Source: Paramacrobiotus metropolitanus
Taxonomy: Eukaryota > Tardigrada > Eutardigrada > Parachela > Macrobiotidae
Direction of reading: 5' to 3'
NCBI RefSeq assembly: GCF_019649055.1
Contig: NW_026570239.1
Coordinates: 1 to 64,000 of the forward strand
Length of the DNA stretch: 64,000 nucleotides
In this document: in pieces, positions 1 through 64,000 of the stretch
Layout of the letters: every line of letters starts with the position of its first letter
How positions within the stretch are numbered: the first letter of the stretch is position 1
Translations under genes and position numbers: made by a program
Notes under the pieces: model-generated
Database searches by the model: none
Seen by the model: the letters and a program-made list of their open reading frames with translations, nothing else
Told to the model about the DNA's origin: nothing

Positions 1-787
1 CACTAGAGCCGGCAAACCAGAAAGGACAGACCAAAACTAATACTATATTCTGAAAGCCCGTAATCGAAAACCCGGCCAGATAGTATTCATTTCTTTCAAA
101 ACCTCTCCCGCTTCGAACGCCAAAGCGGAAGAGTTTTGACTATCTTCACCAAATGCAATTAAATTATCGTAATAATAATTATCATGGTGATATCTTTAAC
201 CAGACAATGTTGCCACGTAAACCAACAAAAATATAGCTAATAAATGAAAGTCATTTCTACTATTTAAATTATCGGAATGAATTTAATTAGCAGACCGTTA
301 TTGCGACAAGCGAGATTACTTATGTAACGTTGTATTCGAGGACATTTTCTGCACGAGTGCCGGGTGCACAGAGACCGTTAAGCGAACGAGTGACCAAGCT
401 TCCGGTAGTCCAGTATACGGGACGCGGAGGCGATGCCGAGGCTGTTTCTTGTATTGTTTATAGGTATGTATCTGGTTCCGGTTTTGACAACGAAGTTTCA
501 AGCATGTCGGATGATAACCTGGCTTCTGGTTCACAATAGTACGCTTAAGCTGTTTGCTCACTTTTTGCTTTGCTTCTTATGTTAATTTAATGGCTATTGC
601 CTAATAACTTTCAGTATTTTTTTATCATGGCGCATTGCTGCTCACAATTTCACAAATGGTTGTCAAACAAAATCCCGCGAATGCATGCCAGATAATCACA
701 TAGCTGCGGAGGACATAAAACAACAGAAAGACGATACTTCAAGGAATTAGCGAAACCTTTAGTCGAAGCATGCGGAACTAATGCCCT
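1..787. other. Non-coding stretch, nothing recognised
   Basis: Both strands carry only short open frames with no recognisable motif, signal peptide or repeat. I see no RNA gene or element end here. Confidence 0.4.
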
Positions 788-1782
788 TCATCGGGCCTCC
801 ATTCGGGCCAGCTCCATGTCCGGATTAAAAACACCGTTTCGGTTCAGGCAGCACCACGGAACACGATGTACACGCTGCACAATAGCGGTAAACGGCTCTG
901 TGCACACCGCTCTTAGCTGCGGCATGGTCCAGCAGACTGCAGAGGAACAACGGCTGTACGACAATCGGAACCAAGTACAGGCAACCACCGTACGTCAAGG
1001 TAGTAGTAGCCAGAAGTAGCCAGGTTGTAGTAGCCAGAAGAAGATGCCCATAACAGAAAGTTGATTTTAGTGGGTATCCAACAGACCAATTCTATCGCCG
1101 TCAACGCCGCCGCGGTATAGAACAGCTTTTCATCCCCCTGGGCGTGTCCCGTTCGTCGTCGTCCGTGGATCTTGTAAGCGATACAGCCATACACGGCGCA
1201 GGTAATAAGCAGTGGTAGCGCGTGCGTAAAGACCGGCATTATGCGCGCGTTTAGTGAAGCTTTATTGGAATTTTCGCATTCACGCTGTATCTGACACCTT
1301 CAATACGTCAATTATAACTGGTGGGAGAGACATTACGTTAATTATGAAGAATATAACAGCTGCCATAGATAGCGCCTTCTTGCTGGTATAGCTGTTGCGG
1401 TACTCTAAGGGACTATAAACAGCATAAAAGCGGTTAAGCGACATAGCGAGACTGATGGATGCAGAAAATAAGCGAGATAATGACGGAACTGGTATAGAAA
1501 GATGCACCGCAGAATATCTTGGTCACCGCTGGCTCTGGAGCGAAGATCTCATTGGCAATAAAATAGGCGCAGATAATGGTCGTTGCGCCGATCATATTGA
1601 CGGCTAATAATAATAAAATGTGGGTCTTAAAGGCGACGAAGGTATTCGTCGCTTAGCGAGATAGAAAACGATGGCATTGACAGTGACCGCCAGGACCAAA
1701 ACGGTGATCCTTCCAGCAATAACGTCCCAGTTGATCGGATATGTTGCCGGTGTCTGTGCAACGTAATGTTGCTAATATTCAT
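788..1782 (-). pseudogene. Rhodopsin-like GPCR pseudogene, full length with several frameshifts
   Basis: Read on the minus strand from the ATG at 1782 (MNISNIT, an N-glycosylation site like that in the intact gene at 27076), pieces in changing frames line up in order with the intact receptor. They cover TM1 (ITVLVLAVTVNAIVFYLAKR), TM2 with IGATTIICAYFIANE, the TM3 cysteine region (KIFCGA), the intracellular MSLNRFYAVYSPLEYRN stretch, TM4, the MPVFTHALPL start of TM5, the TM6 motif CWIPTKINF, TM7, and a C-terminal MELAR like the MELRP of the intact copy. I see frame changes near 1755, 1655, 1455, 1280 and 960. Five breaks in one kilobase argue for a genuine pseudogene rather than an assembly slip. 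It is a paralogue of the 27076 gene and of the broken copy at 7812-10014. Confidence 0.85.
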
Positions 1783-2145
1783 AATGGACTCGTGTAAGGC
1801 ACTGGCGTACACCATTAACAGTGCCGGCGACACATTACACAATAAAATTCGGGTAATCGTCAGAAAAAGTGCGGAACGGCGACTAAGCAGACTCAATTTA
1901 GAATGTTTTTGAATGTTCGGGTTGCGGAAGTCGCAAAGAGCAGCCCTTTACAGCAAATTGAGCACTGCTAAAAAGCGTTTCCATTACGTTGGCGGCTTAG
2001 TAGTCCCAGTCGGTCCAGTCCCTCTTCACTTCGTAAATATTTGCACGAATATGTAAAATTCCATATTACAGTACTCTGTATGTTGCCTTGCCGCCGACTG
2101 AACACTGCTGTTGTATCGTTGGAGAGCGGGCATGTGATTTTGGCT

Positions 2146-2195
2146 GAGTCAGGCTGACAGAGAGATTGTATACTATCTCTTTGTCAGCCTGACTC
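2146..2195. repeat. Inverted repeat, 14-base arms
   Basis: GAGTCAGGCTGACA (2146-2159) is exactly complementary to TGTCAGCCTGACTC (2182-2195). The 22-base spacer contains a shorter AGAGAT/ATCTCT pairing. It directly abuts the palindrome at 2196-2235. Confidence 0.8.
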
Positions 2196-2235
2196 GTGTC
2201 TTCATATTGGTATACGTATACCAATATGAAGACAC
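2196..2235. repeat. Perfect 40-base palindrome
   Basis: GTGTCTTCATATTGGTATAC (2196-2215) is followed with no spacer by its exact reverse complement (2216-2235). It could form a cruciform. No protein-binding or gene context is evident. Confidence 0.9.
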
Positions 2236-2647
2236 ACGCCGACTTCCGGGGATGATAATGGGAACGTGGGATTTGCTGTTTTCGCTGTATGGCTGACGCA
2301 CACTCAGAGAGACTTGACAGGCAGGGATACAAACACAGAGGAGCTGGACAGGATGAAATGATAAACAGACTTTCATCCGCTGCTGACGCGAGTAGTGCTT
2401 GCGGTGCATTTGCTGGAGTAACAGGACCGGCACAAACTGGGCGCTCAGAGACGGCAAATGCCGGACAATAATCACGTACCGATGACCTTTACTCACGCTA
2501 ATAATTCCATATGCACGACAATATGAAGTAACTTTAAGTTTAAGCCTCAGGTGCCTATTTTAAGCAGAATAAAAAGTGATCGACTGTTGATCGACTTATG
2601 GCTGCACTAATTATGATGATGACTAAACACTGTTGACTAAACATACA

Positions 2648-2694
2648 ATAATTAGTGCAGTCATCAGTCGACGACTGATGACTGCACTAATTAT
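2648..2694. repeat. Perfect palindrome with 23-base arms and a 1-base centre
   Basis: The arm starting ATAATTAGTGCAGTCATCAG (2648-2670) is complementary along its whole length to 2672-2694 around the single A at 2671. It may be the remnant of a very small hairpin element. Confidence 0.9.
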
Positions 2695-2808
2695 AGTATC
2701 CTTGAATACGCTCATAATTAATCCATGTAAGCATAGAATTCAACCATTTGCACATACAAATAGAGAAGATTATTATCAAAACACTGATCTTCGATAAAGC
2801 TAGTCCTA

Positions 2809-3617
2809 ATGGTGCTGCCGTGGTTAATTGATGACGGGCAGCAGCAGCACCTAGCAGAGCAGGCAACCTTGCTGTACGAGGCTTCAGATACCACAAACAA
2901 GGCACGACTATTGGCGACTTCTACACCAGAGTCAGGAGTGTGGACACAAGCTCTCCCCTCATCGTCAATCGGCAACTTACTGGACGACGAATCTTTCCGC
3001 ATTGCCGTTGCTATCCGACTAGGCGCACCTGCATCTTCCGAGCACCAGTGCAGGTGTGGTGCTGAAGTCGCTGCTGACGGCCAGTCGGCCACCATGGATT
3101 GAGTTGCAAATTTTCTGCTTGAAGACTGCCCAGACACGATTGCATTAATGATATTCTGCGACCGGCTCTGGTTTCAGCAGGCATCCCGGCGCGTACGGAG
3201 CCTAGGGGCATGCACTACGATAACGACACACGTCCAGATGGTATTACCACTTTTCCCTGGGCCAGAGGGCTGTGTTTGGCGTGGGATGTAACCGTTGTCG
3301 ACACCGTTGCCCGGTCTCACTTGGATCACACCAGCGTAAAAGCCGGAGCGGCAGCCGACCAGGCCGAAGCCGAAAAAGTGAGAAAATACAACTTCCAGTC
3401 AGGACGGTATGAGTTTGCTGCCGTCGGATTCGAAACTTTCGGAAGTTTTGGTACATCAGCCAAGAAGCTCCTTAAAGAGGTCGGAAAAAGGATCGAGCTA
3501 CAAACAGGCGAGATTCGCAGCCACGAGTTTTTGAGACAGAATATTTCTTTAGCAATTCAAAGGGACAATGCCGCTTCTGTTATGGGTACTGTAGAAAATG
3601 TTGTTTTGTTTAAGTGA
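2809..3617 (+). pseudogene. Retroelement C-terminal domain relic (zinc-binding plus nuclease-like module)
   Basis: Two open pieces (2809-3102 and from about 3135 to 3617) form one protein if a frame change and stop near 3103-3135 are bridged. The first ends in ESFRIAVAIRLGAP followed by QCRCGAEV, a cysteine motif. The second carries INDILRPALVSAGIPARTEP, RPDGITTFPW, LAWDVTVVDT, a basic/alanine helix, a VGFETFGSFG motif and ISLAIQRDNAASVMGT. I recognise this order (CxC, RPDG, WDVT.VDT, SLAIQRGNAASV) from the C-termini of reverse-transcriptase proteins in invertebrate genomes. PDG plus WDVTVVD resembles a restriction-like PD-(D/E)xK nuclease as in R2-type LINEs; that nuclease role is inference. 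No RT domain precedes it, so this is a 5'-truncated dead copy. Confidence 0.65.
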
Positions 3618-4202
3618 AGCTAACTCTTGATATTATTGTTATCGTGCTACTGAAAATTAAAGAACCGAACATTGATGACCAGGTTAACGATAAACATCTG
3701 TTAGCCAAAACCTTCTCTGTTTATAGATTTATTAATTAAATTACAATTTACTACAAGAGCCACGCTGCTCACAGCCTCACGCTCCATGACGGCACAGTCC
3801 GGAAGTATCAATTCTAGTTATTTTACTCGCGAACGACACTCACCAGGGCCTGGTCAGAGGTTCGCCTCTCGGAAAATTTGATTTTTTGTCTGATTATAGA
3901 GAGTAGAAGTAGTGCATACTTGAAAAAATACTTTCATCGGCAATAGTCCAGTGGGCGTGGCTAAACACGAATTCAATAGTTAAAAGTATTGTATAGATAC
4001 GTAGTGCAATTGCCATACTATGTACTACTGCTATTTAAACTGGTAAATTTTATTTTCGGCATTGAATCGCTCGGTATCACTGTAGTCTGTTATCTGTTAG
4101 CTTGTTCCTCATTTAATTTTTTTTCTGAATTGTTTTGGCAATTTACAATTTTTAAGGAGTCTACTACGTGTCGGCTCTAAAATACATAGTTGCAGTGCAC
4201 AC

Positions 4203-4385
4203 GTGTAGCCGGCAGGAAGGTGGACGGGTGGATGGGGGATCTTCAATGAAGGTCATCCACCTTTCTGCAAAGGTCATCCACCTTTCTCATCCACCTTTTT
4301 GTAAAGGTCATCCACCTTTCTCATCCACCTTTCTGTAAAGGTTATCCACCTTTCTGCAAAGTCATCCACCTTTCTGTCGATTGTC
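4203..4385. repeat. Left-arm tandem array, about 21-base unit
   Basis: Imperfect copies of GTCATCCACCTTTCTGCAAAG follow the segment TGTAGCCGGCAGGAAGGTGG. The same segment and array appear in reverse orientation at 6410-6533, so the arrays are part of the element's inverted arms. Confidence 0.85.
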
Positions 4386-4900
4386 GAACATATTTATATT
4401 CTTTCAGCTTATTCATTACAACAATTTTTTAGTAATTGCTACCCTTTCTGGTAAACAACTCTCGTATCAATATGATTAAATTATTCTAGCAGTCGTACAC
4501 ACCATATCTGCCAAGCTGTTTCTGGTAGTCACTAATCTACCGTCGGCGTCCTGGTGTGTCTCTGAAGACATTTAGGTATGAAATTTGGAATACCATTTCC
4601 GGTCACAATGCGTGCGCAAACCGGCCGCAGGCCCGCCGTGGCCAAAGTGTATGGTCTGTCTTGTACCATTTGCTGAGCTGCACCTATCAGGAAAATGGCA
4701 AATGCATCTCATTGCGCATTGGCAGAACGGAGTGTAGCTCTTCGAGATGAAGGCGAAAATACAGCAAAGTCCTCGTACTGCTTGCCGTGTTCGCGCAACT
4801 TACGTATAGGAAATGTTTTTGTAAACTTTTTTTGCACAGGACTCCTTGCATCACGAACAGTTCAATTCTGGAACACGGACAGCAAGGCAAACTAAAGTGG

Positions 4901-4959
4901 GGACACTGCAGCACTTTAAGTGAGTGTTGACAACACTCACTTAAAGTGCTGCAGTGTCC
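4901..4959. repeat. Perfect palindrome with 29-base arms
   Basis: The arm beginning GGACACTGCAGCACTTTAAG (4901-4929) is exactly complementary to 4931-4959 around a single A. It lies in the left half of the 3843-6889 foldback element and is not matched in the right half. Confidence 0.9.
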
Positions 4960-5060
4960 ACCTTTCTATAAAGGTCATACACCTTTCTGCTAAGGTCACC
5001 CACCTTTCTCTAAAGGTCATCCACCTTTCTGCCGACGGTAATGCATCTTTCTCTAAAGGT
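4960..5060. repeat. Inner left-arm repeats (CCACCTTTCT type)
   Basis: A second run of the 21-base type (CACCTTTCTCTAAAGGTCAT and variants) follows the palindrome. It is mirrored in reverse orientation at 5670-5780. Confidence 0.75.
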
Positions 5061-5768
5061 TATCGTTATTTCTGTCTTGGGTTATTTACGTTCGAAGCAG
5101 TTGCATCCAGTTTTAGCTTCGACCATCTAACGGTAAATGCGCGGAAATGCTTGTAATGCAATCGTGCAACGCTTTTGTAAGCCGTTCATTTACTGATGAC
5201 AGAAGATCTGATATTCGTTAATAACGGCGCCAAATATTTTGCAAAAATGTCTGCTAATTTCGCAAGACTGAAGTGCTTGAACAGGAAGTCCAGCAGGACT
5301 TGTTCGCGGTGGAAAGCTACATGAAAGCTTTGCAAAACTGAAAAATAATGATATTCTCCTAAGTGATTTTGCTGTTCGAAGTGACTGATGATTGTCAATT
5401 CCGTTTTCTTTGTGCCTGCTCTTTCTTCTGTGACCTCTGTAACCATTTTTCTAGTATAGAAAAAATTTCGGTGCCATTTTAACGAATATGTCTGGTTCAG
5501 TGCAAAGTCTAATAATTTTTAAAAATAATCAGTATCTTGTTCTGGATTTCGTCAATTATTAAACGACTTTCAACACCGTTAGATGACTCCAACATCCATA
5601 TTTCTGCGCATGTATCGGTTGCTGAACGAAGGGAAAAGTAAATACAGTTATTTCGAACAAAAATAACCTTAGACAGAAAGGTTGATGACCTTTACAGAAA
5701 GGTGGATGACCTTTACAGAAAGGTGGATGACCTTTGCAGAAAGGTGGATGAACTTTGCAGAATGATGA

Positions 5769-6373
5769 ATGAACTCTGAAGAAAGGATTATTATTAGCAT
5801 GACAACACTCGGTGTTAGTTGTTCAACTTCCGCACATGAGTCTGCTTTGCTGTTTGTGCTCCAGAACTGCACTGTTCGTGATACTAGTAGAATCAATCCT
5901 AGTGCACAAAAAGTTTGCAAAACTGTTACTGACAAACTGTATAAGCTGCGCGAACACGGCAACCCAAACGAAGAAGTTGACGTATTTTCACCTTCAACTC
6001 GAAAAGCTGCGCTGCGTTTTGCTAGTGCTCAATTAGATGCATGTTCTTGATGGTTGGAACAGCAATAATAGCATATGGTAACTACAATACAAGTCACACC
6101 CTACAGTATGGCTACGGCTACTCCCAGCATATTATGGCGGGAACTGGTATTGATATGGCAGAATTAGTCCAAATGCACACCATGAAGCCGACTTTGGATA
6201 AATCATTAGCGGATTCCATAAACCGCTTGGCAGAAAAGGTGTATACGAGCGATAGAAAGATTAAATCATATTGGTACGAGAGTTACAAGTGTTTACCAGA
6301 TTGGGTGGAAATGAATGAAAAATCAATTGCGCTAATTAATCTTTATACAGAATATAAGAAAGCGGAAAGTTAA
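5769..6373 (+). other. Two adjoining open frames inside the right arm of the foldback element
   Basis: Frames 5769-6050 (93 aa) and 6041-6373 (110 aa) overlap by ten bases. The first includes KVCKTVTDKLYKLREHG; the second is acidic/lysine rich and ends TEYKKAES. I recognise no family. The left arm holds diverged reverse-orientation copies of both segments (about 4690-4900 and 4400-4640) with broken frames. These may be scraps of an old element-encoded protein or chance openings. Confidence 0.25.
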
Positions 6374-6409
6374 CATAGTCGACTAACAGGTGAGTTACCT
6401 TCGGCAGAA

Positions 6410-6533
6410 CGTTAATGACTTTGCAGAAAGGTGATAACCTTCAAAAAGGTGGATGAGAAAGGTGGATGACCTTTGCAGAAAGCTGGATGACCTTCATTGA
6501 AGATCCACCCGTCCACCTTCCTGCCGGCTACAC
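6410..6533. repeat. Right-arm tandem array, inverted copy of 4203-4385
   Basis: Units read CTTTGCAGAAAGGTGGATGA and end in TCCACCTTCCTGCCGGCTACA, the reverse complement of the left array and its bordering segment. Confidence 0.85.
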
Positions 6534-6892
6534 ACGCGCGGCCTTCATCACACTTGATATACTGTAAGTGACGAGATTTTATAAAAATTTTGTGTAGTCA
6601 AAACACTGATTCAGAAAATTAAACAAAAAAAAGAAGCAAGACTATAGTAATAATGGGCAACACAATGCCGGAAAATTTATCAATGTAAAATGTGACCAAT
6701 AAGAGTATGGCCTGACATTAGCTCCGCCAGCACACATACAATACGTTAAGCAATTAAAATCGTGTTTGGCCAAGCCCATTATACCATTACCGATGAAAAT
6801 AATTTTTTTTCTAAGTGTGCCCTAGACCTGCTCTCTCTTCACACAAAGAACTAAATTTTCTGAGAGGCGAACCTCTGACCGGGCCCTGGTCA

Positions 6893-7811
6893 GCGCCAAA
6901 GTAATAAGCCGCCTGGTCTCAAACCGCGAATCCATAAAAACCCCGGAAACTGCATAGAAAAGCAGGACGAACGCCAGCCGACAGCTGTAAAATGAGCGGT
7001 GTCATCAGAAAAACCTGGCGCAACCTTAAAAAATCGCTTTTACAAAGTAATAATGTAATTTGCTGGTTGCCTGTCACACTGCTCGTGGATCGTTTTTAGT
7101 TTTTCGTCAAGATATTAAAGCGTATGACTGTTGTCTAAGCGGTTCACCATGTGTGACTACCTGTTCTGATCAGCTCACTATGAGCGTAGCATGACTAGAC
7201 ACATTTATCGAATATTGACTGACTATGTTAACATGCAGTTTCGTGTTTCATTCAGATGGTGATAAATTTAAATCAATATCTATGATGCCGGTAAGATAAG
7301 CAGTTACTGTAATAACTCACTAATTAGTCATTAATCATCGCTGTAGCAGCGCTTTTTAAGAGCTTCTACAAATAGCTGTGTAGGTTGCACATAGACGGAG
7401 TTGCTGCGCGTATAAATAATTTTCATACTCTTTATAAAACTAGTCGAATTTGACCGGACAGCTGTCCGCATTTCTACATGTTAAAAATATTTTCATAGCT
7501 GGCCTCGCTGGGGTTTTACATTTGAAATATTTCTAAACAACTATTTTATTGTTGTACGCACTACGCAGTCTATTTTGTTTTCTCATTCATGATTCCATAC
7601 CTCGAACACAACTGGTCGCGCGCTAGCGCGACCGATACTTGTAAGTATATAACTCTATATCAGCAACCTTATGGTAGATGAAGAAAGCCGACGCGCTGTT
7701 TTCTTAAGTTCACGCTTTAAATAGTATTTTTTTGTGATTTTGGTGCGGAGGTTTGCTTTATTAACGATAGAAATTAAAATGAACTGTCATCGCTCATGAT
7801 GCAGGTTTTTT
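6893..7811. other. Non-coding stretch, nothing recognised
   Basis: AT-rich DNA without a supportable gene or repeat. Open frames are short and motif-free. Confidence 0.4.
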
Positions 7812-8429
7812 GAATTTAGATCTTTGCCAAAGGTACAGAAAAAAATCCAAGCCATTAGTCGGGATCCAACAGAATTGCCATCACGGTAACGGAGTTTGTT
7901 TGTTCACCAGACTAACTCCATTTAACCGTGATTGCGGTATACCTCCAAAAATGCTTATTGTATCCTTGAGTCTGCCCCGCCCATCGTCGTCCATACATCT
8001 GTAGGCGATGTAATCGTATTGACCGCCATTCGCATACAACGTTAGCGCATAAAAATTGGCATAATACGGGTGTAATTTAACAGTTGTTTGGAACTTTCAC
8101 ATCGGTCTGATAATAATAGTACTGATATTAATAGTACCGGTACTTCCAGCACATCCATAATGATTTCGGGTAGTGAAATTATTATACAGATTATGAGGAA
8201 TATAAAAGCGGCCAGATTACAACCACTTCCTGATGGTGTAGCTGTGGTACCGTATGGGTTTATAAGACACCTATGGCACACTTCGAACACGACATTTTTT
8301 TACGGCCATCCTTAGACGATGTAGTGCATCTTTCCGTTGTAGCCAATGTATTCGCAAAGACTGTTTATACAATGGCAAAAGTTTTCCACCATGCCCATAG
8401 TTACGTCCATCTTCGTTATTTTGTGCGGT

Positions 8430-8820
8430 GGCCTGTAGTAACTCGTAGTCTCGGAAGTTTGCGTAGTTTTCAGTAGTCTCGGTAGTTTGCGTAGTTTTCT
8501 GTAGTTTCCTGTAGTCTCGGTAGTTTGCGTAGTTTTCTGTACTTTCCTGTAGTCTCGGTAGTTTTCTGTAGTTTCTTGTAGTCTTGGTGGTTTGCGTAGT
8601 TCTTTCCTGTAGTCTCGGTAGTTTGTATAGTTTTCGGTAGTCTCGGCAGTTTCTATAGTTTTCGGTAATCTCGGTAGTTTGCGTAGTTTTCGGTAGTCAC
8701 CAGCCTGTCTCGGAAGCCTGTGCAGTTTTCTTTAATAACCCTAGTTCGTGTAGCCTGCGTAGTCTCCTCACTCCTGTAGTGTTTGTGGCTCCCAGTAGTG
8801 TCGGAAGTCTTTGTAGTATA
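8430..8820. repeat. Left-arm minisatellite, unit about 28 bases
   Basis: Degenerate copies of GTAGTCTCGGTAGTTTGCGT with AGTTTTCTGTAGTTTCCT variants, in the orientation opposite to the array at 8834-9560. Confidence 0.9.
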
Positions 8821-8833
8821 CGTAGGTGCAAAA

Positions 8834-9560
8834 CTACCGAGACTACAGCAAACTACCAAGACTACAGCAAACTACGCAAACTACCGAGACTACAGGAAAC
8901 AACAGAAAACTACGTAAACTACCGGGACTACAAGAAACTACAGAAGACTACGTAAACTACCGTGACTACTGAAGTACACCAAACTACGCAAACTACCGAG
9001 ACTACAGGAAACTACCGAAAACTACGTAAACTACCGGGACTACAGGAAACTACAGGAAACTGCGCAAACTACCGACACTACAGCAAACTACCGAGACTAC
9101 AGCAAACTACGCAAACTACCAAAACTACAGAAAACTACGTAAACTACCGGGACTACAGGAAACTACAGAAAACTACCAAATCTACCGGGACTACAAGAAA
9201 CTAGAGAAAACTACTTAAACTACCGGTACTACAACAAAATACAGAAAACTACGTAAACTACCGTGACTACAGCAAACTACGCAAACTACCGAAACTACAG
9301 GAAACTACAGAAAACTACTTAAACTACCGGGACTACAGGAAACTACAGAAGACTGCGTAAAGTACCGTGACTACAGCAAACTACGCAAACTACCGAAACT
9401 ACAGGAAACTACGTAAACTACCGGGACTACAGGAAACTACAGAAGACTGCGTAAAGTACCGTGACTACAGCAAACTATGCAAACTACCGAGACTACAGAG
9501 AACTACGCAAACTACCGAGACTACAAAAACCACAGGCTACTACCCGGACTAAGAGTAACT
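8834..9560. repeat. Right-arm minisatellite, inverted relative to the left arm
   Basis: Copies of AACTACGCAAACTACCGAGA and CTACAGGAAACTACAGAAA repeat about every 28 bases. This arm is nearly twice as long as the left one. The turn-around is at about 8821-8833. Confidence 0.9.
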
Positions 9561-10014
9561 ACTTTGATTTTTGGAAGTCGACAAACAGAATATGAAGTGT
9601 ACAGGTTACTACGGTGGCTACGGGACTACGACCTGGAAGTGCGGTCATAAAAAACTGTTGTGTTCGAAGTGTGCCATATCTATTATAAGAGCATAAACTC
9701 TGTTGAAAGACATGGAAAGATGGATGCATAAGATTATCAATGTAACGAAGGAATCCGTGTAAGAATTCGCACCGCAAATCATCTTGCCTACCGTAGGCTT
9801 TTCTGCATACACTTCATTGGCTACAAAAGTCGCGCAAATAATTGCCGATGCGCCGATTATGTTAACTAACGGCAAAATAAGGACATGCATCCTAAAGGAC
9901 GAAGAGGGCACGCGCCGCTTAGTCCAATACAATACCCAACTGTTGATCCCAACCGCCACGAATAATATGATAATCCCTGCAAGGATAATGCGTTATGCAG
10001 AATTCCGTTTGTGA

Positions 10015-11429
10015 ACCAAAAAAGCTGTTTTACAATTACGCCTTCTTATTCCAGAATTAACGTAGCAAATCCACCGCTGACATAAATAACGCATAACATA
10101 GTTTGAAATCTAGGAGCGTGACCTTTCTGGTCTTACCGAGATCCACCTCCAGCCATTGCTACCAGTTGGCATTTCTCGGTTCCGTTTTCTGAGAATACAT
10201 ATATGTAAATGAAATTGAAATCGACCTTCAGTGATCGAGGGTTTGGTTTTTTTTGATTTGCGAACTATACTGAAAGTTATTTACGTAAATTTGATTTTTA
10301 CTGTCACGACCTGGCGCATAGTTTACTAGCAGCCAGGGAGCTGCTCAAACGCAGACGAAAATTAATATCGTAGCTTATCTGACAGCCACAATGGCAACCA
10401 CTGTTGCCATGTCACTACGTCACACCTTTCCATCTTATAAAAAACAGCAAAAAATGCTTGAAAGGCCTTGAAAATGCTGCAGAACAGCTGCGGATAGTAT
10501 GATCCTCGAAGAACTGGCCAAGAAAACCGAGACAGATTTAAGGGACCGGCACTTTTGTAAAATATTTCGAGACTTTCACCATCCATACTTTATTCATCAG
10601 CCTAACGGTATTTTCGGCGCTATTCTCGTCTGGTGGGCTCAACGCTGCCAATATTCTGGCAATCTCGCTCGCTTCACTAATCCCGTAGTCCGTATCCTTT
10701 TTTTTCCACCTTAAACGATCTGCACGTTAAAACATAAAAGTGAGGCGCGGTCAAAGCAGCTGGTTTCGTTTCAAACAATACTGTACCTTAGGACGAGAGG
10801 TACCCAACATTTGGTTAAATTGGTACACCCCCCGTGCTACATATGGTTCGAAAGAGCGTTACGAGATCTAAATACCCTTATCTGTTTCATTAATTGATAA
10901 TAAAAACTGAAAGAGTTATTTTGACGTAAAAAAGCGATACACAGAAATTTTTACCAGAAGCGCTGTGTTACGTTTGCCGGCGACGGCAGCATCTGCCGGC
11001 CAGTCCAGCTGGACACCAATCGGGCCTGCTCAGTGCTAGGCGAGCGGGAGCCGCTCAGTCCTATTCAGGCTCAGTGGTCATCTTTCTCTTGCGGCAGTCT
11101 GGTCAGCAAACTATTCCCGGTATAAACACTTTTTTTAATAATAAAATTACAAAGGAACAAACGATAATAAGTAGGCCATCACACTCACACCGTTGTGATA
11201 AAATTTACGGGACAAATACCACGGCTGTGCACACTTGCATAATTTCGTTAGATCACTTAGATGTAATGCTACCCAGTTAGCACTTGCTACGACTATCGAA
11301 TACACACATTTGTTCTTGGTATGCGGTAATTATACGAGTACTTCTAGTATGAGAACGATAATTCTGCACGCAGTTCTTACTGTTGTTTTAGATGACCAAG
11401 CAAATCTCCATTATCGACATGGAAACGAG
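10015..11429. other. Non-coding stretch, nothing recognised
   Basis: Short open frames such as 10499-10714 show no motif, signal peptide or repeat support. Confidence 0.4.
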
Positions 11430-11720
11430 TGCAAGCTTGTCCGGATGATAAACATGTATACATGATGACCGCGATGTTAGCGCTTAGCACGATACAATGT
11501 GTAAATGCGCTCCGCACGTTGATTGTCCCTTACTGCACTGACTGTTTTCTAGCCACCTTCCGCCACGCCATTACGTTTATACTTTATACTCATATGGCGT
11601 GCACCAAGCCACCAGACCGCCAAACGCATGTAATACGTGTTTAAACAGTGTGGCGTGGCGCAGTATGTTGTTTGGCTTAACCCAATGAATTTACATTCTT
11701 CGCTGTTCTCTATCGTGCTC
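11430..11720. repeat. Dispersed repeat, copy 1
   Basis: Segments GTGCAAGCTTGTCC, AAATGCGCTCCGCA, GCGTGCACCAAGCCACCAG and TTCGCTGTTCT occur in the same order and orientation at 60395-60950. Copy 1 lacks the MITE found in copy 2 and so shows the empty site. The family is unknown to me. Confidence 0.7.
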
Positions 11721-12638
11721 ATATTCCGCACAGGCTTGTACACCATATCAGCGGAAAATTCGATCCGATGGACTGTGATTATTTTACCGAAGTGCCTCGG
11801 GGGCAACGGTTTTCATTGGAAGTGCAATACTTTATGCTGGTATTGTTGCCTGGAAATGGAATTATAGAAATAGAAATAAAATATCGTGGAAATAAAAAAT
11901 TAAATATTTTTTGCCCATTCCTGTAATATGGGGCCGGGGGCTTCTTCCTAACCGCTTTTTTTAAGTTCACTTATTGTAAGTTTTATCACAATTAACAACC
12001 TGTGAAAATAAAAACCGAATTTTTTGACACTCAGAATGTATTCTGGGACCCAGATGTGCTCTACTACTAGTAAAAAATTGCCATGAAGGTCGACGTTTAG
12101 CCTTGACTTACTTAACGAGACTTACTCAACGAGCCTTGAGCTGATTTTACGTTAGCCTTTTCAACCAGCTTGATCGCATAGAGAGGCACGATTTTACTGT
12201 AGTTTACTTTCACAAGTTTGCAGAAAGGGTGACGAGGAAGCCGTACGAAGTGCGATCAAAGCATCTGCCGGGGCGACTACTTCCTGTTACCAGCTAGTAT
12301 GAGGCGTACGTGTTTTCATGTCCGCATGCGCTGCAGGTGCCTATCTACACAAACAACGTAGGCGCAATGACATAGTTGTGACACACGCTACAAACACTGC
12401 CTGCCGCTGTTTGCCGACCAATCGTTTTGAATATATTGTACAGCCTTTCAAGCTACACAAATTAGTTGGCTGGTGGAAATGCCAGTACTTCCGTGGCCAC
12501 TGGTGCATCCTGATTGGCTTGTTTGGTACTCGCATTAATCTTGGATAGTGCCATGTGCACCCATAACGCGGTAATGGAGAGTTGATCTGATGTAACACAC
12601 TGCAGTAGTTATTTGCCTCCGGCGCCAGTATCGCTGGC
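11721..12638. other. Non-coding stretch, nothing recognised
   Basis: No gene or repeat is supported; the last 200 bases may include upstream control DNA for the small gene at 12753. Confidence 0.4.
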
Positions 12639-12644
12639 TATAAG
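12639..12644 (+). promoter_or_regulatory. Candidate TATA box of the small secreted-protein gene
   Basis: TATAAG lies 114 bases before the ATG at 12753. The other two small secreted-protein genes have a similar box 88 and 101 bases before their ATGs. Confidence 0.45.
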
Positions 12645-12752
12645 TACAAAAGATTGTGTTCTTAAGTTCTCATTTATCAGCTATAGTATCTGTAGCACAA
12701 TACTCGTAATACACTTTTCCACTGTACCGGACTGACTAGCAAAAACAACATC

Positions 12753-12986
12753 ATGCGTTGGGTGCTATGCATTTCATGCTTACTCACCCTTCTAATCGCG
12801 TTATCCTTGACCGGCAACTGCTTGTCGGCGGGAGTTGGCGGCGGCGGACTGCGGTCCGCCTTGAATCTGAATCGAATACCCATACCAGTTTCCAACAGTA
12901 CCTCGGTAAAGGTCAACTCTACCGACTCCTTGACTAACGCATCCGCACGTGGTTCCGGATCCAAAGACACTGCTCAAGCCAGCTAG
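12753..12986 (+). CDS. Small secreted glycoprotein-like protein, 77 aa
   Basis: The single open exon starts with a typical signal peptide: MRWVLC, then a hydrophobic core ISCLLTLLIALSLTGNCLSA, with likely cleavage near residue 26. The mature part is glycine then serine/threonine rich and has three N-glycosylation sequons (NST, NST, NAS) between about residues 48 and 63. I do not recognise a family. A candidate TATA box is 114 bases upstream. It may be a secreted structural or signalling peptide; role unknown. It shares layout (short, signal peptide, NST sequon, TATA promoter) with the 61185 gene but little alignable sequence. A downstream intron cannot be excluded. Confidence 0.6.
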   Translation: MRWVLCISCLLTLLIALSLTGNCLSAGVGGGGLRSALNLNRIPIPVSNSTSVKVNSTDSLTNASARGSGSKDTAQAS

Positions 12987-14159
12987 TGCTGCCTGACTGC
13001 CAGATCTGCGAAACTAAGCAAACAAAGAATAGATTCTGTTGGGTATTATGTAAGACTGGTTTCGACTCACTGAAATACAAACATGGCATTTGGACGTTGG
13101 AACCCACAAGCAAGTGTGTCTTCGGTTATTTTCCTACAATTAAATGGATAACAACTGTCGCTGAAATGCTGAAATAATTTACGCATTAGCTAACTTGATA
13201 GCTACGGTAGAGTATTGAATTAAAATTACCTTCAATTTGCTGAAGTATGCAGACACTTATCTTGCAGTGTTGAGACAACTGCGGAAACCAGTCATCAAAT
13301 CGGTGTGAGATTTTCGCTTCTATGTTGACATTCTTTTGTTGATGTACTTGTCTTTAGTGTGTGGTAAATTTACGCTTTATGGAAGTTGCAACGAGTTAAA
13401 ATACAAAGGAGAAAAAACGCATAAATTTCATTCGAATAAGAAGTAAATGCACTCTAAATACAGTAATGGTTCTAGGAAATCGGTAATTGTTAAAGATAGC
13501 ATAAGAAAAATTTCGTTGTAAAATTTAAAGGCAAATTTCAATATCATTAACAACGTTTTGCCAAACAGAAAGCTAACGATTTCTGGCAACTGCATGGACG
13601 ATAAACCATCTTGAAAGGAAACCGTACGAAGAAATATAAAATCTGAAAAAGGAAATTGAAACGCAAAATGTCTGTGATATTAAATACAACCATTGCAATA
13701 CTAATACAGTCTATTGAGCGCTGTTTGACTGACAACAGCTAAAGTGTCCGTTAAGAATATGTCAGTTCGGCTGTGTTTCCCTGTTAAAGTCTTCCTACCT
13801 CTACGGTCGTTCGGCTGGTTAGCTATAGCCTATAGGTAGTAACTGAATGAGCGATGGTCATTCGGTTGGTAAATTCCCACAAACCGATTTCCTTCCGACT
13901 TGTTGTTTTCAGGTCAAGCAATATGCGCCCTTAAAGAAGTACAATCGTTTTCTCGCAGTGATAGAAAACCGTGACGAAACACTTCAGCCACACCACTTGA
14001 ACCACTGCACTACGTCAAGATAATCCCAGTCACCACCACATAGTTACGACAGCTGCCCCATAATTCAGAATTGATTACGACTTGTTGCTTTCTTTATTTA
14101 TCTAGAGCAGGTAGCCAGAACTTTCATTGAGAAAATGTTCACAGCCGTACAGGTGTGGC
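12987..14159. other. Non-coding stretch, nothing recognised
   Basis: Presumably begins with 3' sequence of the small gene. No further gene, RNA or repeat is visible. Confidence 0.35.
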
Positions 14160-14741
14160 AAAGCCAGTAGACTAATACAAGCCAAGAAGCAGATAAGATC
14201 AGTTAAGCCAACTCCGCTGATTTAGCACACGAGTCTACGGAGGAATGGCTGAAAAAGTCGTTTGAAAATTATTAACAAATCATGTGTAGAAGATAGGCAA
14301 AAGTTTTGCACGGTGACCACCTAGAGCATAATGTGGCCGACTATACGGTCCCTTGACCGACTTATTATTTTTTACCTATAAATTTTTAGAAATCTCTGCG
14401 TCGAAATTCCATTCATTATGATCTGAACGCGCATGACCTCGATTCAAAAAGACAATGTCCCGGAATGAATGGAATGAATAGACGTTTTCCAAATCACGCT
14501 GTATAAAGTTCCTGGTCCGAGTGTAGTTTTTTTAGAAAGATGCATCCGTTTCGCTACATTCTTTTGTACAGCTCGTACAGCAAGCGCGTCCATCTGCCTT
14601 GCACGAGGAATTACTTAAAGAATTAATTCTAAAAACTATCAAAGGAGCCTGGTCTCAGCTCTCTTATGATTAGCGGAGCTGGCGTGGCTACGTGACCGGG
14701 TTATATGCCTGCTTCTTGGCTTGTATTAGTCTATTGGCTTT
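14160..14741. repeat. Inverted repeat with 33-base arms, possible MITE
   Basis: The arm starting AAAGCCAGTAGACTAATACA (14160-14192) is complementary to 14709-14741 with about one mismatch. Weaker pairing continues inward (GCCAACTCCGCTGAT against GCCAGCTCCGCTAAT, reversed). No clear target duplication. Confidence 0.65.
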
Positions 14742-14862
14742 GGGTGTGGGGGTGACTTCGGTTATCGTGGTACGGCCCGTACGGGATAGTGGCTTGTGTG
14801 GCGTGGCTTAAAAACTGTTGATCTGACATTAAAATACTTTGTAGAAGGCGTATACAATTGTA

Positions 14863-15204
14863 CAAAGGGCGTTCCAAAAGTAACTTTCCCTGTTTTGTAC
14901 TTCTCTATTTTGTAATATTAAGGACACCACTAGCATTTATCATAATAAGCCGTTCCTAAAAATGTTCGGAACGAGAGGAGAGAAGAAACAAAAAGATAAT
15001 TCTGCAGAATAACCATGATTAGGGTCCAACAGTAACATCAGCTTAATAATTTTTCGTATCTAAAGTTCCTCACTGAACCTTTCAATTTGCAATTTTCATA
15101 TTAGCTTTTAAATGTGAGTTATGTGACAAAAATATTATAACTTCCATACTGCTTCAGGTGGCTCTGATATAAAATAGGGAAAGTTACATTTGGAATCCCC
15201 TTCG
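14863..15204. mobile_element. Mariner-type MITE, 342 bases
   Basis: Left end CAAAGGGCGTTCCAAAAGTA and right end, reversed, CGAAGGGGATTCCAAATGTA both continue AACTTTCCC. TA dinucleotides flank it (14861-14862, 15205-15206), as expected for Tc1/mariner integration. No transposase frame; non-autonomous. Confidence 0.8.
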
Positions 15205-15206
15205 TA

Positions 15207-16308
15207 TTCATTCACCACTGTTCTCAAGCAATGCACATGCGAAGGTTTTTTTTAAAAACTGCAAGTAAGAAGAAAAGAGTGCTTTCTATTAACGGGGATA
15301 AAAAGCAATCGGTTGATGGAATTCAAAATTCTAGATTGTCCAACCAAAAGACCTTCGCCCATCCACTTACTATACCTAGCTATCCAGTCGAACTACCGTA
15401 CGGGTTGATTTAGTTTAATGTATGTGAATTCTGACGATGAATAAGATGTAAAAGCGAGCCAAACCTGGAGCCGGCTGAATATTGAATATACGAGTACATC
15501 AACCTTTATTGACTTCCCTTTGCTGTTATGCGGCAACAACCCTGTTACAAATTAGGAAAAAAGGCACGCATAACCTATGCTTTTTCAAAATTTTGTAAAC
15601 AAAACACGTGCAACGGAAGCAACAATAAGGCAAAGGACAGCTTGATCTCCTCTACTTCACACATGAGTTTTTCTTGGTATTTTAAAAATAGATATAAATG
15701 ATAATAGCCAAGCAAACCAAGTACGTTGTTGTCAGCGTATAGCGTAAGAGAGCTGTTGCATATTACTGTAATCTTCACTCTACAGTAACTCAACAGCAGT
15801 TGCCAGTACTGCAAATTAAATGCAAACAAACAGATGCAATAATCAGTTCGTTTTAAAATCAGCCAGTTCGTGTTAATACGTGGAGAACTGCATGGATTGG
15901 ACATTTGTGCCGGCGATTTCTCCGTATCGGTAATAACTTGTGGAAGGAGGAAAATAGAAAATAGCTGTTGATACTAGAAATTTTCTCAAGGAAAGCGGAA
16001 GGATTTCTCGATGATCCGATCGACATATCGACCCGCATGTTGACGATCACTGCAACTTACTGTAGTTAGCAAGCGCTTTTCATATTAATTTGTGGAGAAG
16101 GCCAACAGTGCGCCTGGTTCTCTCATTACTTTGACGAAAATTGTTGCATACTTAATGCACCGCAAATACCACGGGCGACAGCAGCACTGACAGCTGTTTC
16201 GTCTTCCATCGCTGTTTGGTTATTCTACTGTATATAACAGTGAGGCATGCGGCGGAAGCGGGGGAAAACGATTGAGTGCAGTTGTACACCTGACCTTCAT
16301 CAAACACT
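15207..16308. other. Non-coding stretch, nothing recognised
   Basis: Open frames (for example 15575-15904, minus) lack motifs. The stretch ends at the target duplication of the 10.6 kb element. Confidence 0.4.
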
Positions 16309-16378
16309 ACACGTTCCACCTATGGCACGGTTAGTACACGATAAATTTTTCAGGACACTCTCTAACGGATGTATCCAT

Positions 16379-18330
16379 AGTATCCCACAGTATGCGTACG
16401 TATGCCACCTGTATACCGTAAGCGACCTTTATGTATCCATGCCGTCAGTTTAGGGATCCCGCTGTACCCGCTCCGTATCCCACAGTATGCGTACGTATGC
16501 AACCTGTATCCTGTAAGCGAACTTTATGTATCCCTGCCGTTCAGTCTTGAGACCCCGCTGAACCCGCTCCGTATCCCACAGTATGCGTACGGAAGCCAAA
16601 TGTATCCCGTAAGCGACAATTATGTATCCCTGCCGTTCACTTTAGAGACCCCGCTGTACCCGCTCCGTATCCCACAGTATGCGTACGTATGCAACCTGTA
16701 TCCTGTAAGCGAACTTTATGTATCCCTGCCGTTCAGTCTTGAGACCCCGCTGAACCCGCTCCGTATCCCACAGTATGCGTACGGAAGCCAAATGTATCCC
16801 GTAAGCGACAATTATGTATCCCTGCCGTTCACTTTAGAGACCCCGCTGTACCCGCTCCGTATCCCACAGTATGCGTACGTATGCCACCTGTATCCCGTAA
16901 GCGATCTTCATGTATCCCTGCCGTTCACTTTAGAGGCCCCGCTGTCCCCGCTCCGTATCCCACAGTATGCGTACGTATGCCACATGTATCCCGTAAGCGA
17001 CCTTTATGTATCACTACCGTTCAGTTTGAGACCCCGCTGTACCCGCTCCGTATCCCACAGTATGCGTACGTATGCCACATGTATCCCGTAAGCGACAATT
17101 ATGTATTCCTGCCGTTCACTTTAGAGACCCCGCTGTACCCGCTCCGTATCCCACCGTATGCGTAGTTGCGTACGTATGCCACCTGTATCCCGTAAGCGAA
17201 CTTTATGTATCCCTACCGTTCACTTTATAGAGGCCCCGCTGTCCCCGCTCCGTATCCCACAGTATGCGTACGTATGCCACCTGTATCCCGTAGGCGAACT
17301 TTATGTAACCCTACCGTTCAGTTTTGAAACCCCGCTGTACCCGCTCCGTATCCCATAGTATGCGTACCTACGCTACCTGTATCCCGTAAGCGACCTCTGT
17401 GTATCACTGCCGTTCACTTTAGAGACCCGCTGTACCCGCTCCTTATCCCACAGTATGCTTACGTATGCCACCTTTATACCGTAAGCGACCTTTATGTATC
17501 CCTACCGTTCACTTTAGAGACCCCGCTGTACCCGCTCCGTATCCCACAGTATGCGTACGTATGCCACCTGTATCCCGTAAGCGAACTTTATGTATCCCTA
17601 CCGTTCACTTTAGAGGCCCCGCTGTACCCGCTCCGTATCCCACAGTATGCGTACGTATGCCACATGTATCCCGTAAGCGACCTTTATGTATCACTACCGT
17701 TCAGTTTGAGACCCCGCTGTACCCGCTCCGTATCCCACAGTATGCGTACGTATGCCACCTGTATCCCGTAAGCGATCTTCATGTATCCCTGCCGTTCACT
17801 TTAGAGACCCCGCTGTACCCGCTCCGTATCCCACAGTATGCGTACGTATGCCATCTGTATCCCGTAAGCGAACTTTATGTATCCCTACCGTTCACTTTAG
17901 AGGCCCCGCTGTACCCGCTCCGTATCCCACAGTATGCGTACGTATGCCACCTGTATCCCGTAGGCGAACTTTATGTAACCCTACCGTTCAGTTTTGAAAC
18001 CCCGCTGTACCCGCTCCGTATCCCATAGTATGCGTACTTACGCTACCTGTATCCCGTAAGCGACCTCTGTGTATCACTGCCGTTCACTTTAGAGACCCGC
18101 TGTACCCGCTCCTTATCCCACAGTATGCTTACGTATGCCACCTTTATACCGTAAGCGACCTTTATGTATCCCTACCGTTCACTTTAGAGGCCCCGCTGTA
18201 CCCGCTCCGTAGCCCACACTATGCGTACATTTACCACTTGTATTCATAAGCGCCGTTTCTGTATCTCCACGGTTGTTCTGAAGGACCCCGCTGTGACCGT
18301 TTCTTATCTTGCAGTATGCATACGCACGCC
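16379..18330. repeat. 96-base tandem array, left arm, about 20 units
   Basis: The unit contains CGTATCCCACAGTATGCGTA, CCACCTGTATCCCGTAAGCG and CTTTATGTATCCCTGCCGTT, with period 96 measured from successive GACCCCGCTG positions (16551, 16647, 16743). Because 96 is divisible by three and two frames lack stops, long open frames of a 32-residue repeat appear; I read these as a by-product. Some units differ in sub-type and the last ones (18230-18330) are degenerate. Confidence 0.95.
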
Positions 18331-18940
18331 AGTTTCATCTGTTTTGTGGGTATACCGACCGCCAGTACCAGTGCCTCTGTTTTTTCGAGACTGTATAGTA
18401 CGGTATGCCTAAGTAGGTTAGCTGTATTCTTCAAGCATCATCATGCTGTTTTTTCTCCCCGTCTGACTGACGTCGGTGTTGTGATCGTTTAATTTAAGGT
18501 GATGTTTCTCAAAAATAATTTAAGCCACCTCTGGTTCGGGAAGTGTTTAAAACCAGGTTAAGCGTAGGAAAACTAACCCTGGAAAAAATGCTAGGAAACG
18601 AAAGAGGAAACAGAATCTCAAAAGCGCCAATTAAATACAGAAGTTGCGCCAATTGAATAAAAAAGTTAACTTATTTTGTATGCCAAAAATTGATCTGTCG
18701 GTCCGCGTTCGTGCATAAAATCATCGTATATACCATCTCGTACATATATATATACATTTTCCAAATTATATATAAACATTTTCCAAATTTCCGGTAGTGC
18801 AGTTAAAGGACGAACATTGGTCACGCCTTCAGATAACCTGAAAATGTACATATGTCCGAGAAAACTGTGAAATTTTAATTATCAAAATTTAAACACAATA
18901 TGTTTTATCTTACCGTTTAATACCGAGTACATTTTATATA

Positions 18941-19910
18941 CAGAGGGTGGGCCACCCAGGTTGCTACACTAATCAAATACATTTCTTTTAAAAAGTCAGT
19001 ATGTCAACTATAGTTTCTCTAAACCCATTTTCGGATAGCCTAGGGTATTCTGTTTCTTAAATGCCCACTCAGGGTTGGCAAAAAAAATGTTCAGAATTAG
19101 GGGACTGGAAAGACTGGAACATGGTTCCAGAAGGGTGCGTTTCAAAATCGGGGCGAGTTTCAGAAAACATTTTTACAAAATTCTGTGCACCTTCCAATAA
19201 AATGACAAAATTAATAAAATGACAAAATTTCTATAAAATGTTGCCCGTTCATGTCTGCTCCATATAAAACTTGTTTGGTCTTGATCGGAACAATGGCTGG
19301 GTTTTGGAACCCAAATCCCAAACGTCAAATCCCAAATTTCACCGGAAGTCCTCAAAATTCCTGGCATTCAAATACCAAACGTTGGTTTCAACTCGAAACT
19401 TCAGAATAGCTTTCAGAGACATGCCTTAACTCGATTTCGTTTTCGTCGGTACAGTTCATGCAGCACCGCATTTATCGCGCGAGTTTTTAACGGCTTGCAT
19501 CAACCATTTCTTAAAAACTGAATACCCGGAAGTACGAAAAATATCTGTTTTCTTTCTCTTGAAACCAGATTTTGACTGCCCGATGATATTCGCTGCTCAA
19601 CCTGTTTTTCCAAGCCTCTTCTATAGTTACAATAACAATTGGTCAAAAAAAGGTCTTTCCCTTATTCTACAATCGCTCTAAAACACAACCCGGAATTGAA
19701 ACTTCGTGATCGCAATTTTTCCCTCTGGTCGTCGTCAGAACTGGGAATCTTGGGACTCACAAATAACTGACAATCAACAACAGTTACATGTTTCACGTAC
19801 TAGAAAGGTTAAGCAACAAAACTGCATCAGCAGATTTGTGATAAGTTTGACTATGAACTGAGAATGAATTTTCTGCTGAAACTGTAACAACCTGGGTGGT
19901 TAACCCTCTG
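18941..19910. mobile_element. Tc1/mariner-like non-autonomous element
   Basis: Left end CAGAGGGTGGGCCACCCAGG and right end, reversed, CAGAGGGTTAACCACCCAGG both continue TTGYTAC. A TATATA run lies outside each end, consistent with TA insertion. Inside are short duplications (AATGACAAAATT, CCCAAATC) but no transposase. It lies within the 16317-26891 block. Confidence 0.7.
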
Positions 19911-20028
19911 TATATTTCCTTTTTTTTTCACCGCACGATTTGAAAGCGCTAATATTCGACAGTTCTGCTTATCACTTACTCTAGTTCTGAGGTAAAATGC
20001 GTTCTGCTTCAGTACTGATGTCTGCATA

Positions 20029-20530
20029 GGTAGCACGTCAATTCGCCGACCTACAATTTGCTGACCGACATGTTGCTGACTTACACAACTCGCTGACCGA
20101 CAGCTTGTTGACCGACAGTTTGCTTTTCGGCTAAGTTGTTGACGGACGTTTTTTTGAATCATTTTTGCTGACCGACAACTTGCTGTCAAATTCGGGACGT
20201 TAGTTTTTGAGTTTTCTTAACTTTTTGTTGTTTATTCTTAGATTTCTGAGTTTTCTTAACTTTTTGTTGTCTTAGATTTCTTAGGTTTCTTAGGGTTCTT
20301 AGGTTTCTTAGGTTTCTTAGTTTTCTTAGGTCTCTTAGGTTTCTTGGGTTTCTCAAGTCAGCAAATTGTCGGCAACAAGTTGTCGGTGTTCACAAAAAGT
20401 CGTTCAGCGAAATGTTGTTCAGCGATTTGTGGTTTCAACAAACTGTCGGGTCAACATTTCGTCGGTCAGCAGAAAGTCGCCAACAAGTTGTCGGTCAGCA
20501 GGATAGTCGTCAGCGAGTTGTCGGTGTGCC
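20029..20530. mobile_element. Foldback element with GCTGACCGACAACTT-type arms
   Basis: Direct repeats GTCTGCATA flank it (20020-20028, 20531-20539), giving an 8-9-base target duplication. The left arm has imperfect copies of GCTGACCGACAACTTG (20060-20200) and the right arm has the reverse complement (20357-20525). The middle (20217-20355) is a run of TTTCTTAGG-type repeats. The termini (GGTAGCACG; reversed right CGGCACACC) are only weakly alike. No coding capacity. Confidence 0.75.
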
Positions 20531-20983
20531 GTCTGCATAAATGAACTACATGCATGCCAGCAGTGGTGACTGTTCGGCGTTTAACGTTTAGGTTTCGAGG
20601 TACAGATTTGCCTAATAATCGCTTTCAGTAAATATTGTCTTTTAAAATAGGTCGGGAATGCAAACCTCAACAGTTTCCCAATTTACTTAAAACTGATCTG
20701 ATTGCATGTTTTCTCAAATTATCGAAACTTATTTCAGTGTAATTATTCCAGTAAATAGCAATCGAAGGTTGAGCGCATAATTCATGACAACTGCTACGAG
20801 TACTTTGTTTTGTCAAACCATTCTGAAATATGTTTTAGTACAGTTAGTTTTATAACCCAATAGTTATTGTAAATATGCCCGATAGTTATTCTAAATAAGT
20901 TAATGCCTATACTACTTGCCCAACTCAAGAAGGAAAGAATTCAAATACATAAGTACTACTGCACTACAAACCGCACACACTCG

Positions 20984-21115
20984 CCAGGGCCCGGTCACCG
21001 ACTCAGGGCTCCGCAAAATTTCAGTTTTTGCAGGAAGACAGAGTAACCCTTGGAAATACTTAAAAAAAATATTATGATCGGCCATGGTAAAGTGGGCGTG
21101 GCAAAACAAAATTCC
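20984..21115. repeat. Solitary end of the CCAGGGCC-terminus family
   Basis: CCAGGGCCCGGTCA, then TCCGCAAAATTTCAGTTTTT, GAAGACAGAGTA, ATCGGCCATGGTAAAGTGGG and CGTGGCAAAACA follow the same order as the left end of the 3843-6889 element. I find no partner end nearby, so this is probably a truncated copy. Confidence 0.55.
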
Positions 21116-21429
21116 TTTGGCATTAATACATACATCACTATGTATTGGGAATACTGTATCAATGTAGCGTAATATAGATATGTCAGAGGTTGGTATAAGT
21201 GATTTCAGTAGTCCGATCCTCGCTAATCGTTCCAAAAATTAGTGCTGTTAATAGTCGAGAAGAGTTAAAAGAATTGTGAAACTGGTGAGTAGTTAGAAGT
21301 TAGAACGCGCATTGTATTTGTGCCAACGTGTGTATGATACTCTACCGCGGGACGTATTCCGATTTCCCAATGCATACATACTACTCTCGTACTATATGTA
21401 ATTTTTCTCGGTGGTTTATGTAACAGCAG

Positions 21430-22197
21430 GAATTTTTCGTCATAACGTCAAAAACTGAGAACGTTAAAATACAATAACGTCAAAACGTGCAAAAGTCAAG
21501 ACGTTGAAACGTTATAAATCAGAACAGCAGAACGTCAAAACATAAAAACGTTAGAACTTCATTAAGTCTTATAAAACATGACTACAAATAGTGTTGTGCT
21601 ACTAAATAAAATTAAATAACGGCCATTTACTTAGTAAAAGTCCGCCTAATATTAAAAGTCTAGTAAATAGTAAGGTTTTGGAAACAACGTAAGTAAAAGT
21701 AAGTAAATGTGCAGACGGAATAGTAAAAAGTAAGTAAATATTAAGGTTCAGCGTTGAATAAATAAAAATCATTTACTAAATTATTTACTAAATCGTTTTA
21801 TCAACGTTACGGAAAATCGGCGTGTCCGCCGCCGCCACTCGCAGGTAAAGTGAGTGTGCGCAGTAGTCGAGCTGCCAGCCTGCCGCCCTCCGAAGCAGCA
21901 GTATTTATTTTTCAGTATGCACCTGTATAGCTCGATTAATGCATAAGAAATTTATTTGCACTATTTTCAGTAGTCTGTTGCGCTTTGAAACTAACGCAAT
22001 TCGAAACTTTCAATGCTAAATTACATTTATTTAGTAAATTTACTTTAATTTAGTAAGTAAATGTCCTTGGGAAAATTGAAATAAAAAGTAAAAGTAAGTA
22101 AAAGTCCCGAAAAATTTTGAATAGTAAGTAAAAATAAGTAAACTTTCAAAAGCCGATAGTAAAAATAAGTATATTGGCAAGGACTTTTACTACCCAA
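21430..22197. repeat. Low-complexity block: AACGTCAAAAC and AGTAAGTAAA repeats
   Basis: From 21430 to 21560 imperfect AACGTCAAAAC units recur. From 21630 to 22195 AGTAAGTAAAAGT units recur on both sides of a GC-rich middle (21820-21905). TAGTAAAAGTCC near 21632 is complementary to GGACTTTTACTA near 22182, so the second part may be bounded by short inverted repeats. Confidence 0.6.
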
Positions 22198-22443
22198 CAC
22201 TAACTACAAAAGCGTATATACGATTACAATTTTAGTCTTAAATACATTCTTTTCATACTGCTAGCCTTTTCATATTTAAAATGACCTTTCCAAATAATGC
22301 CAATACTATCTGCTTGAGTGCCGAGCGCGGATGCGCGAGGCTCCCTTGTATTCACACAATCTTACCGACCAGAACGTAGGTTTATTTTATGCGCCATTTC
22401 TATGGACTCGCCAACGCTTGGTCAGTTTTCTTTAAGGGATTTG

Positions 22444-23100
22444 GCCCGGTACATAGCAACAAGTTCGTATACATCCAGGGGAACTTTCGCTGTTGCGCGC
22501 TCCCAAACACTTTTTTGCATTGCTTTATGGCATTTTGTAGCCAGACGAATTGTATACCTAGGTGAGAAAACCGTTTTGCGCGCGGAACATCCGGTTGTGA
22601 AGTTATGAGGGCATCAAAATCCCAAGAAGTTTAAATGCATTCAGGTGTACCAAAAGTCTCATTATGGACCGCTCCCTTTCAAATTTTGCGCGTAAATGCA
22701 CGTAACCATGAAGATCGTTTTGACCCGGATCCAGACTTCTACGATTTTTTTCAAATGAATTTTAAAATTTTTGAAATTCATTTTAAAATTTGAAAACCAT
22801 GCTAGAACAGTGGATCCGTGTCAAAACGATCTTCATGGTTATGTGCATTTACGCGCAAAATTTGAAAGGGAGCGGTCCATAATGAGACTTTTGGTACACC
22901 TGAATGCATTTAAACTTTTTGGAATTTTTGTTACCCTCATAGCTCGGCAACCGGATGTTGCGCGCGAAAACGGATTTCACGCCTATGTACACCAATCATT
23001 TGGCCACACAATGTCAAAAAGCAACCGAAAAAAGTGTTTGAAAGTGCGCGAAAGCGAATATTCCCGTCAATGTACACGATTTTAGCGCTATGTACCGGGC
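22444..23100. mobile_element. Palindromic element, 657 bases, arms about 320 bases
   Basis: GCCCGGTACATAGC at the left is matched by GCTATGTACCGGGC at the right, with TTG outside both ends (22441-22443, 23101-23103). Moving inward, arms pair through AACATCCGGTTG, TTAAATGCATTCAGGTGTAC, CATTATGGACCGCTCCCTTT and AACCATGAAGATCGTTTTGA. The inner arms are almost identical and the outer parts more diverged. The open frame 22771-23085 is a by-product. Three-base duplications would fit a PIF/Harbinger- or CACTA-like enzyme; that is inference. Confidence 0.8.
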
Positions 23101-23103
23101 TTG

Positions 23104-25524
23104 GTCTTGAAAAATTTCATATTTTCCACAGATTTGTAACTTGATTTTTATTTGTTTTTATTAAATAAGTTGGCAGAAGACAATATCACCAGGCCAAGGA
23201 ATCGTAGAGAGTACTACTACCACTTAAAATGCATACCGCCCAGTACACAGAGTGATTAACTTAATGAATACAAGTATACAACCAAGCAGAATATTATTTT
23301 ATATTAGGGATACATACTACATAGATACCGGCTTTCATGGCACAGTTATACCGTACGTTATACGAATTACGAAATCACTGTATTTAGTACGAGATCTATA
23401 CTACGCGCGGCGCCCAATAGTTTTGAGATCTCATAAACCAAATCAATTTTTTAAAAACTGACGCTACCAATAGATTGGCCTCAATCCATAACTGGGCTCA
23501 CGTGATTTTGGTTTTTAATTCATTTGGCCAGAATCGTGACGGCCGCAAACGATCCAACCCACTTTGAAGGTGACTTTGAAACTTTTGCCTAGAAGCAGTA
23601 CTTAACAAATGATTTGCACAAATAGTATGCAAGAAATAAATTATAGTTACTCTTTTCCGGCAATGAGTTAAGTAATTGTAATTATTTTCGCGCCACACCA
23701 AGCATAAACTCATCCCAAGGTTCTGACCACACTGTGCGTTAGAATTGCAGTTCTACACGATTATCGTACTTAAACAACGTTCAACAAAGAAATGGTTTTC
23801 TGGTACATGTTCTCACTTTACCGTCTATCCTCGTATTTCATCAAACGTTCGAAGTAAGCTGAACTGAGCGAGTAAAGGCGGCCCCATAGTCAACCGTTTT
23901 CTGAGACGGAGAAAAGGTTTCTCGACGGGACGGTATTGACGGAGTTTCCGTGGTCACGGATTTTCCACGACACGGTCACTCCGACTTACCGTTCGCGCAG
24001 GGCTCTAGTTCGAGTCCCGTCATCGGCAGATTTTTATTTCTTCAGTATCTTCAGTAAATTCAGAAATTCATATTTAAATTTCATTAATAAAATCAGCAGC
24101 GTTCTCCTGTCGTAGGCGTCCGCCCTTCTAAGAATATCTCAATATATAATAATCGCGTCCGCCCTTCTAAGAATATCTCAATATATAATAATCGCGTAAT
24201 CATTGTTGTGTTTGTCAGCTCGACCCACTGATCCAAACTTCCGCGATAGCCCTTAAACTGTAGATTAGCCATCACAAATCAGTTTTTACAGATAAAGATA
24301 GGTTCGAAAGGAAAATTTCAAAACATTAGCATGCAAAGTCTATAGGGAACGCTAAGAAACTCACCACTGCTGAACCGACCAACCCATCATTTTCTCAACA
24401 GCCGACAGCCCAACAGGCTTTTTTGACAGTTTCGTTGCAGCTGGATGGAACTTTACGTTCCATAACAAATATTATTCCATCGACTTCATGTATATTTCTC
24501 ATCTAAATTTAGTTTTGAAAAGGGAAATAAAGCGATAGAAAGGTGACGAAATGGCAGCGCTGATTCTGCGACTGTCGGATGGTTCTAAAGTCTGACTTTA
24601 AGAACGTACCTGCGGCACGAGCGGAGTTCATGGAGCACGAAGCAAAGAAAAAATTCGCGTAACAGTTCACGCTTTTGAAAAAAAGTTAAAAGGAAAGAAG
24701 GAAACACAAGAAACTACTTCTGTTCTTATTTAATGAAAAATGTTTGGATGTGTTCTGTGGTCAAAGCAGTAGTAAAAAGGAGATGCGATAGCAAGCATTT
24801 GTTAATCTGATTGTTAATCTGGCATACAAAGGGCACCTGCCCAGCACCATTGTTGTTAGTATAAAAACTGAGATTTCAAGAACAAGTAAATTGTTATCGC
24901 ATAGTCTAAGACTCTACAGCCAAAAAAGAAGAAATGAGAGCAACTTCTAATAAATTACGGAGTCCCTATGCAGCAGGTGCACGCAATTTAAATGACTGGA
25001 TAACTGATCTGGAAAGGAAACCAACGAAAAGATTTCTCCGCTCTTCAGCGAAAAGAATTTCGCGTTTCAGGTTTAAGGGAATCTCGGCTTTCAGTTAATG
25101 CGACAGGCAAATTTTTCAGGAGACATTATCGTCATCTGTGGACTGTGGTATATTGTAGAATTTTCGGCTTCGTCCATAAAACCTAAAATTTACCCGCAGA
25201 CGGCATCCATGAGTTTCAATTTTTGCACTAGGTTATACATAATTCGCCCATCGCATTAATTATGCCGCGCAATTTGCGCAGGGTCGGCTAGTAAAATTAT
25301 AGAATCATACCATAGGATTGAGTTACGCCACAAAGGCGGCATTTAAATGTGCAACAGGAAAACCAGCAATCTGAATACCAAATAAACCTGGACCACGCCA
25401 GCTTGCTATGGAATACATAGTCATTACCGAGGCAAAGTTTAGCCGGGAATTAGGATGCAGGAAAGATACCAGGAAACACCTGAAACCCGTATGCACACTG
25501 TGTGACAATGAGTGGGTACAGCGG
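23104..25524. other. Interior of the giant element, nothing coding recognised
   Basis: Apart from the 39-base duplication at 24116, I find only short motif-free frames. It could hold decayed sequence of the original element. Confidence 0.35.
24116..24197. repeat. Exact tandem duplication of 39 bases
   Basis: Two identical copies beginning GCGTCCGCCCTTCTAAGAAT (24116-24154, 24155-24193), followed by a partial GCGT. Confidence 0.9.
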
Positions 25525-26833
25525 GCCCTTTAAACGAACGGCCGGGATACTTAAAAGTCGCTAAAGGGATACATGGGGCATACGTAAGCATACTGTGGGA
25601 TACGGAGCGGGTACAGCGGGGTCTCTAAAGTGAACGGCAGGGATACATAATGGTCGCTTACCGGATACAGGTAGCATACGTACGCATACTGTGGGATACG
25701 GAGCGGGTACAGCGGGGTCTCTAAAGCGAACGGCAGGGATACATAATGGTCGCTTACGGGATACAGGTGGCATACGCACGCATACTGTGAGATACGGAGC
25801 GGGTACAGCGGGGTCTCTAAAGTGAACGGCAGGGATACATGAAGATCGCTTACGGGATACAGGTGGCATACGTACGCATACTGTGGGATACGGAGCGGGT
25901 ACAGCGGGGTCTCTAAAGTGAACGGCAGGGATACATAATGGTCGCTTACCGTATACAAGTAGCATACGTACAATGTAGGACGAAATGGTCGCATAGCCCC
26001 ATACCCAGCATTCTGTACGCAAGCGGTGCAGTGCACTTGTACGAAACGGATATTTTGAACTCAGTGGTACAGTGCACTGCGCTGCATTCGTACTGAATGT
26101 AAAGATGTTGGGTATGCGACCATTTCGTCCTAAGCTGTACGCATACTGTGGGATACGGAGCGGGTACAGCGGAGTCTCTAAAGTGAACGGCAGGGATACA
26201 TGAAGATCGCTTACGGGATACAGGTGGCATACGTACGCATACTGTGAGATACGGAGCGGGTACAGCGGGGTCTCTAAAGTGAACGGCAGGGATACATAAT
26301 GGTCGCTTACCGGATACAGGTAGCATACGTACGCATACTGTGGGATACGGAGCGGGTACAGCGGGGTCTCTAAAGTGAACGGCAGGGATACATGAAGATC
26401 GCTTACGGGATACAGGTGGCATACGTACGCATACTGTGAGATACGGAGCGGGTACAGCGGGGTCTCTAAAGTGAACGGCAGGGATACATAATGGTCGCTT
26501 ACCGGATACAGGTAGCATACGTACGCATACTGTGGGATACGGAGCGGGTACAGCGGGGTCTCAAAACTGAACGGTAGGGATACATATAGGTCGCTTACGG
26601 GATACAGGTGGCATACGTACGCATACTGTGGGATACGGAGCGGGTACAGCGGGATCCCTTAACTGAACGGCATGGATACATAACGGTCACTTACGGGATA
26701 CAGGTGGCATACGTACGCATACTGTGGGATACGGAGCGGGTACAGCGGGGTCTCTAAAGTGAACGGCAGGGATACATAATGGTCGCTTTCGGGATACAGG
26801 TAGCATACGTACGCATACGGTGGGATACTAGGG
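25525..26833. repeat. 96-base tandem array, right arm, inverted
   Basis: Same 96-base unit as 16379-18330 but reversed: units read TACGCATACTGTGGGATACG and AGTGAACGGCAGGGATACAT. It is interrupted by a 167-base MITE at 25971-26137. Confidence 0.95.
25971..26137. mobile_element. MITE inserted in the 96-base array, TA target
   Basis: Ends CAATGTAGGACGAAATGG and, reversed, CAGCTTAGGACGAAATGG are flanked by TA (25969-25970, 26138-26139). Removing the element and one TA restores the array sequence ATACGTACGCATAC, so target and boundaries are certain. It belongs to the same family as 60729-60894 (shared ends and GTGCACTTGTACGA core, inverted). Confidence 0.9.
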
Positions 26834-27075
26834 ATACATCCGTTAGAAAGTGTCCTGAAAAATTCATCGTGTACTATTCTGTCCATATCTAACACGTTCA
26901 GGACGATTAAAAAGCAGAAAAGCACCGACATTCCACTGGAATTTTATGTACGGTATTCACACTGACATTGCATTTAAGTACATTTGCATACAACACTTTC
27001 ATGAGGTTCACTGTTTGTTGTGGCTACGGTGTCTTAACCATTTAAAATATATACGAGTATATTCACAGCCCCGCA

Positions 27076-28089
27076 ATGGACAATATTACGTTCAACGAGT
27101 CCATCGTGGGTGTGCCTAAGGATGCAGCGCAAACACTTTCGCCGAGAGCGGTCGTCAGGTACGTGTTTCTGGCATGGGCCATCGTGTTTATCCTGACGGT
27201 CAGTATAAATGGCTTGATTTTTTATTTTGTTAAGCGGAGAGTACCCAATTCCTCTTTCAAGACTCATGTTTTAATTTTATTAACAACCAATATAATCGGC
27301 GCTACTTTCCTTGTTTCCGCCTATTACATTGCCAATGAGGCATACGCCCCCAAACCCAGTGTGACAAAGATCTTCTGTGGAGCGGCCCTCTATGGAGAAT
27401 TCATCGTGACCTCATTGATCTTGTGGATGCATTGTGCTATGTCATTCAACAGAGTGTGCGCCATTGTCAGTCCCATAAAATACAGGAATTTCTACACCAG
27501 CAGAATAGCAGTGTACATTGCCGCTTTTTTATTCACTGTTATGAATATAATACAGTTACCACAAATAGTGAGAGATGTTTCGAACCTGCCAGGGTCAGCA
27601 ACACAATGCGAGGATTCCCAGCACCTGACCGATTACGCCAAGAATATGCCCATGTTCACGCACATCACACCGTTGGTCTTAAACGGTGCTGCATATGTTT
27701 GCGTAGCCTTTAGCCTGTACCGCCGACGACGATTGACGGGAATATCACACGGCGATGATAAGCAATTTTTGGCATATAGTGTGGTGACGATAACGGAGAT
27801 TATCTGCTGGATTCCGTCAAAGGTCAATTTCATCTTATTAGCACATTATTTTGGTTATCATAACGAAGCACTTATGACAATTGGGGGGTGGCTATATTTC
27901 GTTCCGATGATCGTTCAGCCGCTATCCCTCTGCCTTACCATGCAGCATTTACGTATGGTTTGCAAAGACGCGTGCACCTCCCTAGGACAACTTTGCCGAA
28001 GATGCCGATCGAAAAGTAACGTTGCTCCGCAAATGGAGCTCCGCCCAGTGGATACCGTTGGCTTATCAAACGCAAGGGCTCCCGCCTAA
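27076..28089 (+). CDS. Intact rhodopsin-type (class A) G-protein-coupled receptor, 337 aa
   Basis: A single exon encodes a seven-pass plasma-membrane receptor. The N-terminus has two N-glycosylation sequons (NIT, NES). TM1 is about 27-51 with N45; TM2 about 64-86; C101 at the top of TM3 is the expected disulfide partner of the cysteine near 178 in loop 2. The TM3 end reads MSFNRVCAIV, so Asn replaces the Asp of DRY. TM4 is about 144-163 and TM5 about 190-215. TM6 has CWIPSKVNF, the usual CWxP. TM7 has VQPLSLC in place of NPxxY. The C-tail is short and cysteine/arginine rich. Ligand unknown. Two pseudogenes of the same family (788-1782, 7812-10014) show a local, decaying family. The giant foldback element ends just upstream, so its promoter may lie in or next to mobile DNA. 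Confidence 0.9.
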   Translation: MDNITFNESIVGVPKDAAQTLSPRAVVRYVFLAWAIVFILTVSINGLIFYFVKRRVPNSSFKTHVLILLTTNIIGATFLVSAYYIANEAYAPKPSVTKIFCGAALYGEFIVTSLILWMHCAMSFNRVCAIVSPIKYRNFYTSRIAVYIAAFLFTVMNIIQLPQIVRDVSNLPGSATQCEDSQHLTDYAKNMPMFTHITPLVLNGAAYVCVAFSLYRRRRLTGISHGDDKQFLAYSVVTITEIICWIPSKVNFILLAHYFGYHNEALMTIGGWLYFVPMIVQPLSLCLTMQHLRMVCKDACTSLGQLCRRCRSKSNVAPQMELRPVDTVGLSNARAPA

Positions 28090-29472
28090 GAAACCGGACC
28101 TGGGCCGGCGAACTGGTGCACTGGCGAATGAGCGGGTTTTCATTGCGCCACCGTCCACAGGATTACTTTGTGCTAGCTTTTGAGATTGATCCAAATGTGC
28201 TTAAGCAGATGCCCGTTTTTTAGCACTGATCGTTCGTTATTGACTATTGTCATAAAATGCTCTATAAATTTCTTGTATTCGTTCAATATTCTAACAGATA
28301 ATATTGTTTGGCAAAGCTCTCAGAGTATTATATAAAGGCCATCGCCTACGCACCCTGTCAACACCTTGGCGGTAAAATGCTTGGTATTAGGGCCGAAAAA
28401 TTGCTCAGAAGTACTGTGAAAAGGTCAGGTTGAAGTGCACGTTGGGACTCGACCAATGTGAATGCGGCGCTGATTCGCTCCATTTTCTAGTTCTTAGCAT
28501 CGCTTACAAGTTTCTTTGCGTTCACTTCTGTAGTTACAGACGTCAAGTGTGCGGAAGAGTGTGCGCTCTTTTTCACAAAATAATCATAATACATATCGTA
28601 TGTAATGTAACAATGGCACACACTGTTTTGACACGCTGTTTAATTGCGCTGGGGTTCTTAATCTGAATCAGAATACCACAGCTGAAGATCTGTGTCTGCA
28701 AAGTCAATCCAGTCTTCCGTAACTGTGATGGGTATACGATCAGGGCATGTTAGCTGCAACTGACAGAATTTCTATTAGGAAGCACTGGTACTGAGGTATA
28801 AAAAATTACGCGTACGGTATAATTAAGCGACAGCAATGGCGCACCGGTAACATGAATAGATACATCGTTACCACCTACCGGCGCTACAACCATGGCGGTC
28901 CCCATACGCCAGAGCCCGTAACACGGTGACAACGGAAGTACTGCACACATCCGTTACTCCAACCGTCACCGGTAACAACAGAACACCGTACTCCTTATCA
29001 TCCCCCACCGGCTATAGCGGCGCAGCGGTCGCCGGCGTCCGAACGGTGAATGCTGCCAATCAGGCTGAATCAGCCGCTAAAGACCACTTCTGAATTTGAA
29101 CGCCGTGAAGCCATGCTGATCATATGCTACGTGGTAACGTTACGGCAGTTATTATTTCGGTAAAGAAACAATTCAAGCAATCTGCTTATCCTTGTTCATA
29201 GCAAAAGTCACAGAAAGTGAAAATGAGAAATGCTTTAAAAGTCAGTAAGGTTTTATTATTTGTACATATATTACCTCTTTTTTAATCGGTTAATTTTTTG
29301 TGGAAACGCGCACCTTGATTTTACATAAAGGCTAAGCTAGTGTTCAGTTGCCACCATGGATAAAATATACATATTGTACGAATGTTTAGCGGCGTGCCGG
29401 CCGGTGTCGGCTCGCTGTTTATTAACACTTTCGAAACTTTGGTGTTTGCTGACTGCCAGATAATAATGGAGT
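28090..29472. other. Intergenic stretch, possible decayed secreted-protein gene
   Basis: TATATAAAGG near 28331 precedes an ATG at 28378 in a layout like the small secreted-protein promoters. AATCTGAATCAGAATACC near 28660 resembles AATCTGAATCGAATACCC inside the 12753 gene. An open tail of about 60 codons ends at the TGA at 29090 (VRTVNAANQAESAAKDHF). No complete gene can be built; this may be a relic. Confidence 0.25.
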
Positions 29473-31453
29473 TTATTGTCCTTGCACGGAGCGGTTGCCC
29501 CCTTTAAGCTTCAGACAGTGAAATAGTGGTAAGAAAAACATACTCGTACAGAATATAACAAAAACATCGTGAAGCAGTAGTTGAAAACACAAAGTCATTC
29601 CGTAGTGAAGTAATAGTGTAAAAACATGTACAAGTAGGTCAGTATATAACAAACAACAGGTCATATACATACATAGAATACGCGAGTTGGGACAAAACAG
29701 AAAACCCGTATAGCGGCAGGACCCTCGGGACAAACAGAGGTTCAAATACGGTACTACCCGGGTTAATAGGGTTAACTTGGTTAACAAGGCTAAGAAGGGC
29801 AGCACGGATAACAAGGTGGTTGGTAGTCGCAAAGTTTTAGAAAATCTTCTTTGACAACGTTCAATGACACGTATAGACCTGCTTGAAGGAAGCATTCATG
29901 ACGAAGCAACTGTAATCGAGAACCGAGAGGACAAGTGATTCGTAAAGGCGTATACGAGCACCGTAGTCGGTGTGGCGAAAAACGTGGTTAATGTAGCTGA
30001 TTCTTTTGTTACATTTTTCTGCCAGATTTTCACTATTGATTTTAAAATTTAATTTCCGGTCAATGAATATTCCCAGATGTTTCACATGATCGCATTGGGG
30101 TACAAGGACTTTCTTGATGTTATACTGATAAGGGAAACTGGACGATCGCGTTTTCGAGAAATGGACATGGGCGGACTTTGTAGCCTTTAAAACAAGCTGT
30201 TTGTCGCTGAGCCATTCACCAAGATACGTCAAGTCTTCCTGCAACAATTGACTGTCTGATGCATTATTAACTGGACGAAACACAACAATATCATCCGCAA
30301 AAACGAAAGCGGCGCTTTTGTTTTTCAGCGCACGGATGAGAAAATTGAGAACACAAATAAACAACAAAGGCCCTAAAACAGAACCTTGAGGCACACCGCT
30401 GTATACAGGTAGGGAAGGTGAAATTTCGTTCTCAACTGTGACACATTGTGATCGGTTTTTTAAATAATCAGAAATTAGGTGCACGATTTGGCTTGGAAGA
30501 TTCATCTGAATTAACGCATCGATGATTGATTCATGAGAAAGTGTATCAAAAGCTTTTGAACAGTCCAAAAAAACGGCGTCAACAGCAAAGCCATTAGTAA
30601 TAAAATCATTTACTAATTTTACAAAAATAAAAAGCTGTAGTTCAGTTGACCTTTTGTGCCGGTAAGCGAACTGGTGATCGCGCAGAATATTGTTTTTATT
30701 CAAATAATCACGAATTAACTGATCGAGACAACGTTCAAAAATTTTCGATACAGGATTCAGCATTGAGACCGGTCGGTAACTACCAGGAAGTCTATGATCT
30801 GCACTGACTTTTGGTACCGGAGTTATAAAAGAATGCTTCCACGTTGCTGGGAATACGCCTTCATTAAGAGCGGCATCGAAAACCAGTTTTAGCGGTTTGG
30901 TTATGGACAGCGCTGCGATCTTCAAAAGTTTATTAGTGATTTCAAATTTACCGCTCGACGTAGTAACAGAAATTTTAGCAAGTTGTTCAAAAATTAATTG
31001 TTCAGAAATTTCCCAGGTCTCCTCGTTCTTACAGAGCAGATTAATGTCGGTACCAGTACAATGAACATTACACACAGATTGGGACTCTTGATACGCTGTA
31101 TTAAGTACTTGCGCTTTCTCACGATCTGTTACGACTGACGTACCGTCGGCCACTTTGAGTGGTGGCATGCCGATACGATCGTTCAATGATTTCATAAACC
31201 GCCAAAACTTCGATGGATTATTACGGAAAGCTGTGGATACATTCGAAAGTTTATGTTTTCTAAACTTTCGCACGAGCGCGACACACCTTCTTGAAACGTT
31301 CTTCCATTTCATTTTAAGATCAGCTTTGTTGGTCTGCCGATACAGGCGAAAAGCACGATCCCGAGAATTAACTGCTTTTTTTATATTTTTAGGGTATTTT
31401 TCTGCACATTTACCGAGTTTCACATTTTCATAAACGAAAAAAGTTTTTGCTGT
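29473..31453 (-). pseudogene. LINE ORF2, reverse-transcriptase part
   Basis: From 31423 the frame runs 520 residues. It contains the RT signatures ITPVPK, YRPVSMLNPVSKIFER, HQFAYRHKRST, VFLDCSKAFDTLSHE, the GVPQGSVLGPLLF motif and the catalytic FADD (FVFADDIVVF), then LGEWLSDKQLVLKATKS and HLGIFIDRKL. These are all RT palm and thumb blocks with catalytic aspartates present. A frameshift near 29880 moves the tail into another frame (IERCQRRFSKTLRLP), which continues toward 29473. The piece is in the same frame as the endonuclease and is separated only by one TAA. It makes cDNA by target-primed reverse transcription in active relatives; this copy could not make full ORF2 protein. Confidence 0.9.
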
Positions 31454-32452
31454 TTAAAGAAAAACTTTCTCAAATTTATCGGCTTGCCGGGTTGCGTTCA
31501 AGCAGCACATCTGATTTGCCCAGTTTACAGCATTTAACGCACCAAGAAACTGGTCGATCTTGCTGCTTTCAATTTTCCACCGTTGGACTGTCCGAAATTT
31601 TCTACGGTATTTCTTTGATTTTAATGAAAATTCAAAACCAATATGATCATTGTTTGAAGTAGGCGGGCTGACTGGCGATGCTGTTTCGCAAAGCGAATTT
31701 GCGCTTAATAGACAAAGATCAAGACAGTTAGGACCTCTAGTGGGAAAATCAATTATCTGTGTCAGTCCAAATTCATTAACAGCGCTTATTAGCTTGCGGC
31801 TAGCAATCTGTTTTGCAGTTTTATTTGACCAGTTTATATCAGGCCGATTAAAATCACCCATGATTATGCATTTTGTTAACATGTGAGAAGAGAAATTAGA
31901 ACGCAGGTGCTTAATTAGGGCAGGGACAGCAAACTTGCTTTTGTCTGGCGGAGCGTAGAAGGCAATAAAAATCCGATCAAGAGACAGAGACTCTATACAA
32001 AGAATTTCAAGCGAAGGAGTTTCCAGCTCTGGTCTGGGAATCGAACGCAACGTATTACGAATTACAATAGCCACGCCACCACGACCATCGGTTCTAGCTT
32101 TCCGGAATACATTGAAATTATCTGGGTCGACAAAATCGGAATCAGTCATAAATGGCCTGTCGTATGTCTCCGTAAGAACGGTCACATCACTGACTGAGGA
32201 GAATAATTTTACTTCTTCGCTTTTGTTTTTCACGCTTCTTACGTTGCAGCATCGGACACGGATGTTTTCAATAAGAGCCGGATGTATCGGCTGTGGAACA
32301 GATACAGTAGGATGGGCAGTACAGTTCGACGAGTTATTATTTAAACAATTCGCTTTTCCACTTGAATTAATTTTCAAAATTTCGGTGTTATTTATCGGTT
32401 TTTTGGAACATTTTGGTTGTAAAAATACCGCGACTTTTTGAAAACAGTGCAA
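31454..32452 (-). pseudogene. LINE ORF2, AP-endonuclease part
   Basis: Encodes 332 residues. The exonuclease-endonuclease-phosphatase fold is shown by CCNVRSVKNK (asparagine motif), VLTETY (catalytic Glu), GRGGVAIVIR, IMGDFNRPDINW (Asp/Asn motif), LDLCLL and NNDHIGF (SDH-type motif with the catalytic His). This domain nicks the target DNA. Its frame ends in a TAA at 31454-31456 directly upstream of the RT frame, so readthrough would be required. Start at 32452 lies inside ORF1. Confidence 0.85.
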
Positions 32453-33005
32453 TAAGGGCGATCATATGCCGAGTGGTAGTTAGCCTCCGAGTAAACATTG
32501 CTGTCACTGCAAAGCGGGCACACAAACAAAAACTCCTCATTTTCCGTACAGTCTGTAGACAAGTGGGCTTTGGCACAGTAAGCACAGCGAGGTGGTTTAT
32601 CACATTTCGTCGAGGTGTGACCATAGGTGCAACACGTAGAACACTGCGGTATGTATACGTGATCTTCTACGGGACAACGTGACCACTGAATCATGAGAAA
32701 CTGTTGGTCAGTCAGGATATTGCGAACATCCTGGCTGACTTCCAAGACAATTGCACACGTCGAAACTTCCTCACGCCGGCTGGTCAGGCGTGTGACAAAT
32801 TTAATGCCTGCGTTGGGTGGGAGAATATTTTTAGCCCGTATTTCGTTCAAAAGGTCATCGTTAGACAGTGTTTTTGGGACTCGGCGAACAATTACTCTTG
32901 ACATTTTGGGTTTGGTTGAGACCACGTCATAACCCAACGCTTCTGCATGATCTTTTAAGATGGACTTACCATTTTCAGCGCTGTCGGCATTTCGAAATCC
33001 GACAT
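32392..33005 (-). pseudogene. LINE ORF1, gag-like with CCHC zinc knuckles, 5'-truncated
   Basis: The LINE-like part begins about FRNADSAENGKSILKDHAEA and continues through RVIVRRVPKTLSNDDLLNEI (an RRM/gag-like fold) to QCSTCCTYGHTSTKC and RCAYCAKAHLSTDC, two CCHC-type knuckles, and a further CPLCSD. Such ORF1 proteins bind element RNA. The open frame extends to 33090, but its first 30 residues overlap the DIRS-like fragment and are probably not native. ORF1 stops 60 bases inside ORF2. Confidence 0.75.
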
Positions 33006-33269
33006 GTCGCCCTCTACCACTGCACCAAATCCTGAAAAGGATGCATCGGTGCAGACAGTGATAACTGTCCGAGGTGTACCCAGCGGGCACGGGCAGAGAC
33101 CGTTAAAGTCGGCTGCAAATTTGTTCCACCACGACAGCTCGAAGCGTAAGAGTGTGTCTTGATGATAGAGAAACGTGTTTCTCTGCCATTTTCTCTTTTT
33201 TGGCTCGCGCTCACCCAGATTAATCATACACGATGGAAGATTTACAATTGTCATCGTAGTAGCCGCCAT
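33005..33269 (-). pseudogene. RNase H-like fragment, probably from a DIRS-type element
   Basis: The minus-strand frame reads ELSWWNKFAADFNG then TVITVCTDASFSGFGAVVEG. A WW..N.. stretch before a TDAS-(x)-GFGA block is what I know from DIRS/Ngaro-type RT-RNase H regions (Asp of TDAS is catalytic). Only this short piece is visible before the LINE junction, so it is a relic and may be the LINE's insertion site. Confidence 0.5.
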
Positions 33270-34158
33270 GCAGACGCCAGTGATATTTGCGGTGGATTAA
33301 GTACTTATGCATATCAGTTTGTTCAAAATAATTAAACAATGCTAGAAAATGGCTTTTCCTGGATTGATAGGCCGGTTAACTAATATGGCACCGATCGTTA
33401 TCTTGCGGGTCGATATGGCGGTGGAGAAAGATTCGTCTTCCTGCTTCACTTACGGTCTGCAGTACTATCGATTAAACAGGTACACTGTGACAAATACAGT
33501 ACGAGTACTATGGTGCCGGCCTTTACAATCCAGGAAACGCCGATCGCTTGCCTCGTTTTCCGATTATTTTGATCAAACTAGGTGATATATTTACTCAATA
33601 CACCACAAATATTACTGGCATTTGGCGGCGTGTATGATTACTGTGGGTGAACGCGAGCCATGCAGGGAAAACGGCAGAAAAACGCTCCCCTCTAATAGCA
33701 CACCTGTCATCTAGCAAACACCGAACTGCCCGGATGATTATCGGACAGTGAGAAGACAGCTTCCGACATGGCGCGCAAATGGCAAGATACAAAACTAACA
33801 CATTTTCTTCTTAATCTTCATTGAACTGTACATTTATCTGCGTGCAAGTTTGGCACCGGCAGAAGACTGGACAAAATTCATCATGTTTGGAAGATATTCG
33901 CACAACTACAGTACAGAACAATGTCCTATACGAATAAGTACAAACTGAACCTGCAGACCAGATTGCCAAGCACTTAATATTAATAATAATATAATATTGA
34001 TACATAAAATAATTATGGATTTATACGACGCTAGTATAGTAAGGCATTTGACTTTTTAACAGCCCATAGCGCCAGTTTCTTTAAGACCACTTACTTAGCT
34101 AACGAACGCCAATAAGAAACTACATATTTATATGGAGCAGCGCGCAAACAGGTGGTAC
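33270..34158. other. Non-coding stretch, nothing recognised
   Basis: No motif-bearing frame, RNA or repeat is seen on either strand. Confidence 0.4.
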
Positions 34159-34710
34159 TGTACAATGTACGACAAAAAGAGGTTGAACCGATCAGTCGGT
34201 CCGCGGTTCAAAATAACCTCGCAACGACACGCCACCACTAAAACTTGGACGCTTACTCACTACTTTCGTGCGCTCGCGCTCCGTGAATATCAAAGTGCAG
34301 CTATACTAGTTGCATATCAAAAGGTGTAGAAAAAAATTTTAAACTTTTTGATACTAAACCTGTGGCTGTTTATGGCGAAAAACACAAATTCTAGCCATTT
34401 TGCTTTCTCGTAGGCACAGCATAGGATCTGTGCGCATAACCGTTTGGCTTGCAATCAATGCTTAAGTCTATGGAAAAGCAAAATGGCTAGGGTTTGTGTT
34501 TTCGCCATAAACAGCCACAGGTTTAGTATCAAAAGTTTAAAATTTTCATACCTTTGATATGCAACTAGTATAGCTGCACTGATATTCACGCGCGAGCGCA
34601 CGAAAGTAGTGAGTAAGCGTCCAAGTTTTAGTGGTGGCGTGTCGTTGCGAGGTTATTTTGAACCGCGGACCGACTGATCGGTTCAACCTCTTTTTGTCGT
34701 ACATTGTACA
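34159..34710. mobile_element. Near-perfect palindromic element, 552 bases
   Basis: Arms of about 245 bases (34159-34405 and 34470-34710) are almost identical after reversal, from TGTACAATGTACGACAAAAA through GGTTGAACCGATCAGTCGGT to AAACAGCCACAGGTTTAG. Differences are a few small indels. The loop is about 65 bases. TAC lies outside both ends (34156-34158, 34711-34713). No coding capacity. The high arm identity suggests a young insertion or ongoing conversion between arms. Confidence 0.8.
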
Positions 34711-34784
34711 TACTACTTTTGTAGTAGTGACTGTGACGACGCTGCATAATTTTTTGATACTAAACGATTAATTATAGATGAAAG

Positions 34785-35177
34785 GTGTACCGAGTTGTAC
34801 ATACTCCGTATGTGCATACATTGATTTATCTGTCCTGTACTACATCCATTATAACGGCGGTCAGTCAGAAATCACAAGTTCAAAAGCACTGCAACCGGAT
34901 CGATCAACCGGTCATCACGTGCTCTCTGTTTACCATCGTCTGGGAGCTACTGGGCTATCGGCGTTTCACCCGGCCCTGGCGGCGAAGCGTGACAAAAAAT
35001 GCCCAAACAGCAACGACTGTATCAGCATCCAGCAACAACTGCAAAATGCCGGATGTCAAACGTCAAGTATTATCACGTGTCAGGGAATGCCGCAACGTGA
35101 GGGAAGACGGTATAAAATGTGCCGATTACGCCAATTGCCCTCATCTACAACACTTGAACAATTTGCCCGTTTGCTGA
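34785..35177 (+). other. Uncertain open frame, 130 aa, overlapped by another frame
   Basis: Two overlapping frames (34785-35177 and 34778-35194) are both open. The first ends in a cysteine-bearing stretch (VRECRNVREDGIKCADYANC), the second has CPNSNDC and AGCQTSSIITC. Neither shows a clear signal peptide or family. One may be an exon of a secreted cysteine-containing protein or both may be chance. Confidence 0.2.
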
Positions 35178-35245
35178 ATTCCTTAACAAATTGATTGTTT
35201 TCCGTGCATAATGGATATTCCTACTAAGTCAACTTCTGCACGGTC

Positions 35246-35253
35246 TATATAAG
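35246..35253 (+). promoter_or_regulatory. Candidate TATA box of the mucin-like gene
   Basis: TATATAAG lies 88 bases before the ATG at 35334, a plausible distance for a short 5' leader. Confidence 0.5.
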
Positions 35254-35333
35254 AAAACAGCTGCCGGCAACATTTCGGCGAATTTTTTAGTTGTTCTCAA
35301 AAAGTTGTCGGGCTAATTAACTGGATTAAAAAA

Positions 35334-35924
35334 ATGGTTAGCCGTGTGCAGATCATTGTCGCATTGGGCTTAATGGCCCTGAACATATCGGCCGCCCGCA
35401 GTGTCTCCACGTCCCGTTCGCCCGGTGCGCCGACGACCGGAAGTGGCACGTGGATGACCACCACGGGTGACTTCATGATCACCGGATCCGGAAGTCCCGT
35501 TTCCGTCACCGGAAGTGCTGGCGCCTCCGGCTCTTCCAGCAAACCCATGTCGACCACCGGAGGTTATGAATTTACCACCGGAAGCGGTGATGCCGTCTGG
35601 ACTACCGACAAGCCCATGTCGACCACTAAAGGTCATGGATCTACCACCGGAAACCCTGGAGCCTCCAGCACGACCACCGCGAAAGCATCCACCACCAAAG
35701 GTCATGGGGCCATTGCAGCTGCCACGGGCGGTGTCACTACCGATGGTCCCGTGTCGGTTACCGGTGGCGGGATGACCACTGGAGGGCCGGGTAACACCCA
35801 CACATCCGGAGCGGGTAACACCCATACCGGCGGCAGCGGCGCCCCGTCGTCCACCACCCACGCCAGCGGCTTAGCCTTTAAAGCCGCTTTTCAACCGTTG
35901 GAGCCCATGGCATCCCATTTCTGA
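35334..35924 (+). CDS. Mucin-like secreted Thr/Ser/Gly-rich protein, 196 aa
   Basis: The N-terminus is a signal peptide: MVSRVQ, then IIVALGLMALNISAARS, with likely cleavage near residue 21. The rest is low-complexity, built of short degenerate repeats such as TTGSG, KPMSTT (twice), TTKGHG (twice), PVSVTG (twice) and GNTHT (twice). It has almost no aromatic residues or cysteine and ends FQPLEPMASHF. Such composition predicts dense O-glycosylation and an extracellular or matrix role; the exact function is unknown. A TATA box is 88 bases upstream and AATAAA lies 154 bases after the stop. Single exon, as far as can be seen. The complementary strand also has a long open frame, caused by the repetitive composition. 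Confidence 0.75.
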   Translation: MVSRVQIIVALGLMALNISAARSVSTSRSPGAPTTGSGTWMTTTGDFMITGSGSPVSVTGSAGASGSSSKPMSTTGGYEFTTGSGDAVWTTDKPMSTTKGHGSTTGNPGASSTTTAKASTTKGHGAIAAATGGVTTDGPVSVTGGGMTTGGPGNTHTSGAGNTHTGGSGAPSSTTHASGLAFKAAFQPLEPMASHF

Positions 35925-36077
35925 AGCTAGAGAAGTAGCTGCTGATATTCTTCATGCCCGTGATACGATGTTAATCTTTAGTTAATTCTTGGTACACTTT
36001 TATAGCGATTCATGTTGACCATTGTTGGGTAGTAATGGGTACTGCGAGGTTGCTCCGCGCAAAAATAGTTATAATGA

Positions 36078-36083
36078 AATAAA
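36078..36083 (+). terminator. Candidate poly(A) signal of the mucin-like gene
   Basis: AATAAA at 154 bases after the stop codon at 35924, in AT-rich DNA. Confidence 0.4.
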
Positions 36084-36618
36084 TTGATCTGCCTTTGCTG
36101 ACATATGAAATTACAATAATTTATTTTAGGTTTTGCTAACGTGCTCGAGAAATATTTGAAAAAATGGTTAAACGGTACTTATCGGTAAACCGTATAGTGT
36201 ATACCCTAGGTTGTGGAAAATAAATAAAATTAATTTATATTGGCTTCACCTGAATGATGGAATCAATTGCTCCATCACATGTTAAAAAAATGCAATGGTT
36301 TTGCTGTGGAAGAAAAATAATATTCATAATGACAAGTATATTTTGGAACTGCGAACGTTTTGGTGCGAGCGAATTACGGCCCAAAATAAAGCAAAAATGA
36401 ACTCGATGAAAATAAATGCAACGTATAAAACGTAATAATACTGTTATTAATTTTATGGAATTTCCCGATAATGTTTCTAATACATAATTAACCAGATAAA
36501 TACAATGCAAATTATCCATCAAAAATGCAGATTAAGTCGCACAACAACAACAAAAAGGAAAATAAAAGCAGCGGCGAATCGCATAAAAAAACACAGAAAA
36601 ATCAAAAGAAAAAATCGC
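36084..36618. other. AT-rich spacer between convergent genes
   Basis: Lies between the 3' end of the mucin-like gene and the stop of SF3B4 on the other strand; probably holds the SF3B4 3' untranslated region. Nothing else is recognised. Confidence 0.4.
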
Positions 36619-38783
36619 TCACTGCGTGGCGGTCGGGGGTGGCGGGGGGATAAACGCCCCGGGAGGGGGCGGCGGCGGCGGGAACATCATCCCCGGTCCG
36701 GGCTGCATGCCGGCGGGCGGGGGCGGCGGCATGCCCATGGGGAAGCCGTAGAAGGGCATGGGCATCATCCCGGGCGGCATCATCTGCGCGGCGGCGTTGG
36801 CGAAGGTGTTGTAGGCCACCTGGGGAGTCATGGGGGGCGGGGCCACCGCCGTCACCGTCCCGCTGCCACCGCCGCCGTTGGGGGCGTCGGCGAAGAGCTG
36901 ATGCGGGCGGTCGGCCTGCGCGATGGGGTTCTGGGCGGCCAGGAGGCGCTCGGCGGCCGAGCCGTGGCGTTCGCCCTTGGAGTCCTTCTTGAAGGCGTAG
37001 GAGACGGAGATGGCGCGGTTGCACAGGTACTGCGTGTTCATGGCCTCGATGGCCGCGTCCGACGCCTCGAAGCTCGCGAAGTTGACGAAGGCGTAGCCCT
37101 TGCTGTTGCCCGTCTCCGGGTCGCGCATAATCTACAGGAAAAATAATAGTATTATTTAATTAAATATCAGAAATAATGGAAATAAATTATGTTTATCAGT
37201 AATCTTCAATTAAATTAAAAACAATTTAGTTTTATCCGTAATAGAATTTAATCAAATTAGAAATAAAATGAAATAATTTATATTTATTAATCATATTTGA
37301 TTAAATAAAAATAACAGAAATAAGAAAAGAGGTTGATGAAATGTGCAACCGTCTGTAGATGTGGAATTATGCTGGAAATTCCTGCATCTGTTCAACAGTT
37401 CATTAATTAGTACTTTTGGAAGCGGGTATCGGGAAAGAAACCATGCTCCGGTCGGTTTCCCTTCTCTTGCTTCCCAAATTATACAAAGAAAAATTTCAGG
37501 GGAACAAATATTTTAGAAAATTAATGTGTAATATACTCCTTAGTCCTGACTTCGAACTAAATGTAAGTCTTAACAGAAGATGAATAACAAATTAATAACG
37601 AAACAGTGAAAAGTGGAAGTTACCAATATTTTGTCATTCTAGTTTACTGAAAAGGCAGAGAACAACCAAAACTAATTATGTGCACACGCCCAATTTCGGT
37701 TGGTGTTTTCCTTGCAGATACGTTCAAAAAAGTTTTTTTTAAAAAACTGAATTAACAGGTAAAAAACGATCAAGAAAAAAATGATTAAAATTCAGGGAAG
37801 AAGGACACAAGAAGTATCATACAGCGAAGCAGAAATTCACAGCAAAATGACAAGAAAATTAGGAAATAAATTTTGTGCGCACGTACCTTGGGAGTTTGTA
37901 ATATCATGCCGAAAGCGCTGAACGTGTCGTACAGCAGCTTCTCATCCACCTCCGGATCCAGATTCCCGATGAAAATATTCGCCCCAATATCGAGATTCTT
38001 CTGATGCGCTGCTGCCTGCATAAACCAAAAGGTTTCTTCAGTTTTCGGCGATTTCCAAATTTTCTGTGATTTTCCTTACAGAAATTATTGAGATGATACA
38101 ATAAATAAAAATTATGAAAAATGCAACAAAAATCATCCAAGAAAAATAAAAATTCTAACGAAACATGGATTTGAGGAAATATTTAGGAAAAATATTTACT
38201 TTTGAAAATACTGATTTGAGGAAAATATTTATTTTTATTTCTGATAAACACAAAAATAATTTGTGACAAACAATAATATATTTGTGAAATATATTCAAGA
38301 ATAACAAATATGAAATATTTATAATGTATGATAAATATTTGGCCTTAAAAAACGGGGGTTATCTGAACAGCGTACCTTGTTGACACGAATGGGTTTCCCA
38401 TACAATTTTATCATATTCATCACTTTCATGGCATAATCCGCGTCCTCCTCACTCATAAACTCCACGAACCCGTAGCCCTGATGGGTTAACGTGATGCGGT
38501 CCTTGGGCATGTGCACGTTCACTGCAATCATACCAAATTCAGTTTAAAAACACTAAAACGGGTTCCTTAGGGTTATCCATCTGCTTTTGGTTTCTTAGGT
38601 TTCGCGTTGGCAATTCGCGCTACGAATGCGGGAGAACTGTAAAGAAAGCAGGGCGATAAAATTACCCACGGGTCCGGCCTGCAGGAAGAGCTCCCACAGG
38701 ATGGATTCGTTGACTTTCTCATCCAGACCGCCGCAGTAGATTGTGGCGTCCTGGTTGCGCTCCTGAATCGGATCGATGGCCAT
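36619..38783 (-). CDS. SF3B4: Splicing factor 3B subunit 4 (SF3b49), four exons, 301 aa
   Basis: SF3B4 is the SF3b protein of the U2 snRNP that contacts pre-mRNA upstream of the branch point, in the nucleus. Coding exons on the minus strand are 38783-38666, 38521-38376, 38015-37887 and 37131-36619, all with GT-AG borders and phases that join cleanly (118+146+129+513 bases). RRM1 (about residues 13-91) has RNP2 IYCGGL and RNP1 [12 protein letters not shown]2 (about 100-178) has IFIGNL and SKGYAFVNF. These are followed by the family's signature [20 protein letters not shown]. The C-terminus is Pro/Met/Gly rich ([20 protein letters not shown]) but much shorter than the 424-residue human protein. 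The start [13 protein letters not shown] matches the family N-terminus. It lies head to head with DHX8, another spliceosome gene. Confidence 0.95.
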
Positions 38784-39489
38784 CGTCAGTGGCGCACAAC
38801 GGCGTTTGCGTAGAACGAATTAACACTAGTCTCTCCACAAATGCGGTATATGGTTTCGCATACAATCCGCAACAGCCTGATACAGTTAAAAGTCAAATTC
38901 AGAACAGAAAACAGCTGAAAAGTGGAAAGCTCGAAAAATAAACCAGCAGTGCGTTTTGATCGATCAAAAATTCAAAATGCAAACGAAAAAACACATTTCC
39001 GGCAGTATCACACCAATTCCAGAACAAATATCCCCAATGGAAATCCAGCAGAAGTGCTATTGCTGTCGCACTGCCTAAACCACCAATTCCATTAGTGCAA
39101 TGGTAGTGGAGTCTTTGGGTGTGCGTTGATTGTGCGTCATGCGAAGTCGCGGATACTCAATGCTGTCAAGTTGTCAACATTAAAAATCCAGTTTAAAATT
39201 TTAGTGGGATTTTAAACTGCCTTTCCACTTTTTCTTCTCATAATTTTTTTGGCTGATCGATTAGTGGAATCCTAAGAGAGGTTTAAGCGCAACATGTAAT
39301 ACCTGTTGGGCAGCAGGCGACATGGAGAAACGATATAATGCTGGCAGAAACTTCCTGCGCGATGATTGAAACACTATCGCAGCTTCCAATTTCCAGTTAT
39401 TCAATCGGGATAGCCTGATAAGTACCTCTTCTGTACGAGTGTTTGTGAATCTTTGATTATCTATGATTTGACTCAAAGTGTGCGCCACG
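38784..39489. promoter_or_regulatory. Shared 706-base region between divergent SF3B4 and DHX8
   Basis: The two start codons face away from each other across 706 bases. No TATA box stands out near either start, as expected for housekeeping genes. It presumably holds both 5' untranslated regions and either two promoters or one bidirectional promoter. Transcription start sites cannot be placed from sequence alone. Confidence 0.5.
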
Positions 39490-48932
<9,443 letters not shown>

Positions 48933-50293
48933 ACCCCATCGGTCGGCTGTTGTTTTCTGATTCGGCGGAATATCATTCGGGATTTTCCATGTGTATAGTG
49001 TAAACGTTTTCCTAATCTATTTTGTTTTGACTGACAGTGCTAGTGGAATGTGGTGAATAGTCTGAAAACCGAAAAACATACAGATACAGTGTAGGACTGC
49101 AAAAAAAACGAAAATTCGGGCCGCTTTCCCAAAATCCGTTAAAAATCGAAGAACGCGTGCGTTGTCCGCGCAGTACTGCATCATAACCGGAAACATACAG
49201 TACTACTTGCAGTGTACAATCATCCAAAGACAAAAGGGTCACCCATACATTTTTTTTGTAGTCTGCTGTTCGAAAATCTAATAAACATCGAAGAACTACA
49301 ACGTTTTCCGTGCATAGCTGCATGATTATTTTTATTTTTGTCGCACCGAGAAGATGCTTTTTGTACAGCGTACAGTACATTCAAAAGGTCACCCATACAT
49401 TTTTTTTGTAGCGGTGAAATTAAGGGTGACGATGCAGTTAGCACCAAATTCGCCACCATGCAGGACCTCCGCTTTCACGCATTCTCAAACAGTTTTTGCA
49501 TGTTGTACCGTATTACATCTTGTAAAAAAGTGAACTACTGTAGATGCATGCGTTGGGGGGAGAATAAATTATTCTGCGCGCATGTTTAGAGAGTTTTGCA
49601 TGGAACAAGATCCCAAAAGTTTCTACGCAAGCAGGTAAACGAAAGGGCATTATGTTGCCCATGTTTACCGGGCGGAGGTGATGCTATTTTTTTCTAAATT
49701 AAGATAGATGTCAAAACGTTTAGAACTGTTTGAGAATTTGTGGAAAAAGAATCCCCTGTACGTACACGTGCATGGCGGCATGTAACGCATCGCCTTTTTT
49801 AAATAATGACGGAAATGACCCGGTACACGGTGCCAGATTCGTGTACATGCACGGGCCGATCCAGCTTTCGATATCGTGCTCTCCTGCAAACTCTTTTACG
49901 CTTTGTTTCCGCATAATATTCTATAGCAAAATGATTTGAATACCTTGGCGTGGAAGCCGTTTGTGCAGTATAATAGAAACGATCCTAATTATGTGCATTA
50001 ATTATCTCAATTATCTGAAAAATTCGAAGAAGATTGGTTCGTGGTTTTATAAGGAGGCTTTCGGTACACGTTCGCTCCCCAACCGGATGCTGCGCGCCCC
50101 GACGGTTTTCAACTTTTCACGCCAACGTACAGATCTTCAAAAATCATTTGACCTTAGAATGTCATAAAACAATGCAAGAAAGTGTTAAGAACGAAACGAA
50201 CTACGGTTCTCGTGCATTTTACTGATGTACACGAATTTAATACCATGTACAGACAGGTATAGTTTATAGGTACGCATTGAGCAGGGCCGCTTT
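48933..50293. other. Region downstream of DHX8, repeats only
   Basis: The first part must include the DHX8 3' untranslated region; a possible AATAAA is near 49281. Open frames here are short and motif-free. Confidence 0.4.
49095..49412. repeat. Diverged tandem duplication, about 155 bases
   Basis: GGTCACCCATACATTTTTTT plus TGTAG ends both units (near 49229 and 49386), and AATCGAAGAAC/CATCGAAGAAC occurs at matching positions earlier in each. Confidence 0.65.
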
Positions 50294-50301
50294 CCTTATA
50301 C

Positions 50302-53300
50302 CAGTGATGTCCCGTTTTTTTCACGGGCTCGGTAAATCACGGGAATTTCCCGCACCCCGCACCCGCTTTTGCTCGGAAAGCGGTGCGGGAGATTTTCTGC
50401 TCGGATCGGGTGCGGTCGGGATTAAAGCTTGATAAGTACGCCCGCCCGCTGCTCGGAAAAACTCGGGATTTATTTGAATGGTGAAAAATTAAATTATCTG
50501 CAAATTAGAAATTTAAAAATTATTTTGTAAGCAAGCCACCGTAGCATGTAGCAGTAACTTGCTGTAACTAATTCCACTGCTCCGCGTTCCAGTAGCTGTT
50601 GTAATCCCATTGCCGCTGGCTGGCGGCTGCAGACTGCAGTACACTTTCAGTACCGTAACTTTCACACTTCCAGTATCGCTCTTTGTCTCGTGCCTTAGCA
50701 CTGGAATTAACGAAAATTCAATTTCACTGCCAACCATCTGTTTTTAACTGTTTGGCCAGAGACCGTAAACTGTAAAGTGAGATCAAACGTGTTATGATTT
50801 ATCGGGAGTTTAGAGTTAGTTAATTTTAATTCCATTTCTAAGGAACTGAAAGCAAGGCTGGATTACTGTGTTGAGTGTGTTCTCATTACGTTTGACTTCT
50901 TGATGATTGAAAAGCCATGCAGCAATCTATTGTTATTGACGATGATGACGGCCAAGAACCCGAAACCAGCGCTTCTTCTCCGAGTTCTCCGACTGCCCCG
51001 GAATCTCCCCAAGCGCCGAATAATTCCTCCGCTGCGAAGGTTTCCGCAAAAGAATACTATGAGGCATTCTTCGTTAACCCCGTATGCAAGACTGAATATG
51101 CTAAAGGACAGGCGAGAAGCTGGAAAAAGTACTCCGCGACGTGTAAACTGTGTGCTGAATCGGATGCAAAGAGACTGGTGAATGGAGGAGCGGATAGTTT
51201 CGACGCGTTCAAAAAACATGTCACGCGGCATCATTCAAAGACGAAGGTATGGATTCCGTGCTATGGAGATACATAATTTAGTGTACACAGTTTACTAAAC
51301 AGTGTTTAGTTTTACTACATAGTACAAAGTTGTTTTTATCAGCTAGCTGTCACGTTTGACAAATTGGCACTAGTATTTCTTACTCAATGGCATTTTCATG
51401 CTTTGCAGGACTACATGGAGTTTATTGCTAAGAAAGTCAAAGATAACGAAATCTCGCGAACAAAGCTATCCAGAGAGCAGCCCACCATGACCGATTTCGT
51501 GATACAGAAAGCAGAACCGTATGGCAAGAACCATTGGAAACAGATTCGGCTAAATGACGCTGTCGGAAATATTATGCTAAAAACCCTCGCACCGCCGTCC
51601 ATGCTTGGCGACATAAGTTTCGATGAGGCTATCAAGATTGGTGACAGCAAACTCAAGGTTAGTGCAAAGAACGTACACTTTTTCATTATTTGACTTAACG
51701 AAAACAACTGTTATAAGTGCAGCGTAAAATTTTAAATACATGTAAGTTTATTTTGAACATGTTGATGCTCAATATTGTAATATTTGTTGATAAAGTTTTC
51801 ATTATTTAGTGGCCTCGACGACACCAGCTGACACGCCACATCCTGCCAAAATTCGAAAAAGAAATTCGTGAGAAAATACAGATCTTGTTGTCTACTACCA
51901 CAGCTGTATCACTGAACGTGGATTTGTGGACGAGCAAGAGATGCCATGGCTATATGGGTGTAACTGTTTCGTTTATCGATGAAAAATTTCGCCTGCGAAA
52001 TTTCGTGTTAGGATGTCCGCGTTTTAAAGAGTCGCACACTGCAGAGAATATTTTTCAACTAGCTACCGTCTTGATACTCGACTACAACTTGAAGGATGTC
52101 CTGCATTATGTTGGGCTTGACAACGGCCGAAATTTTGTAAATGCTTTTGACGACTGGATGCCAAGCCTTTTTCCCGCGGAGTTTTTGCGCAAACCGGATG
52201 CGGAAGATGAACACGTTGTCGGTAAATTGTCATGTAGTAAACTGTGCAATTAAAATCAGAAGCATCTGCATTTTTCAATGCCTAAATCTATTGTGATTTT
52301 TAATATACCAGTTTTGTGTTCTATGCTGCTTACTGTGTAGATGAGGACGGATTTAATGACTGCGTGGAATCCGTAGAAAACGATGATGAAAGAGCGGAGG
52401 AAAGCGACCTTGATTTTGATTCCCAGCGCACAGAGCAAGCGTTTCAAAAAATCCGTGACACATACTGCCGGATTCCCGATAGAAACATTGTGGTAAGTTT
52501 GTGTGCGAGTGTTTTGTGTTATAATGATTTCTTGTGTATTATTTATATTTCGTATTTAGTATTTACGCAAAAAGTTTAGTTTTTTTATATACTCGTTTGT
52601 TGTATTTGTCCTCGCGCGTACTGCCGCATAGTTTATTTGTGATTTTTTTAATTTTGATTTGTAATCATTTTGTTTTTCGTGTAGGTCCGGTGCGCGGCGC
52701 ACACCTTATCTTTGGCCATTGGTAGCGCAATGGCAGATGCGCAGGTTATCAACCAAGTTATTGAAGGTCTTGCTGGGATCGTTAACCGTGTTAAGCATTC
52801 GCAGTCGGAGACAACCATTCTGGAGGAAGCGTTCAAGAAAACCTTTGTCAGCCGCAATCAGACCAGATGGAACTCGAACTTTTTAATGGCCAAGCGGGCA
52901 GCGGAATTTGATTGGGAAAGATGTGGACTCTCTCAGAAAAATATTTTGAAACCTGCGCACCGCCTTGTATTGCAAGCGTTTGTAAATCTTATGGAAGTTT
53001 TCAATGCATCGTTTAAGATTCTGCAGACGGCTGACTATCCTGTAATTGGAGACGTTATTCCTATTTTATGTGGGCTTCGCAGGCATATCAAAACATGCCA
53101 AAAGAATATAGACTTCGTGTTATTGCAAGATTTTATGAAAGGCTTGCTGAAACAACTAGACGAAAGATTTGGTGCTGTGGAAAAAGACAACCTGTACCTT
53201 GCCGCTGCTTTTTTGGATCCCAAATATAAGCTTCTGTGGTGTAATAGTTTTGGACCTGAGAAATCTGCTGAGATGGTTCTCAAAATCAAGGCGCTCATGC

Positions 53301-54164
53301 TGGGCATGATGCAAGAAGTTGGCTGCGGTCAAGACGTGCAGTTTTGAAGAAAGTAAGTGAAAAAGAATCACAGTTAAACTAATTAAGTATAAAGTCGTAT
53401 TTGAATTTTACTGAATCATTCGTTTATCCTTTCCGCATATTGAGTATTTATTTATGTTTAGGCAAGAATAGTTTTGTCGGTCCGGATTTCCTGAACTTTT
53501 TATACAGAGGACAAAGTAGCTTGTCGATGCGACAGGACAGCGGAAGTGACAAAGCTGCAACGTGCGAAACTGAACTAGAGATGTATATTGCCTCTTCGTG
53601 GATAGGGACAAACCCCTTGGAATTCTGGAAAAGTGCTGAAGCGGCCTGCTTGCCACGTTTGAAAATTCTTGCCAAACAAGTTTTATGCGCTCCAGCAACG
53701 ACCGCTGACGTCGAACGGATGTTTAGTGTTGCGGGAATTTTGCTCAGTAACAGGAGATTAAAAACTTCGGATGAGCATTTCGAGAGATTACTGTTTTGTA
53801 GTATTAATAAGCGGCGGTTAGATGGTGATTTAAATGTCGGTGGTAAGAGAAAGCTGAATAGTTGACGGTGATAATAAAATGTACGGCGATACTATAATTT
53901 CAAGCTAAGGGTGAAATTTCTTAAAAGTAAGATTTACTATGCAGGTTGAAAAATTAGTAACTTTCCATACGTATGGCATACTTGAAACATTTTAACAAAA
54001 AAGGCTGTAACAATAACATGGTTAAAAAATTATTTTATTGAAAATCGGGAGTCGGAGCGTGGTGCGGGACTGTCCGAGCGCTCGGGTGCGAGAGCGGGTG
54101 CGGGAAAGTTTTTGATCGGGAAAGTGCGGTCGGGACAGGAAAAATTGTAAACGGGACATCACTG
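50302..54164 (+). mobile_element. Complete hAT transposon, 3,863 bases
   Basis: Terminal inverted repeats CAGTGATGTCCCGTTT (50302-50317 and reversed at 54149-54164) are flanked by a perfect 8-base duplication CCTTATAC (50294-50301, 54165-54172). Both ends carry GC-rich subterminal motifs (GTGCGGGA, GATCGGG, TGCGGTCGGGA), likely transposase-binding sites. Inside is a multi-exon transposase with a BED finger. Intact ends and duplication suggest a recent insertion. Confidence 0.97.
50917..53865 (+). CDS. hAT transposase with BED-type zinc finger, six exons, one apparent frame break
   Basis: Exons are 50917-51246, 51409-51657, 51810-52221, 52341-52492, 52685 to about 53352, and 53462-53865. The protein (about 735 aa) cuts and joins element DNA. 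Exon 1 has an acidic start (IDDDDGQEPE) and a BED finger (CKLCAES...HVTRHH). Exon 3 has SLNVDLWTSKRCHGYMGVTV, the hAT block with the first catalytic Asp; exon 5 starts with RCAAHTLSLAI, another family block. The last exon holds the C-terminal dimerisation block (NPLEFWKSAE, PATTADVERMFSVAGILLSN). Exon 5 meets an in-frame TGA at 53345, eight bases before its only good donor, and its phase (2) does not fit exon 6 (which needs 1). A single base indel late in exon 5 would explain both. The gene is therefore nearly intact but may be inactive in this copy. Confidence 0.85.
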
Positions 54165-54369
54165 CCTTATACCAAAACCTAATTACTGCTGCCAGTTATT
54201 AGCCAGCAGTAGCTTGAAGACTGACCAGATCAGAAACTTTTTTTAGAAAATGCAGCCTTTCTTTTGTACAAAACGGGCGCCCTTTCCCATGTTACTGGTG
54301 GCCGGGGATGGCACTTCCGCATCCAGCGGCCTTTGTAACACTATCGCGACTATGTCCCAAGCCGTTGTG

Positions 54370-55020
54370 AAGTCTGAGTTAGAAAGTAATGTACTTTATT
54401 ACTTATCGTTACTCACGTACTTCTTCGTTGATGTACTTCATTATGCACTTAATGTGCTTACTTTATGTACTTTATCAAAGTACTTCAGTGCATACTTCTT
54501 ATTATTTATTTTTACGTGCATTTTACTTTATTATGCTTTTTTTTAATGTTTATTCTCATAGAATTAATGCATTACGTACTTTATCAATCTACGTCATCAT
54601 AATTAGGCTTTCAATGCTTATTGTTATGCACTAAAATTTTCTACTTTATTATGTACTCTTTAATGTATTTTCATAAAAATTAATATTATGTACCTAATGT
54701 ACTTTATTATATACTTCTTGATACTCTTTCTTAAGAGCTTTTATTTCATTATGACCTTTTAATTTTCATTTTCATGGGGTTAATGCATTTACTTAATCTA
54801 CAGTACTTTGTCAATCTACTTCGTCATAATTATGATTTTAATACTTATTGTTACGTACTTTTCTACTTTATCATGTACAGTACTTTTTAATGTACATACT
54901 TTCATAAAATATTATGTACTTAACGTACTTTATTATATCCATATATTTCTTGATACACATCATTATGACTGTGCTTTTCACTTGATAATTATTATTATGT
55001 GCTTTTTACGTCAAAATTAT
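54370..55020. repeat. AT-rich degenerate repeats of TACTTTATTATGTACTT type
   Basis: Many imperfect copies of GTACTTTATTA and TTATGTACTTAATG follow each other, spaced irregularly. An open frame (54250-54546) runs through them and is not credible beyond its first 40 residues. Confidence 0.65.
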
Positions 55021-56609
55021 TTACGTTTCACTCTTTTTCGTACTTATCGATAATCTGACGCAGCAATTCAGAACAATCGGGCTACTTATTTTATTGATTT
55101 TTGGTACCTCTTTCTGCCAGTTAATAAAAATAGTTATGTCATAGGAAATCATTTTCAGTAAAGCCAGAAAAAGTTTTTTAAAGTTAATAATATAAAATTA
55201 TTCAGCGCTAAATTTTCGAAAGAACCTTGCTACCCAATTTCTGTTGCGAAAGTGCGAATACTGTTGTTTTAGCAAAATAGCCAGTATTTTGTCACTTTTG
55301 GGCCATCGATCGTACGACCCGTGACGTCAGAAATTGTACGTACATCGCACAAATTTTGTACGTACATAATTTTGTACGTACATCGCATGATAGGAAGTTG
55401 TACGTACAAATTTTGTATACGATTAGTACTAATTGATTAATTGTCCGCTGCCGGCAGAATGATACAGCATTCCGTTGATACCGCATCAATCAACTACGCA
55501 TTACATCATTAATACGGTAATTTATCACAAAACGGAAATGCAGTATTTGGCATAAACAACCAATCTACGCGGAACATCCTGCGGATAGGTTGGCATAACG
55601 TTTCTTGGCCAGGAAAAATGGCTTCCGCGGAAGTTTGGAACGGAACTCTGTGTAGTTCCGGTAACGAGGGTTTTGAGTGCCAATTTATGCAATAACTCAT
55701 GATTTTACAGAGACGGAATTTTTGGAAAGAAAGCAATAATAGCCGAAAGCGGTCATAAGATCCTTCGGCGAACTTTTGCTTATTCAGTGGCGTTTAGATG
55801 ATATTATGTACGTAATAAAATAAAATTGTAAATAATAATGTATTACTAAATAACAAATAATGATGGTATAACTAAAACGTTTATATAAAGTACAACTAAA
55901 ATTAATAAATAAATAATACACAAATATGTAACTAAACAATGTGCATAAAACGAACATTATTATACGAACTACCTTCGTAATAATTATTTTAACATTTTAT
56001 AAACGTTACGTACAATTTTCGGCGATTTTATTTCGGCTATTACTAAGACAGCTTTTTGGAATACCCTAGCGAAAATAAAAAGTACTAAACTCATAAGCAA
56101 AATATCCGTAAAATGGATATCTGCAATGTTTGGTAAATGAGTAAACATGCAAATGTTTTGCAAATACATAATAATTATTTAGTACATATAATTTCAGCAA
56201 TTCCCGAATATACTGGCGCAAATTAGCAAATACATATTTTCACTATTTGCGCTACCACCAGCACTATCAACTTTATGTTATTCTAACACTAAATCGGTTT
56301 GAAATAATTAAAAATAATAAACATACAAACCACAATAAATACATCTACACTATACATAATATTATACAAATAAATACATAAACACGTTTATACATTACAT
56401 AAATATTTAAATATATTTGTAAATAAATACATTTATACTATAACATTTATACTGTATTTATTCATTTATACTATAAATACATTTATACTATTTAATTACC
56501 GTCATAATGATTTCTAACGTCCTTTGATTTGTAGATTGATTTAAATTTGTTTTTTATATAAATTTCGATGCCTGATCTAACACAAGCAACGCGAGCAATT
56601 AAATTAAAT
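55021..56609. other. AT-rich non-coding stretch with GTACGTAC cluster
   Basis: Between 55330 and 55420 TTGTACGTACA recurs four times. The rest is AT rich, with ATAAATACATTTATACTAT-type repeats at 56330-56490. No gene recognised. Confidence 0.5.
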
Positions 56610-56771
56610 TAACAAATCAATTCTGAGAGCGGACCGGAACTGCTGCAAGCTGTCAACGGCCCACCCACTACCGCATATGTCATTAAACATTCTGGAGCCA
56701 TACGAAAAAGGCCGCTGGATGCGGATGCACCGTCTCACGCCACCGACGCGCCACCAGTGCCCACCACGTAA
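56610..56771 (+). other. Possible isolated coding exon or relic
   Basis: In otherwise AT-rich DNA this GC-rich piece has an open frame reading SGPELLQAVNGPPTTAYVIK and RKRPLDADAPSHATDAPPVP before a TAA. Composition looks like coding sequence, but no start, partner exon or strong splice acceptor is evident. Confidence 0.25.
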
Positions 56772-58920
56772 CCTTTCTCTAGACTTTAAGAAATACCGTG
56801 TTGAAAACACATCATAATTCATAAGCCAGTTACAAAAATTCTGTACGGTAACACACCGGTTACGAGATTGGTTACACTGGTTACACTGGTTACATTTCCA
56901 ATAGATTACTGTGAATAATCAACGCTAAAACCTGTGGTATGGATTTTGCCAAAAATAATTAAAATTGCCCTATAATAATTTTCTGAATAAAAATGTAATG
57001 CTAATTGCTAATTAATAATTAATTCCTCTTTCAGAATATTCTGGTTTTATTTTTTTCTGGTTTAAAAAAATAAACTTGAATAAAATAAATATGAAACCAG
57101 AAATAAATAAAAACCAACCACTTCGTCAGAATATTACGTAAAATCTAAGCCAAGGAACGCAATCCGGATAAAGCATAATCCCATCCATCACATAAAGCCT
57201 CTAATGACAGCAACGGTGACCGGCTTAACCGTCTCGATTATTGCGGGCTGAATGCGGCCACCATCAAAAAGGGCACGTTGACACGTTTTTTATTTTGATA
57301 GCTGATGTCGCCGGCATTCAGTTGATTCTTGCGCGCAATATAAACGGGACAATGCATTAAGTAAATTGTAAATACATGCACAAGGGTGCAACAAAGGTCA
57401 GTGGCAACATATGCGCAGTAGACCGGCATTGATTGCGTGGATGCGGCAATTATTCGTATTGATCCGCTGCGATCAAACTAGCAGCTCGTTTCAGAGGAGA
57501 ATTTCTGGAGCCGGGAGAATTTCCTTATTAAAGATGTTTATTTTAGTCAGGTTCACCGGATTTCTACAGTATATTTCATGGGATTTTAGGAAAACCTCTT
57601 TAAATTAATTCCGGCAAATTTTCTTCAGAGTGACAATTATCTCCTTTTTTCTCCTACTTTTCTGTCTTCTGCGTAATTAGTCGTATTTTTTTCTATGTTT
57701 CTTATTATTTCCTTTGCTATTTTTTTATTTTTTGTGCAATTATGATTTTTTGCTTTTTGTTTATTTTGTTATTTTATGTGGAATTATTCTGTTCTGATTT
57801 TTTACATATTTTAATCAGTTTATTTTGCTGTATAAAAACGCCAAGTGTTTTAGGTGAAAATTCGTCGAAGATTTGTGGATAAAAAATTAGAGATTTATTT
57901 TTATATAACGACGTTGCCGTTCAGCGATTTTGCGTACGGCGTAGTAATATTGATTGCGGTTACGGGCAAATTTCGGATTAAATCTCTCAATCTATACGCA
58001 CACTTTCATCCTTTAATGCGATTAATCTATCCGAAAGATTTCTATCGATCGGCGCTTATAATATATCACTACAGCCGGTAAAAACCAGGGGGTGTTTGTG
58101 TGGCCTTTTAACCAAATCAATGTCGTGTGCAACAACACACGCGTGCTGAAATAAATCGAAGGACTCCTTTTTAAGTTTTTCTTGCCGATGAGAAATCAAT
58201 GCATCAATCATCGTTGTTTATCAAATTGATTGCACTACTTCCGAGCGAAGCGATTCAACTATCCGTTTTTCATCAAATAAAATTCTGTAAAATTCAAAGA
58301 ACAAGAGAAAATTGAATTATTGCTGATTATACGAGCGAAGCGAGGCACAGTTCGTTCCCCAGTTATTGACGTGCGCGGATCGAGCACAGCACGTGCCGGG
58401 ATCGGTTGCGATGCCGGTCGTATTTCGGTTGGAGACATGCGAGGTGTCCCGTGCCATCCAGGCGCACATCCATCTTCATCCGCATTGCATGCTGTGTGTG
58501 CGATCTTGTAGCGGTTGTAACAAGGCTTATTTGGATGCTGCCGGTCTCGTGTGGTTTCATGATTCTCCTGACTTTTGCGTACATTGCCGCTAATTATCCC
58601 GCCGCGTCTAATATTTCGCTGATCCTCCGTGGACATTTTTGGATCTTGGGGATGAAAACCTGGATATATATAAAAATGGGCGCGTGATGGTAAAGTTTAT
58701 ATGCTCAAATCGTCGCAGGAAATTTTCCCTTTGATTTTTTAAATTTTTTAAATTTTCTTAGATTTTTTCCTTACACCGGCGTATTTATATATATGACCGG
58801 TATGTTTTTGGATCTCCCGTTGAAGATATACATGTCCTAGTGCTACAGGAGTTTCTCGTGAATTCCTCTTCCATAGTTTTAAATTTATACCTTTTTATTT
58901 AATTTTTCTTTATATATACG
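56772..58920. other. Upstream region of the second GPCR, no gene supported
   Basis: T-rich DNA with GC-richer patches at 57160-57260, 57410-57500 and 58330-58600. The last patch is open in several frames on both strands without a recognisable family. TATATATAAAAAT near 58661 could be a TATA box for the gene at 58921. Confidence 0.35.
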
Positions 58921-59889
58921 ATGAATAATACCACGTTTATGGCTAAATTACCGCCGCGTCCGACCATGTTGTCGATATGGAGCGTGATCCAATCGGTGAC
59001 CCTGGCCATCTGTATCCTGGTGTACATCCTCAACGGTTTCATGTTCGCACTGTACCTCCGTCACCGCCACCTGCGCACCCCCTTCAGCGTGTACCTCTTA
59101 ACCGTTACCGGCGGGAACCTCCTCAACGCCGTCTTCAACAACCCGCTGCTCTTTGTCCTCCGCGACGCCACCATCACTGGCAACGGGACCACCTTCTGCA
59201 TGGTGTACTTATACTTGAAACAGACCGTCGGCACGGCGTTACCGGCCTTCCACATGCTGATCGCCTTGAACCGCATCTGGGCCATGTGCTACCCGTTATC
59301 CTACCGCCAGCGTCACACCCGGGGTTTCGCGGGGGGTGTGTGCGTCGTAACCTGGATGGTGATCCACGCCGTGATCGTCCCGGGACTAACCATGGAGGGC
59401 CTGTACTTCCGGACCCCGGGGAACAATTTCCTGTGTACGTTCAGCACGGGGGACGCGCGGATGGAGGCCTGGAGTGTGACGGTGACGGTAGTGCTGAGTA
59501 TTGTCCCGGAGGTGACCATCCTGTGCTTCTATCCCTTCGCCGTGGGGAAACGCGTGCAACGGTCAAGGAAAGTGCGGGAGATGACGATCGTGGCGCCCAG
59601 TGTCCACGGTACCGGGAAACTCGCCACGGACGATGATGCGGCTGGGACGGTGCGGGCGGCCAAGCGGTCGTTCACGGTGCTGACGCTGCTGACTGTCAGC
59701 GCCACGGTGTGCTGGACGCCGACCAATGTGTACTTTGTAGCGATGAAGTATTTCAATAGTTTCCTCTTTATGCAGATTGCGGTGACGTTGAAGCTGCTGC
59801 ACACGGCGATCGATCCGCTGTTGTTTATGGTATCGTTGCAGGATCTGCGACGCGCTGCTCGAAACGCTCTGTGCCTAAGTGCTGTTTAG
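58921..59889 (+). CDS. Intact class A-like G-protein-coupled receptor, 322 aa
   Basis: A single exon encodes seven membrane segments: TM1 about 20-46 with N38, TM2 about 55-80, TM3 from C93 to about 119, TM4, TM5, TM6 and TM7. The N-terminus has the sequon NNT/NTT. C93 and the cysteine near 172 (NNFLCTF) make the usual loop disulfide. TM3 ends ALNRIWAMCYPLSY, with Asn replacing the Asp of DRY. TM6 has CWTPTNVYF. TM7 has AIDPLLFMVSL, a DPxxF variant of NPxxY. The third inner loop is basic and long (GKRVQRSRKVREM to RAAKRSF). It shares the NR variant of DRY with the 27076 receptor but otherwise little sequence, so it is a different subfamily. Ligand unknown; codon use is much more GC rich than the surroundings. 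Confidence 0.9.
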   Translation: MNNTTFMAKLPPRPTMLSIWSVIQSVTLAICILVYILNGFMFALYLRHRHLRTPFSVYLLTVTGGNLLNAVFNNPLLFVLRDATITGNGTTFCMVYLYLKQTVGTALPAFHMLIALNRIWAMCYPLSYRQRHTRGFAGGVCVVTWMVIHAVIVPGLTMEGLYFRTPGNNFLCTFSTGDARMEAWSVTVTVVLSIVPEVTILCFYPFAVGKRVQRSRKVREMTIVAPSVHGTGKLATDDDAAGTVRAAKRSFTVLTLLTVSATVCWTPTNVYFVAMKYFNSFLFMQIAVTLKLLHTAIDPLLFMVSLQDLRRAARNALCLSAV

Positions 59890-60394
59890 GATACATACGA
59901 ATTGCTGTTGCTGTCTTTGACATTTTTCAACTATGGACTGGTCACTGGTGTACTGGTTGGGTTGTACGCTGCACTGATGAAAAAGTTCATGAGCTGTGAA
60001 GAAGAGTTCGGCATAGAGAAAAATGTTCAAACTATCGTGCAACATACCATTTTATAATATCAGGTTTCTAACGATTTTATTAGATCTTCTTAGGCTTCTT
60101 AGTTTACACCCGGAGGTTTTCTTAGGGTTTTATTGGCTTATTTTAATGTTAGGTTACTCAGGTTTGTTTTGTCGATCACCGCTACTAAATGCACATGTGC
60201 GCAGTTGCCTTCGCAATCAAGTGCACCCATGCGCCGTGGTAGTATATAAATACACACGTCCCATGTACATAACTGGTGGTATCCGTCCCTCGATCACCGC
60301 ATAACAGGGAAAGGGGACAGCGGCAGCTTATACTCACGGCTTGCGGTAACCTTACCGACACAATGCCGCAAGTACCACCGAGAAGTAACTATTG
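59890..60394. other. Downstream region with a short TTCTTAGG patch
   Basis: At 60085-60130 a few CTTCTTAGG repeats occur, like the cores of the foldback elements at 20029 and 63185. Nothing else recognised. Confidence 0.4.
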
Positions 60395-60950
60395 TACAAG
60401 CTTGTCCCGTAATTTTCATCGTAAGGGCACAGCTAGCGCGAAATTTGCGCTTGAAACGATGGCCACTTCACTACGTTTATCGGATTGCCTAAATGCGCTC
60501 CGCAGTCAGATTGTCCATTACTGCACCGACCGTTTTCTAACCACCTTCAGCCAGGCTATTATTCTCATTAAATCTTCTGGCGTGCACCAAGCCACCAGCC
60601 AGCCAAATGCATGTTACGTGTTTAAGCAGTAGCGTGGCGTGGCGCGCCGTATGCCGTGGCATGTTCTTGGTACGGATTGAGCCAGTCCTAGCGCCGTAGT
60701 ACGTTTACGCGCAACACGTAAATTTGTACAGCTTAGGACAAAAAGACGCATAATCCCACCCACAGCATTCCGAACGCATTCGGCGCAGTGCGCTGTACGA
60801 CTCAGCTAAAATATCCGGTTGTCGTACAAGTGCACTTGCCACATGCGTACGGATATCTGGGTATGGGGTTATGCGTCTTTTTAGTCCTAAGCTGTAATGT
60901 TCGCTGTTCTGATGCGATGGAAATTACGGGGCAAGCTTACACAATACGTT
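60395..60950. repeat. Dispersed repeat, copy 2, carrying a MITE
   Basis: Same order of segments as 11430-11720 (AAATGCGCTCCGCA, GCGTGCACCAAGCCACCAG, then TTCGCTGTTCT), split by the MITE at 60729-60894. Confidence 0.7.
60729..60894. mobile_element. MITE, 166 bases, TA target, same family as 25971-26137
   Basis: Ends CAGCTTAGGACAAAAAGACG and, reversed, CAGCTTAGGACTAAAAAGAC lie between TA dinucleotides (60727-60728, 60895-60896). The interior, reversed, shares GTGCACTTGTACGA and CGGATATTTT with 25971-26137. Copy 1 of the host repeat shows the empty site. Confidence 0.9.
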
Positions 60951-61083
60951 ACAATCTTGTAGAGTTGTTCAGAAACACTCGTGGCTTTTTTTCCGCGGAA
61001 AGGCGGAAGTGGATTGAAAGCCCTGTGGTGTAATTTCAAGTAACAACAGAACTACCGTATACAGTTTGAGTACTCGTAATTAC

Positions 61084-61094
61084 TATATATAAGG
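61084..61094 (+). promoter_or_regulatory. Candidate TATA box of the small secreted-protein gene
   Basis: TATATATAAGG lies 101 bases before the ATG at 61185. Confidence 0.5.
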
Positions 61095-61184
61095 ACAAGA
61101 AACTATAACGCGCTGACCCTAGCTTAAACCTAACCACTGGAAGTACAAGGTAAACGTTCATCGTCATTACAGTCCCAATCAGCA

Positions 61185-61400
61185 ATGAATATGCGACGCT
61201 TGAATGTAGCCGCCGTACTGGGGCTGCTCTTACTGCTATGCGGGCTCGCACTCGCGGGCAAACCAGCAACGGCATCCGACCCGATGCCGGCTGGTGGAGC
61301 CGTCCTGGGGAATTCTACCGAAGTTAAACCATTGAAATTGAAGCCGCCGCCGCCAAAAGGTAAGACTCTTTTCAACGCGCTGCAGTATCATTTGCGTTGA
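61185..61400 (+). CDS. Small secreted protein, 71 aa
   Basis: A strong signal peptide (MNMRRLN, then VAAVLGLLLLLCGLALAG) with likely cleavage near residue 25 is followed by a short mature part. It has one N-glycosylation sequon (NST), a lysine/proline run (KLKPPPPKGK) and a tail FNALQYHLR. No cysteines remain after cleavage. Family and role unknown; a secreted peptide or matrix component is possible. The start at 61185 is chosen because it gives the full signal peptide; M3 is an alternative. A TATA box lies 101 bases upstream. Its layout resembles the 12753 gene. Confidence 0.55.
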   Translation: MNMRRLNVAAVLGLLLLLCGLALAGKPATASDPMPAGGAVLGNSTEVKPLKLKPPPPKGKTLFNALQYHLR

Positions 61401-61637
61401 GAGTGAAACCATGGAATTACGTCAGCACTTCTGTCCGCATTGAAGTGTCCAGTTTGTATCACGAGAAACACCAAAATACCGTCTGAACAGAGGCTAATGG
61501 TTCAATAGCTGTCAGCGTGTGTGCAATTCAGGACATAAAAGCATCCCGTTCCCATAAAACCCTTCCCCTTCCGTCGGATCGGTAAACCAGCGGGGCTGCT
61601 GCCCACCGCTGAACGGTACAGCCAACGCACCGTCTTA
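61401..61637. other. 3' flank of the small gene
   Basis: No AATAAA or other feature stands out. Confidence 0.3.
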
Positions 61638-61981
61638 GACTCTTACCAGAGACTGGTCAGTGGCTTCCCCTCAGAAAAAGTTCGTTTTATGTTTGAAGAC
61701 AGAGTACAGATAGGTATTGGGAGGTAATCACGGGTTGCAATATATATTTTCAACGGCGACACAGAAATATCTATAATAGACGAAGGTAACCGTACATTGC
61801 TGGTACATACATACAGTAACTGCATCTTCTAAAATGGTTTTGGCCACGTCCACTGGACCATTGCCGATGAAACTATTTTCTTAAGTACCTATTCCCAATA
61901 TTTACTGCGTTTTCAAACAAAAAACGGAATTTTTCTGAGAGGAAAAGCCTCTGACTGTCCTGATTAGTTAAAAGAAGAGTC
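61638..61981. mobile_element. Short MITE of the CCAGGGCC-terminus family
   Basis: Inverted ends start GACTCTT and continue with CAGTGGCTTCCCCTCAGAAA at left and, reversed, CAGAGGCTTTTCCTCTCAGA at right, then GTTTTWTGTTTGAAR and, in the right arm, CATCGGCAATGGTCCAGTGG. The same blocks border the 3843-6889 element. No target duplication is obvious and no frame is coding. Confidence 0.65.
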
Positions 61982-62376
61982 CGGGTTTTTCGGGCTTGAG
62001 TAAGGAAGCCGGATGGTGGGCGCGTCCCACTGGCTCTCATAATGGTTGTACGTGTATCAGTGCGTGAAGACGCATTGCACGAACATACGAATCACGCGTT
62101 TGCGCTAATTAGGTGGCGAAAAGGGAATATTGTCCTGAAGTGTACGATCCTTGGGAGCCGTTCGTGTTGCTAATGGATAACCACTGCGCCGAATCTCATG
62201 TCTAGCCGCGCATGATCTGTGCCCAGTGTATCTGTAGTAGCCGTATAAGCGCAGAGTCTAATGCCAGTTGCGCGACAAGCTATCACGATCGGTAGACTGT
62301 AGCTACAGTAGTCTCTGTTCAGTCGGCTACATGCCAATAAGCAGGGCGCTATCCACTGGAAACCGAGAAACGGCTG
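61982..62376. other. Non-coding stretch, nothing recognised
   Basis: No gene or repeat supported. Confidence 0.35.
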
Positions 62377-62381
62377 AAAAA
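62377..62381 (-). terminator. Pol III terminator (T5) of the tRNA-like unit
   Basis: Five T residues on the minus strand directly follow the 3' acceptor strand of the tRNA-like sequence. Confidence 0.55.
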
Positions 62382-62453
62382 GGCGCCGATGGGGGAATCG
62401 AACCCCGGCTACGTCGTTAGATCCGCGTAGGCAGTACCACTGCACCACGGCGC
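62382..62453 (-). tRNA. tRNA-like pol III unit with irregular anticodon loop
   Basis: The 72-base minus-strand sequence has an A box (TGGTGCAGTGG) and B box (GTTCGATTC) fitting the pol III consensus. GCGCCG at the 5' end pairs with CGGCGC at the 3' end, GCAG pairs with CTGC in the D arm, CTACG pairs with CGTAG in the anticodon arm, and GGGG pairs with CCCC in the T arm. T5 follows at once. However, the anticodon-arm loop is 12 bases rather than 7 and the D loop is short, so no anticodon can be assigned. It may be a tRNA pseudogene, a tRNA with a tiny intron, or the head of a tRNA-derived SINE. Confidence 0.55.
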
Positions 62454-62462
62454 AATATGTTG

Positions 62463-63176
62463 AAATCATTTGAAAGATTTTGTCGCTGTACGTGAGCCGC
62501 TTCTCCGCTCACATGCCCATCTGGTTTCTGTCATTGGTTTCTGTCATTGTATGTCTGACGCTGGTTGCAGGGGCACGGAAAAATTCCACTAATACCATGA
62601 ACCGTATGGGCGACTTCTGGTGAATTCTTCTCTTTCTTGGATTCTGGCAGTCAGCAGTCCCACAATTCGATGATGTTGTGTTAAACTTACTTGTATGATA
62701 AAATCGATCGCACAACAGCAGAATCGCTTTAACGCTGGTTAGGCTACTGGTGACTGAGGCCACTGTTTATGTAATCTCGATAATCATAATATGTGGTGTC
62801 CTGTCGGGTACAAAGAACATTACCTGTACTAAGTGCGTTTCCTATGCTGTGCAATAATTATTTAAAGCTGGTCTGTTTCTGCCATTTTCATGGTTATTCA
62901 GCTGTGCTGCGATGGTTTCAGCACCAAATATCCAAATACACCAAATACATCTACGAGTACTAAAACTGAGCTACGCTGTTGACGCTCTACAAGTATGCAC
63001 ATCGCGGGTTTTCTGTAGTGCAACAAAGCGCTTCAGTATTTCTTCCATCTGCAGTGGTAAGGGAATAAAGCGTGGCTTAGCGTGCAATTTCGGGAATGAG
63101 GTTTGTAGTTTGACTGTATGGCTAAAATGAATTTCCCATAGAAATGTCCGGTAATAACAAAAGGTTAAGCTCGAGG
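62463..63176. other. Non-coding stretch, nothing recognised
   Basis: Short open frames only. Confidence 0.35.
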
Positions 63177-63184
63177 CCGGAGGC

Positions 63185-63805
63185 CGCGTTACATTTCGGC
63201 CGCATGCGATCACTTCGGCCGACGTTCATTTCGGCCGAGGCTCACTTCGGTCAGCACTCATTTCGGCCACCGCTCATTTCGGCAATAGCACATTTAGCCA
63301 TCTTCAATTTTCCAAGTTTTCCTAGTTTTTGTATGGTTGTTAGGCTTTCTTAGGTTTGTTAGCTTTTCTTAGTTTTCTTAGGTTATTCTTAGACTTCTGT
63401 TAGTTTTCTTCGGTTGCTTGGCGTTCTTAGGTTTTCTTATGCTTTATGTTCTTAGGTTTCTTAGGTTTATTAGATTATTCTTAGGTTTCGCAGGTTTGAT
63501 AAGTTTATTCTTAGTTATGGTTAGGATATTCTTAAAAAATTCTCAAGTTATATTTGGTTAGTCTTAGGTTATATAGTTATTCGAATAATTATGGTACTAT
63601 CGAAACGTTGTTTTCTAGGTTTTTTAGTACCATCGAAACGTATCCGCATCAAAAGTAACGTTTTCTTGCCCAAATCAGACCAAAATAAGCGTCGGCCGAA
63701 ATGAACTGCGGCCGAAGTAATCGGGGGCCGAAGTGAATGGCGGCCGAAAAAGTTTGGCCGAAATGAACACGGCCGAAATGGAAACGGCCGAAGTGATCGG
63801 TAGCC
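63185..63805. mobile_element. Foldback element with CATTTCGGCCG-type arms
   Basis: Perfect 8-base duplications CCGGAGGC flank it (63177-63184, 63806-63813). The left arm repeats CATTTCGGCCG/CACTTCGGCCG about every 16 bases (63191-63300); the right arm has the reverse complement (63690-63805). The core (63300-63575) is rich in TTCTTAGGTTT repeats, as in the 20029-20530 element. Termini pair only partly (TACATTTCGG against CCGATCACTTCGG). No coding capacity. Confidence 0.75.
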
Positions 63806-64000
63806 CCGGAGGCGCCATCGCGCCCAGAGACCCCTTCCGATGAATAGCCGCACTACCAGTATGTTGTCTTGGTGGCTGTGCACACGGGATGTCTACATGA
63901 ATCATGATTACATCTATAACCTCCTTTTAATTGGCCGGTTGGTGCTGGCGGCACAAAACTTTTTTACTGAAATCCTAACTTGTAAGTTACAGGCGGCGCA

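Follow-up and report, generated by a model that had tools for sequence, protein, structure and literature searches.

A foldback transposon family in Paramacrobiotus metropolitanus with related ends and subtype-specific arms built on an inward GTA motif

The tardigrade Paramacrobiotus metropolitanus carries a family of foldback-type transposons whose ends are related over about 50 bp and whose arms, although made of different repeat units in different subtypes, consist mainly of inward GTA[GT][CT]C sites spaced about 10 bp apart. It is probably a non-autonomous cut-and-paste foldback family that is moved in trans, the arms being amplified arrays of putative secondary transposase-binding sites. 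Mobilization in trans and binding to the array are proposals, since the family transposase was not found. The starting point was the window, a 64,000-nucleotide stretch of contig NW_026570239.1, in which the initial annotation had described two elements with the same termini and unrelated arms; the shared termini are confirmed, and the interpretation is partly supported.

The two elements are W1 (8268-9682, 1415 bp) and W2 (16317-26891, 10,575 bp). Both have asymmetric ends, left CACCTATGG and right TAGATATGG, and thus both start with CACCTATGG and have CCATATCTA as their final bases. A perfect 8-bp target-site duplication flanks each element, TTATAAGA at 8260-8267 and 9683-9690 for W1 and ACACGTTC at 16309-16316 and 26892-26899 for W2, and the earlier report of shared ends with perfect duplications on a 1.4-kb and a 10.6-kb element was verified in both respects. 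The 18-mer ATGGCACACTTCGAACAC has two matches in the window, both exact with up to three mismatches permitted (chance mean 0.07). W1 is composed of a left terminus (8268-8327, plus strand, CACCTATGGCACACTTCGAACAC...), a left arm array (8445-8698, plus strand) in which inward 9-10-bp monomers headed by GTAGTC or GTAGTT form a 28-bp higher-order repeat, a right arm array (8831-9562) with the same monomers on the minus strand, and a right terminus (9623-9682, minus strand) that reads inward, as the reverse complement, TAGATATGGCACACTTCGAACAC... W2 has a left terminus (16317-16379, plus strand, CACCTATGGCACGGTTAGTACACG...), a left arm (16380-18265, plus strand) of 96-bp higher-order repeats with nine 10-11-bp sub-units each, six of them GTA-headed, an interior (18266-25487), a minus-strand right arm with an inner part (25488-25971) and an outer part (26137-26828) of the 96-bp array, and a right terminus (26829-26891, minus strand) with the inward reading TAGATATGGACAGAATAGTACACG...

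Several other features lie in or beside these elements. At 25972-26136 the right arm array of W2 is broken by a short palindromic insertion, GGACGAAATGGTCGCATA... followed by its inverse. The stretch 20039-20525 in the W2 interior is probably the remnant of an arm of another foldback type, the Mutator-like (MULE) foldback L051, on the basis of GCTGACCGA at 20060, 20092 and 20167 and TCGGTCAGC at 20462 and 20491. A second, unrelated foldback element at 4204-6532 has perfect 25-bp inverted ends TGTAGCCGGCAGGAAGGTGGACGGG and 21-bp repeat arrays holding AAAGGTGGATGA, and the only duplication seen around it is the 4-bp CACG. Beside the right flank of W2, at 27046-28086, there is an uninterrupted frame of 347 amino acids with a rhodopsin-type receptor domain (PF00001, E 8.7e-11).

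The genome assembly, 169.8 Mb in 533 contigs, was searched for the ends, with reversed patterns as controls. The right-end pattern TAGATATGGNNNNNNTMGWAC has 66 matches versus 0 for its control, and the joint left/right pattern has 143 versus 13. The 12-mer CACCTATGGCAC occurs 63 times versus 21 for its control, and TAGATATGGCAC 52 times versus 10. At least 171 distinct ends were collected from the matches listed, a collection that is partial because the places of the joint pattern are only partly listed, and that includes some chance 12-mers. Among the ends listed, left-right combinations less than 25 kb apart number 29 in the orientation of a single element and 4 otherwise. The asymmetry of the ends is part of the pairing rule, and the evidence lies in independent left and right searches pairing often in the right orientation. 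One of the 29 combinations, the left end of W1 with the right end of W2, was dropped, leaving 28 paired copies that range from 365 bp (L034) to 21,669 bp (C58); L002, which has no pair, was also dropped.

An exact 8-bp duplication is flush with the ends in 11 of the 28 pairs, or in 13 when an offset of 1 bp is allowed. Seven or more of the eight bases agree, flush, in 14 pairs, and mismatched flank pairings used as a control reach this level in 0 of 756 cases. No clean 8-bp duplication is present in 15 pairs. The final five bases of the right end, ATCTA, stand directly before CACCTATGG in L005, L011, L022 and L025, as well as at the single end L042; among paired copies this is four of the 15 without a clean duplication versus none of the 13 with one. 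In L013, CTATAAAA flanks both sides, with an extra CACTA on the left. The family shows both features examined for the foldback class, namely long inverted arms of tandem repeats, which are present in W1, W2 and most copies, and a target-site duplication of 8 bp (13 of 28 pairs, including the 1-bp offset). Motif sites occur without a listed tandem array in L021-L025 and L027 (listing above score 150) and in L034 (listing above score 200).

The common ends are real, and the related stretch is about 50 bp long rather than the 12 bases initially noted; the left and right consensus sequences are identical at 35 of 50 positions. The copies were sorted into six subtypes by their arm repeats, and the sorting was set against a tree built from the terminal 60 bp. 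The W1 type (W1, L001, L004, L005, L012) has GTAGTTTGC-like units, and the W2 type (W2, C1a, C1b, C32, C58, C262) has 96-bp units. The L009 type (L009, L014, L078, C96) has 9-10-bp GTAGTC units, L010 and L011 form a type of their own, and GTATTC characterizes the L003 type (L003, L024, L025, L026). The L021 type (L021, L022, L023, L034, L027) has GTATCC motifs and no listed tandem array. The tree groups the ends by arm subtype with uneven support (0 to 1.0). In it the L021 type does not form a single clade, its left ends lying next to the W2 type. By our assignment, arm type matches end type in 26 of the 28 copies. Only in L006 and L013 do the left and right ends clearly belong to different subtypes. 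Both lack a flush duplication, as would be expected of recombinants, and look like recombinants between subtypes.

The arms were initially said to share nothing obvious, which does not hold: in all six subtypes they consist mainly of inward GTA[GT][CT]C sites about 9.4-10.6 bp apart. Within 700 bp inward from the end, 56 arms hold a mean of 20.2 inward sites versus 2.3 outward sites per 700 bp, counts that describe the pattern rather than test it because the hexamer was picked post hoc and the copies are related. Fifty control windows from 28000-63000 have means of 0.36 and 0.46 and a maximum of 3. Inward sites outnumber outward sites in 53 of the 56 arms; L021, in both of its arms (1/1 and 6/7 inward/outward), and L027, in its right arm (3/3), depart from this. 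Outward sites are not rare within the arms of the L003 and L021 types. Eight single-end loci (L035-L042), kept out of these counts, have more inward than outward sites within 600 bp in six cases, and not in C99 (5/6) and C142 (2/4). When strand-biased pentamers are listed independently of the motif, the top entry in each of the six subtypes is GTAGT, GTATC or GTATT or, for the W2 type, the shifted TATCC.

Both the spacing of the sites and the place where they begin are shared. The best period is 9.5 bp in the W1 type, 10.6 in the W2 type, 9.4 in the L009 type, 9.6 in the L010 type, 10.6 in the L003 type and 10.1 in the L021 type (mixed copies L006 and L013 left out, arms with fewer than four sites dropped). 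This spacing exceeds random placement in all six subtypes, and none of 1000 random or jittered sets matches the observed value. Any tandem array is periodic, so periodicity by itself is no proof of selection. Periods of 9.4-9.6 bp, as in the W1, L009 and L010 types, drift around the B-DNA helix, so phasing on one face is not general. Counting from the terminus, 51 of the 56 ends have a GTA at 52-56 bp, and 27 of 350 control 5-bp bins contain a GTA start. Further GTAs follow at 61-66 bp (44 of the 56 ends), 70-77 bp (44) and 79-87 bp (46), and 38 ends have one at 17-19 bp. The register is kept in L022-L024 and L034, and also in most copies without an array listed by TRF. The 28-bp repeat of W1 and the 96-bp repeat of W2 are different higher-order repeats of GTA[GT][CT]C-type monomers; the subtype statistics used for the sub-units of the W2 repeat left out L006, L013 and arms with fewer than five sites. 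Because the motif is shared and end and arm subtypes largely coincide, the arms appear to descend from a single ancestral array by amplification of different higher-order units.

These results bear directly on the modular reading of the initial annotation, in which the termini act as the mobile module, with unrelated satellite repeats being captured, exchanged or amplified inside it. That reading draws on the variation in unit length and sequence by subtype (28, 19 and 96 bp, plus 95-96 bp of different sequence) and on L006 and L013, which combine the ends of two subtypes. We consider it quite improbable: motif, orientation, spacing and start distance are common to all subtypes, end and arm subtypes agree in nearly every copy by our assignment, and the two mixed copies, lacking a flush duplication, resemble recombinants. 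What stands is one foldback family with subtype-specific repeat units and variable interiors; the acquisition of unrelated arms between mobile termini is not supported. It is also rather unlikely that the arrays serve another role, such as nucleosome positioning, hairpin extrusion or recombination, with the transposase binding the terminal ~50 bp only. The terminal 50 bp are conserved independently and a spacing of about 10 bp would suit DNA bending too, but the mainly inward orientation and the fixed start are more readily explained by end recognition than by bending or hairpins.

Interiors were compared on sequences without arms. Those of W2, C1a, C32, C1b, C58 and C262 have mostly colinear segments in common, about 77-98% identical and with some pieces inverted. 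Matches between subtypes are short, such as the 276 bp (76%) that C1b has in common with L021 or the 219 bp (74-75%) that link C1a to L009/L014. Extension of the common termini into common interiors would speak against a modular family, and it is found within a subtype (the W2 type), with only short stretches shared between subtypes. W2, L027, the L009 interior, the right part of C1b and the right half of C262 were scanned against Pfam in six frames; the interiors of other copies were covered by lists of open reading frames at most. No Pfam family was found in the W2 interior (six frames, E 0.05), the right part of C1b or the L009 interior, and the one match in L027, PF06043 (E 0.0089), is far below its cut-off. 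The C262 copy (L032, 19.3 kb) has Sina_ZnF (E 3.8e-11) and Sina_RING (E 2.8e-4, below cut-off) in different frames, and these Sina-type RING and zinc-finger parts are host-gene-like cargo. A 45-bp satellite (TGCGGTACCCGCCTTTTTGAGCC...) occupies up to 3.2 kb of the interiors of C1a (L015-L016) and C32 (L020).

Three interior genes were considered as the family enzyme and set aside. The hAT in the 21.7-kb C58 copy is nested, with its own ends TAGAGCCCTGCAC (13/13) and the duplication ACGTACGT, which is palindromic and may therefore belong to the inverted ends of the hAT instead. The piggyBac frame in C1a and C32 is nested between TTAAs with loosely matching ends, as judged by comparison with its relatives and from the printed sequence; an initial scan around it for TTAA-flanked ends found none. 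The tyrosine-recombinase-like frame in L009 and L014 is taken as nested because its Pfam match is weak (E 0.039 and 0.11) and copies are dispersed in the genome, with at least 114 matches among the 150 of 247 candidates scored. Another such match (C192) is located some 5 kb inward of a right end, approximately the chance level by our estimate. In the interiors scanned, genes are thus taken as cargo or nested elements.

The genome contains at least 18 P-type (PF21787), 53 hAT (PF05699), 39 MULE (PF10551), 3 KDZ, 10 Merlin-domain (PF12762) and 13 piggyBac matches. Gene matches arise exon by exon, the candidate lists are lower bounds, some stretches read as N and the list of ends is partial, so the following negative counts do not prove that a transposase is absent. 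The 25 kb inward of each of the 171 ends listed contain none of the 39 MULE and none of the 18 P-type matches. Among the 53 hAT matches the only one inside a pair is the nested C58 hAT. None of the three KDZ matches is near the ends listed, and one of the ten Merlin-domain matches is, 18 kb from an unpaired left end. To our knowledge, Sola1 and Novosib have no Pfam model. The duplications of the family, 8 bp and varied in sequence, are not the TTAA of piggyBac. Within 25 kb inward of the ends listed there are only the C58 hAT, the two nested piggyBacs, a hAT on C59 and the Merlin domain on C94. The hAT at C59:622251 lies 6 kb from a right end whose best left end gives an element of about 720 bp, which places the hAT probably outside it; that candidate left end and its duplication have two mismatches each. 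The C94 Merlin domain has no duplicated partner end in 3.4 kb and, in a strict test, no ends of its own. A genome-wide collection of loci bounded by the common ends, a clustering of their arms and a search for a transposase-coding copy had been proposed at the outset; the collection yielded the 28 pairs among the ends listed, with arm type following end type in 26 of them by our assignment and no transposase of the family's own in the interiors scanned. Because the decisive tests for MULE, P and hAT have failed so far, the family is assigned only to the foldback type.

By analogy, MULE (Mutator) is our first guess for the transposase class, put at slightly under an even chance, and follows from the resemblance to Tm1 and from the other MULEs of this genome that have tandem foldback arms. 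The same odds are given to the more specific proposal that the enzyme is a Phantom-type MULE and the family a Mutator/foldback family like Tm1, with its autonomous copy lost or distant. In the accessible part of its description, Tm1 of Meloidogyne, a Mutator/foldback family, has asymmetric short outer motifs, arms of variable short tandem repeats whose consensus CGATTCAGTATCCGC contains GTATCC, MITE-like and large copies, and 8-10-bp duplications, all of which recall the tardigrade family (PMC3169594). Tm1 differs in its mostly 9-bp duplications, its 13-15-bp repeat, its other end sequences and in having one class with a gene for a Phantom MULE transposase, whereas none was found in the tardigrade family (PMC3169594). 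MULE duplications measure 8-11 bp, and those of Spectre 8 bp, in the text available (PMC6446971), a range that includes the 8 bp seen here. The MULE loci L045, L046, L051 and L052 have inverted tandem-repeat arms of at least three different sequences, and several foldback families appear to coexist in the genome. L051, a MULE foldback, resembles the family in its inverted tandem-repeat arms and unequal outer ends; it differs in a 9-bp duplication GAGCTCGCT, 15-bp repeats containing GCTGACCGA, a MULE-domain match between the arms and the lack of a GTA[GT][CT]C array. Against a MULE stand the lack of MULE matches in the 25 kb inward of the ends listed, the clean duplications of 8 rather than 9 bp, and the borders of the MULE loci themselves. 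All 10 loci fetched from the 39 matches lack inward GTA[GT][CT]C arrays and were rejected as autonomous copies; the MULE-type arms of L045 and L046 have four to five outward sites per 500 bp.

By comparison, a transposase of the P superfamily (Galileo-like) or of the hAT superfamily is an unlikely mover. Duplications of 8 bp are compatible with the P superfamily and hAT alike. The ends of hAT elements typically have A at position 2 and G at position 5, and the family ends, with T at 5, are unlike this start. The genome matches also argue against it, as no P-type match is near the ends listed and the only hATs there are the nested C58 copy and the C59 copy that is probably outside its element. 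In its favor, Galileo of Drosophila belongs to the P superfamily and has foldback arms, and in the available text its THAP domain is described, with biochemical support, as binding sites within the tandem repeats of the terminal inverted repeats (PMC3688188). Further likenesses in those sources are tandem-repeat foldback arms, interspecies conservation confined to about 40 terminal bp in Galileo, secondary transposase sites in the repeats (putative here) and chimeric copies without matching duplications (PMC3688188, PMC3573991). Galileo differs in its 7-bp duplications and its P-type transposase, for which there is no match between the ends here (PMC3688188, PMC3573991).

Other foldback elements share part of this organization. 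Tetris and DAIBAM of Drosophila virilis, as far as the accessible text goes, are a non-autonomous foldback and a MITE sharing only the terminal part, with 8-10-bp duplications and a transposase that was not found; they differ in repeats of about 220 bp, and no short motif array is described there (PMC4079207). Openly readable literature, in the main, on foldbacks, Phantom, Rehavkus and tardigrades, Repbase aside, contained no description that we recognized as this family; the initial annotation likewise knew of none with such ends. Papers containing one of the end 12-mers concern other subjects in the parts available. The accessible part of a tardigrade repeat curation lists MULE, hAT, P and others, and the family is not recognizable there (PMC11071193). 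Among classical foldback elements, Drosophila FB/NOF and sea urchin TU have short tandem-repeat arms, with repeats of 10, 20 and 31 bp in FB and 15 bp in TU. TU makes 8-bp duplications, and both FB/NOF and TU have large variable interiors. Their ends are not known to resemble those of the tardigrade family.

For the preferred reading, a non-autonomous foldback family mobilized in trans, the following sequence of events may be proposed. A transposase made elsewhere would recognize the 50-bp ends and cut at CACC/TAGA with an 8-bp stagger; the enzyme is postulated and the duplications are observed. The GTA array would provide secondary transposase sites in one main direction, raising specificity, and might keep both ends together in short and very long copies alike. 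Judging from the repeat units, unequal exchange would amplify a separate higher-order unit in each subtype while motif, orientation and spacing are kept, and such lineage-specific exchange would produce arms that seem unrelated. Interiors contain other transposons and, in the C262 copy, sequence that resembles a host gene. More tentatively, and with distinctly less confidence than the family assignment itself, the arms may be a selected, sequence-degenerate binding track, on which the transposase or a partner would assemble by following a ladder of oriented GTA[GT][CT]C sites whose anchor lies some 54 bp from each end. As only motif, direction and spacing would be kept, the rest of the repeat would drift, and new satellites (28, 19 and 96 bp) would arise from one array.

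The role of the long repeat arms of foldback transposons is still uncertain, and in the literature as far as it was accessible direct binding data were met only for Galileo. Six unlike arm types with one motif, one main orientation and one start provide a concrete binding-site hypothesis together with natural variants. If the binding-track reading is true, identical ends could move cargo of 0.4 kb and of 22 kb, and transposon ends would be a possible route by which new satellite repeats are generated.
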